44,359 nucleotides of DNA, taken from Candidatus Gastranaerophilales bacterium (GTDB lineage Bacteria > Cyanobacteriota > Vampirovibrionia > Gastranaerophilales > Gastranaerophilaceae). Below are positions 1 to 44,359 of the stretch, piece by piece (positions within the stretch are counted from its first letter, which is position 1; each line of letters starts with the position of its first letter). Below the pieces are notes generated by a model. That model had not been told where the DNA came from. It made no database searches and saw only the letters and a program-made list of their open reading frames with translations. The position numbers and the translations under genes were made by a program. The stretch lies in contig CALUPU010000013.1 of NCBI GenBank assembly GCA_944322725.1, forward strand, positions 1 through 44,359, given 5' to 3'.

Positions 1-1493
<1,493 letters not shown>

Positions 1494-1572
1494 TTAGTTA
1501 ATATTATTTTTATTTAAAAGCGTAATATTAGATTTGAAATTGAATTTCTGTTGAAAACAAGCAAAAATCTGA

Positions 1573-1863
1573 TTACGCTTCAAGAACGCCCAAAACATCT
1601 TTTACGGACAGGATTTTGAAAGTTTCATCATTCATTTTTACGTCTGTACCTGCGTATTTTGCAAACAGAACGATTTCGCCCACTTTAACTTCCATTTCTT
1701 CTTTTTTGCCGTCGTCAAGAGTTTTGCCGGGGCCTACTGCTACTACTTCACCTTTTTGAGGTTTTTCTTTAGCAGAATCAGGGATAAAAATTCCGCCTGA
1801 AGTTTGTTCTGTATCTTCAATAACTTTGATAACCAATTTGTCGCCTAACGGTCTTATTGACAT
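1573..1863 (-). CDS. groES: Co-chaperonin GroES
   Basis: The 96-residue product starts MSIRPLGDKLVIKV and contains the mobile-loop segment EQTSGGIFIPDSAKEKPQ and the GEVVAVGPG strand, all typical of the heptameric 10 kDa lid of GroEL. An in-frame ATG 13 codons upstream is possible, but the ATG at 1861-1863 has a strong GGAGGA site 4-5 bases before it and gives the normal family length. It is the first gene of a groES-groEL operon. I looked for the CIRCE operator (TTAGCACTC-N9-GAGTGCTAA) between 1864 and 1961 and did not find it, so HrcA control is not supported by the sequence. Confidence 0.96.
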   Translation of the reverse strand: MSIRPLGDKLVIKVIEDTEQTSGGIFIPDSAKEKPQKGEVVAVGPGKTLDDGKKEEMEVKVGEIVLFAKYAGTDVKMNDETFKILSVKDVLGVLEA

Positions 1864-1961
1864 AATGTCCTCCTTTATTTTTGCTAATACGTGTATTTTC
1901 ACTAACTTACTATACTTTTATATCATTTTATCCGGTTAATTTTTTAAATATTAATGAAAAA

Positions 1962-3461
1962 TTAATGTTTCATATATTCATACAGCCTGTAGCCCTCGAG
2001 TCTTACTATAGAGGGTTTGGATATAAATACGGTGCGGAAGTTTTCCATGTCTGATACACCGATTTTTTCGGTATCGAAAAATGGTATGAGCACATATATT
2101 TTTTTGTTTTTAAATTCCGGATTGTACTCCTTCATATACTTTGCATATTCGCTCCAGCCTTTGTCAGTGAGGACATGCAGGAGTTCTTTGCTCCAGACGA
2201 CGTATCTTATAGGCTTGCCTTTGTATGCGGAGAGGATTTCTCTCTTTCCGTCAAGGTAATAAACCGTTGAAACAGCATAAGGCTCGTTGTTTGTAACTAT
2301 TACGGAGTTGTTTTTATCAATATTTTTCTCAATAAATTCCGCTGTTTCTTTTGCGCCCGAGTAAGGGTATTTGAGGTCAAGTATGCAGTATTTTGCACCG
2401 TTTAAAAAAGTTAAAAGGAAAAATATTCCTATAATTATATTAAGCGTCTTTCTGAACTTTTGAGAAAGAGACCTGTCCTGCAGGAGAAACCAGAAACAAA
2501 AAAGCAGAATCAAATGCGCACAGAATATTCTGTTTACAAAAATCCAGTGATTGTAACCGATTACGTATACGGCAAGCTGGAATAAAATCCCGAAAAACGC
2601 GATTGAAAAAAGTTTTTTGTCTTTTATAAAAAGCATGATAAAAAATGTTAAATACAGTAAAACAGACATTAGTATCGAAAATAAACCGAATGACGGAAGC
2701 ATTATTTTCTGGAAATCAGGATACTGCGCGTCATAAGCGTTTATGAAAAATTCACTTATGACTTTAACCGAAGATACAATAAGGTTTGCAGTGTCTATTT
2801 TTATTACAACATTGCTTGATGTTGTGCTGTGAAGCTGTAATACTACGGCTGCAAGCCCCGCAAGCATAATTGCACAAGAAACAATATATTGTTTCTTGAA
2901 TGTTTTTTCTTTGATAAAACATTCAAATAAAAACATGCTGAACAGAACAAATGCAAATGCAAACATTATGATATGCGTGTTGGCAAGCATTATAAGAACC
3001 GCGCTGTAGTAAAGAGGGTGGTCTTTTTGCTTAGGGTACAGTATTGCAAGTGCAAATACAAGAAGAGGCAGTATTGAATAACTCCTTGCAATCACGGGGA
3101 AAAAGTACAAGAATCCCGCGCTTGTTATTATTGCGAATTTTGTAAACCTGCTAAACGGTGAATATTGCAGAAGCAAAAACACGCTCACAACCATTGCAGA
3201 CCAGCAGGCAATCTGCATTGCCATGATTGCTTTTGCACCGTGCAGGAGTTTTGCAAAAGGCATGATAATAAGATAAAAAAACGACGGGTGTCCTTCGTTG
3301 ACAAGGTGTTTAAAAAGTTCAATTACTCCGAGGTCTTTTACAATCATCCATACCTGCGCCTCGTCAGCCCATATTTCGTGATGAAGAACCACAATCAGCG
3401 TAAAAACAGCATACAGCACTGTCCATAATATATTTTTTAGAAATGTGTTTTTGTTTTTCAT
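1962..3461 (-). CDS. GT-C family membrane glycosyltransferase (PMT_2/ArnT-like)
   Basis: A 499-residue polytopic membrane protein with about ten hydrophobic segments. After the first membrane helix it carries HHEIWADEAQVW, an acidic DE motif in the first outer loop as expected of GT-C enzymes that use polyprenyl-phosphate sugars, followed by NEGHPSFFYLI and an SRSY motif near residue 115. A soluble C-terminal region follows. The ATG at 3459-3461 is preferred over the TTG one codon upstream because AAGGA lies about 7 bases before it. It is the last gene of a six-gene operon and is paralogous to the gene at 4837-6204 (shared HHE-W-DEAQVW, NEGHP and SRSYS blocks). Acceptor and sugar are unknown. 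Confidence 0.75.
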   Translation of the reverse strand: MKNKNTFLKNILWTVLYAVFTLIVVLHHEIWADEAQVWMIVKDLGVIELFKHLVNEGHPSFFYLIIMPFAKLLHGAKAIMAMQIACWSAMVVSVFLLLQYSPFSRFTKFAIITSAGFLYFFPVIARSYSILPLLVFALAILYPKQKDHPLYYSAVLIMLANTHIIMFAFAFVLFSMFLFECFIKEKTFKKQYIVSCAIMLAGLAAVVLQLHSTTSSNVVIKIDTANLIVSSVKVISEFFINAYDAQYPDFQKIMLPSFGLFSILMSVLLYLTFFIMLFIKDKKLFSIAFFGILFQLAVYVIGYNHWIFVNRIFCAHLILLFCFWFLLQDRSLSQKFRKTLNIIIGIFFLLTFLNGAKYCILDLKYPYSGAKETAEFIEKNIDKNNSVIVTNNEPYAVSTVYYLDGKREILSAYKGKPIRYVVWSKELLHVLTDKGWSEYAKYMKEYNPEFKNKKIYVLIPFFDTEKIGVSDMENFRTVFISKPSIVRLEGYRLYEYMKH

Positions 3462-3472
3462 CAAATTTTCCT

Positions 3473-4834
3473 TTAATAATACCTGTTAATTATTGTTATA
3501 AGAGTGACAAACAGTACATACTGCGAGCCGAGAAAAATCAAAGCCCCTGTTGTTTTCCCTTTCAGGCACAGTCCTGACAGGAGTATCAAAACAAAAGGAA
3601 TAAACGGTGTGAGGTATCTCCCCTGTATGCCGAAAATATAGTCTTTTGTCTGATAAATAAGGTGTACGGCTGTAATCATTATAAAAAACGAAATTAAAAC
3701 ACCTGTAAGAACCAATAGTATCTGTTTGATACTAAAAGTGATATTCTTTTCGTTATCTGTTTTATAAAAAGTGGCAGCAAAAAGCAGAACCCAGTACAGA
3801 TACGCAGTTTGAGGAGGTATCATCGCAAGAGTTATTCCGATACTGGAAATCATATTTTTGCTCATAAACCAGAATAAGTGTTTTACTGTTTTTAAAATCG
3901 CAAAGATATAATCAACAGGATGTGACAGGGTGTTTTTTAAAACCTGTGAATGAGAAAGCAGGTGATTGTCATAAGCATACTTTGTAAAAGCAGAAGCAGA
4001 AGCGTTGAAGACAAGGAAAACACAAACGACAACGCTGCTTAAAGCGCATGCTGTCAGAAAAGTCCTTGCATAATCTTTTGTAGTGTTGAATTTTTCTTTC
4101 GGGATTAAAAAGTAAATCAGAATTAAAGGCAAATATGCAAATTTTAGAATCCCTGTAACAACGCACAAAACAGACCAGATGATTTTTTGTTTAAGGCTTA
4201 TTTTTTCGATTCCATCGTCATATGCAAGCTTTAAAGTATAAGCAAGCAGTATCATCAATACCCCGAAAGTTATGCCATCCGTGCTTATTGAGGCTGCCTG
4301 ATAAACGCACAAAGGCATAATGGAAAATATTAAAAACAGATATTTCTTAACGGGTGTTATTTTTATAGCGCAATAAATCAGTGCCAGATACACAAGCAAT
4401 GAACAAAACCGCAGAATATACATCATAAAAATTGGTGAAGCGTTAAATATTTTCATTACCCACAGCACAATAAAAGACGGAAAATACGACACAGGTGTGT
4501 AACTCGAGGGTGTGAATCTGACAAAAGTTGTGTTGTCTTTATCCAGAGGCAGAGCCGCTGCCGTAATAGTATTTTTAAAAGGTATCGGGTCAGAAGACAT
4601 CCTGTAATTGTCATAAACCTGATACAATACATCAAAATTTGCCGGCAAAATCTGTCCTGCCCAGCCGTCTTTGATTTTGAATCTGTAAGAATTTTCTGTA
4701 TATCCCCACATTTTGAACATGTGCTCGGGCTCATCAGGTGCCTGAAAAGGCGGGTTCACAAGCAGGAACAATACACCCCACACAAGGGCTGTTATAAGGA
4801 AAATATTCTCTATTTTAAAAAGTTTTTTTATCAT
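3473..4834 (-). CDS. DUF2142 polytopic membrane protein (GT-C-like)
   Basis: A 453-residue protein with about ten membrane segments. The N-terminal NPPFQAPDEPEHMFKMW is the hallmark of DUF2142, and GRYLTPFIPF near the C-terminus is its second conserved block. The DE pair after the first helix sits where GT-C glycosyltransferases keep their catalytic acid, so a role in transferring a lipid-linked sugar outside the membrane is inferred. It starts 2 bp after the stop of the upstream gene (4837-6204), with no clear SD, suggesting translational coupling. One of four DUF2142 paralogues in this operon. Confidence 0.75.
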   Translation of the reverse strand: MIKKLFKIENIFLITALVWGVLFLLVNPPFQAPDEPEHMFKMWGYTENSYRFKIKDGWAGQILPANFDVLYQVYDNYRMSSDPIPFKNTITAAALPLDKDNTTFVRFTPSSYTPVSYFPSFIVLWVMKIFNASPIFMMYILRFCSLLVYLALIYCAIKITPVKKYLFLIFSIMPLCVYQAASISTDGITFGVLMILLAYTLKLAYDDGIEKISLKQKIIWSVLCVVTGILKFAYLPLILIYFLIPKEKFNTTKDYARTFLTACALSSVVVCVFLVFNASASAFTKYAYDNHLLSHSQVLKNTLSHPVDYIFAILKTVKHLFWFMSKNMISSIGITLAMIPPQTAYLYWVLLFAATFYKTDNEKNITFSIKQILLVLTGVLISFFIMITAVHLIYQTKDYIFGIQGRYLTPFIPFVLILLSGLCLKGKTTGALIFLGSQYVLFVTLITIINRYY

Positions 4835-4836
4835 TT

Positions 4837-6204
4837 TTATTTATCTTTTGCAATGTAAAATACTTCTGTAGGTATCAGGGTATCCCTTGCACTGACAAAG
4901 AGGACGGTTTTATCTTTATCCGGTTTTTCAAGAGCACTGTAGATGTAATAGACTTTTTTGCTGTAAAAATTCTGCGGTTTTTTCATTTTGAATTTTTTGT
5001 AACCGTAGGTGTAATAATCATTGAAAGCCGTTACATAGAACTTTCGCTCAGGCAGATAAGCAAGCACTCCCGCGGTTGTCAGCGTCATATTTGATATTAT
5101 TACAGCGTCTTTTTCAATATTTTTTTCAATATACTGCGCTGCTTCTTTGCTTCCTGAATATTTATAAAAAAAGTCATTTTTGTACAGGTGGAACCCGAGA
5201 TTCCACGATAGACCGAAAATTATTACAATCAGCGTGTTTATAAAAGTCTTTTCTTTATTTTTTAACTTATCAAAAACAACCTGGAAACAAAAAACCAGTG
5301 TCAAAAGCACAAGAAAAGCTTTTTCCGGCGAGGATTTACACACACAAATATAAATATAAAACTGATATAAGGTGCTGAAACCAAATACGGCAAACAGTCT
5401 TTTGTCTTTGGCAAAAAGCAATACAAGCCCTGCAATGATACAAATTGCACCAACCCATGCACTGATGCCGGATTCTGCGTAAATGTTTGTAAAAAATCCT
5501 GTAACCGCGTTTTTAACAGCCGCAATACTTATTGTGCTCAAAGGCGCAACAGCTGCACTTACATTATCTTCGGGTCTGGATAAAATATACAGCGCAGTGA
5601 TTGCAAGGCACACAGCATTTATCAAAAAAGGTGCAAGATATTTTTTTCTGTTTTCAGAGGTTTTAAAGACATTTTCATACCCGAAAAGTATACACAGAGC
5701 GCTTGAGAAGCCGAACATCAGGATATGCGTGTTTGCAAGCAGAATATTAAAAATTGAATAAATATACGGGTGTTCTTTCTGCCGCGGATAGTACAGGGCA
5801 AGCAGAAACAAAAACAAAGGAACAAGCGAATAGCTTCTTGATATTATTGTCAGCCAGTACAAAAAACCCGCACTGAAAACAACGCTAAGCTTTGCGATTT
5901 TGCTAAAAGGCGATTTCCACAAAAACACTCCTGCTGCTGCACTCATAAAGATAAAGCTTAAAATCTGCATGGAAATAACGGGCAGTTTGATTTTTGCAAA
6001 AGGCAGTACGATTATATACCACAACAGCGGGTGTCCTTCGTTTCTAACATGGTCAAAAACACCAAAAATATTGAGGTCTCGTACAACAAGCCAGACCTGC
6101 GCCTCGTCTCTCCACAGTTCGTGATGAAGCACACCGCACAGCCCTGCTGCTAAAAAGAGTAAAAGTACAATTATATTAAATTTGTTCTTTAAAATACCCT
6201 GCAT
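4837..6204 (-). CDS. GT-C family membrane glycosyltransferase (PMT_2/ArnT-like)
   Basis: A 455-residue protein closely related to the one at 1962-3461. It has LHHELWRDEAQVWLVVRDLN after the first helix, then RNEGHPLLWYII and ISRSYSLVPLFLF, then several further membrane helices and a soluble tail. The acidic DE motif fits GT-C catalysis on a polyprenyl-phosphate sugar (family knowledge); the substrate cannot be read from the sequence. Only 1 bp separates it from the DUF2142 gene upstream, so the two are co-translated. The DUF2142-GT-C-DUF2142-GT-C order suggests pairs of the two families were duplicated together. Confidence 0.75.
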   Translation of the reverse strand: MQGILKNKFNIIVLLLFLAAGLCGVLHHELWRDEAQVWLVVRDLNIFGVFDHVRNEGHPLLWYIIVLPFAKIKLPVISMQILSFIFMSAAAGVFLWKSPFSKIAKLSVVFSAGFLYWLTIISRSYSLVPLFLFLLALYYPRQKEHPYIYSIFNILLANTHILMFGFSSALCILFGYENVFKTSENRKKYLAPFLINAVCLAITALYILSRPEDNVSAAVAPLSTISIAAVKNAVTGFFTNIYAESGISAWVGAICIIAGLVLLFAKDKRLFAVFGFSTLYQFYIYICVCKSSPEKAFLVLLTLVFCFQVVFDKLKNKEKTFINTLIVIIFGLSWNLGFHLYKNDFFYKYSGSKEAAQYIEKNIEKDAVIISNMTLTTAGVLAYLPERKFYVTAFNDYYTYGYKKFKMKKPQNFYSKKVYYIYSALEKPDKDKTVLFVSARDTLIPTEVFYIAKDK

Positions 6205-6205
6205 A

Positions 6206-7564
6206 TTAAATACCCGTATAAAACCTGTTTATTATAGTAACAAAAGAAAACGGAATCAAAATTATTAAGCAAACAATGAGGAATATGTGAAACTTTGTCC
6301 ATACAATTTTTTTGTTGTCAAAGAGCAAAAACAGTAACGGCATCATCGGGATAAAATACCTTCCCTGTACACCGTAAATATAATCGTGAAACTGAAATAA
6401 CACAAAAGCCGAGACAAAAATTACAAGCCCTGTTAGTAAGAATACAAGTGCAAAAATTAATTTGTCTTTGAGTCTTACTGCTTCTTCGGATTCTGTTTTT
6501 ATAAGTGCTGCTGTAAAAATCAAAACCGCATAAAAATTCATCACAAAAAACGGCAACGGCGTGTCATTGCAGCCAAGAAGCCCTATAAAAGCGTAAAAAT
6601 ACGATATGCCGTATGCAAGAAGCGTTTTTAACAAAAGCTTTAAAAACCATCCGAAACGGGTTAAAACAAAAGCCATCATGTATTTTTTGTCATACCCCCC
6701 TACACCTGTGTCCACGCCGTGTCCGAGTACTGCAGCATGGTTGATAAAAAGTGCGGTGATAACAATATTTATTAACGCAGGCAGTAAAAAGCAGGCACAG
6801 CGGGATTTTTGCGAGGAGAATTTTGAGGAAGGAATTATAAAAAATAACAGCAAAAACGGCAAATATGCGTATTTGCAAAGAATCAGCACTGTTGCAAGAG
6901 TCCAGAAAACTGCCATTTCCTTTTTGCCTGCGTGTACAATTGTCCTGTCATAGGCGAGTTTGAGAGTATAAGCAGTGAACAAAAATCCAACCCCCATTGT
7001 CACGGGGTCAACGGTTGCTGACGCGGCTTCGTAAACAGTCATTGGAAGTAAAGCGAGAAAAGTAATCAGCCATTTTTTGAAAGGTATGATTTTTATTGCC
7101 TGATATGCAAGCCCCGTGTACAAAAACAAGGAACACAGCCTTAAAATATAAAGCATAATGAGCGGGGGGATATTGACGAGTTTCATTGCCCACAGAATCA
7201 AAAATGCTGGAAAATAAGAAAACGGTGTGTAACTTGTTGGTGTAAACGCTTTAAAAGAGGTTTTGTCTTTGTTCAGCGGGATTTTTAAAGCTGAAACAAT
7301 TTCCTGAGCGTTTGTGCGTCTTTCCGGATGAAAGCACAGCCTGTCGAATTTGCCTATTTCAATAATGCTGTCAGGGAGAATATCTCCCGCCCTGTTATTC
7401 AAAACCTTAAAATTCAGGGTTTGATTCGTAAACCCCCACATCTTAAAAAAGTGCTGTGCCTCGTCAGGCACCTGAAAAGGCGGATTGAAAAACACAAAGA
7501 ATAATCCGAAAAACAGACATATAAACGCAAATACATTCTGCGGTTTTAAACCTTCTTTATACAT
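6206..7564 (-). CDS. DUF2142 polytopic membrane protein (GT-C-like)
   Basis: A 452-residue membrane protein beginning MYKEGLKPQNVFAF, with NPPFQVPDEAQHFFKMWGF after the first helix and GRYFIPMMPLLF near the C-terminus, both DUF2142 signatures. The start at 7562-7564 is chosen because its ATGTATAA overlaps the stop of the upstream gene by 8 bp, exactly as at the next junction upstream. A start five codons earlier is possible but disrupts that pattern. The first ~27 codons are almost the same as those of the gene at 7557-8963, while the rest has diverged strongly, pointing to tandem duplication plus local gene conversion. Confidence 0.75.
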   Translation of the reverse strand: MYKEGLKPQNVFAFICLFFGLFFVFFNPPFQVPDEAQHFFKMWGFTNQTLNFKVLNNRAGDILPDSIIEIGKFDRLCFHPERRTNAQEIVSALKIPLNKDKTSFKAFTPTSYTPFSYFPAFLILWAMKLVNIPPLIMLYILRLCSLFLYTGLAYQAIKIIPFKKWLITFLALLPMTVYEAASATVDPVTMGVGFLFTAYTLKLAYDRTIVHAGKKEMAVFWTLATVLILCKYAYLPFLLLFFIIPSSKFSSQKSRCACFLLPALINIVITALFINHAAVLGHGVDTGVGGYDKKYMMAFVLTRFGWFLKLLLKTLLAYGISYFYAFIGLLGCNDTPLPFFVMNFYAVLIFTAALIKTESEEAVRLKDKLIFALVFLLTGLVIFVSAFVLFQFHDYIYGVQGRYFIPMMPLLFLLFDNKKIVWTKFHIFLIVCLIILIPFSFVTIINRFYTGI

Positions 7565-8963
7565 AGAACCTGTATACAACCTTTACTACACTAACAAACA
7601 GTACGAAATTTATTAAAAATAAATTGAAATAAAGCAATAAATTATTTTTTGCGAAGAATTTTTTGTTGTCAAAAATCAGAAAAATCAAAGGCGAAGCCGG
7701 AATAAAATACCTGCCGAAAAATCCCGGTATTATACCGCCGTCAGAGATTTGAAAAGCAGCATACAATACAAGAAACAAAAGCAGAGTAAATGCCAGAAAT
7801 ACAGCTATAAATCCTGTTTTTTGTTTTAAATTAAATTCCGCACAACACCTGTCGCCTTCAAAATTGAATAACGAAAAGTTCAAAACAGAAACACAGTATA
7901 ATACAGCACAGTAAAAAGGAACTCTGACTTCACCCCAGCCGAAACTTCCGACAAACCCTTCAAAAGCGGTTTTAAATTTCACAAGAATGGTAAAAACCAT
8001 TGCTTTTACAAAAATTACGGGCTTGTACAAAAGCAGTCCTATAGCAGCATTGCGCATGTAAGTTTCATCCGTGCCCGCACAGGCAATGCTGTTTAAGACA
8101 AACAATATCAGAGTCAGGGCAAAAGCACACATGGCAATATATAAAAATGTCAATATCTGTCTTTTTCTGCTTCCGAATTTTTCAAAAGGAATCAGAAAGT
8201 AAATTAAGAGCAAAGGTGCATAAGCAAATTTGCACAAAATAAAGTACAGACCAACGGCGCAGTATAAAAGAAGCTGTTTTGTTGAAATAGTTTTTACCTC
8301 ATTGCTGAAAGCAAGATACAGTGTCAGTGCAAAAAACAAAAATCCCAGACCTATGGTTAGTCCGTCTGTATTTATGCCTGCTGACTGATACAATGCTGTG
8401 GGAAGCAGACCGAGTGCAAAAAACATCCATTTTTTAACGGGCGTAATTCTTATTGCAGCATAAACCAGTGCTGTGTACGTAATCAAAGAAACCAGCCTCA
8501 AAACATACATTATCCAGCCCGGGTTTATATTTGCGGCTGTCATAATTTTCATCAATACAGCCTGCGGGAGGTACGAAAATACAGTGTAAGACGGTACGGG
8601 AAAAGAGTTGAACACAAGGTGCTCTTTTTCTAAGGGGTAGGAGAGTATTTCTTTTGTTTCTTCAAGATTTGTTTTTTCAAAATCCCTCCATCTTGTGCGG
8701 ATATTTTTGTACCCTGCTTTGTACATTCCCGCAGGCATATACGCGCCTGTCTGTACGTATACTTTGTCTCTTCTTATTCCGTTTACGGTGTCCGAGGTGA
8801 GTTTTTGGTTTCCGGCTTTGCCCTCTGAGACAAGATAAATTTTCCAGAAATGGCAGCATTCATCAGCGCCTGTAAAAGGCGGTGCAAAAAATACAAAGAA
8901 TAATCCGAACAACAAGCATATGAACGCAAATATATTCTGCGGTTTTAAACCTTCTTTATACAT
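7557..8963 (-). CDS. DUF2142 polytopic membrane protein (GT-C-like), divergent motif
   Basis: A 468-residue membrane protein starting MYKEGLKPQNIFAF. The DUF2142 signature is present but altered: APPFTGADECCHFW replaces the usual NPPFQxPDE, keeping the acidic DE pair. GRYFIPASPLIF marks the C-terminal block. It shares length and many blocks (for example TGxYMPAGxYxAGYKN) with the upstream paralogue at 8956-10362, so these two are the closest pair of the array. The start overlaps the upstream stop by 8 bp (ATGTATAA), and its own end reproduces the same overlap with the next gene. Confidence 0.75.
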   Translation of the reverse strand: MYKEGLKPQNIFAFICLLFGLFFVFFAPPFTGADECCHFWKIYLVSEGKAGNQKLTSDTVNGIRRDKVYVQTGAYMPAGMYKAGYKNIRTRWRDFEKTNLEETKEILSYPLEKEHLVFNSFPVPSYTVFSYLPQAVLMKIMTAANINPGWIMYVLRLVSLITYTALVYAAIRITPVKKWMFFALGLLPTALYQSAGINTDGLTIGLGFLFFALTLYLAFSNEVKTISTKQLLLYCAVGLYFILCKFAYAPLLLIYFLIPFEKFGSRKRQILTFLYIAMCAFALTLILFVLNSIACAGTDETYMRNAAIGLLLYKPVIFVKAMVFTILVKFKTAFEGFVGSFGWGEVRVPFYCAVLYCVSVLNFSLFNFEGDRCCAEFNLKQKTGFIAVFLAFTLLLFLVLYAAFQISDGGIIPGFFGRYFIPASPLIFLIFDNKKFFAKNNLLLYFNLFLINFVLFVSVVKVVYRFYV

Positions 8964-10362
8964 AGAATCTGTATACTATCCTTATCACGCTGACTGCTAA
9001 AACAAAATTTATGAGTAGTATTGAAGCAATATTTAAAATATTACAGTATTTGTTATTCAAATAAAATTTGTTATTTAAGAATGCAAAAAATAAAACAGGC
9101 GCTGCGGGTATCAGATATCTTCCGCCAAAATGACCTATCATTCCTTTGTTGTCTATCTGAAAAGCCAGAAAAAGTGCGGCAAAAATCAAAAAATAAACCG
9201 TTATAAAAACAGCCGTAAACAAAAACGGTCTTGTTATATAAACTTTTTTGTCTTTTTCACAGTTAAAAACTGAGTGTATAACAAGCATTAAAATATATAT
9301 AAATACACAGTAAAAAGGCAGCGGAGTGTCATTCCAGCCGAATGTTCCCACAAAACCGTTTATATAAGAACCGAGATTCATCAATGTTGTATATGCTGTT
9401 ATTTGTAAAAAAGCAAAAGGATTGCTGATTAAAAGATTGTATGCAAGGTTTGTTTTAAAAACGGTGTCAGTCAACATACAAACATGAGAGACATATGCCT
9501 TAAACCCTGCGATAATAAAAAAATTGATTAATATCAAACACAAAAAAGTCTTATAGTAATCGGTTTTATTTTTGAATTTGTATTGAGGTATAAGAAAGTA
9601 AATAAATAAAATCGGAAAATAAGGTGCTTTGGAAAACACTATGAAACTCATCAGAAGAAAAAGCAGCGCTTTTTGATTTTTGCCGATTATTTTTATTTTA
9701 TCGTCATAACCAAGGTACATAACATATGCAGCCGAAAGGAATGCACACGCAAAAAGCAGACCGTCAATATTTACGGATACTGTCTGATAAATGCTCATCG
9801 GCATAAGAGCGAGCATAAAAAACAACCATTTTTTAACAGGGGTAATTTTTATTGCCAGATATACAAGAAAACAGTAAACAAACAAAGACGCGCATCGCAT
9901 AAGATAAAGAGAAATACCGGGGTTTACATTGAAGACATTGCAGATTTTCATTACAACTGCCTGAGGAAAGTAAGAAAAAATCGTATAAACAGGCACATTG
10001 TACCCGTTAAAAACCTTTGTATCTTTTTGCAATTTATAATTCAGAATGGTTTTTGTTTCTTCAATACTTGTCTTTTGTTCCGGATTGTTTCTTAAGCGCA
10101 GATTTTTGTAACCCGCAAGATAGATACCGGCAGGCATGTAATCACCCGTACCCGTATAAACTCTGGTAAAAAAGACACCGTCTATGAAATTTGTTGTTAA
10201 CCTTTTAAGATTAAAATGCCCCTGTGATATTGAATAAACTTTCCAGAAGTGGCTGTTTTCATCAGATGCCTGAAAAGGAGGATTTATAAGCATTAATAAT
10301 AAACCCCAGAATAAACATAATATTAAAAACAATTTTTCAGGCTTAATCAAAAATTTATCCAT
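8956..10362 (-). CDS. DUF2142 polytopic membrane protein (GT-C-like), first gene of the array
   Basis: A 468-residue membrane protein with NPPFQASDENSHFWKVY after the first helix and GGRYLIPAAPVLF near the end, both DUF2142 blocks. The ATG at 10360-10362 follows a GGGAG ribosome site. It is the promoter-proximal gene of the six-gene minus-strand operon and diverges from the GT2 glycosyltransferase at 10459 across a 96 bp AT-rich intergenic region that should hold both promoters. Local product: probably a sugar transferase or carrier-linked glycan enzyme of the envelope; acceptor unknown. Confidence 0.75.
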   Translation of the reverse strand: MDKFLIKPEKLFLILCLFWGLLLMLINPPFQASDENSHFWKVYSISQGHFNLKRLTTNFIDGVFFTRVYTGTGDYMPAGIYLAGYKNLRLRNNPEQKTSIEETKTILNYKLQKDTKVFNGYNVPVYTIFSYFPQAVVMKICNVFNVNPGISLYLMRCASLFVYCFLVYLAIKITPVKKWLFFMLALMPMSIYQTVSVNIDGLLFACAFLSAAYVMYLGYDDKIKIIGKNQKALLFLLMSFIVFSKAPYFPILFIYFLIPQYKFKNKTDYYKTFLCLILINFFIIAGFKAYVSHVCMLTDTVFKTNLAYNLLISNPFAFLQITAYTTLMNLGSYINGFVGTFGWNDTPLPFYCVFIYILMLVIHSVFNCEKDKKVYITRPFLFTAVFITVYFLIFAALFLAFQIDNKGMIGHFGGRYLIPAAPVLFFAFLNNKFYLNNKYCNILNIASILLINFVLAVSVIRIVYRFYV

Positions 10363-10458
10363 TAAAACTCCCGTACCCGTTATCCCCGTATCTTTTAAAT
10401 AGTATATATCAAAATGATTAACGTGTTATAATTTTGTTTAAGAAAAAACGGGGGTGAC

Positions 10459-11397
10459 ATGAAAAAAATCAGTCTGGTTTCAAGCTGTTATAATGAAGCA
10501 GAAAATCTCGACCACCTTTATGAAAGGGTAATGACAGCAATAGAACCTTTTTGCGACAGATACGAGTTTGAATATATTCTTCTTGATAACTGTTCCACGG
10601 ACAATACGGAACAAAAATTAAGAGAACTTGCGCGCAAAGACAATCGGGTAAAAGTAATTCTCAATGCAAGAAACTTCGGTCATATACGTTCACCCTACTA
10701 CGGTATGATACAGGCGTCCGGCGATGCTGTTATTTATCTGGCGTCTGATTTGCAAGACCCGCCCGAACTTATAAAAGATTTTATAGAAAAATGGGAGCAG
10801 GGCTACAAAATAGTACTCGGCAAAAAAATAAAGAGTGAAGAATCACCTCTGTTTTTTGCCGTAAGAACAATGTACTATGAACTAATTTCCCGCATAGCAG
10901 ATGATGACACGGGTCTTGTTAAAAACTGCACGGGATTCGGACTATATGACAGACAGGTTATTGATATTATAAAGAGTCTTGATGATCCGTATCCGTATAT
11001 CAGAGGGCTTATTTGCGATATAGGTTTTGAAAAAGCTTTTGTGGAATTTATCCAGCCTCTTCGAAAACGCGGTCTGACAAAGAATAATTTTTATACATTA
11101 TATGACAATGCAATGGTAGGTATTGTAAAACACTCCAAAGTTCCATTAAGACTCATGACATTCTTAGGGTTCGGGTTTTCGTTTTTGAGTCTGCTTGTGG
11201 CAATATTGTATTTTATTTTGAAACTGGTTTTCTGGGAAGAGTTTACTCTCGGTATGGCGCCGATTATCATAAGTATCTTTTTCCTTGCTTCCGTACAGCT
11301 TTTCTGTATGGGAGTACTGGGTGAATACATAGGCGCGATTTACACCCGTGTGAACAAAAAACCCGTTGTTGTTGAAAAAGAAAGAATAAATTTTTAA
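10459..11397 (+). CDS. GT2 family glycosyltransferase, polyprenyl-phosphate sugar synthase type (GtrB/ArnC/DPM1-like)
   Basis: A 312-residue protein with an N-terminal GT-A domain (ISLVSSCYNEAENL, then YLASDLQDPPELI, the metal and nucleotide-sugar DxD-like region) and two C-terminal membrane helices (about residues 230-250 and 265-290). This is the architecture of enzymes that move a sugar from a nucleotide donor to undecaprenyl phosphate. A GGGGGTGAC ribosome site precedes the ATG, and a TATAAT at 10427-10432 is a plausible -10 element, although the matching -35 is poor. Divergent to the GT-C array, which could use its product on the outer face. It leads the operon GT2-ldpA-tilS-hpt with 3 bp to the next gene. 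Confidence 0.85.
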   Translation: MKKISLVSSCYNEAENLDHLYERVMTAIEPFCDRYEFEYILLDNCSTDNTEQKLRELARKDNRVKVILNARNFGHIRSPYYGMIQASGDAVIYLASDLQDPPELIKDFIEKWEQGYKIVLGKKIKSEESPLFFAVRTMYYELISRIADDDTGLVKNCTGFGLYDRQVIDIIKSLDDPYPYIRGLICDIGFEKAFVEFIQPLRKRGLTKNNFYTLYDNAMVGIVKHSKVPLRLMTFLGFGFSFLSLLVAILYFILKLVFWEEFTLGMAPIIISIFFLASVQLFCMGVLGEYIGAIYTRVNKKPVVVEKERINF

Positions 11398-11400
11398 CAC

Positions 11401-12321
11401 ATGAAACACAAACTTTTTGAAAAACTCGATAATCAAAAAATTTTCAAGCTTGTGCTCGGGCTTGGCAATCAGAATTTTGAAGAAATAGAGCACCTCACGC
11501 ATATCTATGCTGCAGCGGGTGCGGATATGTTTGATATAAATCCTTCAAAAGAAGCAGTTGAGGCTGTTTTTCGGGGTGTAAAAAAAGCCGGTAAAAATAT
11601 TGAGGACTTCCTGTACTCAATCAGCACAGGCATGGAGGGTGATACGCATATTCAAAAATGCTCTATAAATCCTGACAAATGCAAACGCTGCGGCAAATGT
11701 ATAAAAAAATGCCCGAGACAGGCGATTGTATGGGAGGATAAGTATCCCAAAGTTATTGCACAAAACTGTATCGGCTGCAAAAAATGCGATGACTGCAAGG
11801 CAATAAGTTTTGGAGATGTGAAAACAAACATTGAAAATATTGTAAAAATTGCTCAAGATTACAACCTTGATTGTGTGGAACTTCACCTTTCCACAAAAAA
11901 AATTCCCGACAAAGAAATAAAATATATTATTAACAACTTTGACGGCGTATTGAGCCTGTGTCTTGACAGGAAACACTATTCCAACGAACGCATAAAAAAA
12001 CTTTTGACAAAGGTTACAAAATGGAATAACGGCACGGATTTTATTGTACAGGCAGATGGTGTTCCCATATCGGGCGGGGATAATACGTACAATTCCACCC
12101 TGCAAGCCGTTGCAATGGCGCATATTGTGCAGGATTTTGGGACTTACATTCTGATATCGGGCGGTACAAATGAAAAAACCGCACAGCTGGCTAAAATGTG
12201 TTGTCTAAGATATAATGGGATAAGCGTAGGCTCATACGCCAGAAAAATCGTGAAAGACAGGGATTTTGACGATGCCGTTGTTGAGGCTCGCAGACTTATA
12301 GAAGCTTGCAGAAATGATTAA
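11401..12321 (+). CDS. ldpA: LdpA-like [4Fe-4S] protein (cyanobacterial light-dependent period A family)
   Basis: A 306-residue protein. Two ferredoxin-type cysteine clusters are visible: C94-x2-C97-x2-C100-x3-C104-P, and C123-x2-C126-x2-C129-x2-C132. The C-terminal half carries VQADGVPISGGDNTYNST, LISGGTNEKTAQLAK and GISVGSYARKIV, which I recognise as the LdpA C-terminal block (recalled, not searched). In Synechococcus LdpA is a redox-sensing iron-sulfur protein that adjusts circadian period and associates with clock-input proteins. No clock or photosystem gene is present here, so the function in this organism is unknown. It sits 3 bp after the GT2 gene without an SD, and its end overlaps tilS by 8 bp. 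Confidence 0.75.
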   Translation: MKHKLFEKLDNQKIFKLVLGLGNQNFEEIEHLTHIYAAAGADMFDINPSKEAVEAVFRGVKKAGKNIEDFLYSISTGMEGDTHIQKCSINPDKCKRCGKCIKKCPRQAIVWEDKYPKVIAQNCIGCKKCDDCKAISFGDVKTNIENIVKIAQDYNLDCVELHLSTKKIPDKEIKYIINNFDGVLSLCLDRKHYSNERIKKLLTKVTKWNNGTDFIVQADGVPISGGDNTYNSTLQAVAMAHIVQDFGTYILISGGTNEKTAQLAKMCCLRYNGISVGSYARKIVKDRDFDDAVVEARRLIEACRND

Positions 12322-13663
12322 CAGGGTAAAAGGTTTTTTAAAAAAATATGATTTGTTGAGTCCTGAAAAAACACTCGTTGTGGGGTTTTCAGGCGGATAT
12401 GACTCTATGTGCCTGCTTGATATTCTAAGAAGAATCAGGGAAAAAACACCTTTCCGCCTTATTGCACTGCACCTCAACCATAACTGGCGTGCAAGGGAAT
12501 CGGAAATAGAGCAGGAAAACTGCGAAAACTACTGCAAACAAAATAATATAGAGATTTATACTGAAATCCTGGATAAAAATACACCGAAAACCGAAACCGC
12601 TGCCAGAGAAAAACGTCAGGAATTTTTCAAAAAGTATTACAAAAAATTTAATGCTGACGGGTTGTTTCTTGCACACACAAAGTCCGATAATACAGAAACA
12701 ATTCTCTACAGACTGTCTAAAGGTACGGGTGTAAAGGGTTTGTGCGGTATTCTGGAGAGTTCTTCGCTTGATTTTTGCAATGTGTTCAGACCCTTAATGC
12801 CTTTTGCAAGAAAAGACATAATGCGCTACTGCACTGTTAACAAACTTGTACCAAACAACGATTCCAGCAATTTTGATACAAAGTATGCACGTAATTTTCT
12901 ACGCCATCAGATAATTTCGGAACTCAAAACAATTAACCCGAAGATTGATGATGTTTTTTTGAATCTTTCAAAAATTGCACTCTCCGAGCAGAACATAATT
13001 AAAGAGTATCTTTCTAAAATCAGGCAGGAGATACAAAAAGACGGATACATTGTCACCTCTGAATTTGTAAAACTGTCAAAAGATGTTCAAAATAAGTTTA
13101 TACTCGATTTTCTTGTTGAAAAAAATCTTGAATATGATTCCAAAAAGATAGAAGAAATCTATGATTTTATAAATAAAAGCGTGCGTTTTAAATCAGGTAA
13201 AACCCTTTCTTTGACAAAGGATTTGTGGCTGTTTGTTTCTGCTGAAAAAATGTGTACCATAGATGACCTTGAACCTGAAAAAATTACGGACGAAATAAAA
13301 ATTGATAAATGCGGGTCTTACGAGTTTCATGACAGGATGGTCAGGATTGAAAAATATACGGCTGCGGATGTAAAAGATTATCCTCGTTCCACGGAAATGA
13401 AGGCATACGTTTCAATGCCTGAGGATTTTAAACTGACACTGCGCACCCGCCTGCACGGAGATGTTATCCAGCCTTTCGGCATGCAGGGAACAATGAAGCT
13501 TAAAAAACTTTTTATAAATAAAGGCATAGAAAAGTTCAAAAGAGATGATATTATACTCTTATGTAAAGGTAATGAGGTGCTCTGGGCATCAGGTGTCTGC
13601 CTGAATGAAAAACTCAGGGCAAAAACGCTTCCCACTCACGTTATAAAAATAGAAAACAGGTAA
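12314..13663 (+). CDS. tilS: tRNA(Ile)-lysidine synthase TilS
   Basis: A 449-residue protein whose N-terminal PP-loop ATPase motif SGGYDS (residues 26-31) is typical of TilS, which converts C34 of the CAU-anticodon tRNA-Ile to lysidine so that it reads AUA. LHLNHNWR, LAHTKSDNTETILYRLSKGTG and YARNFLRHQI are further TilS blocks. The C-terminal segment with LRTRLHGDVIQPFGMQGTMK matches the TilS C-terminal substrate-binding domain. The start overlaps ldpA by 8 bp. hpt follows after 3 bp, a tilS-hpt pairing that is widespread in bacteria; the usual next partner ftsH is absent here. Confidence 0.95.
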   Translation: MINRVKGFLKKYDLLSPEKTLVVGFSGGYDSMCLLDILRRIREKTPFRLIALHLNHNWRARESEIEQENCENYCKQNNIEIYTEILDKNTPKTETAAREKRQEFFKKYYKKFNADGLFLAHTKSDNTETILYRLSKGTGVKGLCGILESSSLDFCNVFRPLMPFARKDIMRYCTVNKLVPNNDSSNFDTKYARNFLRHQIISELKTINPKIDDVFLNLSKIALSEQNIIKEYLSKIRQEIQKDGYIVTSEFVKLSKDVQNKFILDFLVEKNLEYDSKKIEEIYDFINKSVRFKSGKTLSLTKDLWLFVSAEKMCTIDDLEPEKITDEIKIDKCGSYEFHDRMVRIEKYTAADVKDYPRSTEMKAYVSMPEDFKLTLRTRLHGDVIQPFGMQGTMKLKKLFINKGIEKFKRDDIILLCKGNEVLWASGVCLNEKLRAKTLPTHVIKIENR

Positions 13664-13666
13664 ATT

Positions 13667-14203
13667 ATGCTCGATAAAAAAGTTGAAGATTTAAAAATTT
13701 TATTTTCTGAAGAAGAAATCGAAAAAAGAACACGGGAACTTGCACAGGAGATAAATTCGGATTTTGGCGAAAAAGAAGATTTAACCTTGATTTGTATTTT
13801 AAAAGGCTCAAGTATATTCTGCTGTGATTTGTGCAAACATCTTAAAATGCCTGTTCAGATGGAGTTTATAAGAGTGTCAAGCTACGGCAATGCACAGGTT
13901 TCGTCAGGTCATGTTCAGGCACTGGATTTGACTCTGCCGAATCTTGAAGGGAGAAATGCACTCATAGTAGAAGATATTATTGATACAGGCTGTACAATGA
14001 AATTTTTAACCGAAATTCTTTGCAGAACTCACAAACTCAAAAATCTCAAAGTTGTAACTCTTTTAAACAAAAAAATTGCACGAAAAGCAGACATTGAGCC
14101 TGATTATTACGGCTTTGAAGTGGATGACAAATTTGTTGTGGGCTACGGGCTTGATTACGAAGGATATTTTCGCAATCTCCCTTATGTCGGCTATTTTGAA
14201 TAA
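13667..14203 (+). CDS. hpt: Hypoxanthine phosphoribosyltransferase
   Basis: A 178-residue type I phosphoribosyltransferase. The PRPP-binding motif VEDIIDTG is at residues 101-108, with ILKGSSIFCCDL and MEFIRVSSYGN upstream and YYGFEVDDKFVVGYGLDYE downstream, all diagnostic of HPRT. It salvages hypoxanthine (and usually guanine) to the nucleotide using PRPP. Length is normal for the family (about 175-185). It is the last gene of the GT2-ldpA-tilS-hpt operon and converges on the acyltransferase gene across 42 bp. Confidence 0.95.
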   Translation: MLDKKVEDLKILFSEEEIEKRTRELAQEINSDFGEKEDLTLICILKGSSIFCCDLCKHLKMPVQMEFIRVSSYGNAQVSSGHVQALDLTLPNLEGRNALIVEDIIDTGCTMKFLTEILCRTHKLKNLKVVTLLNKKIARKADIEPDYYGFEVDDKFVVGYGLDYEGYFRNLPYVGYFE

Positions 14204-14245
14204 GGCTTAAGAATGCTGTGCGGTTTAAACTGCTGTGCCTGAGGC

Positions 14246-15082
14246 TTAAACTCCGGAATCAGGTTTTACATCGATTTTTTTAAGCCGTTTTTCGAGTTTT
14301 TTGTACCATTTGAGTTTTTGTTTGTACAAATACTCATATCCGTCAATATTGCCGTGTCTGATGTCTTCAAACTGTCTGTCGCACAGGGCTTCAAAATTTG
14401 TCTCGAGCATGTGCGTAAGTTCTTTTCTGTCAATATTGTAATCCGTTAAAACAATTGGTTCTCCGACTTCACAGAGGACTTCGGGCTTGTCTTCTCTTAA
14501 AAATGGATAGTTGACAGCAACGGGGATAAGGTTTATACCGCCTGCTTTTTTAACGACATTTTTGGCAATATAAGCCAGCCCTGTCTGAAACTCAACAGGT
14601 CTGTACATAGGCGGTCTGATTATTCCCTGAGGGAAAATCCAGAGTGATTTTTTATTGTCGCAAAGTTCGTCAACAGAATACTGTAGTGCCCGCATAGATG
14701 CCTGTGCCGATTTTTTGTTAACAGGAAAAGCGCCTGCTCTGGCAAGGATAGGGAATCTGTTCATTTCTTCAATCATCATTCTGATATCGGTTTTGAAGAT
14801 TCTGCGGCAGAGATTGTAGCCTACGATACCGTCCCACCAGTTATTGTGAGGTGCATAAATTATATTTGCAAAATAAGGGTCACGTTTATCGTAATTTTCT
14901 TTATTTTTGATTTTTAAAGAGAAAAATCTGTTCTCGAGCATTTTATAAAAAAACTGATCCGCAACCCATCTCCAGAAAGGCGTGGGTTTGGCTGCTCTAA
15001 ACTTCTCGTCTTTGTTGCGCAGTTTTGTCGGTGGCACATCCGAGTATAATTGTTGATTCTCCTTATGAAGTAGATTGCCCAA
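14246..15082 (-). CDS. PlsC-like lysophospholipid acyltransferase
   Basis: A 278-residue protein with the acyltransferase HX4D motif as HNNWWD (H79, D84), and FPQGIIRPP around residues 150-157 in place of the usual FPEGTRS block. These place it in the lysophospholipid/glycerolipid acyltransferase superfamily, in the branch often seen in cyanobacteria and relatives. The start is a TTG at 15080-15082 with AAGGAG 9 bases upstream; no good ATG is available. A TAGAAT at 15104-15109 (read on the minus strand) may be the -10 element. It stands alone and converges on hpt. Exact acceptor lipid unknown. Confidence 0.75.
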   Translation of the reverse strand: MGNLLHKENQQLYSDVPPTKLRNKDEKFRAAKPTPFWRWVADQFFYKMLENRFFSLKIKNKENYDKRDPYFANIIYAPHNNWWDGIVGYNLCRRIFKTDIRMMIEEMNRFPILARAGAFPVNKKSAQASMRALQYSVDELCDNKKSLWIFPQGIIRPPMYRPVEFQTGLAYIAKNVVKKAGGINLIPVAVNYPFLREDKPEVLCEVGEPIVLTDYNIDRKELTHMLETNFEALCDRQFEDIRHGNIDGYEYLYKQKLKWYKKLEKRLKKIDVKPDSGV

Positions 15083-15149
15083 TTGTGTGTACTCCTTATT
15101 GTAATTCTACCCCGTAATTAAGTTTTTTTGAAGAGTTTTTATAAATTTT

Positions 15150-16445
15150 TTACATTTGGCTGTTAATTTGTATAGAAAATATGGGAATTTTTCTCATATT
15201 ATCTTTTTTGCCGGCGTAAAAATCAAGCCATACTTCTTTGGCGGCAAAAATTTCATCTTTGTCAGTGTATGTGTATTTTAGTAAATATTCCTGTGAAACG
15301 GCTCTTGATTTTAAAGGATGTTTTTTGGAATATAATTTTTCTTCAAGAACTGTTTTTGTTTTGTCGTTGTATCTTAATTTGGCGATAATATAAAGTGTAT
15401 TAAAGTCATATTTTGAATTATTTTCTATTTTGTATTTAAAAATGATAGTCTGTTTTGTTTTAAAAAGATTGTTTTTAACTTTCAGCTTAACGGGTTCAAT
15501 GGCAATATCACTGTCAGTAATTACGTATCTTTTTTCAAAATTTCTTATAGCTCTTAGTTTGTGTTTGTATAAGTCTGTTCTTAAATCATCACCGTTTTCG
15601 TAATACATTTTTATAAGACTGATTAGTATTTCTTCATACATGTCATAGTTTATCAGTCCGGGGTCGGTTTTGTATGTTTTTTCCATATAATTGTATGCCT
15701 GCTGAGGGTCAAAATTTTTGTATAAAATAGCAAGTTTGTAGAATAATATTGGAGTTTCTTTATATAAAAGTGCTGTTTCAAGACTTTCTATTGCTTTGTC
15801 CAATTTGCGGTGCTTGTAATAGTTGTCTGCGATTTTGTTGTAACAGTCGAGAATACCTGTTATTGCAATATTTTTTTTGTCGGAATCCACTTTTTTAAAA
15901 TAGAAAAATGCTATTTTGTACTGATTTACCGCATCATCATAATGGCTTTTCTGCCATAGTGCATCTCCCAGATTCATGTAAAAATCACCTTTTGCAATCA
16001 AAAGCGGTTTATGGTCAGTATCTTTGATTTTTTTGACTATCTCAAGCGCTTTTTTATATTTGTTCTGTTTAACATAAAGGTTGGCAAGTCCCAGATATGA
16101 ACTGTATACACCGTAAGGAGATTTTTCTATGGCTTTTTTGTACTGTTCTTCTGCCTGTGCATACCCGAAAATAAGTTCGTACAGGTTGCCGAGTTTTACG
16201 TTTATGGAGTAATCAGAGGGGTTTTTGCGAGCTTCTTCAAGGTATCTTGTTATCAAATATCCTATGAGTTCATTATCTTTTGCAGTGTTTGATATTTTTG
16301 CAAGCATTCTGGCATGGTGTTCCGCAACAATTTTTGAACAGCCTGTTGCTACTCCTGCAAGGAAAAGCGACACAATCAACGCAATGATGATTGTGCGTAC
16401 ATATTCGAGAACTTCTTTATTATTCAAATAATTCTTGAATTGCAA
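15150..16445 (-). CDS. Membrane-anchored TPR-repeat protein
   Basis: A protein of about 431 residues with one N-terminal membrane helix (TIIIALIVSLFLAGVATGC region) followed by a run of tetratricopeptide repeats covering roughly residues 75-280 (for example AQAEEQYKKAIEKSPYGV and DKAIESLETALLYKETPIL). The C-terminal ~120 residues form a beta-rich domain. TPR repeats usually scaffold protein complexes; the partner is not evident. The start I prefer is the TTG at 16443-16445, with AAGGAA about 9 bases upstream; a TTG six codons earlier is open but has no ribosome site. Either way it overlaps the end of the mgtC gene, implying coupled translation. Confidence 0.7.
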   Translation of the reverse strand: MQFKNYLNNKEVLEYVRTIIIALIVSLFLAGVATGCSKIVAEHHARMLAKISNTAKDNELIGYLITRYLEEARKNPSDYSINVKLGNLYELIFGYAQAEEQYKKAIEKSPYGVYSSYLGLANLYVKQNKYKKALEIVKKIKDTDHKPLLIAKGDFYMNLGDALWQKSHYDDAVNQYKIAFFYFKKVDSDKKNIAITGILDCYNKIADNYYKHRKLDKAIESLETALLYKETPILFYKLAILYKNFDPQQAYNYMEKTYKTDPGLINYDMYEEILISLIKMYYENGDDLRTDLYKHKLRAIRNFEKRYVITDSDIAIEPVKLKVKNNLFKTKQTIIFKYKIENNSKYDFNTLYIIAKLRYNDKTKTVLEEKLYSKKHPLKSRAVSQEYLLKYTYTDKDEIFAAKEVWLDFYAGKKDNMRKIPIFSIQINSQM

Positions 16446-17130
16446 CAGATTCGATTCCTTCAATATTGTTTAACTCTTTGTGCAGTGCCTGCACAGGACT
16501 CTTGTCAAAAACATCCAGCCTGAAACTGATTTTGACCATACCTTCATTCGATGTGGAGTTTGCTTTGTTTATTTCAAAAATAGAGTTAAATTTTTCTATT
16601 ATTTTTGAATAAATTGAGTCAGCAATGTTTAAAGGTGCGTAAAAACTCACTTTAAATTTGCGCGGATTTTTCGAGCCTTTGTGGATATACTGTTTTTCAA
16701 AGATTCTGATAACAACAAGCGTACCCACAGCCAGCACTGTCGAAACAATTGCGAGCGATGTAAATCCGCAGCCGCAAGCCATACCGATACTCGCCGTAAT
16801 CCACAGCGTGGCTGCCGTAGTCAAGCCGTATATTGAGTAGCCGTGTCTTAAAACTGTACCCCCGCCGATAAAACCTATACCGGTGAGGATTTGTGCTGCG
16901 ATACGGGCAGGGTCTGCCTGCGGGCTGTGTGCAAAAACAGGGAATGCGTGTATAGAGAGCAATGTAAAGATACAAGACCCCAGACACACCAGCATGTGTG
17001 TTCTTAAACCCGCCCATTTGTTTGTGATTTCGCGTTCAAAACCTATTGCAAAACCCAGCACTATTGCCAGCAGAATATCCAGCATCATGCTTTTTTCTAT
17101 TAAAACGTGACTAAATAAAAAATTTTCCAT
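16420..17130 (-). CDS. MgtC/SapB family membrane protein
   Basis: A 236-residue protein. The N-terminal ~140 residues hold four to five membrane helices with the MgtC/SapB signature GFEREITNKWAGLRTHMLVC followed by IGFIGGGTVLR. The C-terminal ~80 residues form a cytosolic ACT-like domain. MgtC proteins are linked to growth in low magnesium and to inhibition of the F-type ATPase in Salmonella; the role of free-living homologues is less clear. A GGAAGAGA site precedes the ATG. Its 3' end overlaps the TPR gene, so the two form one transcription unit. Confidence 0.88.
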   Translation of the reverse strand: MENFLFSHVLIEKSMMLDILLAIVLGFAIGFEREITNKWAGLRTHMLVCLGSCIFTLLSIHAFPVFAHSPQADPARIAAQILTGIGFIGGGTVLRHGYSIYGLTTAATLWITASIGMACGCGFTSLAIVSTVLAVGTLVVIRIFEKQYIHKGSKNPRKFKVSFYAPLNIADSIYSKIIEKFNSIFEINKANSTSNEGMVKISFRLDVFDKSPVQALHKELNNIEGIESVAIQELFE

Positions 17131-17207
17131 TATTCTCTTCCGCTTAATTCCGCCTTAATTGTGATTGGCTTCGAGCCGTTATGATTATTGCCCGAATTAT
17201 TAAAATT

Positions 17208-18278
17208 CTACCTCATTTTGCTCTTCGGGTCTAATATGTCCCTTATTGTATCACCTATGAGGTTAAAAGATAATACCGCAATAAAAATTAAAAAACCCGG
17301 AGTCAAAAGCCACGGACGATAGATTATATTTACATACTCCTGTGCTTCTTTTAACATATTTCCCCAGCTTGCATCAGGCTGCTGTATACCCAGCCCCAAA
17401 AAGCTTAACCCCGATTCCGCGAGAATGTATGAAGGCACTGAAAGAGTCATCGCAACTATTACATAACTTAATGTCTGCGGGAGCAAATGCTTTACAATAA
17501 TTCGGAGTTTTGAAGCACCTATGGACTCTGCTGCCTGAACAAATTCCTGATTTTTGATAGACAAAACCATACCCCTCACAACACGCGAGAATCCTGCCCA
17601 GCCTATCAGAGCAAGGATTACGGTTATCAAGGTAAATCTCTGTATGCTTGTCATATTGGTAGGCAGAATCGCAGCCAGAATAATCAAAAGATAAAAACTC
17701 GGGATGGACATAATCGCCTCTGAAACCCTCATCATAAGGTTGTCGGCAATCCCTCCGAGATACCCGGAAATCCCTCCGTACAGCATACCCAGAGGGAACG
17801 AAATAAACAACGCAAGAAACCCGATAGTAAGAGAAATCCGCCCGCCAAACAGTATACGGGAGAATATGTCACGACCATTTATGTCTGTCCCGAGCAAAAA
17901 CAGTCGTCCGTCCTTGTCTACTGTCACAAGGTGTCTTTCCATAGGTATAAGCCCGAGGAATTTATACTTTTCTCCTTTGGAAAAGAATTTCAGATAATAT
18001 TTTTTGCTCCTGTCGAGTTTGTAGGTTATTTTTAACTCATCAGGGTTGAAATATCTTTTATAATTATATGTATAAGGACGCGAGAGTTTACCGTTTTCGT
18101 CAATTGTAAAAACTTTTGACGGCGGAACATAAGCCCTGTGGCGGTCAGAAAATTCTTTTGAATACGGTGCCAGAAAATCCGCAAACAAAATCCCAAGATA
18201 GAGTATTAAAAGCACTATAAGAGCAGTTGTTGCGTATTTGTCTTTAAAAATTTGTGAGAGTACGCTGTTTTTTTTCAT
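17208..18278 (-). CDS. ABC transporter permease, dipeptide/oligopeptide type (OppC/DppC-like)
   Basis: A 356-residue inner-membrane permease. The N-terminal helix is followed by a long outer loop (about residues 40-130) and then LGTDINGRDIFSRILFGGRISL, a hallmark of OppC/DppC. EFVQAAESIGASKLRIIVKHLLP is the EAA loop that docks on the ATPase, and LSFLGLGIQQPDASWGNML closes the domain. It overlaps the OppB-like gene by one base (TGATG). No ATP-binding subunit or substrate-binding lipoprotein is next to it, so the substrate is open (peptides, nickel or others) and its partners must be encoded elsewhere. Confidence 0.9.
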   Translation of the reverse strand: MKKNSVLSQIFKDKYATTALIVLLILYLGILFADFLAPYSKEFSDRHRAYVPPSKVFTIDENGKLSRPYTYNYKRYFNPDELKITYKLDRSKKYYLKFFSKGEKYKFLGLIPMERHLVTVDKDGRLFLLGTDINGRDIFSRILFGGRISLTIGFLALFISFPLGMLYGGISGYLGGIADNLMMRVSEAIMSIPSFYLLIILAAILPTNMTSIQRFTLITVILALIGWAGFSRVVRGMVLSIKNQEFVQAAESIGASKLRIIVKHLLPQTLSYVIVAMTLSVPSYILAESGLSFLGLGIQQPDASWGNMLKEAQEYVNIIYRPWLLTPGFLIFIAVLSFNLIGDTIRDILDPKSKMR

Positions 18279-19246
18279 CAGTTCACACTCACTCTCGGAT
18301 CAACAAGTTTTAACAGAATATCGGCAAGAAGATTGCCTAAGATGAGCATAATTGTACCCATCATCAAGGACGCCATAACAAGGTTTATGTCAGATTTCAT
18401 TACTGCTTCGAGTATAAGACGCCCGAGACCGGGATATTGAAAAACGTACTCCGTAAGCGCTGCACCGCTTAATAATGAGGCAAACTCAAACCCCAGAAGC
18501 GTTACCATGGGGTTTATAGCGTTTCTAAGTGCGTGCTTGTATACCACTTTGTTTTCGCTTAAACCTTTTGCTCGAGCGAATTTTACATAATCGGAACCCA
18601 GCACATCAAGCAGGTTGCCTCTCATCTGCCTTTGCAATCCTGACAAAGAGATTGTAAACAGGACTATCACAGGCAAGACAAGATGGTGCGCAATGTCCAG
18701 AATCCTGCCTGCTAAGCCGAGATTGGAAAAGTTGTAAGAAGTAAGCCCGCCTGTGGGGAACCAGCCTGTTTTTACGGCAAAAATCAAAAGCAAAAGCGCA
18801 AAGAAAAACGAAGGAATCGCCATACCAATACTGGTTATGACCGTAAGTATCCTGTCTATCGGTTTTTTCCAGTTCAGTGCAGCATAAATCCCTAAAGGTA
18901 TACCGGCCATCCATGTTAAAAGTATTACGACAGTTGTCAATAAAAGGGTATTTGGGATTCTTTCCCACAGCTTTGTGCTGACTTTTTCTCCTGTAACCGT
19001 TACCCCGAGGTCGCCTTTCAGAAAGCTTTTGAGCCACAGCCCGTACTGAACTATTTTGGGCTTGTCCAGCCCGAGTCTTTGCTGCTCGGCTTTCAGGGTT
19101 TCCTGTGATATGGAAGGATTCAGCCTCAATTCTCCAAGAGGGTCAACAGGGCTGAGTCTTATTATAAAAAAGCTTATTATCGACACCAGAAAAAGCAATG
19201 GTATCGCCTGCAATAATCTTTTTAAAATATATACAAATATTTGCAT
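18278..19246 (-). CDS. ABC transporter permease, dipeptide/oligopeptide type (OppB/DppB-like)
   Basis: A 322-residue permease with six membrane helices. It begins ILKRLLQAIPLLFLVSIISFFIIRLSPVDP, the conserved OppB/DppB start, and has the EAA loop DYVKFARAKGLSENKVVYKHALRNA and the C-terminal EYVFQYPGLGRLILEAV block. It heterodimerises with the OppC-like protein encoded immediately downstream (one-base overlap). The ATG at 19244-19246 lacks an obvious SD. The 222 bp upstream region separates it from the divergent ctpA gene. Confidence 0.9.
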   Translation of the reverse strand: MQIFVYILKRLLQAIPLLFLVSIISFFIIRLSPVDPLGELRLNPSISQETLKAEQQRLGLDKPKIVQYGLWLKSFLKGDLGVTVTGEKVSTKLWERIPNTLLLTTVVILLTWMAGIPLGIYAALNWKKPIDRILTVITSIGMAIPSFFFALLLLIFAVKTGWFPTGGLTSYNFSNLGLAGRILDIAHHLVLPVIVLFTISLSGLQRQMRGNLLDVLGSDYVKFARAKGLSENKVVYKHALRNAINPMVTLLGFEFASLLSGAALTEYVFQYPGLGRLILEAVMKSDINLVMASLMMGTIMLILGNLLADILLKLVDPRVSVN

Positions 19247-19468
19247 ACAACTATTTTACAGGACGATTAGAGTTTTGCAATTAGTTTATTGTCGGATAAT
19301 ATTTTACAAAAATAAATATTTTGCGGAATTTTGAAACTTTTGCAAAAAAATATTGTCTTATTGTGCAGGAATCAAGAGAGAAAGGTTAGCAGTTTTTCGG
19401 ATATAAAAAAGTCCGCGCTTTATGGTATTATATTGTTGACCTAAAATTTAGGAAAAAGAGGTAGAATT

Positions 19469-20698
19469 TTGAAGATTAACATTAAAAGATACGCGGTTAT
19501 AGCTTTTACACTGCTTGTAGTGTTTGCCGCAAGTGCGATTACAACATCGAGCGGAGTTTTTGCATCTTCCCCGCAGCAATTGTATGAACAGGTGTGGAAA
19601 CTTATTAACTCAAAATACGTTGACCATACAAACAACCAGCAGGACTGGAGAAGATGGAAAAATAAATACGACAAGGTCATTAATACGGACGAGGATGCTT
19701 ATGTCGCAATCCAGACAATGCTTGCAAGCCTCAATGACCCTTATACAAAATTTCTTGACCCGAAAGAGTTTGAAGATGAAACAAGTTCTATCAAAGGTTC
19801 CCTAAAAGGTATCGGGGTGCAAATAGGTCTTAGAGATGGAAAACTTGTAATCATCGCTCCGATTGAAGATACTCCGGGTGAAAAAGCCGGACTTCTTGCA
19901 GAGGATGAAATCCTTGAAATTGACGGCAAATCTACAAAAGGTATAACAATCGACAAAGCTGCCGACCGTATCAGAGGTGAAGAAGGCACTTATGTGACCC
20001 TTTTGATTAAGAGAAAAAATCAGGAAAACAAACTCTACAAAATCCAGCGTGCTGAAATTGAGATTAAATCCGTATCAACTAAAATTCCTGAAAAAGCAAA
20101 ACTGGATGACTGTGTGGGCTATATCAGACTCAGTTCTTTTATCAGCAAAAATGCAACAACAGAGTTTGAAAACGCTTTGAATCAGTACAAGAACAAAAAA
20201 GGCTATATCATTGACCTTCGCTCAAACCCCGGCGGACTTTTGAGCAACGCGATTTTGATATCGGATATGTTTCTTGACGGCGGAATCATCGTCAGCACGG
20301 TAGACCGCGACGGCTACAAAGAAACAACCCGCGCAACAAGAAGATACGTGACGGACAAACCTATCGTTATCCTTATCAACAAAGGCTCTGCGTCAGCCAG
20401 CGAGATTTTCTCGGGCGCAATGAAGGACAACAAGCGCGCACTGCTTGTGGGTGAAAATACATTCGGTAAAGGGCTTGTGCAGGAAGTTAACAAACTCATG
20501 GGCGGCTCGGGTGCCAACATTACAATCCAGAAATATTTGACACCTAACGGTACAGACATCAACAAAAAAGGCATTGCACCTGATGTTACGGTAGAATTGA
20601 CCGAAGAAAACATTAAAGCCAAGGACGATGTACAGCTTAAAAAAGCAAACGAACTTCTTGTAAAAATGATACAGAATCAGGCAGTCTGCACAAAGTAA
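19469..20698 (+). CDS. ctpA: Carboxyl-terminal processing protease (S41 family, CtpA-like)
   Basis: A 409-residue exported serine protease. A basic N-terminus plus a hydrophobic stretch (residues 8-28) forms a signal peptide or anchor. The PDZ domain is around residues 105-190. The S41 core holds GSASASEIFSGAM with catalytic Ser309, and GENTFGKGLVQ with Lys334, 25 residues later as in E. coli Tsp. It cleaves substrates at the C-terminus in the envelope. The start is TTG at 19469 with a GAGGT site 6 bases upstream. An intrinsic terminator follows at 20712-20743. A 13 bp inverted repeat (CCTAAA-A-TTTAGG, 19440-19452) lies just upstream. Confidence 0.93.
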   Translation: MKINIKRYAVIAFTLLVVFAASAITTSSGVFASSPQQLYEQVWKLINSKYVDHTNNQQDWRRWKNKYDKVINTDEDAYVAIQTMLASLNDPYTKFLDPKEFEDETSSIKGSLKGIGVQIGLRDGKLVIIAPIEDTPGEKAGLLAEDEILEIDGKSTKGITIDKAADRIRGEEGTYVTLLIKRKNQENKLYKIQRAEIEIKSVSTKIPEKAKLDDCVGYIRLSSFISKNATTEFENALNQYKNKKGYIIDLRSNPGGLLSNAILISDMFLDGGIIVSTVDRDGYKETTRATRRYVTDKPIVILINKGSASASEIFSGAMKDNKRALLVGENTFGKGLVQEVNKLMGGSGANITIQKYLTPNGTDINKKGIAPDVTVELTEENIKAKDDVQLKKANELLVKMIQNQAVCTK

Positions 20699-20708
20699 AA
20701 AAGTAATT

Positions 20709-20748
20709 GCCAAAAACCCCTTCACAACAGTGAGGGGGTTTTTGCTTA
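20709..20748 (+). terminator. Intrinsic terminator after ctpA (probably bidirectional)
   Basis: AAAAACCCCTTCAC (712-725) pairs with GTGAGGGGGTTTTT (730-743) around a 4-base loop, a 14 bp stem with one G-T pair, ending in a T run. It closes the ctpA transcript. On the minus strand the stem is followed by GGCAATTACTTTTTT, so it could also stop the antisense RNA proposed to start near 20948. Confidence 0.85.
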
Positions 20749-20769
20749 ATTATATAAGGGTAAGCTCTA

Positions 20770-20814
20770 ACCTCCACTGTCACAGACAAGCGAAGAAATG
20801 GACAGAAAGGAGGT
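20770..20814 (+). promoter_or_regulatory. Predicted hairpin sequestering the SD of the 25-residue peptide, with a short leader ORF
   Basis: ACCTCC (20770-20775) is complementary to the SD core GGAGGT (20809-20814), and just inside it CTGTC (20777-20781) is complementary to GACAG (20801-20805). This gives an 11 bp stem with a small internal loop and a 19-base loop. The loop contains an ATG (20798) opening an 8-codon frame (MDRKEVKV) whose TGA overlaps the peptide start codon (ATGA at 20821-20824). Such leader-coupled, SD-sequestered arrangements are known in type I toxin mRNAs. The pairing is read by eye, not folded by a program. Confidence 0.45.
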
Positions 20815-20820
20815 GAAAGT

Positions 20821-20898
20821 ATGAAAACATTAAAAATAATAAAAGCCGCTATTATACTGGTAATAGCAGCTCTTAAAATCATTTTGATGTTTTTATAG
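20821..20898 (+). CDS. 25-residue hydrophobic peptide, ShoB-like candidate type I toxin
   Basis: The frame ATG (20821) to TAG (20896-20898) encodes 25 residues: a short basic N-terminus (MKTLKIIK) and then one hydrophobic helix ending IAALKIILMFL. It has the strongest ribosome site in the window (AAGGAGGTGA, 20807-20816). The C-terminal 13 residues, LVIAALKIILMFL, resemble the tail of the E. coli toxin ShoB as I recall it (IIIAVLQLILLFL). That peptide depolarises the inner membrane and is held off by an antisense RNA. Here a consensus promoter faces the gene from 20982. Toxicity is inferred from architecture; a small membrane peptide with another role is the main alternative. Confidence 0.5.
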   Translation: MKTLKIIKAAIILVIAALKIILMFL

Positions 20899-20949
20899 GG
20901 AGCGAAGAACGGTTTTAAGAACGGCAATCCTTAAAGCCGTTTCCCTATA
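20894..20949. repeat. Long inverted repeat at the end of the peptide gene
   Basis: Outer arms TATAGGGA (20894-20901) and TCCCTATA (20942-20949) and inner arms AACGGTTTTAAG (20908-20919) and CTTAAAGCCGTT (20930-20941) pair perfectly except for one G-T, with a 6-base bulge on one side and a 10-base loop. The hairpin begins at the stop codon of the 25-residue peptide and forms on either strand. It would sit at the 3' end of the peptide mRNA and the very 5' end of the opposing RNA, a natural place for loop-loop contact. It lacks a T run, so it is not an ordinary terminator. Confidence 0.65.
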
Positions 20950-20954
20950 ATTTC

Positions 20955-20982
20955 ATTATAACCTGTGTTGTAAGCTTGTCAA
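20955..20982 (-). promoter_or_regulatory. Consensus sigma-70 promoter facing the 25-residue peptide gene
   Basis: Read on the minus strand: TTGACA (20982-20977), a 16-base spacer, then TATAAT (20960-20955). Both hexamers match the consensus exactly, the best promoter in the window. It begins 10 bp after the end of the XRE regulator gene on the same strand and points at the small peptide gene rather than at any annotated protein gene. Confidence 0.7.
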
Positions 20983-20991
20983 GGGTTCTAT

Positions 20992-21201
20992 CTATTTTAA
21001 CAGTTCGTAGGGTTCTACATTTAGGGCTTTTGCAATTGCATAAATTTTTGAAAGAGTTATGTCATTTCTTGCTGTTTCAATCATTCCAATCGTTGAGGTT
21101 GAAATATTTGATTCTAAAGCAAGCACTTCTTGTGTTAATCCTTGTTCATTCCTGAATAATTTAATATTATTTCCAACTTTTTTAATAAATCTCTTGTTCA
21201 T
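20992..21201 (-). CDS. XRE-family helix-turn-helix regulator
   Basis: A 69-residue protein that is one Cro/C1-type helix-turn-helix domain: IKLFRNEQGLTQEVLALESN, then TSTIGMIETARNDITLSKIYAIAKALNVEP. This size is typical of stand-alone XRE repressors in plasmid, phage or toxin-antitoxin contexts. It diverges from the frame-disrupted gene at 21267. The ATCAG/CTGAT repeats between them (21208-21240) overlap a plausible promoter, so autoregulation is likely. No SD is visible before the ATG. Transcription running on past its stop would enter the antisense promoter region of the 25-residue peptide. Confidence 0.85.
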   Translation of the reverse strand: MNKRFIKKVGNNIKLFRNEQGLTQEVLALESNISTSTIGMIETARNDITLSKIYAIAKALNVEPYELLK

Positions 21202-21240
21202 TTTTAAATATCAGCTATACTGATATTGTTATCAATCAGT
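21194..21240 (+). promoter_or_regulatory. Operator-like repeats over a promoter between the XRE gene and the small gene
   Basis: ATATCAG (21208-21214) and CTGATAT (21220-21226) form a 7 bp inverted repeat with a 5-base spacer, and a third half-site ATCAG follows at 21235-21239. On the plus strand TTGTTC (21194-21199), 16 bases, TATACT (21216-21221) is a reasonable promoter whose -10 lies inside the repeat. This is the usual layout of an XRE repressor operator; binding is inferred. Confidence 0.5.
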
Positions 21241-21266
21241 ACTACAAAGAAAAACCAGGGGAAACA

Positions 21267-21451
21267 ATGACCACGCTTGAAAAAATCGCTGAAATAAAAA
21301 ATCTTTTTCCTTGAATTTTCAAAAACTCGACAGAATTGTAAACAAAACAAGAAAAGACAAAAATGTTGAAGAATTAATCACACTTTTGCGTCTTTACAAC
21401 TTTTTTGACAACAAATTGCACAATTTTGATAAAAAACTTTCAAATTTTTAA
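21267..21451 (+). pseudogene. Small unknown gene, probably frame-disrupted
   Basis: After a GGGGAAACA ribosome-like site, ATG (21267) opens MTTLEKIAEIKNLFP and hits TGA at 21312-21314. A second frame, -1 relative to the first, begins at 21311 (LNFQKLDRIVNKTRKD) and runs to TAA at 21449-21451 with uniformly helical, charged protein-like composition. Joined by a one-base shift at the CTTTTTCC run they give a helical protein of about 61 residues. Most likely a one-base indel broke the gene, or the assembly has an error in the T run. It faces the XRE regulator and may be its partner. Function unknown. Confidence 0.45.
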
Positions 21452-21522
21452 AAAATACAATAAATTTTTTCCTGCCCCTCAATTACACATGTAACAATTT
21501 TAAGTGTAATTATTACAATCGT

Positions 21523-21551
21523 TTGAAAAAAGAAAAAGCTTGTATTATAAT
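21523..21551 (+). promoter_or_regulatory. Promoter of glyQ
   Basis: TTGAAA (21523-21528), a 17-base spacer, TATAAT (21546-21551): near-consensus. Transcription would start near 21558, inside any longer upstream reading frame, which supports the glyQ start at 21607. Confidence 0.75.
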
Positions 21552-21606
21552 ATATCATGCCGAAAAGGCTTATTATCACACAATAGCACTGGAAATCAAG
21601 AAGAGA

Positions 21607-22497
21607 ATGGCTTTAACCTTTCAAGAATTAATTTTAAACTTATCAAAATTTTGGTCCGATTACGGATGCATAATCCAGCAGCCTTATGATATAGAAAAAG
21701 GCGCTTCTACAATGAATCCCGCAACATTTTTGCGTTCGCTCGGCCCTGAGCCGTGGAATACCGCAATGGTAGAACCTTGCCGCCGCCCGACAGACGCACG
21801 TTACGGCGAAAATCCCAACAGACTGGGGCATTATTTTCAGTATCAGGTTATCCTGAAACCTTCTCCTGACAACGCGCAGGAACTTTATCTAAAAAGTTTG
21901 GAAGCAATGGGCATTGACCTGTCACAGCACGATGTAAGATTTGTTGAGGACAACTGGGAATCTCCCACCCTCGGTGCTGCCGGTGTGGGCTGGGAAGTTT
22001 GGCTCGATGGTATGGAAATCACTCAGTTTACATATTTTCAGCAGGTTGGCGGTCTGGAAATCAAGCCCGTTGCGCTTGAGTTGACCTACGGGCTGGAAAG
22101 AATTGCAATGTATCTTCAAAACGTAAACTCTGTATACGATGTTATGTGGAACAAAGAGTTGAAGTACGGTGAAATTTATCTGCAAAACGAAATTGAACAG
22201 TCAAAATATAACTTTGAAGTATCTTCTGCGGATAAATTGTTCAGGATGTTTGATTTGTTTCAGGAAGAAGTTGAAAACTGCGTAGAAAATAAGCTGGTAT
22301 TGCCTGCTTACGACTATGTTTTAAAATGTTCGCATACATTTAATCTTTTAGATGCACGAGGCGTTATTTCAAAAGACGAGAGAATTAACTTTATTAACAG
22401 AGTGAGAAGAATGGCGGCAATGGTTGCAAAGCTGTATGTCGAACAGAGAGAAGAGTTAGGATTTCCCTTACTTAAAAAAGAAAAAGCTACAATTTAA
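21607..22497 (+). CDS. glyQ: Glycyl-tRNA synthetase alpha subunit
   Basis: The 296-residue product begins [20 protein letters not shown] and contains [43 protein letters not shown]-type sequence (here with DARYG) and [10 protein letters not shown], all diagnostic of GlyQ. With the beta subunit it forms the alpha2beta2 bacterial enzyme that charges tRNA-Gly. The frame is open 28 codons further upstream, but the promoter lies there, so ATG 21607 is the start. glyS is not adjacent, as is common in cyanobacterial relatives. A tRNA-Gly gene lies 21 kb away. Confidence 0.96.
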
Positions 22498-22515
22498 TAA
22501 AAAGGATATTTTTAC

Positions 22516-24144
22516 ATGAGTCAAAACGACGTAACAGAAGCCGGATTGATGGAGAACTTTGTTTCTAAACTTTTGAAAACAAAAAATCCCGATGACATGC
22601 TGGCGCAGTCTAAAGAAACCGGCTTGAAAAAGACTCTGAACTGGGTCGATTTAATTATTCTTGGTATTGGTGCCGTAATCGGTGCAGGTATTTTTTCGAT
22701 GGTAGGTACGGCGGTTGTCGGTGCAAACCACGACGGAGCAGGCCCTGCGCTTGTTATTTCCATGGTAATTGCAGCGATTGCCTGTATTTTTTCGGCATTG
22801 TGCTATGCGGAATTTGCTTCAATGATTCCGGTTTCAGGCGGTGTTTATACATATACTTATGCTACACTTGGCGAACTTGCCGCATGGATGGTAGGCTGGG
22901 TGCTTATGCTCCAGTACACTATCGGTAATATTGCTGTTGCATGCAGCTGGACAGGGTATTTGTTCCAGTTTCTACGCGGTTTTGAGGCTTATACGGCAAA
23001 TCTTCCTCCTGTATTGCACAGTATATGCCACCACATCATGTATCCGCCTTTGTGGCTTATTAGCGATTTAGGTTCTGCTAAAGCTGCTTATTTAAAAATG
23101 GGATTAAACCCTGCAGACCATATTCCGCATTTGTTCGGTGTTCTTCCGATTTGTGTGAATATCCCTGCGATGGCTATAATTCTTTTTATCACATATACAC
23201 TTGTTAAAGGTATTTCAGAATCCAAAAACATGGCAAGTATAATGGTTGTAATCAAACTGCTTGTTATTGCAATGTTTATCGGTGTGGGTGCGTTCTATGT
23301 AAAACCTGCAAACTGGACACCTTTTGTTCCTAACGGATTCGGAAGCGTTCTTGTAAGCGCGTTTACAATATTCTTTGCATACACAGGTTTTGATGCTATC
23401 TCTACAGCTGCTGAAGAAACCAAAAATCCGCAAAAAGATGTGCCTATAGGTATTATCGGTACACTGCTTGTTTGTACGATTGTTTATATAATGGTTGCAC
23501 TTGTGCTGACAGGTATAGTGCCATGGAACATGATTAATATCGGTGCTCCGATTGCGCACGCTATACAGATGACAGGTCAAAACTGGATTGCAGGTTTGAT
23601 TTCGCTGGGTGCGTTGACAGGTTTGACATCTGTATTGCTGGTTATGCAGCTTGCTGCAACAAGAATTTTGTTCTCTATGGCAAGAGACAACTTCTTCCCT
23701 ACAATTTTGAAAAAGGTTCACCCTGTATACAAAACACCTCATGTAATCACATGGATTGTGGGTGTTGCAATGATGATAGGCTGCTTGTTCCTTGACTTGA
23801 ACCTTGCTGCACAGCTTTGTATATTCAGTGTGTTCACTTCGTTCATAGTTGTTTGTATCAGCGTACTGATTCTTAGAAAAACAGATCCTGACAGAGAAAG
23901 ACCGTTTAAGGTTCCGTTCTCACCCTTATTCCCGTCACTGGGTATACTCTTGTGCGGCGGTTTGATGTGCGTTGCTATTTCCAGCATGGGTAAAAACGCT
24001 TTGCTTTTCCCGCTCTGGCTTCTTATCGGTATAAGCATATACGCAGGCTACGGATACAAGAGAAACCGCAGAATCGAAAAGATTGAGGAAAAGAGACTAT
24101 CAAACAGAGAATCCCGCGAAAAAGCAGGCTCTGAAAAAACATAA
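22516..24144 (+). CDS. APC superfamily amino acid permease (cationic-type)
   Basis: A 542-residue transporter with about 12-14 membrane helices. LIILGIGAVIGAGIFSMVG after a cytosolic N-terminus of ~45 residues is the signature first helix of APC permeases, and FFAYTGFDAISTAAEETKNPQKDVPIGI is the conserved helix 6-loop region of the CAT/YfnA branch. It probably imports or exchanges an amino acid across the inner membrane; the substrate cannot be read. An AAAGGA site lies upstream of the ATG, 18 bp after glyQ, so co-transcription is likely. An intrinsic terminator follows. Confidence 0.9.
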   Translation: MSQNDVTEAGLMENFVSKLLKTKNPDDMLAQSKETGLKKTLNWVDLIILGIGAVIGAGIFSMVGTAVVGANHDGAGPALVISMVIAAIACIFSALCYAEFASMIPVSGGVYTYTYATLGELAAWMVGWVLMLQYTIGNIAVACSWTGYLFQFLRGFEAYTANLPPVLHSICHHIMYPPLWLISDLGSAKAAYLKMGLNPADHIPHLFGVLPICVNIPAMAIILFITYTLVKGISESKNMASIMVVIKLLVIAMFIGVGAFYVKPANWTPFVPNGFGSVLVSAFTIFFAYTGFDAISTAAEETKNPQKDVPIGIIGTLLVCTIVYIMVALVLTGIVPWNMINIGAPIAHAIQMTGQNWIAGLISLGALTGLTSVLLVMQLAATRILFSMARDNFFPTILKKVHPVYKTPHVITWIVGVAMMIGCLFLDLNLAAQLCIFSVFTSFIVVCISVLILRKTDPDRERPFKVPFSPLFPSLGILLCGGLMCVAISSMGKNALLFPLWLLIGISIYAGYGYKRNRRIEKIEEKRLSNRESREKAGSEKT

Positions 24145-24163
24145 AAACTATAACTAAAAGATA

Positions 24164-24194
24164 AAAAGACCCTTATTTTAAGGGTCTTTTTTTT
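24164..24194 (+). terminator. Intrinsic terminator after the permease
   Basis: AAAAGACCCTT and AAGGGTCTTTT pair around a short T-rich loop, followed by a run of T to 24194. Confidence 0.9.
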
Positions 24195-24312
24195 GTAATA
24201 AAACTTTAGAAAAAATCAAAATACTATAAAGAAATGATGAAAAATGACGATATAATATTTAATATAATTTTGTGTCTATATAAGGAAAAAAATATGAAAA
24301 AAATTTGATTTA

Positions 24313-24678
24313 TTGAAAAGCAAGCATGCTTTTTCACTTGCAGAAGCTTTGATTACACTTTTTATAGTTTGTCTGATAGTAATAGCTTCTATCCCTGTTT
24401 TAACAAAAAAAAGAAGAAGTTCGGAAGCACAAAACCATGGCAAATGGGTGTGTACGCTGAATGAACAAGGTAAACATACGGTATGGACAAAATCTTCTAA
24501 TGAATGGGTAGAAACAGGAGATTCCTGTACATTTACACCGCCTCTTAATGCCAGAAACTTTGCAGTTTCTGCTGTAGCCGGCGGAGGCGGAGGCGGCGGA
24601 GGAGCCAACGGCTCTGAGACAGACAACTGGGGCAATGGCGGTGATGGTGCGCCGGGTGCCGTAATTATCCAATGGTAA
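24313..24678 (+). CDS. Prepilin-like protein with type IV N-terminal methylation motif and glycine-rich tail
   Basis: A 121-residue protein starting from a TTG. It has a short charged leader, then AFSLAEALITLFIVCLIVIA, a class III-type prepilin motif with the conserved Glu at +5 of the mature protein followed by the membrane helix. The C-terminal part has eight consecutive Gly, then NGGDGAPGAVIIQW, a Gly-rich end like that of some phage tail-fibre tips. A better start, ATG 24294 with AAGGAA upstream, is out of frame by one base in a run of seven A; with six A it would read MKKFDLLKSKHAFSL. So the gene is either phase-variable, mis-assembled in the A run, or starts weakly at TTG. Confidence 0.7.
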   Translation: MKSKHAFSLAEALITLFIVCLIVIASIPVLTKKRRSSEAQNHGKWVCTLNEQGKHTVWTKSSNEWVETGDSCTFTPPLNARNFAVSAVAGGGGGGGGANGSETDNWGNGGDGAPGAVIIQW

Positions 24679-24733
24679 AAGGTTTTCTAAACATAACTTA
24701 TATAGACACAAATATGTTTAGATTAATTAACGT

Positions 24734-24762
24734 GACCCTTGTATTGCAAGGGTCTTTTTTTA
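24734..24762 (+). terminator. Intrinsic terminator after the prepilin gene
   Basis: GACCCTTG (24734-24741) pairs with CAAGGGTC (24747-24754) around 5 bases, then a T run to about 24761. It also separates the converging glutaredoxin gene. Confidence 0.9.
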
Positions 24763-24771
24763 TAAAATTTT

Positions 24772-25035
24772 TTATTCCAATATCTCTGATAGTTTGTCTG
24801 TTTTGTACAGATGCTCGAGATTGTCATAACCGCCTATATAGTGTCCGTTTATTATTATTTGCGGAACTGTGGAAATACAGGGCTGATTGTATTTTTGGTT
24901 CAAATTTGCACACATTTCTTCAAAATTTTCATCGCAATTGATTTCCTCAAATTCGATGTTTAGCATGTTTAAAAGCCTTTTTGCTTTTACGCAGTACGGG
25001 CATGTTGTTGATGAATATACTGTTGCTTTGTTCAT
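24772..25035 (-). CDS. grxC: Glutaredoxin (GrxC-like)
   Basis: An 87-residue thioredoxin-fold protein with the dithiol active site CPYC at residues 12-15, the cis-Pro block STVPQIIINGHYIGGYDNL and normal family length. It reduces protein and glutathione mixed disulfides in the cytosol. The start is ATG 25033-25035 with AAGGAG upstream. The same frame stays open to 25407, but that extension is antisense to the next gene and upstream of the promoter at 25058-25086, so it is rejected. Converges with the prepilin gene. Confidence 0.93.
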   Translation of the reverse strand: MNKATVYSSTTCPYCVKAKRLLNMLNIEFEEINCDENFEEMCANLNQKYNQPCISTVPQIIINGHYIGGYDNLEHLYKTDKLSEILE

Positions 25036-25057
25036 GATAAAACTCCTTATGTAATTT

Positions 25058-25086
25058 ATAATAGATTGTATTTGATTATTTAACAA
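25058..25086 (-). promoter_or_regulatory. Promoter of the glutaredoxin gene
   Basis: On the minus strand TTGTTA (25086-25081), a 17-base spacer, TATTAT (25063-25058). Confidence 0.55.
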
Positions 25087-25112
25087 TATACTTTTTGGCG
25101 CTGAAAGGTTTA

Positions 25113-25142
25113 TTGAAAAAGAGCATGAATTAATAGTATAAT
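25113..25142 (+). promoter_or_regulatory. Promoter of fixCX
   Basis: TTGAAA (25113-25118), an 18-base spacer, TATAAT (25137-25142), about 30 bp before the fixC start. Confidence 0.6.
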
Positions 25143-25173
25143 TGTTGCAATACAGGGGAGTTTTATAAAAATT

Positions 25174-26481
25174 ATGTCCGAAGAAATTTCTCAAAATAAA
25201 GTTGATATAATCGTAGTCGGCGCAGGACCTGCAGGGGTTAGTGCGGCGATTACGGCGGCAAGGGGCGGGAAAAAAGTTGTGCTGGTTGAGCGTGCTCCTT
25301 TTGCGGGTGCAAAAAACATGTACGGGGGTGTAATTTATACCCACGCAGCGCAGGAGATTTTTCCAAACTATAAAGAAGCACCGATAGAAAGATACATTAG
25401 CGCTCACAGCTATGTTCTTCTGTCAGAAAACGATTCAACACAGATTACGTACAAAAATTCTTTGCACAAAGACAATGCCTTTGTGGCAATACGTGCAAAA
25501 TGGGACAAATGGTGTGTTGAGCAGGCTGTTAAAGAAGGCGTTTATTTTGCACCGGACACTCTTGTAAAAGAGTTGATTGTGAAAGACGGGAAAGTCTGCG
25601 GTATAACAACGGATGTTGAGGATTTTTATGCAGATGTTGTGATAATTGCAGACGGTGTGAACTCTCTTTTGGCAAGGCAAATCGGTCTTCGAGAAGACAT
25701 AAAGCCAAAAAATGTTGCGCTCGGAGTTAAAGAGGTAATAAAACTTTCGCCTGAAGTGATAGAAAAAAGGTTTGCTCTAAAGGAAGGCACAGGCTGTGCG
25801 ATGGAGATTGTTGGCGGACCTCTTAAAAATATGCTTGCGATGGGTATTGTTTATACGAACCAAGACTCTGTGGCTGTGGGCATAGGGGCTTCACTTGAAG
25901 ATTTAAAGGCTCAAAAGATTAAACCATACGAACTTCTTGACTCGTTAAAGCAGCATCCTTTTGTTGCGGAGATTATAGAAGACGGAGAGATTGTCGAATA
26001 TTCCGCTCACCTTATTCCCGAAGGCGGATACAATGCTCTGCCGAAATTGTATACAGACGGTGCTCTTGTGGTCGGTGACGCTGCAGGACTTGTTAACAAC
26101 ATCCATTTTGAAGGTACAAACCTTGCTATGATTAGCGGTAAGCTTGCTGCACAGACTGCTCTAGAGGCTTTTGAGTGCGGTGATTTTTCTTCAAACACAC
26201 TTTGTCTTTACAAAAAGAAGCTTGAAAACAGCTTTATTTTAAAGGATTTGAAAACCTATAAAGATGTTGTACACACGCTCTACGGGCGTACAGGCTCATT
26301 TTTGACGTATTATCCTGACAAAGTCAATGAGTTTTTTAATATTTTTACTGCAGCAGACGGTCAGCCCAAGAAGGAAAAATTCCGTCAATTCACAAAACAC
26401 TTTTTTACAAAACGCAGCCTGTCAGAACTTTTTAAAGACGTAATTGCAGGTATAAAAATAGTATTCGGGATATTAAAATAA
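25174..26481 (+). CDS. fixC: FixC-like FAD-dependent electron-transfer flavoprotein:quinone oxidoreductase
   Basis: A 435-residue flavoprotein. An N-terminal Rossmann motif GAGPAGVSAA with the acidic residue in VLVERA marks FAD binding, and AGAKNMYGGVIY is the FixC/ETF-QO signature. A second FAD block, DGALVVGDAAGLVNN, is near residue 295. FixC passes electrons from an electron-transfer flavoprotein to quinone with its ferredoxin-like partner FixX, encoded next with a one-base overlap (TAATG). FixA/FixB (the flavoprotein) are not in this window, so the electron donor must be elsewhere or different. A membrane-peripheral location is expected. Confidence 0.88.
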   Translation: MSEEISQNKVDIIVVGAGPAGVSAAITAARGGKKVVLVERAPFAGAKNMYGGVIYTHAAQEIFPNYKEAPIERYISAHSYVLLSENDSTQITYKNSLHKDNAFVAIRAKWDKWCVEQAVKEGVYFAPDTLVKELIVKDGKVCGITTDVEDFYADVVIIADGVNSLLARQIGLREDIKPKNVALGVKEVIKLSPEVIEKRFALKEGTGCAMEIVGGPLKNMLAMGIVYTNQDSVAVGIGASLEDLKAQKIKPYELLDSLKQHPFVAEIIEDGEIVEYSAHLIPEGGYNALPKLYTDGALVVGDAAGLVNNIHFEGTNLAMISGKLAAQTALEAFECGDFSSNTLCLYKKKLENSFILKDLKTYKDVVHTLYGRTGSFLTYYPDKVNEFFNIFTAADGQPKKEKFRQFTKHFFTKRSLSELFKDVIAGIKIVFGILK

Positions 26482-26756
26482 TGGATAAAAAAATAGAAGA
26501 CAAACTCTATACGCTAAAATACAAGACAGACGCAAAGTGTCACCTTGAGCCTGATCAATCAAAGTGCTTGCAATGTCTGGATAAAACCTGTACAATAATA
26601 TGTCCGGCAAATGTTTACAGCTACAGCGAGACGGAGAAAAAACTCACTGTAAGCTACGAAAAATGCCTGGAGTGCGGTGCTTGCAGAATTGTGTGCAAAC
26701 ATATAAACTGGACTTATCCCAAGAGCGGCAAAGGGGTAATATACAAAAAATCATAA
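26481..26756 (+). CDS. fixX: FixX-like ferredoxin
   Basis: A 91-residue ferredoxin-family protein. Its cysteines fall in two groups: CLQCLDKTCTIICPANVY and CLECGACRIVC, the second with the CxxCxxC spacing of a [4Fe-4S] cluster. The C-terminal WTYPKSGKGVIYKK block is conserved in FixX and in the ETF-QO iron-sulfur domain. It starts in the stop codon of fixC, so equimolar production is likely. It carries electrons between FixC and quinone. Confidence 0.88.
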   Translation: MDKKIEDKLYTLKYKTDAKCHLEPDQSKCLQCLDKTCTIICPANVYSYSETEKKLTVSYEKCLECGACRIVCKHINWTYPKSGKGVIYKKS

Positions 26757-26776
26757 TACAGTCTAAGGAGAGAGGT

Positions 26777-27154
26777 ATGAAAGAAGAATACAGCGAAAAC
26801 TACCGCAGATGGTATGACAAAGACCCGATTTTATCAAAATCAATGAGCACACTGGAAAAGTCTGATGACGAAACCCAGATAAAAGTTGCGCTCAATTTGA
26901 TTAAAATCATTATCGAACACAATATTTCAGAACATACTTTCACAAGCGTGGAAGATATGATGACTTCTGTGGAAGAAGGGCTTGTGGAAAAAGGCAAAAG
27001 CAGATGGTATGATCTTGATACAACAGTGAGAACAGCTATCAATATGCTGGAAAACAGCCCTGTACCGGTTCAAAAAGCAGTTGCCAAAGAAATGGCAAAA
27101 ATGGTTGTCGACAAAATTAAAGAAGACAAAGACGAACAAGACGATGAGGAGTAA
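26777..27154 (+). CDS. Acidic protein of unknown function with an internal repeat
   Basis: A 125-residue protein I do not recognise. The start is ATG 26777, 6-10 bases after AAGGAGAGAGG; the frame is open further upstream only as overlap with fixX. Two copies of a helical unit are visible: RWYDKDPILSKSMSTLEKS (from residue 11) and RWYDLDTTVRTAINMLENS (from residue 76), each followed by a Q-x3-A hydrophobic helix. The last 15 residues are almost all Asp/Glu/Lys. It lies 20 bp after fixX and 45 bp before recJ, so it may belong to the same transcript, but no link to either function can be shown. Confidence 0.7.
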   Translation: MKEEYSENYRRWYDKDPILSKSMSTLEKSDDETQIKVALNLIKIIIEHNISEHTFTSVEDMMTSVEEGLVEKGKSRWYDLDTTVRTAINMLENSPVPVQKAVAKEMAKMVVDKIKEDKDEQDDEE

Positions 27155-27199
27155 GTAAGGGTCTGTTCCTTATAGTTACTAATCGAAGCCGGTTGACAT

Positions 27200-29578
27200 A
27201 TGAAAAACTTGAATAAGGTTTGGAAAATAAAAGAGCATAAAGACATCCCTCAAGAAATTATAAACGCTGCGGGGAGCGGGCTTCTTGCACAGCTGCTTGT
27301 GCAAAGGGGAATGGATACTGTGCAAAAAATTACGGATTTTTTGAATCCTGCAGGCATGAAAATTACTTCGCCTTTTGTTTTTTGCGATATGCAAAAATCC
27401 GTGGATAGAATCTTTGATGCAATAGAAAAACGGGAAAAAATCATAATCTACGGCGACTTTGACTGTGACGGCGTTACATCGGTCTCTCTTCTTTACAAAA
27501 CGCTTACACATCTGGGCGCAAATGTTGACTATTACATTCCGAACCGTGAAAACGAAAACCACGGGCTCAATACAAAAGCGCTTGTCAAACTTATTGCAAA
27601 GCAAAAAGCAAAACTCATTATCACAGTGGATTGCGGGGTTAGCGACATTGAACAGGTGGCTTTTGCAAACGGGTTTAAGGTAGATGTAATTATTACAGAC
27701 CACCACGAGGCGCCGGATATTCTGCCGGAGGCTTATGCAATTATCAATCCCAAGGCAATGAACTCTCTTGATAAAGACCTCACGGTTGAGCAGATTGACG
27801 CACTGAACGAGTTAGCGGGTGTTGGTGTTGCATTCAAACTCGCGTGTGCACTTCTTGAAACCAAAAAGGATTATGACTTTGCAAATGAACTTCTTCCGTT
27901 TGTTGCAGTGGGAACGGTTGCTGATGTTGTGCCTGTTTTGTACGAAAACCGCTCTTTTGTGTATGCGGGGCTTAAACTCATTGAATCAGGAGTTCATTAC
28001 GGTTTGACAAAACTTTTGGAATCAGGCGGTTATGAGATTAAAAACGGGGTAACATCGGAAAATATTGCCTTTGGCGTTGCACCGAGAATCAATGCCGCAG
28101 GCCGTTTGGACACTGTTGAGCCGGCTGTAAAGCTTTTGATTTCCGACAATAAGTCGGAAATTGATATGTGTGTGGAGCAATTGAACAACTTTAACCGCAT
28201 ACGCCAGGATATTTGCGATAACATTTTTAACGAAGCTGTTGAAATGATACAAAATGAACCTTCTCAAGATGCCATTGTGCTATATAAACAGGGCTGGCAC
28301 ATAGGCATAATCGGGATTGTGGCGTCAAAGCTTGTGGAAAAATTTTATAAACCCGTTTTTCTTATGACACCCGATGAGAGCACAGGGCTTGTGCGCTGCT
28401 CTTCAAGAAGTATCCCCGAAGTGCATATCAGAAACGTGATTGCAGACAATGACGGGTTGTTTGAATACTATGGCGGTCACTCGCAGGCTGCCGGGCTTGT
28501 TTTTGACCCTAAAAAATCTCCGTTTGAAAAGGTAAAATCAGCGCTTACAGAGTCTGTCAAACAGCAGTTAGACGGCAGAGAACTTCTCCCATGTGTGAAT
28601 ATTGACCTTGAACTTGAGGCAAAGGATGTCAGTATAGATTTAATTGAGACTATAAAGCGTCTCGAGCCTTTTGGCGAAGGTAACAAGACTCCTGTTTTTG
28701 CCGTAAAAAACCTTGTTTTAAACAACTCTAAGACTATGGGGCAGAAAAATAACCACCTCAAAATCTTTTGCGAAAGTAGTGAAGGCAAGCCGTTTGAGTG
28801 CGTTTACTGGAATCATGACAGCCTGAACATCCCGCAGGGCAAAGAGTTTGATGTTGTATTTTACCCAAAACTCAATGTTTTTAACGGAGTTACAACAATC
28901 CAGCTTGATTTGCAGGATGTGAAATCAGAATTTATGCAGAAAGAGGAAAAAACAGAGTTTAAACTCTATGACCACCGCAAAAAAACAAATATCTTCCGCC
29001 AGATTTGCGATTACCTTTTGACAACAAAGGTTTCCACAGAGATTTTTGCGCAGAGCAAGCTTGTTTGTGATGTACTCAAGACATACAAAGAGATTGCGCC
29101 GAAAATGAGAACGAGAAAAACTCTCTCAAAATGCGCGCAGATTATGTTTTTCGACTATCCTGCGAGCGAATCTGCCATGCAAAGTATTATGAAAAATACA
29201 GGTGCAAAAATTTTTCACTTTATGAACTATAACAACCGTATGATTGACGCACAGGAGGTTGTCAAGAATATTTCAGGCATGCTCAAATACGTATGTACAA
29301 ATAAAAACGGTGAGGTGAATCTTTGCGATATTTCTGATTTTCTTTCGATTTCTGATGAGGTTACGGAGTTGTGTTTCGACATGCTCGAGGAACTCGGGAT
29401 GTTTGATGTGATTGAAAAAAATGCATACAACTGTAAAATTGGTTTTAAATCTACTGTTGAACTGTCTAAGATAAAAGAGTCTGATATGTATGAGGAGTTG
29501 GGCTCAGAACTGCAGAAAATCTATGATTACCGGCAGAAACTCTGCACAATGCCGCTTGAGGAACTGGTGATAGGGTAG
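27200..29578 (+). CDS. recJ: Single-stranded-DNA-specific exonuclease RecJ
   Basis: A 792-residue DHH-family 5'-3' exonuclease acting on single-stranded DNA in recombination and mismatch repair. Motif I IIYGDFDCDGVTS (residues 82-94), VDCGVSD (143-149) and the metal-binding DHH (167-169) are all present. The DHHA1 region follows, with GWHIGIIGIVASKL and the YGGHSQAAGL block. The C-terminal ~200 residues extend past the usual ~570-residue core, as in cyanobacterial and Firmicute RecJ, and include a winged-helix-like stretch. The ATG is 45 bp after the preceding gene. Confidence 0.95.
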   Translation: MKNLNKVWKIKEHKDIPQEIINAAGSGLLAQLLVQRGMDTVQKITDFLNPAGMKITSPFVFCDMQKSVDRIFDAIEKREKIIIYGDFDCDGVTSVSLLYKTLTHLGANVDYYIPNRENENHGLNTKALVKLIAKQKAKLIITVDCGVSDIEQVAFANGFKVDVIITDHHEAPDILPEAYAIINPKAMNSLDKDLTVEQIDALNELAGVGVAFKLACALLETKKDYDFANELLPFVAVGTVADVVPVLYENRSFVYAGLKLIESGVHYGLTKLLESGGYEIKNGVTSENIAFGVAPRINAAGRLDTVEPAVKLLISDNKSEIDMCVEQLNNFNRIRQDICDNIFNEAVEMIQNEPSQDAIVLYKQGWHIGIIGIVASKLVEKFYKPVFLMTPDESTGLVRCSSRSIPEVHIRNVIADNDGLFEYYGGHSQAAGLVFDPKKSPFEKVKSALTESVKQQLDGRELLPCVNIDLELEAKDVSIDLIETIKRLEPFGEGNKTPVFAVKNLVLNNSKTMGQKNNHLKIFCESSEGKPFECVYWNHDSLNIPQGKEFDVVFYPKLNVFNGVTTIQLDLQDVKSEFMQKEEKTEFKLYDHRKKTNIFRQICDYLLTTKVSTEIFAQSKLVCDVLKTYKEIAPKMRTRKTLSKCAQIMFFDYPASESAMQSIMKNTGAKIFHFMNYNNRMIDAQEVVKNISGMLKYVCTNKNGEVNLCDISDFLSISDEVTELCFDMLEELGMFDVIEKNAYNCKIGFKSTVELSKIKESDMYEELGSELQKIYDYRQKLCTMPLEELVIG

Positions 29579-29610
29579 AAAATTATTTTATATTTTCAAT
29601 ATTGTATTGA

Positions 29611-29707
29611 TAAAGAGCCATAAGGAATTTACTTCTTCGTTCCGAAAAATCCGCCCTTGCGGGTAGGATTTTAAGTCACTCCGAAGCAAACACCTTATGG
29701 CTCTTTA
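29611..29707. repeat. 97-bp nested inverted-repeat element (structured intergenic DNA or RNA)
   Basis: Outer arms TAAAGAGCCATAAGG (29611-29625) and CCTTATGGCTCTTTA (29693-29707) are a perfect 15 bp inverted repeat enclosing 67 bases. Inside are CTTCG / CGAAG arms and a hairpin AAAATCC...GGATTTT topped by CCGC-CCTT-GCGG. No protein is encoded. It lies between the converging recJ and deoC genes and could serve as a two-way terminator, a small structured RNA or a MITE-like insertion. The nesting and GC-rich centre are more elaborate than a plain terminator. Confidence 0.6.
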
Positions 29708-29754
29708 GTAAAATTATCCCTGAAGCATAACCGAAAAAAATAATTTCGAAAACT

Positions 29755-30402
29755 TTACGCAACAATAGCGCAGCCGGAACTTGTGCCGAGGCGGTCAGCT
29801 CCTGCTTCAATCATTAAAAGCGCTTTTTCTCTGTCTCTGATGCCTGCGGAAGCTTTAACCCGCAATCCGTGCGGCTTGACGATTTTCGCCATAAGGGCAA
29901 TATCCTCCGCTTTTGCTCCTTCGCCGTTTTTCACAAAACCTGTTGAACTTTTTACAAAGTCGGCATGCGCCTCTACACAGATTTCGCACGCTTTTGCGAT
30001 TTCGTCTTTTGAAAGAAGGTCGGTTTCAAGTATGACTTTCAAAGCTTTGCCCTGACAGGCTTTTTTTACAGCTTCGATGTCTTTTTTTACAAACTCCCAG
30101 TCTTTGTCTTTGATTTTTGAGACATTTATAACCATGTCTATCTCATCTGCGCCGTCTGCGACCGCTTTTTCTGCTTCAAAAGCTTTTACATCACTTCTGT
30201 TCGCGCCCAGCGGGAAACCTACAACAGTAACGATTTTGACATCGCTGCCTTTAAGATTTTCTTTTGCTAAATATACGTACAGCGGGTTTACACACACCCC
30301 GAGAAAATTGTATTTTTTGGCTTCATCAAAGAGTTTTAAAAACTCTTCGTGCTTCGCGTCCTGTTTTAAAAGCGTATGTTCAATATATTTTGAAAGTTCC
30401 AT
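29755..30402 (-). CDS. deoC: Deoxyribose-phosphate aldolase
   Basis: A 215-residue class I aldolase. VCVNPLYV, IVTVVGFPLGANRSDVKAFE, ADEIDMVIN, VILETDLL and the Schiff-base lysine in DFVKSSTGF are all DeoC signatures, ending in RLGTSSG. It splits 2-deoxyribose-5-phosphate into glyceraldehyde-3-phosphate and acetaldehyde in deoxynucleoside breakdown. Two consecutive ATG codons exist; the second (30400-30402) is preferred because AGGA is 4 bases before it and only 1 base before the first. Last gene of the pilT-recO-deoC transcript (14 bp after recO). Confidence 0.96.
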   Translation of the reverse strand: MELSKYIEHTLLKQDAKHEEFLKLFDEAKKYNFLGVCVNPLYVYLAKENLKGSDVKIVTVVGFPLGANRSDVKAFEAEKAVADGADEIDMVINVSKIKDKDWEFVKKDIEAVKKACQGKALKVILETDLLSKDEIAKACEICVEAHADFVKSSTGFVKNGEGAKAEDIALMAKIVKPHGLRVKASAGIRDREKALLMIEAGADRLGTSSGCAIVA

Positions 30403-30416
30403 CATGTCCTGTCTTT

Positions 30417-31178
30417 CTATTTGGTTATTTCCAGAATCTCTGCGGATTTGATTTTTTTAGGCGAGAACTGCTCTACATGCCGTTTTAAAAGTTCAAAGCA
30501 AAATTCGCAGATACGTTCTGTTGCGAGTTCGTCATATCTTGTTTTGGCATCAAAATCAAGCTGTAACAGTGTGTTTAAAAAATCTCTTATTTTGTAGTGC
30601 AGTTTTACGGCTTTTATAGAATGTTTTTTGCACTCAAAGCAAATTGTGCCGCCGTTTTCGCTTGAAAAATACATGTTTTCTTTATCTATCTCTCCGCCGC
30701 AGCAGGCGCAGGTTTCCAGTTCCAGAGAGTAGCCTGCGATGTGGGTTATTTTCAGCTGGAATTTCAAAATAGCCAGCAGAAGTTCTGTCTTGTCCTTAGA
30801 TTTTGAGATTGCGTCAAGGGTTTTGTAAAAAAGTTCGTAAATTTCTTCGCTGTTAGGGTCATTTTCCACGCCGAAGCTGTTTACAATCTCCGCGCAGTAC
30901 ATTGAGTAAACCATTTTATCAAGGTCATTGCGAGTGTTTTTGAAGGTATTAATTGCCTGTGCCTGACAGATTGTGTCAAGGTTTCTGCCCTGCCGGAGCA
31001 TAAGTTGGTTTGCAACGAGCATGTCCATTCTTCCGCCCAGTTTGCTTGTGGTTTTTTTTGCCCCTTTTGCAACCCCTCTTATTATGCCTTTGTCTTTTGA
31101 ATACATGACAATTATCCTGTCAGTCTCGGACAGGTTGTACGATTTCAGGTTAATGGCATTGGTGGTAAAGTTCTGCAT
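30417..31178 (-). CDS. recO: DNA repair protein RecO
   Basis: A 253-residue protein with an N-terminal OB fold (LSETDRIIVMYSKDKGIIRGVAKG, residues 17-40) and a C-terminal helical domain carrying the zinc site CACCGGEID...CFEC. RecO anneals SSB-coated strands and loads RecA together with RecR at gaps. Length is normal (about 240-260). It lies between pilT (12 bp upstream) and deoC on one transcript, with no functional reason apparent for the grouping. Confidence 0.93.
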   Translation of the reverse strand: MQNFTTNAINLKSYNLSETDRIIVMYSKDKGIIRGVAKGAKKTTSKLGGRMDMLVANQLMLRQGRNLDTICQAQAINTFKNTRNDLDKMVYSMYCAEIVNSFGVENDPNSEEIYELFYKTLDAISKSKDKTELLLAILKFQLKITHIAGYSLELETCACCGGEIDKENMYFSSENGGTICFECKKHSIKAVKLHYKIRDFLNTLLQLDFDAKTRYDELATERICEFCFELLKRHVEQFSPKKIKSAEILEITK

Positions 31179-31189
31179 GGTGTGAAACC

Positions 31190-32305
31190 TTAAAACTGGA
31201 TATCAAAAGATTCTCTGGTGCCGTGATAAGCGCCTCTCAGCATCTGTTCGATTTCCACTTTGTTGTCGCTGGCTTCTATGGCGACTTCTTTTGCTACCAA
31301 ATCTTCTTTAATAAGCTGGAGCAAAGACATGTTCATTGTAATCATGTCGTTGTAAGAGCCTTTTTTTACAAGGTCATAGATTTGTTCCAGTTCGTCTTTG
31401 ACAATAAAATCTTTGATGGTTGGTGTGATAACCATGATTTCGCATGCGGGAATACGTCCGCGTCCGTTTTTCATGGGCAGGAGTTTTTGTGCCACACAGG
31501 CTTTTAATGTTTCCGCAAGCTGTTTTCTGACGTTTTCTCTGTCTGACGGTTCATACATGCCCACAATCCTGTTCACTGTCTGGATTGCATCATTTGTATG
31601 CAGTGAGGCTATTACAAGGTGACCTGTTTCCGCTGCTTTCATGGCGCTTGTCAGAGTTTCTATATCTCTGATTTCGCCGATTAAGATAACGTCAGGGTCC
31701 TGTCTCAGTGCGTATTTTACACCGTCAGGAAAAGAAACGGTATCTATTTCCACCTGTCTTTGTGTAATTATACAGTTTTTGTTTGAGTATATGAACTCTA
31801 TAGGGTCTTCGATAGTGATAATGTGTTTTCGTTCGTTTTTGTTGATTAAATCAATCAATGAAGCGATTGTAGTAGACTTACCCGAGCCTGTAGGGCCTGT
31901 AATGAGCACAATACCGCTGTTAAATCTGGAAAAGGTATTGAGCGCGGGAGGAAGATGAAGCTGTGCAAAAGTCGGAATTTCGTAAGGAATAATACGAAAA
32001 ACCAAAGAGGTGTTGCCCATCTGCCTTGCAAGGTTTATTCTGAATCTTGAGAGACCTTTGATTTCATAAGAAAAGTCAAGGTCAAAAGCCGATTGGACTT
32101 TTGTACGCAGGTATTTAGGCAGAACAATGTTCAAGACATGAGATATGTCTTTTTCCTTAATAACAGGGAAGTTTGTTTTGACAATCTTGCCGTCTTTTCT
32201 TACGACCGGTACCTCGTCTATACGCAGGTGAACGTCTGAGACGCCCTCTTCTACCGCTTTTTTCAAAAAGCTGTTTATATCAAAAATAATTTCATTCTTT
32301 TCCAA
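31190..32305 (-). CDS. pilT: Type IV pilus retraction ATPase PilT
   Basis: A 371-residue hexameric secretion-type ATPase. Walker A GPTGSGKSTT spans about residues 137-146; the Asp box and Walker B appear as RQDPDVILIGEIRD, and the His box as GHLVIASLHTND. The N-terminal PAS-like domain (GVSDVHLRIDEVPVVRKDG) completes the PilT layout. It disassembles pili to drive retraction or twitching. The start is TTG at 32303-32305 after GGAGGAG. No other pilus assembly gene is adjacent; the prepilin-like gene at 24.3 kb is the only other pilus-related gene here. First gene of pilT-recO-deoC. Confidence 0.93.
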   Translation of the reverse strand: MEKNEIIFDINSFLKKAVEEGVSDVHLRIDEVPVVRKDGKIVKTNFPVIKEKDISHVLNIVLPKYLRTKVQSAFDLDFSYEIKGLSRFRINLARQMGNTSLVFRIIPYEIPTFAQLHLPPALNTFSRFNSGIVLITGPTGSGKSTTIASLIDLINKNERKHIITIEDPIEFIYSNKNCIITQRQVEIDTVSFPDGVKYALRQDPDVILIGEIRDIETLTSAMKAAETGHLVIASLHTNDAIQTVNRIVGMYEPSDRENVRKQLAETLKACVAQKLLPMKNGRGRIPACEIMVITPTIKDFIVKDELEQIYDLVKKGSYNDMITMNMSLLQLIKEDLVAKEVAIEASDNKVEIEQMLRGAYHGTRESFDIQF

Positions 32306-32474
32306 CGTAATCTCCTCCTTTTATATTTTAACCTGTTTTGTTAAGAAAAGAAAACTTTTTATAAACTTTTACATAATTTTATTAAAGTTTTCAAAAAATA
32401 TGCCGTAGTAATATTTGTGAACCGCAGGGATGAATATTTAGGACGGTTCGAAATACACAAATGGAGGCGTATTC

Positions 32475-32633
32475 GTGATTACAAAAAACATGTATTTGGA
32501 CATGGAAACAGACATGGCACTTGAGGAACTGCAGGATGAACTCGAAGGAATCAAACTCATGTTCAATGAAAAAAACTGTTTTAAACAAAGAAAAAAGGAG
32601 AAAAAATTTAAGAATAAATTGTGCTGGGAGTAG
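32475..32633 (+). CDS. Small charge-segregated protein, unknown
   Basis: GTG (32475) to TAG (32631-32633), 52 residues, with GGAGG 7 bases upstream. The N-terminal half is acidic and helical (METDMALEELQDELEGIK), the C-terminal half strongly basic (KQRKKEKKFKNK) with Cys residues at 35 and 50. It is followed by an intrinsic terminator, which supports a real short transcript. I do not recognise a family. Confidence 0.5.
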   Translation: MITKNMYLDMETDMALEELQDELEGIKLMFNEKNCFKQRKKEKKFKNKLCWE

Positions 32634-32665
32634 TACTCCTGTTTTATATGACAATTGAATAATTT

Positions 32666-32694
32666 AAAAAAGCCGGTTTTTAAGCCGGCTTTTT
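32666..32694 (+). terminator. Intrinsic terminator after the 52-residue gene
   Basis: AAAAAGCCGG and CCGGCTTTTT pair around TTTTTAAG, with a T run; a compact GC-rich hairpin. Confidence 0.88.
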
Positions 32695-32881
32695 CGTTGT
32701 CAAAAGCTTTAAAAAAGTGTAGAATAATACTAATCATTTAATAAAGTAACAAATTGTTAAGAACATGTATTAAATGAGTAAATAAAATTTTTGAGCACAC
32801 TTTATAAAAATGTCCGAAAAATTTTTCGAGATAAGATGTGTGAACTACCATAAAAATAACATTAACCGGGTGGGAAAAATT

Positions 32882-33190
32882 ATGTTTAACTTAAAAAATC
32901 TAAAAATAGTAAAAAAGCTTAGCAGCATAAAGCCAAGGCTTAAGTGGCTTATGTTTTCGCAGATGCAGGATTACAAAGTTAATGCCAAATATATTGATAT
33001 GATATGTTCCGAAGGGGACTCAAATACTGCTAATGACAAACTCGAGGATATGGTAAGAGCATCTTTGATTCGTGAATTTTCACCGGAGATTCAAAATATG
33101 AAATCGTATGAATTTCTTGTGGATGCTGTTGTTCACAATCTGAAAAAGAAACAACTCGCTGCTTACGATACGTCAATTGAAGAAGAATAA
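32882..33190 (+). CDS. Hypothetical protein, 102 residues
   Basis: A basic N-terminus (MFNLKNLKIVKKLSSIKPRL) followed by a helical acidic C-terminal part ending TSIEEE. No family recognised and no membrane segment. I take ATG 32882, preceded by a GGGTGGG stretch; an in-frame ATG 24 codons earlier (32810) is possible but has no ribosome site. It is a monocistronic gene between terminators at 32694 and 33278. Confidence 0.6.
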   Translation: MFNLKNLKIVKKLSSIKPRLKWLMFSQMQDYKVNAKYIDMICSEGDSNTANDKLEDMVRASLIREFSPEIQNMKSYEFLVDAVVHNLKKKQLAAYDTSIEEE

Positions 33191-33240
33191 ACTTCCCAGC
33201 GTAATCAGACTATACTAACCTATCCTTTCTTATACCTAAA

Positions 33241-33278
33241 AATGATACTTACAGGCAATGTAAGTATCATTTTTTTTG
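33241..33278 (+). terminator. Intrinsic terminator
   Basis: AATGATACTTAC (33241-33252) pairs with GTAAGTATCATT (33260-33271) around 7 bases and ends in a T run to 33277. Confidence 0.88.
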
Positions 33279-33314
33279 TAAAAAATACATTAGTCAATAT
33301 TAAGGAGGTCTGTG

Positions 33315-33764
33315 ATGAAATATTTGATAAGAAAGCCTGATACGTTCATGAATACTCTCAATGAAGAAATTAACTCTATATTGAGAAGAAGTTTTGATTC
33401 TGTTTTTCCGGAATATGTTCTTGAAAAAGAAACAAAAGGTCTTACGATTCCTGTTGATATCAAGGAATTTGACAATGAATACAAAGTCAGAGTAGAAGTG
33501 CCCGGGATAAAAAAAGAAAATATCGAAGTGGAACTGAATAAATCCTACATGAAAATCAGCGCCAAAAAAGAAGAAGAAAAAGAAGAAAAAAATAAAAAAT
33601 ATCATAAAACCGAATTTGCTTACGGAAACTACTCAAGAACAATATATTTCCCATCAGAGATTAATGTTTCCGCTTCCGAGGCACATTTGGATAACGGTGT
33701 ACTGCGTCTTGACCTTCCTAAATTAAAAACAGAAGAAGAAACCAGAAAACTTGAAGTTAAATAA
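33315..33764 (+). CDS. Small heat shock protein Hsp20
   Basis: A 149-residue alpha-crystallin-type holdase. The alpha-crystallin domain covers about residues 45-140, including VDIKEFDNEYKVRVEVPGIKKENIEVEL, the charged loop KKEEEKEEKNKKYH, then YGNYSRTIYFPSEI and the closing GVLRLDLPK. It binds unfolding proteins during stress. The ATG at 33315 has AAGGAGG 6 bases upstream, better than the GTG one codon earlier. Flanked on both sides by intrinsic terminators, so it is a single-gene unit. Confidence 0.93.
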   Translation: MKYLIRKPDTFMNTLNEEINSILRRSFDSVFPEYVLEKETKGLTIPVDIKEFDNEYKVRVEVPGIKKENIEVELNKSYMKISAKKEEEKEEKNKKYHKTEFAYGNYSRTIYFPSEINVSASEAHLDNGVLRLDLPKLKTEEETRKLEVK

Positions 33765-33778
33765 AGGATTGTTAATAG

Positions 33779-33813
33779 CCCGTTCCCTTTAAACATACGG
33801 GAACGGGTTTTTT
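33779..33813 (+). terminator. Intrinsic terminator after hsp20
   Basis: CCCGTTCCC (33779-33787) pairs with GGGAACGGG (33799-33807) around 11 bases, then six T. Confidence 0.9.
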
Positions 33814-33847
33814 ATACATTTGCTCAGGGGCTACTAATGGAGGCGAA

Positions 33848-34090
33848 ATGACTACAATTATCGGTATAAAAGTTAAAAACAGGCTCGAAAGTGCTGTTGA
33901 GGTACAGGCTGTTTTGACAAAGTACGGCTGTTTTATAAAAACAAGAATCGGACTGCACAGGGAAATCAACGGAGAATGTTCGCCTGAGGGGCTTATACTT
34001 CTTGAGATAATTAATGATATTGAGGCAGTCGAAATAACAAACGAACTCTTCGATATCGAGGATGTCGAAATCCAGCAGATGAAGTTTTAA
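33848..34090 (+). CDS. ACT-like small protein (TM1266/iron-only hydrogenase regulator type)
   Basis: An 80-residue single-domain protein: TTIIGIKVKNRLESAVEVQAVLTKYGC, then IKTRIGLHREI, PEGLILLEI and a final beta strand VEIQQMKF. The beta-alpha-beta-beta-alpha-beta order and the R-x-G-hydrophobic turn fit the ferredoxin-like ACT fold of TM1266-type proteins, annotated as iron-only hydrogenase system regulators in anaerobes. The family assignment is by motif memory and the ligand is unknown. TGGAGG lies 6 bases before the ATG. No hydrogenase gene is in the window. Confidence 0.55.
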   Translation: MTTIIGIKVKNRLESAVEVQAVLTKYGCFIKTRIGLHREINGECSPEGLILLEIINDIEAVEITNELFDIEDVEIQQMKF

Positions 34091-34130
34091 ATTGCCAAAC
34101 AGCATACAATGCGCTGCTGTATCTCAAAGA

Positions 34131-35159
34131 TTATTCAAAGTGTGCAGACGGATCTGTCATGCTCAGGAGGTTTTTGAAAGTTTTGATTGCCGATGCTTTA
34201 TGGAAACTCAAAACACCTGATGATACACGGAAAACAGGTGATGTTCTCATCATTCTTTTTTCAAATGTTTCCTGATTGATTTTGCCTTCTTCGAGTTTTT
34301 TTTGATATTTCTTTTTGGTTGTGATGATGTTCAATCTTGGAAGGAAATATCCCAGAGTAGCAGCCATAAATGCAATGCCTCCGAGTTTTACGTATGCATG
34401 TGATTTTTTGGCAAACTGAAGAAGTTTATTATCTTTTACTGTATTTTTCAGTGCGGCTTCAAGTTCTTTAAATGATTCTGAGCCTTCTGCTTGAGATTTT
34501 TTAAGTGCTGCAAGGATTTCATCGTTTTTAACAGAACCGCTGATTGCTTTTAATTTGTCTGTTAAGCCGAGTTTTTTAAATACTTTGGAAAGGCTGCCGC
34601 CATTTTTATTTACTGTTTCCGAAAAGTTTACAACAGGGTTGTCTAATGTTGTAAAATCAGAGTACCAATCGATAATCTGTTTTTGCGAAGCAAAGTTAGA
34701 ACTGAGCATTTTGCCCTGTTTGCCGTATTTGTGAGCATATTCGCCTGTTGCTTTGTCTTTTCCGAATTTGAAAAGAGGTGATTCTGCATTCCCTGCATTA
34801 ACAATAGGCACACCGGTTAATTTTGATACACCGTAAGCAGCGGCTTTGTTCAGCAATGGAGCACCTGCACATGAAAGTGCCACAGCAGGTACGTCACGTG
34901 TTACAACTTCTCTTTTTTCATCGTTGTCACGGGATTCGAAGAATCTTCCGCCAAGCATAAAGAATGTACCTACAATAAAGAACATCAATCTTGTTAATGA
35001 ACCGTTTGGTTCGATATTGCAGGCGTTGCCTACCTGTTCAAAGACTTTTCTTGCCGTGCTGACATTTGCACCTGCGCCAAAAGACGGCGCTGCAGAAGTA
35101 TTGTTTGTTGCGTAATTATTTGCACGATATTGATTGTTGGAGTATGCTTGGATTTTCAT
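34131..35159 (-). CDS. Lineage-specific membrane-associated protein with N-terminal PSFG motif
   Basis: A 342-residue protein beginning MKIQAYSNNQYR, with an Asn-rich low-complexity head ending PSFGAG (residues 25-30). It has two hydrophobic segments, one near residues 50-65 (LMFFIVGTFFMLGG) and one near residues 265-285 (VKLGGIAFMAATLGYFLP), and a helical middle. The start at 35157-35159 has AAAGGAGG inside the end of the upstream gene; a frame open 16 codons further lacks a site. It is paralogous in layout to the upstream gene (306 residues). I know no function; similar short heads are, as I recall, common in Gastranaerophilales proteins. Confidence 0.7.
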   Translation of the reverse strand: MKIQAYSNNQYRANNYATNNTSAAPSFGAGANVSTARKVFEQVGNACNIEPNGSLTRLMFFIVGTFFMLGGRFFESRDNDEKREVVTRDVPAVALSCAGAPLLNKAAAYGVSKLTGVPIVNAGNAESPLFKFGKDKATGEYAHKYGKQGKMLSSNFASQKQIIDWYSDFTTLDNPVVNFSETVNKNGGSLSKVFKKLGLTDKLKAISGSVKNDEILAALKKSQAEGSESFKELEAALKNTVKDNKLLQFAKKSHAYVKLGGIAFMAATLGYFLPRLNIITTKKKYQKKLEEGKINQETFEKRMMRTSPVFRVSSGVLSFHKASAIKTFKNLLSMTDPSAHFE

Positions 35160-35160
35160 C

Positions 35161-36081
35161 TTATGCAGCCTCCTTTGCTTCGTTTGATTGTGTAGCAGGA
35201 GCAGCATTAGTTGTATCCAGTCCGTCTTTTCCGGGGAAGTTTTTACCTGTCTGATAAAGTTTCGGAATAATCATAAGAAAAGCTGATAAGGCCGAAACAG
35301 CGAGAATATTAGTTACGTTTCTCAGGTCTTTTGCTTTTTTATGGAATTTTTCTATAAATGTTTCTGTATTTAATTCTGTTTTTGCAGCCTTTTTAGTGAA
35401 GTCATCAAGGTAATTTGACATATCTTCCATGAAAGACTTGATATTATATTGTTTTTCACCGATTTTAATTGTGCTTGCATTGTCAAGGAACTTTCCGTTA
35501 GACTTGTTCAATTTTGTCATTACAGCATCAGCTTCTTTTTGAAGTTTACCTTTTTTGGCACCTTTTTCAAGCACCTGTGACATTAAGTTTTTGATATTGT
35601 CAACAAGTCCTTTTTCTTTTTCATAGCCGCTGAAAGCTTCTTTAACAACGGTATTAACAAAATTTTCTTTTGTTGCCGCAGCATCTTTAAGGCTTGGATT
35701 TGATATTTTCATTAAACCTTTGAAGTGTTCGAGAACTTTTGTCTGAACCTTTGCGGTTTTACCTCTTAAAATTCCTGCAACAGTCAATACGGCAAGAGGT
35801 ACATAAAAGAATGCCGGACCTGAAAGCAGTTCTCTTACGAGTTCCTCACGTCCTGCTTTGTAGTTGGGATGACCAAGCTCTTCCATGTTTCTTGTATAAC
35901 CTTGAAGTGTACGGGGTGTCATCATACCTACCGTATCAATGGTCAAAAACTCTCCCAAAAATCCGTTGTTTTCGATAAATGTTGCAAGCCCTACGGCTAA
36001 ATTACCGAAAGACGGTCTGTTGTTATTATTGCGATTATTAGTATTTTGTGGTCTAGCGTAACTTACTTGTTGTAACTTCAT
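35161..36081 (-). CDS. Lineage-specific membrane-associated protein with N-terminal PSFG motif
   Basis: A 306-residue protein beginning MKLQQVSYARPQN, with an Asn-rich head and PSFG at residues 23-26. It has a hydrophobic segment near residues 90-105 (FFYVPLAVLTVAGIL), a long helical middle (Lys/Glu-rich) and a second hydrophobic segment near residues 250-270 (NILAVSALSAFLMII). The same order of head, membrane segment, helical region and C-terminal membrane segment is found in the gene that follows 1 bp later. Function unknown. The 299 bp upstream (36082-36380), shared with the divergent DUF2229 gene, is AT-rich with no feature I can name. Confidence 0.7.
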   Translation of the reverse strand: MKLQQVSYARPQNTNNRNNNNRPSFGNLAVGLATFIENNGFLGEFLTIDTVGMMTPRTLQGYTRNMEELGHPNYKAGREELVRELLSGPAFFYVPLAVLTVAGILRGKTAKVQTKVLEHFKGLMKISNPSLKDAAATKENFVNTVVKEAFSGYEKEKGLVDNIKNLMSQVLEKGAKKGKLQKEADAVMTKLNKSNGKFLDNASTIKIGEKQYNIKSFMEDMSNYLDDFTKKAAKTELNTETFIEKFHKKAKDLRNVTNILAVSALSAFLMIIPKLYQTGKNFPGKDGLDTTNAAPATQSNEAKEAA

Positions 36082-36380
36082 TTCTTCCCTACCAAGGTCT
36101 ACATGTTGTTTAATGCATATCAGTGATGAAAATTGCTAATTGTAACGAATATTTTAACATATTTTTACAAATATGTGTACCCTTTACACTTAATTTTTGT
36201 ATTTTTATTAAGTATTGTTAAGAGCGTAGCAGTTGTTTATGAGGTTTTTATCTGCTATATATGTAGTGTTTTGGGTATTTTAAAAATCTTAATTAAATAA
36301 TGGCCAAAATAAGACTTAGCAAAAAAATTTTTGTTTGATTTATAATACTTCTGTATAAAAAAATTTAAAGGAACATTTTA

Positions 36381-37445
36381 ATGCCGGAAACAATGCAAAT
36401 AGGTATCCCCAGAGCCATGTCGTACTACAATTATTTTCCTTTCTGGTACGGATTTTTTGAAGGTTTAGGAATAAAAGTTGTTTTATCGGACAAAACAACA
36501 AAACAGACCATGTCAAGCGGTTCTGCACTTGTTGTTTCCGAGACATGTCTGCCTATCAAGGTTTATGTAGGACATATTTTGAATCTGCTGGAAAAAGGCG
36601 TGGACAAGATTTTCGTGCCGTCTATTCAGTCTATAGACCATAAAATCTATAATTGTTCCAAAATAAGAGGTCTTCCCGACTTAATCAGAAATGTAGTAAA
36701 AAAGGATTTTACTATAGTAGAAGCTACTCTTGATAAGTCTGAAAAAAATCAGGGATTGTATGCTTTTTTGAAAGAGGCTGCAGCTCCGTTCGGCATTACT
36801 GATGAAAAATTAATTAAGCAGGCTTCTAAAGAAGGCTGGAAAGTTATGAACAATTTTAAAATCATGCTTAATTCCGGACTTTCTTTTGAAAAAGCATTGA
36901 GTTATGCAAAAAAAGGACAGGTTGTTATCACAAACAACCAGAAATCTTATCCTATTTCTGTTGCAGTGCTGGCTCACAGCTACAATCTTTTTGATGACAG
37001 AATTTCAATGAAGATTTTTGACAAGCTTGAAAAGCTGGATGTTAAAACATACACATCAGAACAACTTTCTATAGAGCAGTTAAAAGAAGGTATCTGCGCG
37101 CTTGATTCAAAACTTTACTGGGCAAACGAATACGAAATGACAGGCGGGGCCGGACATTTTCTTCAGGACAATAACATTGACGGTATTATTACTATCAATG
37201 CTTTTGGATGCGGGCCGGATTCTATCATGGTTGAGAGAATTTCCCGTGCAGCAAGGAAGTTTAACAAGCCTGTTCTGAATCTTTCTGTTGACGAACAAAC
37301 AGGAGAAGCCGGTTTTGTCACAAGAATCGAGGCATTTACTGACATGCTTTTCCGTAAGAAACGTGCAAGCATTATTAATAAAATTAATATTAAAGAAAAT
37401 GCAAAAGATTCTTCTGAAAGCGCAATAGAAATTTTTAAGCAGTAA
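36381..37445 (+). CDS. DUF2229 protein (CoA-dehydratase activase-related)
   Basis: A 354-residue protein starting MQIGIPRAMSYYNYFPFWYGFFEGLGI, the DUF2229 signature. It also has VVSETCLPIKVYVGHILNLLEKGVDKIFVPSIQS and a later block, GGAGHFLQDNNIDGIITINAFGCGPDSIMVERI, resembling the 2-hydroxyacyl-CoA dehydratase D-component fold. In large activase fusions this domain sits beside an ATP-dependent electron-transfer activase; here it stands alone. The conserved Cys in SETC and FGCGPD may hold an iron-sulfur cluster (inference). A TATAAT lies about 40 bp upstream of the ATG, with no good -35. Confidence 0.75.
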   Translation: MPETMQIGIPRAMSYYNYFPFWYGFFEGLGIKVVLSDKTTKQTMSSGSALVVSETCLPIKVYVGHILNLLEKGVDKIFVPSIQSIDHKIYNCSKIRGLPDLIRNVVKKDFTIVEATLDKSEKNQGLYAFLKEAAAPFGITDEKLIKQASKEGWKVMNNFKIMLNSGLSFEKALSYAKKGQVVITNNQKSYPISVAVLAHSYNLFDDRISMKIFDKLEKLDVKTYTSEQLSIEQLKEGICALDSKLYWANEYEMTGGAGHFLQDNNIDGIITINAFGCGPDSIMVERISRAARKFNKPVLNLSVDEQTGEAGFVTRIEAFTDMLFRKKRASIINKINIKENAKDSSESAIEIFKQ

Positions 37446-37494
37446 CTGCAGGGTCTTTGACTTTACAAATTAAGAAAAATCGGCGCAAAAATTT

Positions 37495-38466
37495 ATGAAA
37501 ACCGAACAGCAAAAGCGTTTATGCACAGAGAATAATATCAGCAAAACAGGATACAGGGCAGTTTTTGTGCTGCAAAGACTTATTGAATCGCCGAAAACCA
37601 GAGAACAGCTTCTGGAGTTTTTTGCCAAAGACCCCATACTGCAAGGCGACATCTCAAAAGATACCGTTACAAATACAATAAATACCCTGAGGCAGGCAGG
37701 ATGCATAATCAGCCGTCCTACACAAAGAACAAATAACATGTATGTTCTTAAGTCTCATCCTTTTAATATACATTTTTCAAAAGAAAATGTGGAGGCGCTT
37801 CAGGCTTTGAGAGAGAGCATTATTACTCTTGAGGACATGCAGCTTTTGATTTATCTTAACAATCTGTACGCTAAGATAGCTTCTCTCGCTCCTGACCTTG
37901 AAACCTGTAATCTGCTTTTGTTTAAGCATTCTCTAAGAGGCATTGATTATAATATACTAAACGAACTTGTTATTTATGCCCGTATAAATAAACATATAAA
38001 TATATGTTATGACTCTCCCGAAAACGGCAAAGAGGATTTAGATTTTGTACCGGAGTATCTGACTTTTGAAAACGAAAAACTGTATGTCTGGGGTTATATT
38101 AAAAAATATAATCAGTTTGCTTTTCTGAGAGTGGATAAAATCAGCCGTGTAAACCTTGTTACCTTTACCCCGGGGGTTGAAAGAATCGAAGAATACGACA
38201 AACCTGTTGTTTTTGTTAAGTATAAGCTCAAAGGCTACAGTGCTATTATGTATTCAGAAAGCGTAGAGGAAATTGTTCTTCAAAACAATCCGAAGCTGGA
38301 ATATCCTATTACCGTAAAAGCAGGTGTGTCTAATAAATTTAACTTTTTTCAAAAAATTCTTTCATACGGCGCAGACTGTAAAATTGTCTCTCCGAACTCT
38401 GTCATAGAGGAGTTTAAGCAGGTACTCAAAAAGATTAAAACAGGATATGAGAATGAAAAATACTAA
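37495..38466 (+). CDS. WYL-domain transcriptional regulator
   Basis: A 323-residue protein with an N-terminal winged helix-turn-helix (TGYRAVFVLQRLIESPKTREQLLEFF, then ISKDTVTNTINTLRQAGCIIS). A central WYL domain has FVPEYLTFENEKLYVWGYIKKYNQFAFLRVDKI, where the name-giving W-Y-L is altered. A WCX-like C-terminal region follows. Such proteins are ligand-responsive DNA-binding regulators; ligand and targets are unknown. It lies 49 bp after the DUF2229 gene and overlaps a paralogue downstream, forming a probable heterodimer pair. Confidence 0.72.
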   Translation: MKTEQQKRLCTENNISKTGYRAVFVLQRLIESPKTREQLLEFFAKDPILQGDISKDTVTNTINTLRQAGCIISRPTQRTNNMYVLKSHPFNIHFSKENVEALQALRESIITLEDMQLLIYLNNLYAKIASLAPDLETCNLLLFKHSLRGIDYNILNELVIYARINKHINICYDSPENGKEDLDFVPEYLTFENEKLYVWGYIKKYNQFAFLRVDKISRVNLVTFTPGVERIEEYDKPVVFVKYKLKGYSAIMYSESVEEIVLQNNPKLEYPITVKAGVSNKFNFFQKILSYGADCKIVSPNSVIEEFKQVLKKIKTGYENEKY

Positions 38467-39358
38467 AATCGCACAGGCAGGATACAGGGTGCTTGAGGTT
38501 TTGAAAGAGCTTGCCAGAAGACCGCTTTCACCCGTAGAGATGCTGAGATATCTCGAAGATACTACGGATTATGTTTTCAGAAAAGAGGTAATGAACAAAT
38601 ACCTCAATACTCTCAAACTCCTCAATATTGATATTGTGAAAGTTAATGATAAATACTGTCTTAACAGCAGTATAGAAGGTATCACGCTGGATGATACGGA
38701 TTTATCTATCATGCTTTTTTTGAAAAAATATGTATCCAGCATCAGCCACGAAAGCCTCAGAAATAATATTGAAGAATCTTTGCAGCTGATGGAAAAGTGT
38801 TTTAATACGAAAACACGTAAAAAGGCAAATTCCAGAAAAATCAGAGCCTACAAGCCCGCAAAACCGCTTGTTATCAGAGATGATAATGTAAGAAAATTTG
38901 AAAAATACTGCTCTGAAGGGTTAAAAATTAAAATCGGATATAAAAAAGATAAAGACAGTTCAGAAGTTATCTACAAAATTTCTCCTGTTAAACTTATGTA
39001 CAAAAGATGTCAGGCTGTTTTAATAGGTTATGATTCCAAGGAAAACGCGTACAAAGAATTTGTTCTGGAGAATATAACATATTCTGAGCAGACTCCGCAA
39101 ATGACGGCAGAGGCAAATCCTTCGGCTGTTCTTTTTAAGCTGAAAGGAAGACTTGCACATGCATACGTTATAAAAAGAGGTGAAGTTATTCTGGAGGAAG
39201 GTTCGGATTTTATTATTGTTTCCAACAAGGGTGAGGACAGAGAACTTTTATTGAAAAGACTTTTAAGATATTTTGAAAATTGTGAAATTCTTTATCCGAA
39301 AGTCTGCCGCGAACGTCTTATTCAACTCGTGGAGGAAATGGAACAAATTTATGCCTGA
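38453..39358 (+). CDS. WYL-domain transcriptional regulator, paralogue of the preceding gene
   Basis: A 301-residue protein with the same layout. The N-terminal helix-turn-helix is AQAGYRVLEVLKELARRPLSPVEML, then RKEVMNKYLNTLKLLNIDI. The WYL-like core is ISPVKLMYKRCQAVLIGYDSKENAYKEFVLENI, again with a degenerate WYL triad. The ATG at 38453 is chosen because AGGA is 7 bases upstream; an ATG two codons earlier is only 1 base from it. The start overlaps the preceding gene by 14 bp and the end overlaps yraN by 8 bp, so all three are co-translated. Confidence 0.7.
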   Translation: MKNTKIAQAGYRVLEVLKELARRPLSPVEMLRYLEDTTDYVFRKEVMNKYLNTLKLLNIDIVKVNDKYCLNSSIEGITLDDTDLSIMLFLKKYVSSISHESLRNNIEESLQLMEKCFNTKTRKKANSRKIRAYKPAKPLVIRDDNVRKFEKYCSEGLKIKIGYKKDKDSSEVIYKISPVKLMYKRCQAVLIGYDSKENAYKEFVLENITYSEQTPQMTAEANPSAVLFKLKGRLAHAYVIKRGEVILEEGSDFIIVSNKGEDRELLLKRLLRYFENCEILYPKVCRERLIQLVEEMEQIYA

Positions 39359-39725
39359 TACCCGTTTTAACAAAAAAACAGGACAGTATGGTGAAGAAGC
39401 TGCCTGCAAATATCTGCAGAGCATCGGTTATAAGATTCTTGAAAGAAATTACAGATATTCACGCAATGCTGAGATAGATATAGTGGCAAAAGACGGCTCA
39501 GATATAGTTTTTGCCGAGGTAAAAACGCGTACCAATCTCGAACATGGACACCCATTTGAGGCAGTTAACCGAACAAAGCTTTTGAATATTTTTAAAGCAG
39601 GTCTTTTTTATTTAAAGAACACAAAAGAACCTTATAAAAGGTATAGAATAGATATAATTTCCGTGCTGGGTTCTGCTCAGTCAGGTTTAAAAATTGAACA
39701 CCTGAAAGATATAAGTATTAATTAA
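39351..39725 (+). CDS. yraN: UPF0102 YraN-family putative endonuclease
   Basis: A 124-residue protein with TGQYGEEAACKYLQSIGYKILERNYR at the N-terminus and the restriction-like core ...AEIDIVAKDGSDIVFAEVKTRT (Asp and E-x-K residues), typical of YraN, then AVNRTKLLNI. The fold belongs to PD-(D/E)XK nucleases; a Holliday-junction-type role has been suggested but is not established. The ATG at 39351 overlaps the previous stop (ATGCCTGA); earlier in-frame starts lie inside the upstream gene. Ends tail-to-tail with the small gene on the other strand (8 bp overlap). Confidence 0.9.
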   Translation: MPDTRFNKKTGQYGEEAACKYLQSIGYKILERNYRYSRNAEIDIVAKDGSDIVFAEVKTRTNLEHGHPFEAVNRTKLLNIFKAGLFYLKNTKEPYKRYRIDIISVLGSAQSGLKIEHLKDISIN

Positions 39726-39975
39726 TTTTTTGAGCAGTTATTGCTCTGTATTTTGCGGCAAGAGCATTGTACTGGTCAGCCTGTGCTACGGCTACGCGTG
39801 CGAGAAGGTCATATTTGGCATTGAGTTTGTCATATTCTTCGCGAGAAACAGTATTTGATGAAAATGCAGGATTGTTTGTGTTTTCAGGAGGTGTGTTTTT
39901 CTTAGTATGCGAAGCTTTCCCGAAATTTCTTAACGGTTGGCATGATATTGTGTTAGCCGAAAAATTGACTCGCAT
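39718..39975 (-). CDS. Small coiled-coil protein with PSFG-like head
   Basis: An 85-residue protein: MRVNFSANTI, a short head with RNFGKA, a Pro/Asn linker (about 25-40), then a coiled-coil helix (SREEYDKLNAKYDLLARVAVAQADQ and on to the end). AAAGGAG precedes the ATG by 8 bases and a near-consensus promoter lies upstream (40020-40048). The head recalls the MK-x-Q...PSFG starts at 34.1-36.1 kb, and residues 45-60 resemble a zipper. Function unknown. Its stop shares bases with the yraN stop. Confidence 0.65.
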   Translation of the reverse strand: MRVNFSANTISCQPLRNFGKASHTKKNTPPENTNNPAFSSNTVSREEYDKLNAKYDLLARVAVAQADQYNALAAKYRAITAQKIN

Positions 39976-40019
39976 CTAAAAATCTCCTTTCACTATTAAA
40001 TTTTTTCTCCAGCTATATC

Positions 40020-40048
40020 ATTATAACTCTTTGTAAATATTTTTTCAA
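40020..40048 (-). promoter_or_regulatory. Promoter of the 85-residue coiled-coil gene
   Basis: On the minus strand TTGAAA (40048-40043), a 17-base spacer, TATAAT (40025-40020), about 45 bp before the ATG. Confidence 0.72.
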
Positions 40049-40153
40049 TAAACTTTACATTGTTAAAGGGATAATATTTTCGGGTAATAAAAATGACTTC
40101 ATCAGTCCGTGTCACTATTTACAAATCAACACCGTAACTCCGGCTTACGCTGT

Positions 40154-40185
40154 CAAAAAAAAGCAAAACCTTTTGGGGTTTTGCT
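40154..40185 (-). terminator. Intrinsic terminator after the sigma factor gene
   Basis: On the minus strand AGCAAAACC (from 40185) pairs with GGTTTTGCT, closing on a loop of CCAAAA, and is followed by eight T (40161-40154). It lies about 100 bases after the sigma stop codon, leaving an unusually long 3' untranslated region. Confidence 0.82.
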
Positions 40186-40285
40186 AAAATAGCGTCACTA
40201 AGGAGTTTAAGATGTCCTAAGAAGAATTTTTCATTCTTCTCAAGTTTTTTGTGCAGCCTTATAAAATATATAATTTCCGGCTAAG

Positions 40286-41269
40286 TTAATTTAGATATTC
40301 TTTTAAATGAGATATTTCACTTTTTTCTTTTAATTTTTTCAATGCAATATTTTCAATCTGTCTTATTCTTTCCTTGGAAAAACCAAGTGTCTTGCCGATT
40401 TCTTCAAGTGTTTTTTTGCTGCTGCCGTTTAAGCCGAATCTGTTTATTAGAATGGTTTTCTCTCTCTGGTTTAAAAATTCGAGCATAGACATTACATCAT
40501 GATTCAAAAATGCTGACTGTGTGGTTGAATCAGGTGAACGGTAACTCTCATCCGCTACATAATCCTCTAACACTAAATCTTCTGCTATCGGTGTATCAAG
40601 GCTTACAGGGTCTTTGAAAATTGCGTTTTTTATGTTTTCCAGTTTTTTCCCTGAAATACCGAGTTTTGCTCCGAGTTCTTCGTCTGTGGGTTCTCTGCCC
40701 AGCTGTGATGTAAGTGCGGCAGAAACTTTTTTATAGAGTCTGATTTTATCTGTCATGTGTACAGGGATTCTGATTGTGCGGGAGTGGTTTGAAATTGCAC
40801 GCACAATAGACTGTTTTATCCACCATGTTGCATAGGTGCTGAATTTGAAGCCTTTTGTGTAGTCAAATTTTTCTGCAGCTTTCATCAGTCCTACAGAACC
40901 CTCCTGTACTAAATCCATAAACAGCACTCCCTGACCGATGTACTTTTTGGCAATGCTCACCACAAGTCTCAAATTTGCCTGAACAAGTTTTTTTCTTGCA
41001 ATACTTGCGTCTTTTGCCTTTCCTTCTTTTATTGTTTTACCGAGTTCCCTCTCTTCTGATGTTTTCAGCAGTTTTACACGTCCTATGTCTTTCAAATAAT
41101 TTTGAAGTATGTCATTCTTTTTGACGATAGTGCTGAAGGTTTCTACTGTCTCAATGCCCGCCTCTTGCGCGCTTTGTGATGTTTCATCCCCAACTTCTTC
41201 ATTTATGAGTTTTTCTTGCGCGTCAATATCCTCAAACGCAATACCATGCGCCAGATTATTCATGGTCAT
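40286..41269 (-). CDS. rpoD: RNA polymerase primary-type sigma factor (RpoD/SigA family)
   Basis: A 327-residue sigma-70 protein. Region 1.2 is [21 protein letters not shown]. Region 2 has [38 protein letters not shown] and [17 protein letters not shown]. Region 3 is [11 protein letters not shown]. Region 4 ends [27 protein letters not shown]. Region 1.1 is short, as in cyanobacterial and related sigma factors; whether it is the principal or a group 2 factor cannot be decided here. Start ATG 41267-41269 with GAGGAA upstream is preferred over the TTG at 41284. A 138-base region (41285-41422) containing promoters separates it from the divergent gene. Confidence 0.92.
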
Positions 41270-41353
41270 TAATTCCTCGCTCAACTCTTGTAAATCTCTC
41301 TCTTATTTTTTATGACGAAGGTCTTTAAAAAAAGTTTCCTCATACTTTACAAT

Positions 41354-41382
41354 TTGTTTATTTTTTTCGCGAGATATATTAT
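41354..41382 (+). promoter_or_regulatory. Promoter of the 231-residue coiled-coil gene
   Basis: TTGTTT (41354-41359), a 17-base spacer, TATTAT (41377-41382). It lies inside the longest reading frame, which supports the start at 41423 instead of 41312. Confidence 0.55.
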
Positions 41383-41422
41383 TATTGTTAATATATTTAC
41401 GGATGTGCGGATTGAGGTTTCA

Positions 41423-42118
41423 ATGTTCAGCAAAGAAAATATAATAGAGATTTTAAACAGCGAAGATTTGTTTATAGATAACTTTATTCTGGATGCATTT
41501 ATCAAGAACTGGAAGATCGAACCGATATATGAAGATGCACAGGGTGTTGAGTTTTTCGACGAAATGGCTGTTGAAAAAATAAGAAACGGTATTAAACAAA
41601 AACAGCCGAAATGCGAAATAAATATCATGGATAAAGACGAAATCAAACCTGTCGAGATGTCTGTTGAAGTTTCGCAAAACATTGTTGAAGAACCTCAGCA
41701 TCAGGAAAGTTTTGAACCGGAACAGCAAGAGTCTATTGAGGATTTTGATATTGAACAAAAAGAAGATTGTGCAGAAGTATCGGAACTGCCTGTTGCAATT
41801 TTGAATGAAGTAAATAAAGAGGTCGAGAACGAACTCAAAAATGTTACGCTTGACATATCCAACCAGACTCTTGCAGTGCTTGCGGAATCCATTGCAAGAA
41901 AAATTACTTATGATGTTGCTGATTTTATTAAAAAAACGGATTTTATAGAAGATGCTGTTCAGCTTGGCGAATACAAAAAAGATAACCAGATCTTGCTGCA
42001 AAAAGTAGAAGAAATTATCTCCGACAACAAAATTTTAATTAAAAGAATCGAGGAACTTGAAAAAGAGAACCGTTCTTTTGTAAAATTGTTTGGCAACATA
42101 TATGTAAAAAACCGGTAG
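41423..42118 (+). CDS. Unknown protein with helix-turn-helix-like N-terminus and C-terminal coiled coil
   Basis: A 231-residue protein I do not recognise. The N-terminal ~60 residues (KENIIEILNSEDLFIDNFILDAF, then IYEDAQGVEFFDEMAVEKI) look like a MerR-type helix-turn-helix followed by an acidic Glu/Gln-rich linker (about 75-130), a helical segment and a C-terminal leucine-rich coiled coil (NQILLQKVEEIISDNKILIKRIEEL). TGAGG precedes the ATG by about 6 bases. It diverges from the sigma factor gene and is followed 9 bp later by the CCA-adding enzyme. MerR-like assignment is tentative. Confidence 0.6.
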   Translation: MFSKENIIEILNSEDLFIDNFILDAFIKNWKIEPIYEDAQGVEFFDEMAVEKIRNGIKQKQPKCEINIMDKDEIKPVEMSVEVSQNIVEEPQHQESFEPEQQESIEDFDIEQKEDCAEVSELPVAILNEVNKEVENELKNVTLDISNQTLAVLAESIARKITYDVADFIKKTDFIEDAVQLGEYKKDNQILLQKVEEIISDNKILIKRIEELEKENRSFVKLFGNIYVKNR

Positions 42119-42127
42119 AAAACAGAA

Positions 42128-43345
42128 ATGGCGTCAAATTTAAACCTTAAAAATAAAATGGAATCCGGACTTTCAAAAGAAATTCTTGATACCTTGAAAC
42201 TGTGTCGTGATACTGCTTTTGAGTCCGAATACAAGATTTTTTTGATAGGGGGAGTGGTAAGAGACCTGTTTTTGGGCAGGGAAATTGTTGATGTTGATGT
42301 CACTGTCGAGGGTGATGCAATAAGATTTTGCCATATTCTTGCCGATAAAAAATTATGTAAAATTGTCAGGGTTCAAAATGATTTGAAAACAGCAAAAGCA
42401 GTTTTCCCCAACAATATTGAAATAGATTTTGCTTCAACAAGGCAGGAGTTTTATCCTCGCAGAGGTCATTTGCCTGTAGTGGTCAGAATCGGATGTACGC
42501 TTGAAGAAGACGTTTACAGACGTGATTTTACAATAAATTCTCTTGCACTTTCTTTAAATGAAGGAAGTTTCGGTGATGTTATTGACTATGTCGGCGGGGT
42601 GGATGATTTAAATAACAAACTTTTAAAAGTCCTTCATGACAACAGTTTTAATGAAGACCCTTCACGTATAATCAGAGGGTTAAAATTTGCTGCAAGACTT
42701 GATTTTCACAGGGATGAACATACAAGAGAACTTCAAAAAGTATATATTGAAAAAAATCTTCATGATGATATTTCTTGGTCGCGTATAAAATCGGAGTTGA
42801 AACAGACTTTTTCCATGAATATTGCACGCACGTATGACATGTTTCTTGTAAACGATACTTACAAGCTGGTTTACGGAGAAAAGCCTGATATAAAGGGACT
42901 TGAGATTAAAAACCTTATTGACAACTATTCTCCGGAGTATCCTTGGCTTGTTTATCTGGGTACTGTCATGAAAAATCAAAAAATAATTGAAGCTTTTTGT
43001 TTTACCCGTCCGGAGAAAAAGATATTTACAGACAGAGATTATCTTTTGAATAACAATTTGAGTCTTATAAATTCGAATTATGATATTTATAAATTTTTCG
43101 ACAAACGCTCAGTTGAGTCGATTTTGATATATTATCTTTTGACAAAGAGAAAAGAGCCTTTGATATATCTTGAAAAACTTTCGAAGATTCGTGTTGAATT
43201 GAGCGGAGAGGAACTAAAAAATTTGGGTATAGAAGAAGGTAAAAAAATCGGTACTCTGCTTGATGAAATCCTCAAGAAAAAGCTTGCGGGGATTATTGTT
43301 ACAAAGGCTGATGAACAGAGATTTGTCAGGTCGCAAATAAAATAG
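42128..43345 (+). CDS. cca: CCA tRNA nucleotidyltransferase
   Basis: A 405-residue class II nucleotidyltransferase. The head domain has FLIGGVVRDLFLG (residues 38-50) and the metal-binding DVDVT block (about 55-59), then YRRDFTINSLAL and DPSRIIRGLKFAARLDF, all diagnostic of the CCA-adding enzyme/poly(A) polymerase family. It builds or repairs the CCA end of tRNA. The next gene is a tRNA-Gly that already encodes CCA. A pure A-adding or CC-adding variant is possible; the two activities are not separable from sequence at this level. Confidence 0.88.
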   Translation: MASNLNLKNKMESGLSKEILDTLKLCRDTAFESEYKIFLIGGVVRDLFLGREIVDVDVTVEGDAIRFCHILADKKLCKIVRVQNDLKTAKAVFPNNIEIDFASTRQEFYPRRGHLPVVVRIGCTLEEDVYRRDFTINSLALSLNEGSFGDVIDYVGGVDDLNNKLLKVLHDNSFNEDPSRIIRGLKFAARLDFHRDEHTRELQKVYIEKNLHDDISWSRIKSELKQTFSMNIARTYDMFLVNDTYKLVYGEKPDIKGLEIKNLIDNYSPEYPWLVYLGTVMKNQKIIEAFCFTRPEKKIFTDRDYLLNNNLSLINSNYDIYKFFDKRSVESILIYYLLTKRKEPLIYLEKLSKIRVELSGEELKNLGIEEGKKIGTLLDEILKKKLAGIIVTKADEQRFVRSQIK

Positions 43346-43436
43346 TTGAAATTTAAAATTTGGCATGTATAATATTTCATATAGTCAACAGGCTTTAAGC
43401 TGTACAAGATTAGCTTAGTGCCAGTGTTTACCGAAT

Positions 43437-43511
43437 GCGAGAGTAGTTCAGTGGTAGAACACTTCCTTGCCAAGGAAGGGGTCGCGAGTTCGAGCCTCGT
43501 CTCTCGCTCCA
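43437..43511 (+). tRNA. tRNA-Gly (anticodon GCC)
   Basis: Acceptor arms GCGAGAG (43437-43443) and CTCTCGC (43501-43507) pair perfectly. The anticodon stem-loop is CTTCC-TTGCCAA-GGAAG, with GCC as anticodon, and the T arm contains GTTCGAG. The discriminator is T and CCA is encoded (43509-43511). U73 is normal for tRNA-Gly. An intrinsic terminator follows immediately. Confidence 0.95.
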
Positions 43512-43518
43512 TTAAATC

Positions 43519-43541
43519 AAGAGCCGTAAAGGCTCTTTTTT
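43519..43541 (+). terminator. Intrinsic terminator after tRNA-Gly
   Basis: AAGAGCC (43519-43525) pairs with GGCTCTT (43531-43537) around GTAAA, ending in a T run. Confidence 0.9.
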
Positions 43542-43916
43542 AGTACGTTTCTGCCGTATTATACTTAAGCAAAAATCAACCGTTTGGGTCCAAAAAGGGA
43601 CTGTTATAGTTTATCAGGACAATTGGGATGGGTGTTTTTCGAAAGAAACTCCGAAATGTTAGGAATTTAAGGCTAGTTTATAGTGTTGAGATTTGATGGT
43701 CTTTTCTTGCACTTTTGTCTCAATTTTTGCACTAATTTTCATTGATATTCTGTCATATTAAATTTATTTTTGCCTTTATCCTGCTTGGAGTTTAAATTTT
43801 AGCCCTAAAACTTTTAGTGCAAGATTTGTCCGGTTTGAATTGTCTTTCAGTTTGATATGTGTAGAAATGTCTCTAGGATTGAGATTTAGGACTTGATTTA
43901 TCCCGAAAGGTGAGCA
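43542..43916. other. Probable left end of a Mu-type mobile element (noncoding)
   Basis: No gene was found in these 375 bp on either strand. They contain repeated heptamers: TTGCACT at 43707-43713 and 43727-43733 (direct, 20 bp apart) and the inverse AGTGCAA at 43816-43822, alongside several TTTGTC motifs. Such spaced repeats at the edge of a transposase gene are typical of transposase-binding sites in Mu/Tn7-like ends. The exact outer boundary (a TG...CA terminus) and target duplication cannot be identified without the other end. Confidence 0.45.
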
Positions 43917-44359
43917 ATGAATGTGTATGCAAAGGAAATACACATGGCAGAATTCACATCTGAAAAATCAAAACAAATTGCACTCGCAAGATTAGATTTA
44001 ATCCACAAATGGCTTGAGTTTAGGAAGAAATCAACAAATAAACTTCAATCCGATTACGATTTTGTTAAATTGCACAATACTTCAAATGCTCACTTATATA
44101 AAATTCTAGGCAAAATATCCCGAGGAAGTTTGCATCGTTGGCTTTCAATGCTAAACGGAACCGAAGATTATACAAAGCTTTTACCACAATATAAATATAG
44201 TAGTGTTAATGATTACAGAACCATACTTAATGATGAAGAAATCAAAATATTTATGGGTTTACTTCTTCATCCCAACAGGCTTTGTATCGGCAAAGCAATC
44301 GCACTTACAAAATACAAGCTCAAAGAGCAAGGTCAAAGTTTCATCCCTGCAGATATTAC
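43917..44359 (+). CDS. Mu-type transposase, N-terminal part, cut by the window edge
   Basis: An open frame from ATG 43917 (AAGGTGA upstream) continues past the window end (147 codons seen). The N-terminal region is helix-rich with SRGSLHRWLSMLNGTEDY and a second unit, LNDEEIKIFMGLLLHPNR, then IGKAIALTKYKLKEQG. This arrangement resembles the tandem DNA-binding helix-turn-helix domains in front of the DDE integrase core of MuA/TniA/TnsB-type transposases. The catalytic core lies beyond 44359, so the family is inferred. ATG 43944 with AAAGGAAA upstream is an alternative start. It lies ~400 bp past tRNA-Gly. Confidence 0.6.
   Translation, partial: MNVYAKEIHMAEFTSEKSKQIALARLDLIHKWLEFRKKSTNKLQSDYDFVKLHNTSNAHLYKILGKISRGSLHRWLSMLNGTEDYTKLLPQYKYSSVNDYRTILNDEEIKIFMGLLLHPNRLCIGKAIALTKYKLKEQGQSFIPADI

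Follow-up and report, generated by a model that had tools for sequence, protein, structure and literature searches.

An LdpA-family protein from a clockless relative of the Cyanobacteria: a predicted barrel with an inserted ferredoxin that may be a redox-linked enzyme

A survey of 11,264 genomes reported LdpA, described as a clock input, from Cyanobacteria only (PMC5520375). According to a 2026 review, oxidised LdpA leads to a higher abundance of CikA by a mechanism given there as unknown, and the protein is treated as a redox sensor, not an enzyme (PMC13421787). Melainabacteria have been found to possess RpaA, RpaB and NblS without SasA (PMC3787301, PMC4040986). No mention of LdpA together with Melainabacteria, or together with a TIM barrel, was found in the open-access literature searched. 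With the family members considered here, LdpA would join RpaA, RpaB and NblS as clock-associated proteins of clockless relatives.

The window, that is, the whole stretch of 44,359 nucleotides analysed in this study, is contig 13 of a Gastranaerophilales-type genome (1.91 Mb). Searches of this genome found no PsaA or PsaB, no KaiB domain (the same search covers the KaiB domain of the SasA type) and no KaiC, the only KaiC-family matches above the cut-off being RadA and RecA. PsaA/B were likewise absent from 30 genomes expected to be non-photosynthetic, this one included, and present in six photosynthetic controls. The absence of a Kai clock is well supported by the KaiB and KaiC searches in an assembly that is 95.6% complete. 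A first-pass annotation of this DNA had called the host non-photosynthetic and seen no clock gene in the DNA, and both statements hold, with no kai cluster found elsewhere in the genome. Its term “circadian-input protein” is not supported, because there is no Kai clock for the protein to feed. The 306-residue reading frame does carry the Cys groups C94/C97/C100/C104 and C123/C126/C129/C132 and the GVPISGG and SGGTNEKT blocks that had been read from it, and the operon runs as claimed, from the GT2 gene through ldpA and tilS to hpt (Table 1). The three DUF2142 genes beside this operon stand in tandem and are homologous to one another. A separate copy of Ycf23 is encoded at C1:60089-60808.

Table 1. 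Features of the ldpA locus in the window
Feature	Positions	Strand	Basis
ldpA-like gene, type b	11401..12321	+	ORF with ATG start, 306 aa; LdpA_C and NCBIfam LdpA matches; AlphaFold model
Ferredoxin insert between strands 3 and 4, residues ~85-139	11653..11817	+	Model DSSP; gap against Ycf23 profile; Fer4
Strand 6 motif Q217-A-D219-G220-V-P-I-S-G225	12049..12075	+	Q, D, G and G invariant in 57 sequences
Strand 7/8 phosphate-binding-type motifs S-G254-G255-T-N..T and GISV-G277-S	12157..12234	+	G254, G255 and G277 invariant
GT2 glycosyltransferase	10459..11397	+	Pfam Glycos_transf_2; NCBIfam PgfS-like, 190 bits; 3 bp upstream of ldpA
tilS	12314..13663	+	Pfam/NCBIfam TilS; 8-bp overlap with ldpA
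hpt, hypoxanthine phosphoribosyltransferase	13667..14203	+	TIGR01203, 195 bits, above cut-off; 3 bp after tilS
Three DUF2142 membrane proteins	6206..10362	-	Pfam PF09913, 156-185 bits each; divergent from ldpA operon

Membership of the window protein in the LdpA family in a broad sense is well supported. Pfam LdpA_C matches with 38 bits (cut-off 22.2; E 1.7e-9), and the top NCBIfam match is CircClkLdpA (NF045992), aligned over residues 6-284 with 80 bits, well short of the equivalog cut-off of 450 bits. Fer4 is above its cut-off and all eight ferredoxin Cys are present; the LdpA Fe-S-binding domain PF25160 scores 12.1 bits against a cut-off of 27.6. A different Fe-S family was considered and set aside, as the best NCBIfam match is LdpA and the remaining matches span the ferredoxin part only. 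DUF561 (PF04481), the Ycf23 domain, reaches 19.9 of the required 21.6 bits, over the N-terminal 56 residues only, and profile comparison points to a relative of Ycf23, not a member of that family. Hence the earlier identification as LdpA stands for the broad family, with its LdpA_C score and full-length NF045992 alignment, but not for the equivalog, the clock LdpA in the strict sense: the NF045992 score, the PF25160 score, the grouping in trees (see below) and the lack of Kai genes all speak against the latter.

A search with LdpA_C matched 377 of the 386 genomes sampled from the phylum. Of the 14 control genomes through which the search reached beyond the phylum, Synechococcus elongatus alone gave a match. 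Of the same 386 genomes, 189 gave a KaiB match; apart from a few weak or unusual cases, these are in essence the photosynthetic members. G096 and G013, which lie outside that group and lack photosystem I, gave KaiB-like matches (E 7e-12 and 4e-13). Nearly all sampled genomes of the phylum have the LdpA family, including non-photosynthetic ones without KaiB, so it is not bound to the clock. The first-pass interpretation is in part borne out. What the window protein shares with clock LdpA is an enzyme-like barrel with an Fe-S domain and not a demonstrated redox signalling role. Ycf23 is present in most sampled phylum genomes. A single-protein search for LdpA (E 1e-5) gave no match in 18 of 77 genomes of the class, mostly in families f43 and f45, and a profile search of the 16 genomes of these two families found ferredoxin-type fragments only; Ycf23 was likewise absent from them, which suggests a joint loss of LdpA and Ycf23 in these larger-genome members of the class. 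A strict co-occurrence of the two proteins does not hold, for f43 and f45 lack both, yet other genomes have just one. LdpA apparently fused into ORFs of 1800-2000 aa in two cyanobacterial genomes proved to be an artefact of N-masked sequence.

In a tree of 96 LdpA rows, to be read with caution as the LdpA trees have long branches and uneven composition, the family splits with full support (100/100) into two subfamilies. Type a comprises the photosynthetic genomes (one clade, 100/99), most basal families and the class families f4, f5, f6 and f44; type b comprises Gastranaerophilales (f1-f3, with the window protein), the basal family f20 and genus g106 of the photosynthetic family f32. Removing the ferredoxin and the long branches left the split at 100/100 and the f32 type-b genes in one clade (98/97). 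Monophyly of LdpA within the class, with Gastranaerophilales joined to the rest, was rejected (AU p 1.5e-6), as was a grouping of the g106 genes with cyanobacterial LdpA (AU p 0.0014). It is thus very improbable that the gene is an ordinary, vertically inherited LdpA orthologue that merely diverged in a host-associated lineage: the presence of one LdpA-family gene per genome over nearly the whole phylum would fit such a history, but the robust split, the rejected class monophyly and the occurrence of type b in photosynthetic genomes, apart from their relatives' LdpA, do not. As judged from these trees, the window protein belongs to a second subfamily and does not correspond by vertical descent to cyanobacterial LdpA; the suggestion that it descends directly from a pre-clock LdpA fails on the same two grounds, the 100/100 separation from the cyanobacterial half and the rejected grouping of its order with the rest of the class.

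In photosynthetic genomes, type b probably takes the place of the native LdpA. Canonical LdpA was found in none of the seven f32 genomes with type b and in 101 of 114 others of this family (Fisher 1.2e-6), where the seven represent one clade of related type-b genes and not seven independent events, and four of them are incomplete; a single clade of carriers points to one or few events. Two carriers, G165 and G223, are at least 99% complete and have KaiB and PsaA/B, and profile searches likewise found no canonical LdpA in them. One of the f32 type-b proteins, P0002, shares 33% identity with the window protein. In the small photosynthetic genomes, where type b occurs patchily, the DNA around type-b ldpA (L202 in G165, L203 in G223, L227 and L228) is variable and AT-rich and contains sugar genes; two of these genomes have a further LdpA-like gene, of 283-289 aa and without a ferredoxin, after it.

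The AlphaFold model of the window protein is a TIM barrel (pLDDT 94.1, pTM 0.91; 57-row alignment) with strands at residues 14-18, 43-46, 71-77, 158-162, 183-189, 215-219, 249-253 and 273-276 (DSSP). A model of canonical cyanobacterial LdpA (pLDDT 88.4) has the same strand order and the same insert, and the predicted fold, a barrel with a ferredoxin after strand 3, is well supported. The top structural matches are phosphate-binding barrels, namely KGPDC, HPS, RPE and TrpA (Z 16-18 and rmsd near 3 across some 200 residues). An FMN enzyme could be imagined by analogy to the PreA and DHOD barrels, but is not favoured, the best fold matches being sugar-phosphate barrels. In a comparison of profiles, LdpA and Ycf23/DUF561 align over 229 columns (hhalign probability 99.1, E 1e-18), with the ferredoxin as a large gap, and the strand 7/8 motifs of the window protein align with ASG..T and GVGVGS of Ycf23. 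Invariant in 57 LdpA sequences are K16, A39, D45, S75, H83, C94, C100, C104, C123, G125, C126, C129, E160, H162, Q217, D219, G220, G225, G254, G255, G277 and A296. Most of the non-Cys positions lie in or just past the strand ends, as placed by the DSSP string and not by atomic coordinates, and the polar set K16, D45, S75, H83, E160, H162, Q217 and D219 resembles, in the model, a predicted active site.

The two types have different gene neighbours. In 15 of the type-a loci read, from photosynthetic and non-photosynthetic genomes alike, a SpoIIIAA/Ycf45-type ATPase gene follows ldpA within at most two genes; none was present in the type-b loci read. In L134-L140 and L145-L152, ldpA adjoins such an ATPase (with PTPase and R3H domains), and some of these loci have an Orn/Lys/Arg decarboxylase gene or ndhN upstream. 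Several type-b loci of Gastranaerophilales and f32 have genes for a HAD phosphatase, an HMGL-like aldolase and an HpcH/HpaI aldolase nearby, and some a TPP enzyme, the Kdo-cytidylyltransferase KdsB (265 bits, above cut-off) or a GT2; the HAD phosphatase and the HMGL aldolase were each seen at seven distinct loci. Homologues of the window GT2 (cluster k6) lie within the type-b cassette of two other genomes. One might therefore take type b for a dedicated step toward a Kdo-like sugar acid of a surface glycan, tied to LdpA proper by ancestry only. Such a role would fit the recurrence of these genes in two distant lineages, the island-like, variable gene content of the f32 site and the GT2 and DUF2142 genes that adjoin ldpA in the window. 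We nevertheless think it improbable, as many Gastranaerophilales loci are without the cassette: the window clade has GT2 or other genes upstream of ldpA and tilS-hpt downstream, the latter recurring in two further genera, and a beta-lactamase-like neighbour is found elsewhere. Moreover, types a and b were never found together in f32, which suggests a common role.

Our best reading, which we regard as having about an even chance of being right, is a redox-linked barrel enzyme acting on a phosphorylated metabolite, with clock input as a later use. An enzymatic role of this kind accounts most economically for the invariant pocket, the link to Ycf23 and the gene neighbours, and we place it, together with the catalysis, the ligand and the secondary clock use that it entails, midway between doubt and acceptance. 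The mechanism would be as follows: an old, phylum-wide family would combine a phosphate-binding-type barrel, homologous to Ycf23, with a ferredoxin inserted after strand 3, at the barrel end that houses active sites; the glycine motifs of strands 7 and 8 would bind a phosphorylated metabolite, on which the conserved K/D/S/H/E/H/Q/D residues would act; electrons would pass to or from the metabolite via the Fe-S clusters; and the clock input of cyanobacterial LdpA would be a secondary use of the same protein. The ligand could be a phosphorylated sugar or a related acid, because of the fold and the gene neighbours, and the clock role is probably later, because the family looks like an old sugar-phosphate-type barrel with a built-in iron-sulphur wire. 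Against an enzyme, one can point out that a pure sensor, too, could use an invariant set of polar residues to bind a ligand, that a barrel fold of the phosphate-binding kind is not proof of catalysis, and that in the window ldpA has GT2, tilS and hpt as neighbours instead of the HAD/aldolase cassette.

The ferredoxin itself bears on this question. In the 2[4Fe-4S] ferredoxin fold, each cluster is bound by three Cys of one motif and the last Cys of the other. The two four-Cys motifs of the window protein do not correspond to two clusters one to one; presumably C104/C123/C126/C129 bind one cluster and C94/C97/C100/C132 the other. C104, C123, C126 and C129 are invariant in 57 sequences, C97 and C132 are variable, and this fits cross-motif pairing. 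The window clade has a second motif, CxxCxxCxxC-K, with one residue fewer than that of its relatives (CxxCxxCxxxC); this form occurs in all sampled species of the clade and in no other alignment row. First-motif spacing varies with lineage: Cx3Cx3Cx3CP in photosynthetic type-a rows, Cx3Cx2Cx3CP in f7 and f16, and CxxCxxCxxxCP in most others. In the basal family f9 (L069, L070, L072, L075 and L076), the first motif has three Cys, Cx5Cx3CP, and one cluster may be [3Fe-4S] or missing there, because only three ligands are available in this motif.

Strong lineage variation in the ligand spacing of cluster I would be expected if its potential were tuned, and the main rival to the enzyme is a pure redox sensor, whose clusters would report redox state while the barrel binds a partner such as RpaA, RpaB or NblS, in the manner of LdpA in the Synechococcus CikA pathway. 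This is consistent with what has been published on the phenotype of LdpA and on redox sensing by its [4Fe-4S] clusters (PMC13421787, PMC12000584), and with reports of RpaA, RpaB and NblS in Gastranaerophilales without SasA (PMC3787301, PMC4040986). We still consider a sensor rather unlikely, because invariance extends far beyond the Cys to a full polar set at the strand ends, the Ycf23 homologue keeps most of the same residues yet has no clusters, and the type-b loci read show a link with sugar-acid genes and none with signalling genes.

The redox-linked enzyme can be extended, tentatively and with more doubt than conviction, to a wider picture in which LdpA would serve the whole phylum as a core enzyme, built as a Ycf23-type barrel that carries a ferredoxin of its own, and clock input would be a by-product of its metabolic redox work. 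Type b would be an isozyme that moves horizontally, at times together with sugar-acid genes, and it would have replaced the native LdpA in some photosynthetic lineages with Kai proteins. If such displacement is true, these Kai-bearing carriers offer a natural experiment that could show which of the two the clock requires, LdpA itself or only its metabolic activity. An LdpA family in clockless, non-photosynthetic relatives, with an enzyme-like barrel homologous to Ycf23, gives testable ideas of what chemistry LdpA performs and of how clock input could arise from metabolism.

Among known systems, cyanobacterial LdpA (S. elongatus and others; NF045992, PF12617, PF25160) is homologous to the window protein over its full length, with 25% identity to the canonical protein, and shares the barrel-with-ferredoxin order, the eight ferredoxin Cys and the invariant barrel residues. 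It differs from the window protein in the first Cys motif (Cx3Cx3Cx3CP instead of CxxCxxCxxxCP), in its longer second motif, in its equivalog and PF25160 scores and in its subfamily, and the window protein has a host in which no Kai genes were found. With the ribulose-phosphate-binding barrels (KGPDC, HPS, RPE and TrpA), which have no Fe-S insert, the likeness is at the level of the fold, at 10-17% identity. Ycf23/DUF561 (PF04481), a distinct family without the ferredoxin insert, is homologous to LdpA over the whole barrel, and the two have the K, D, S and E residues, the Q-x-D/E-G motif and the glycine motifs in common.
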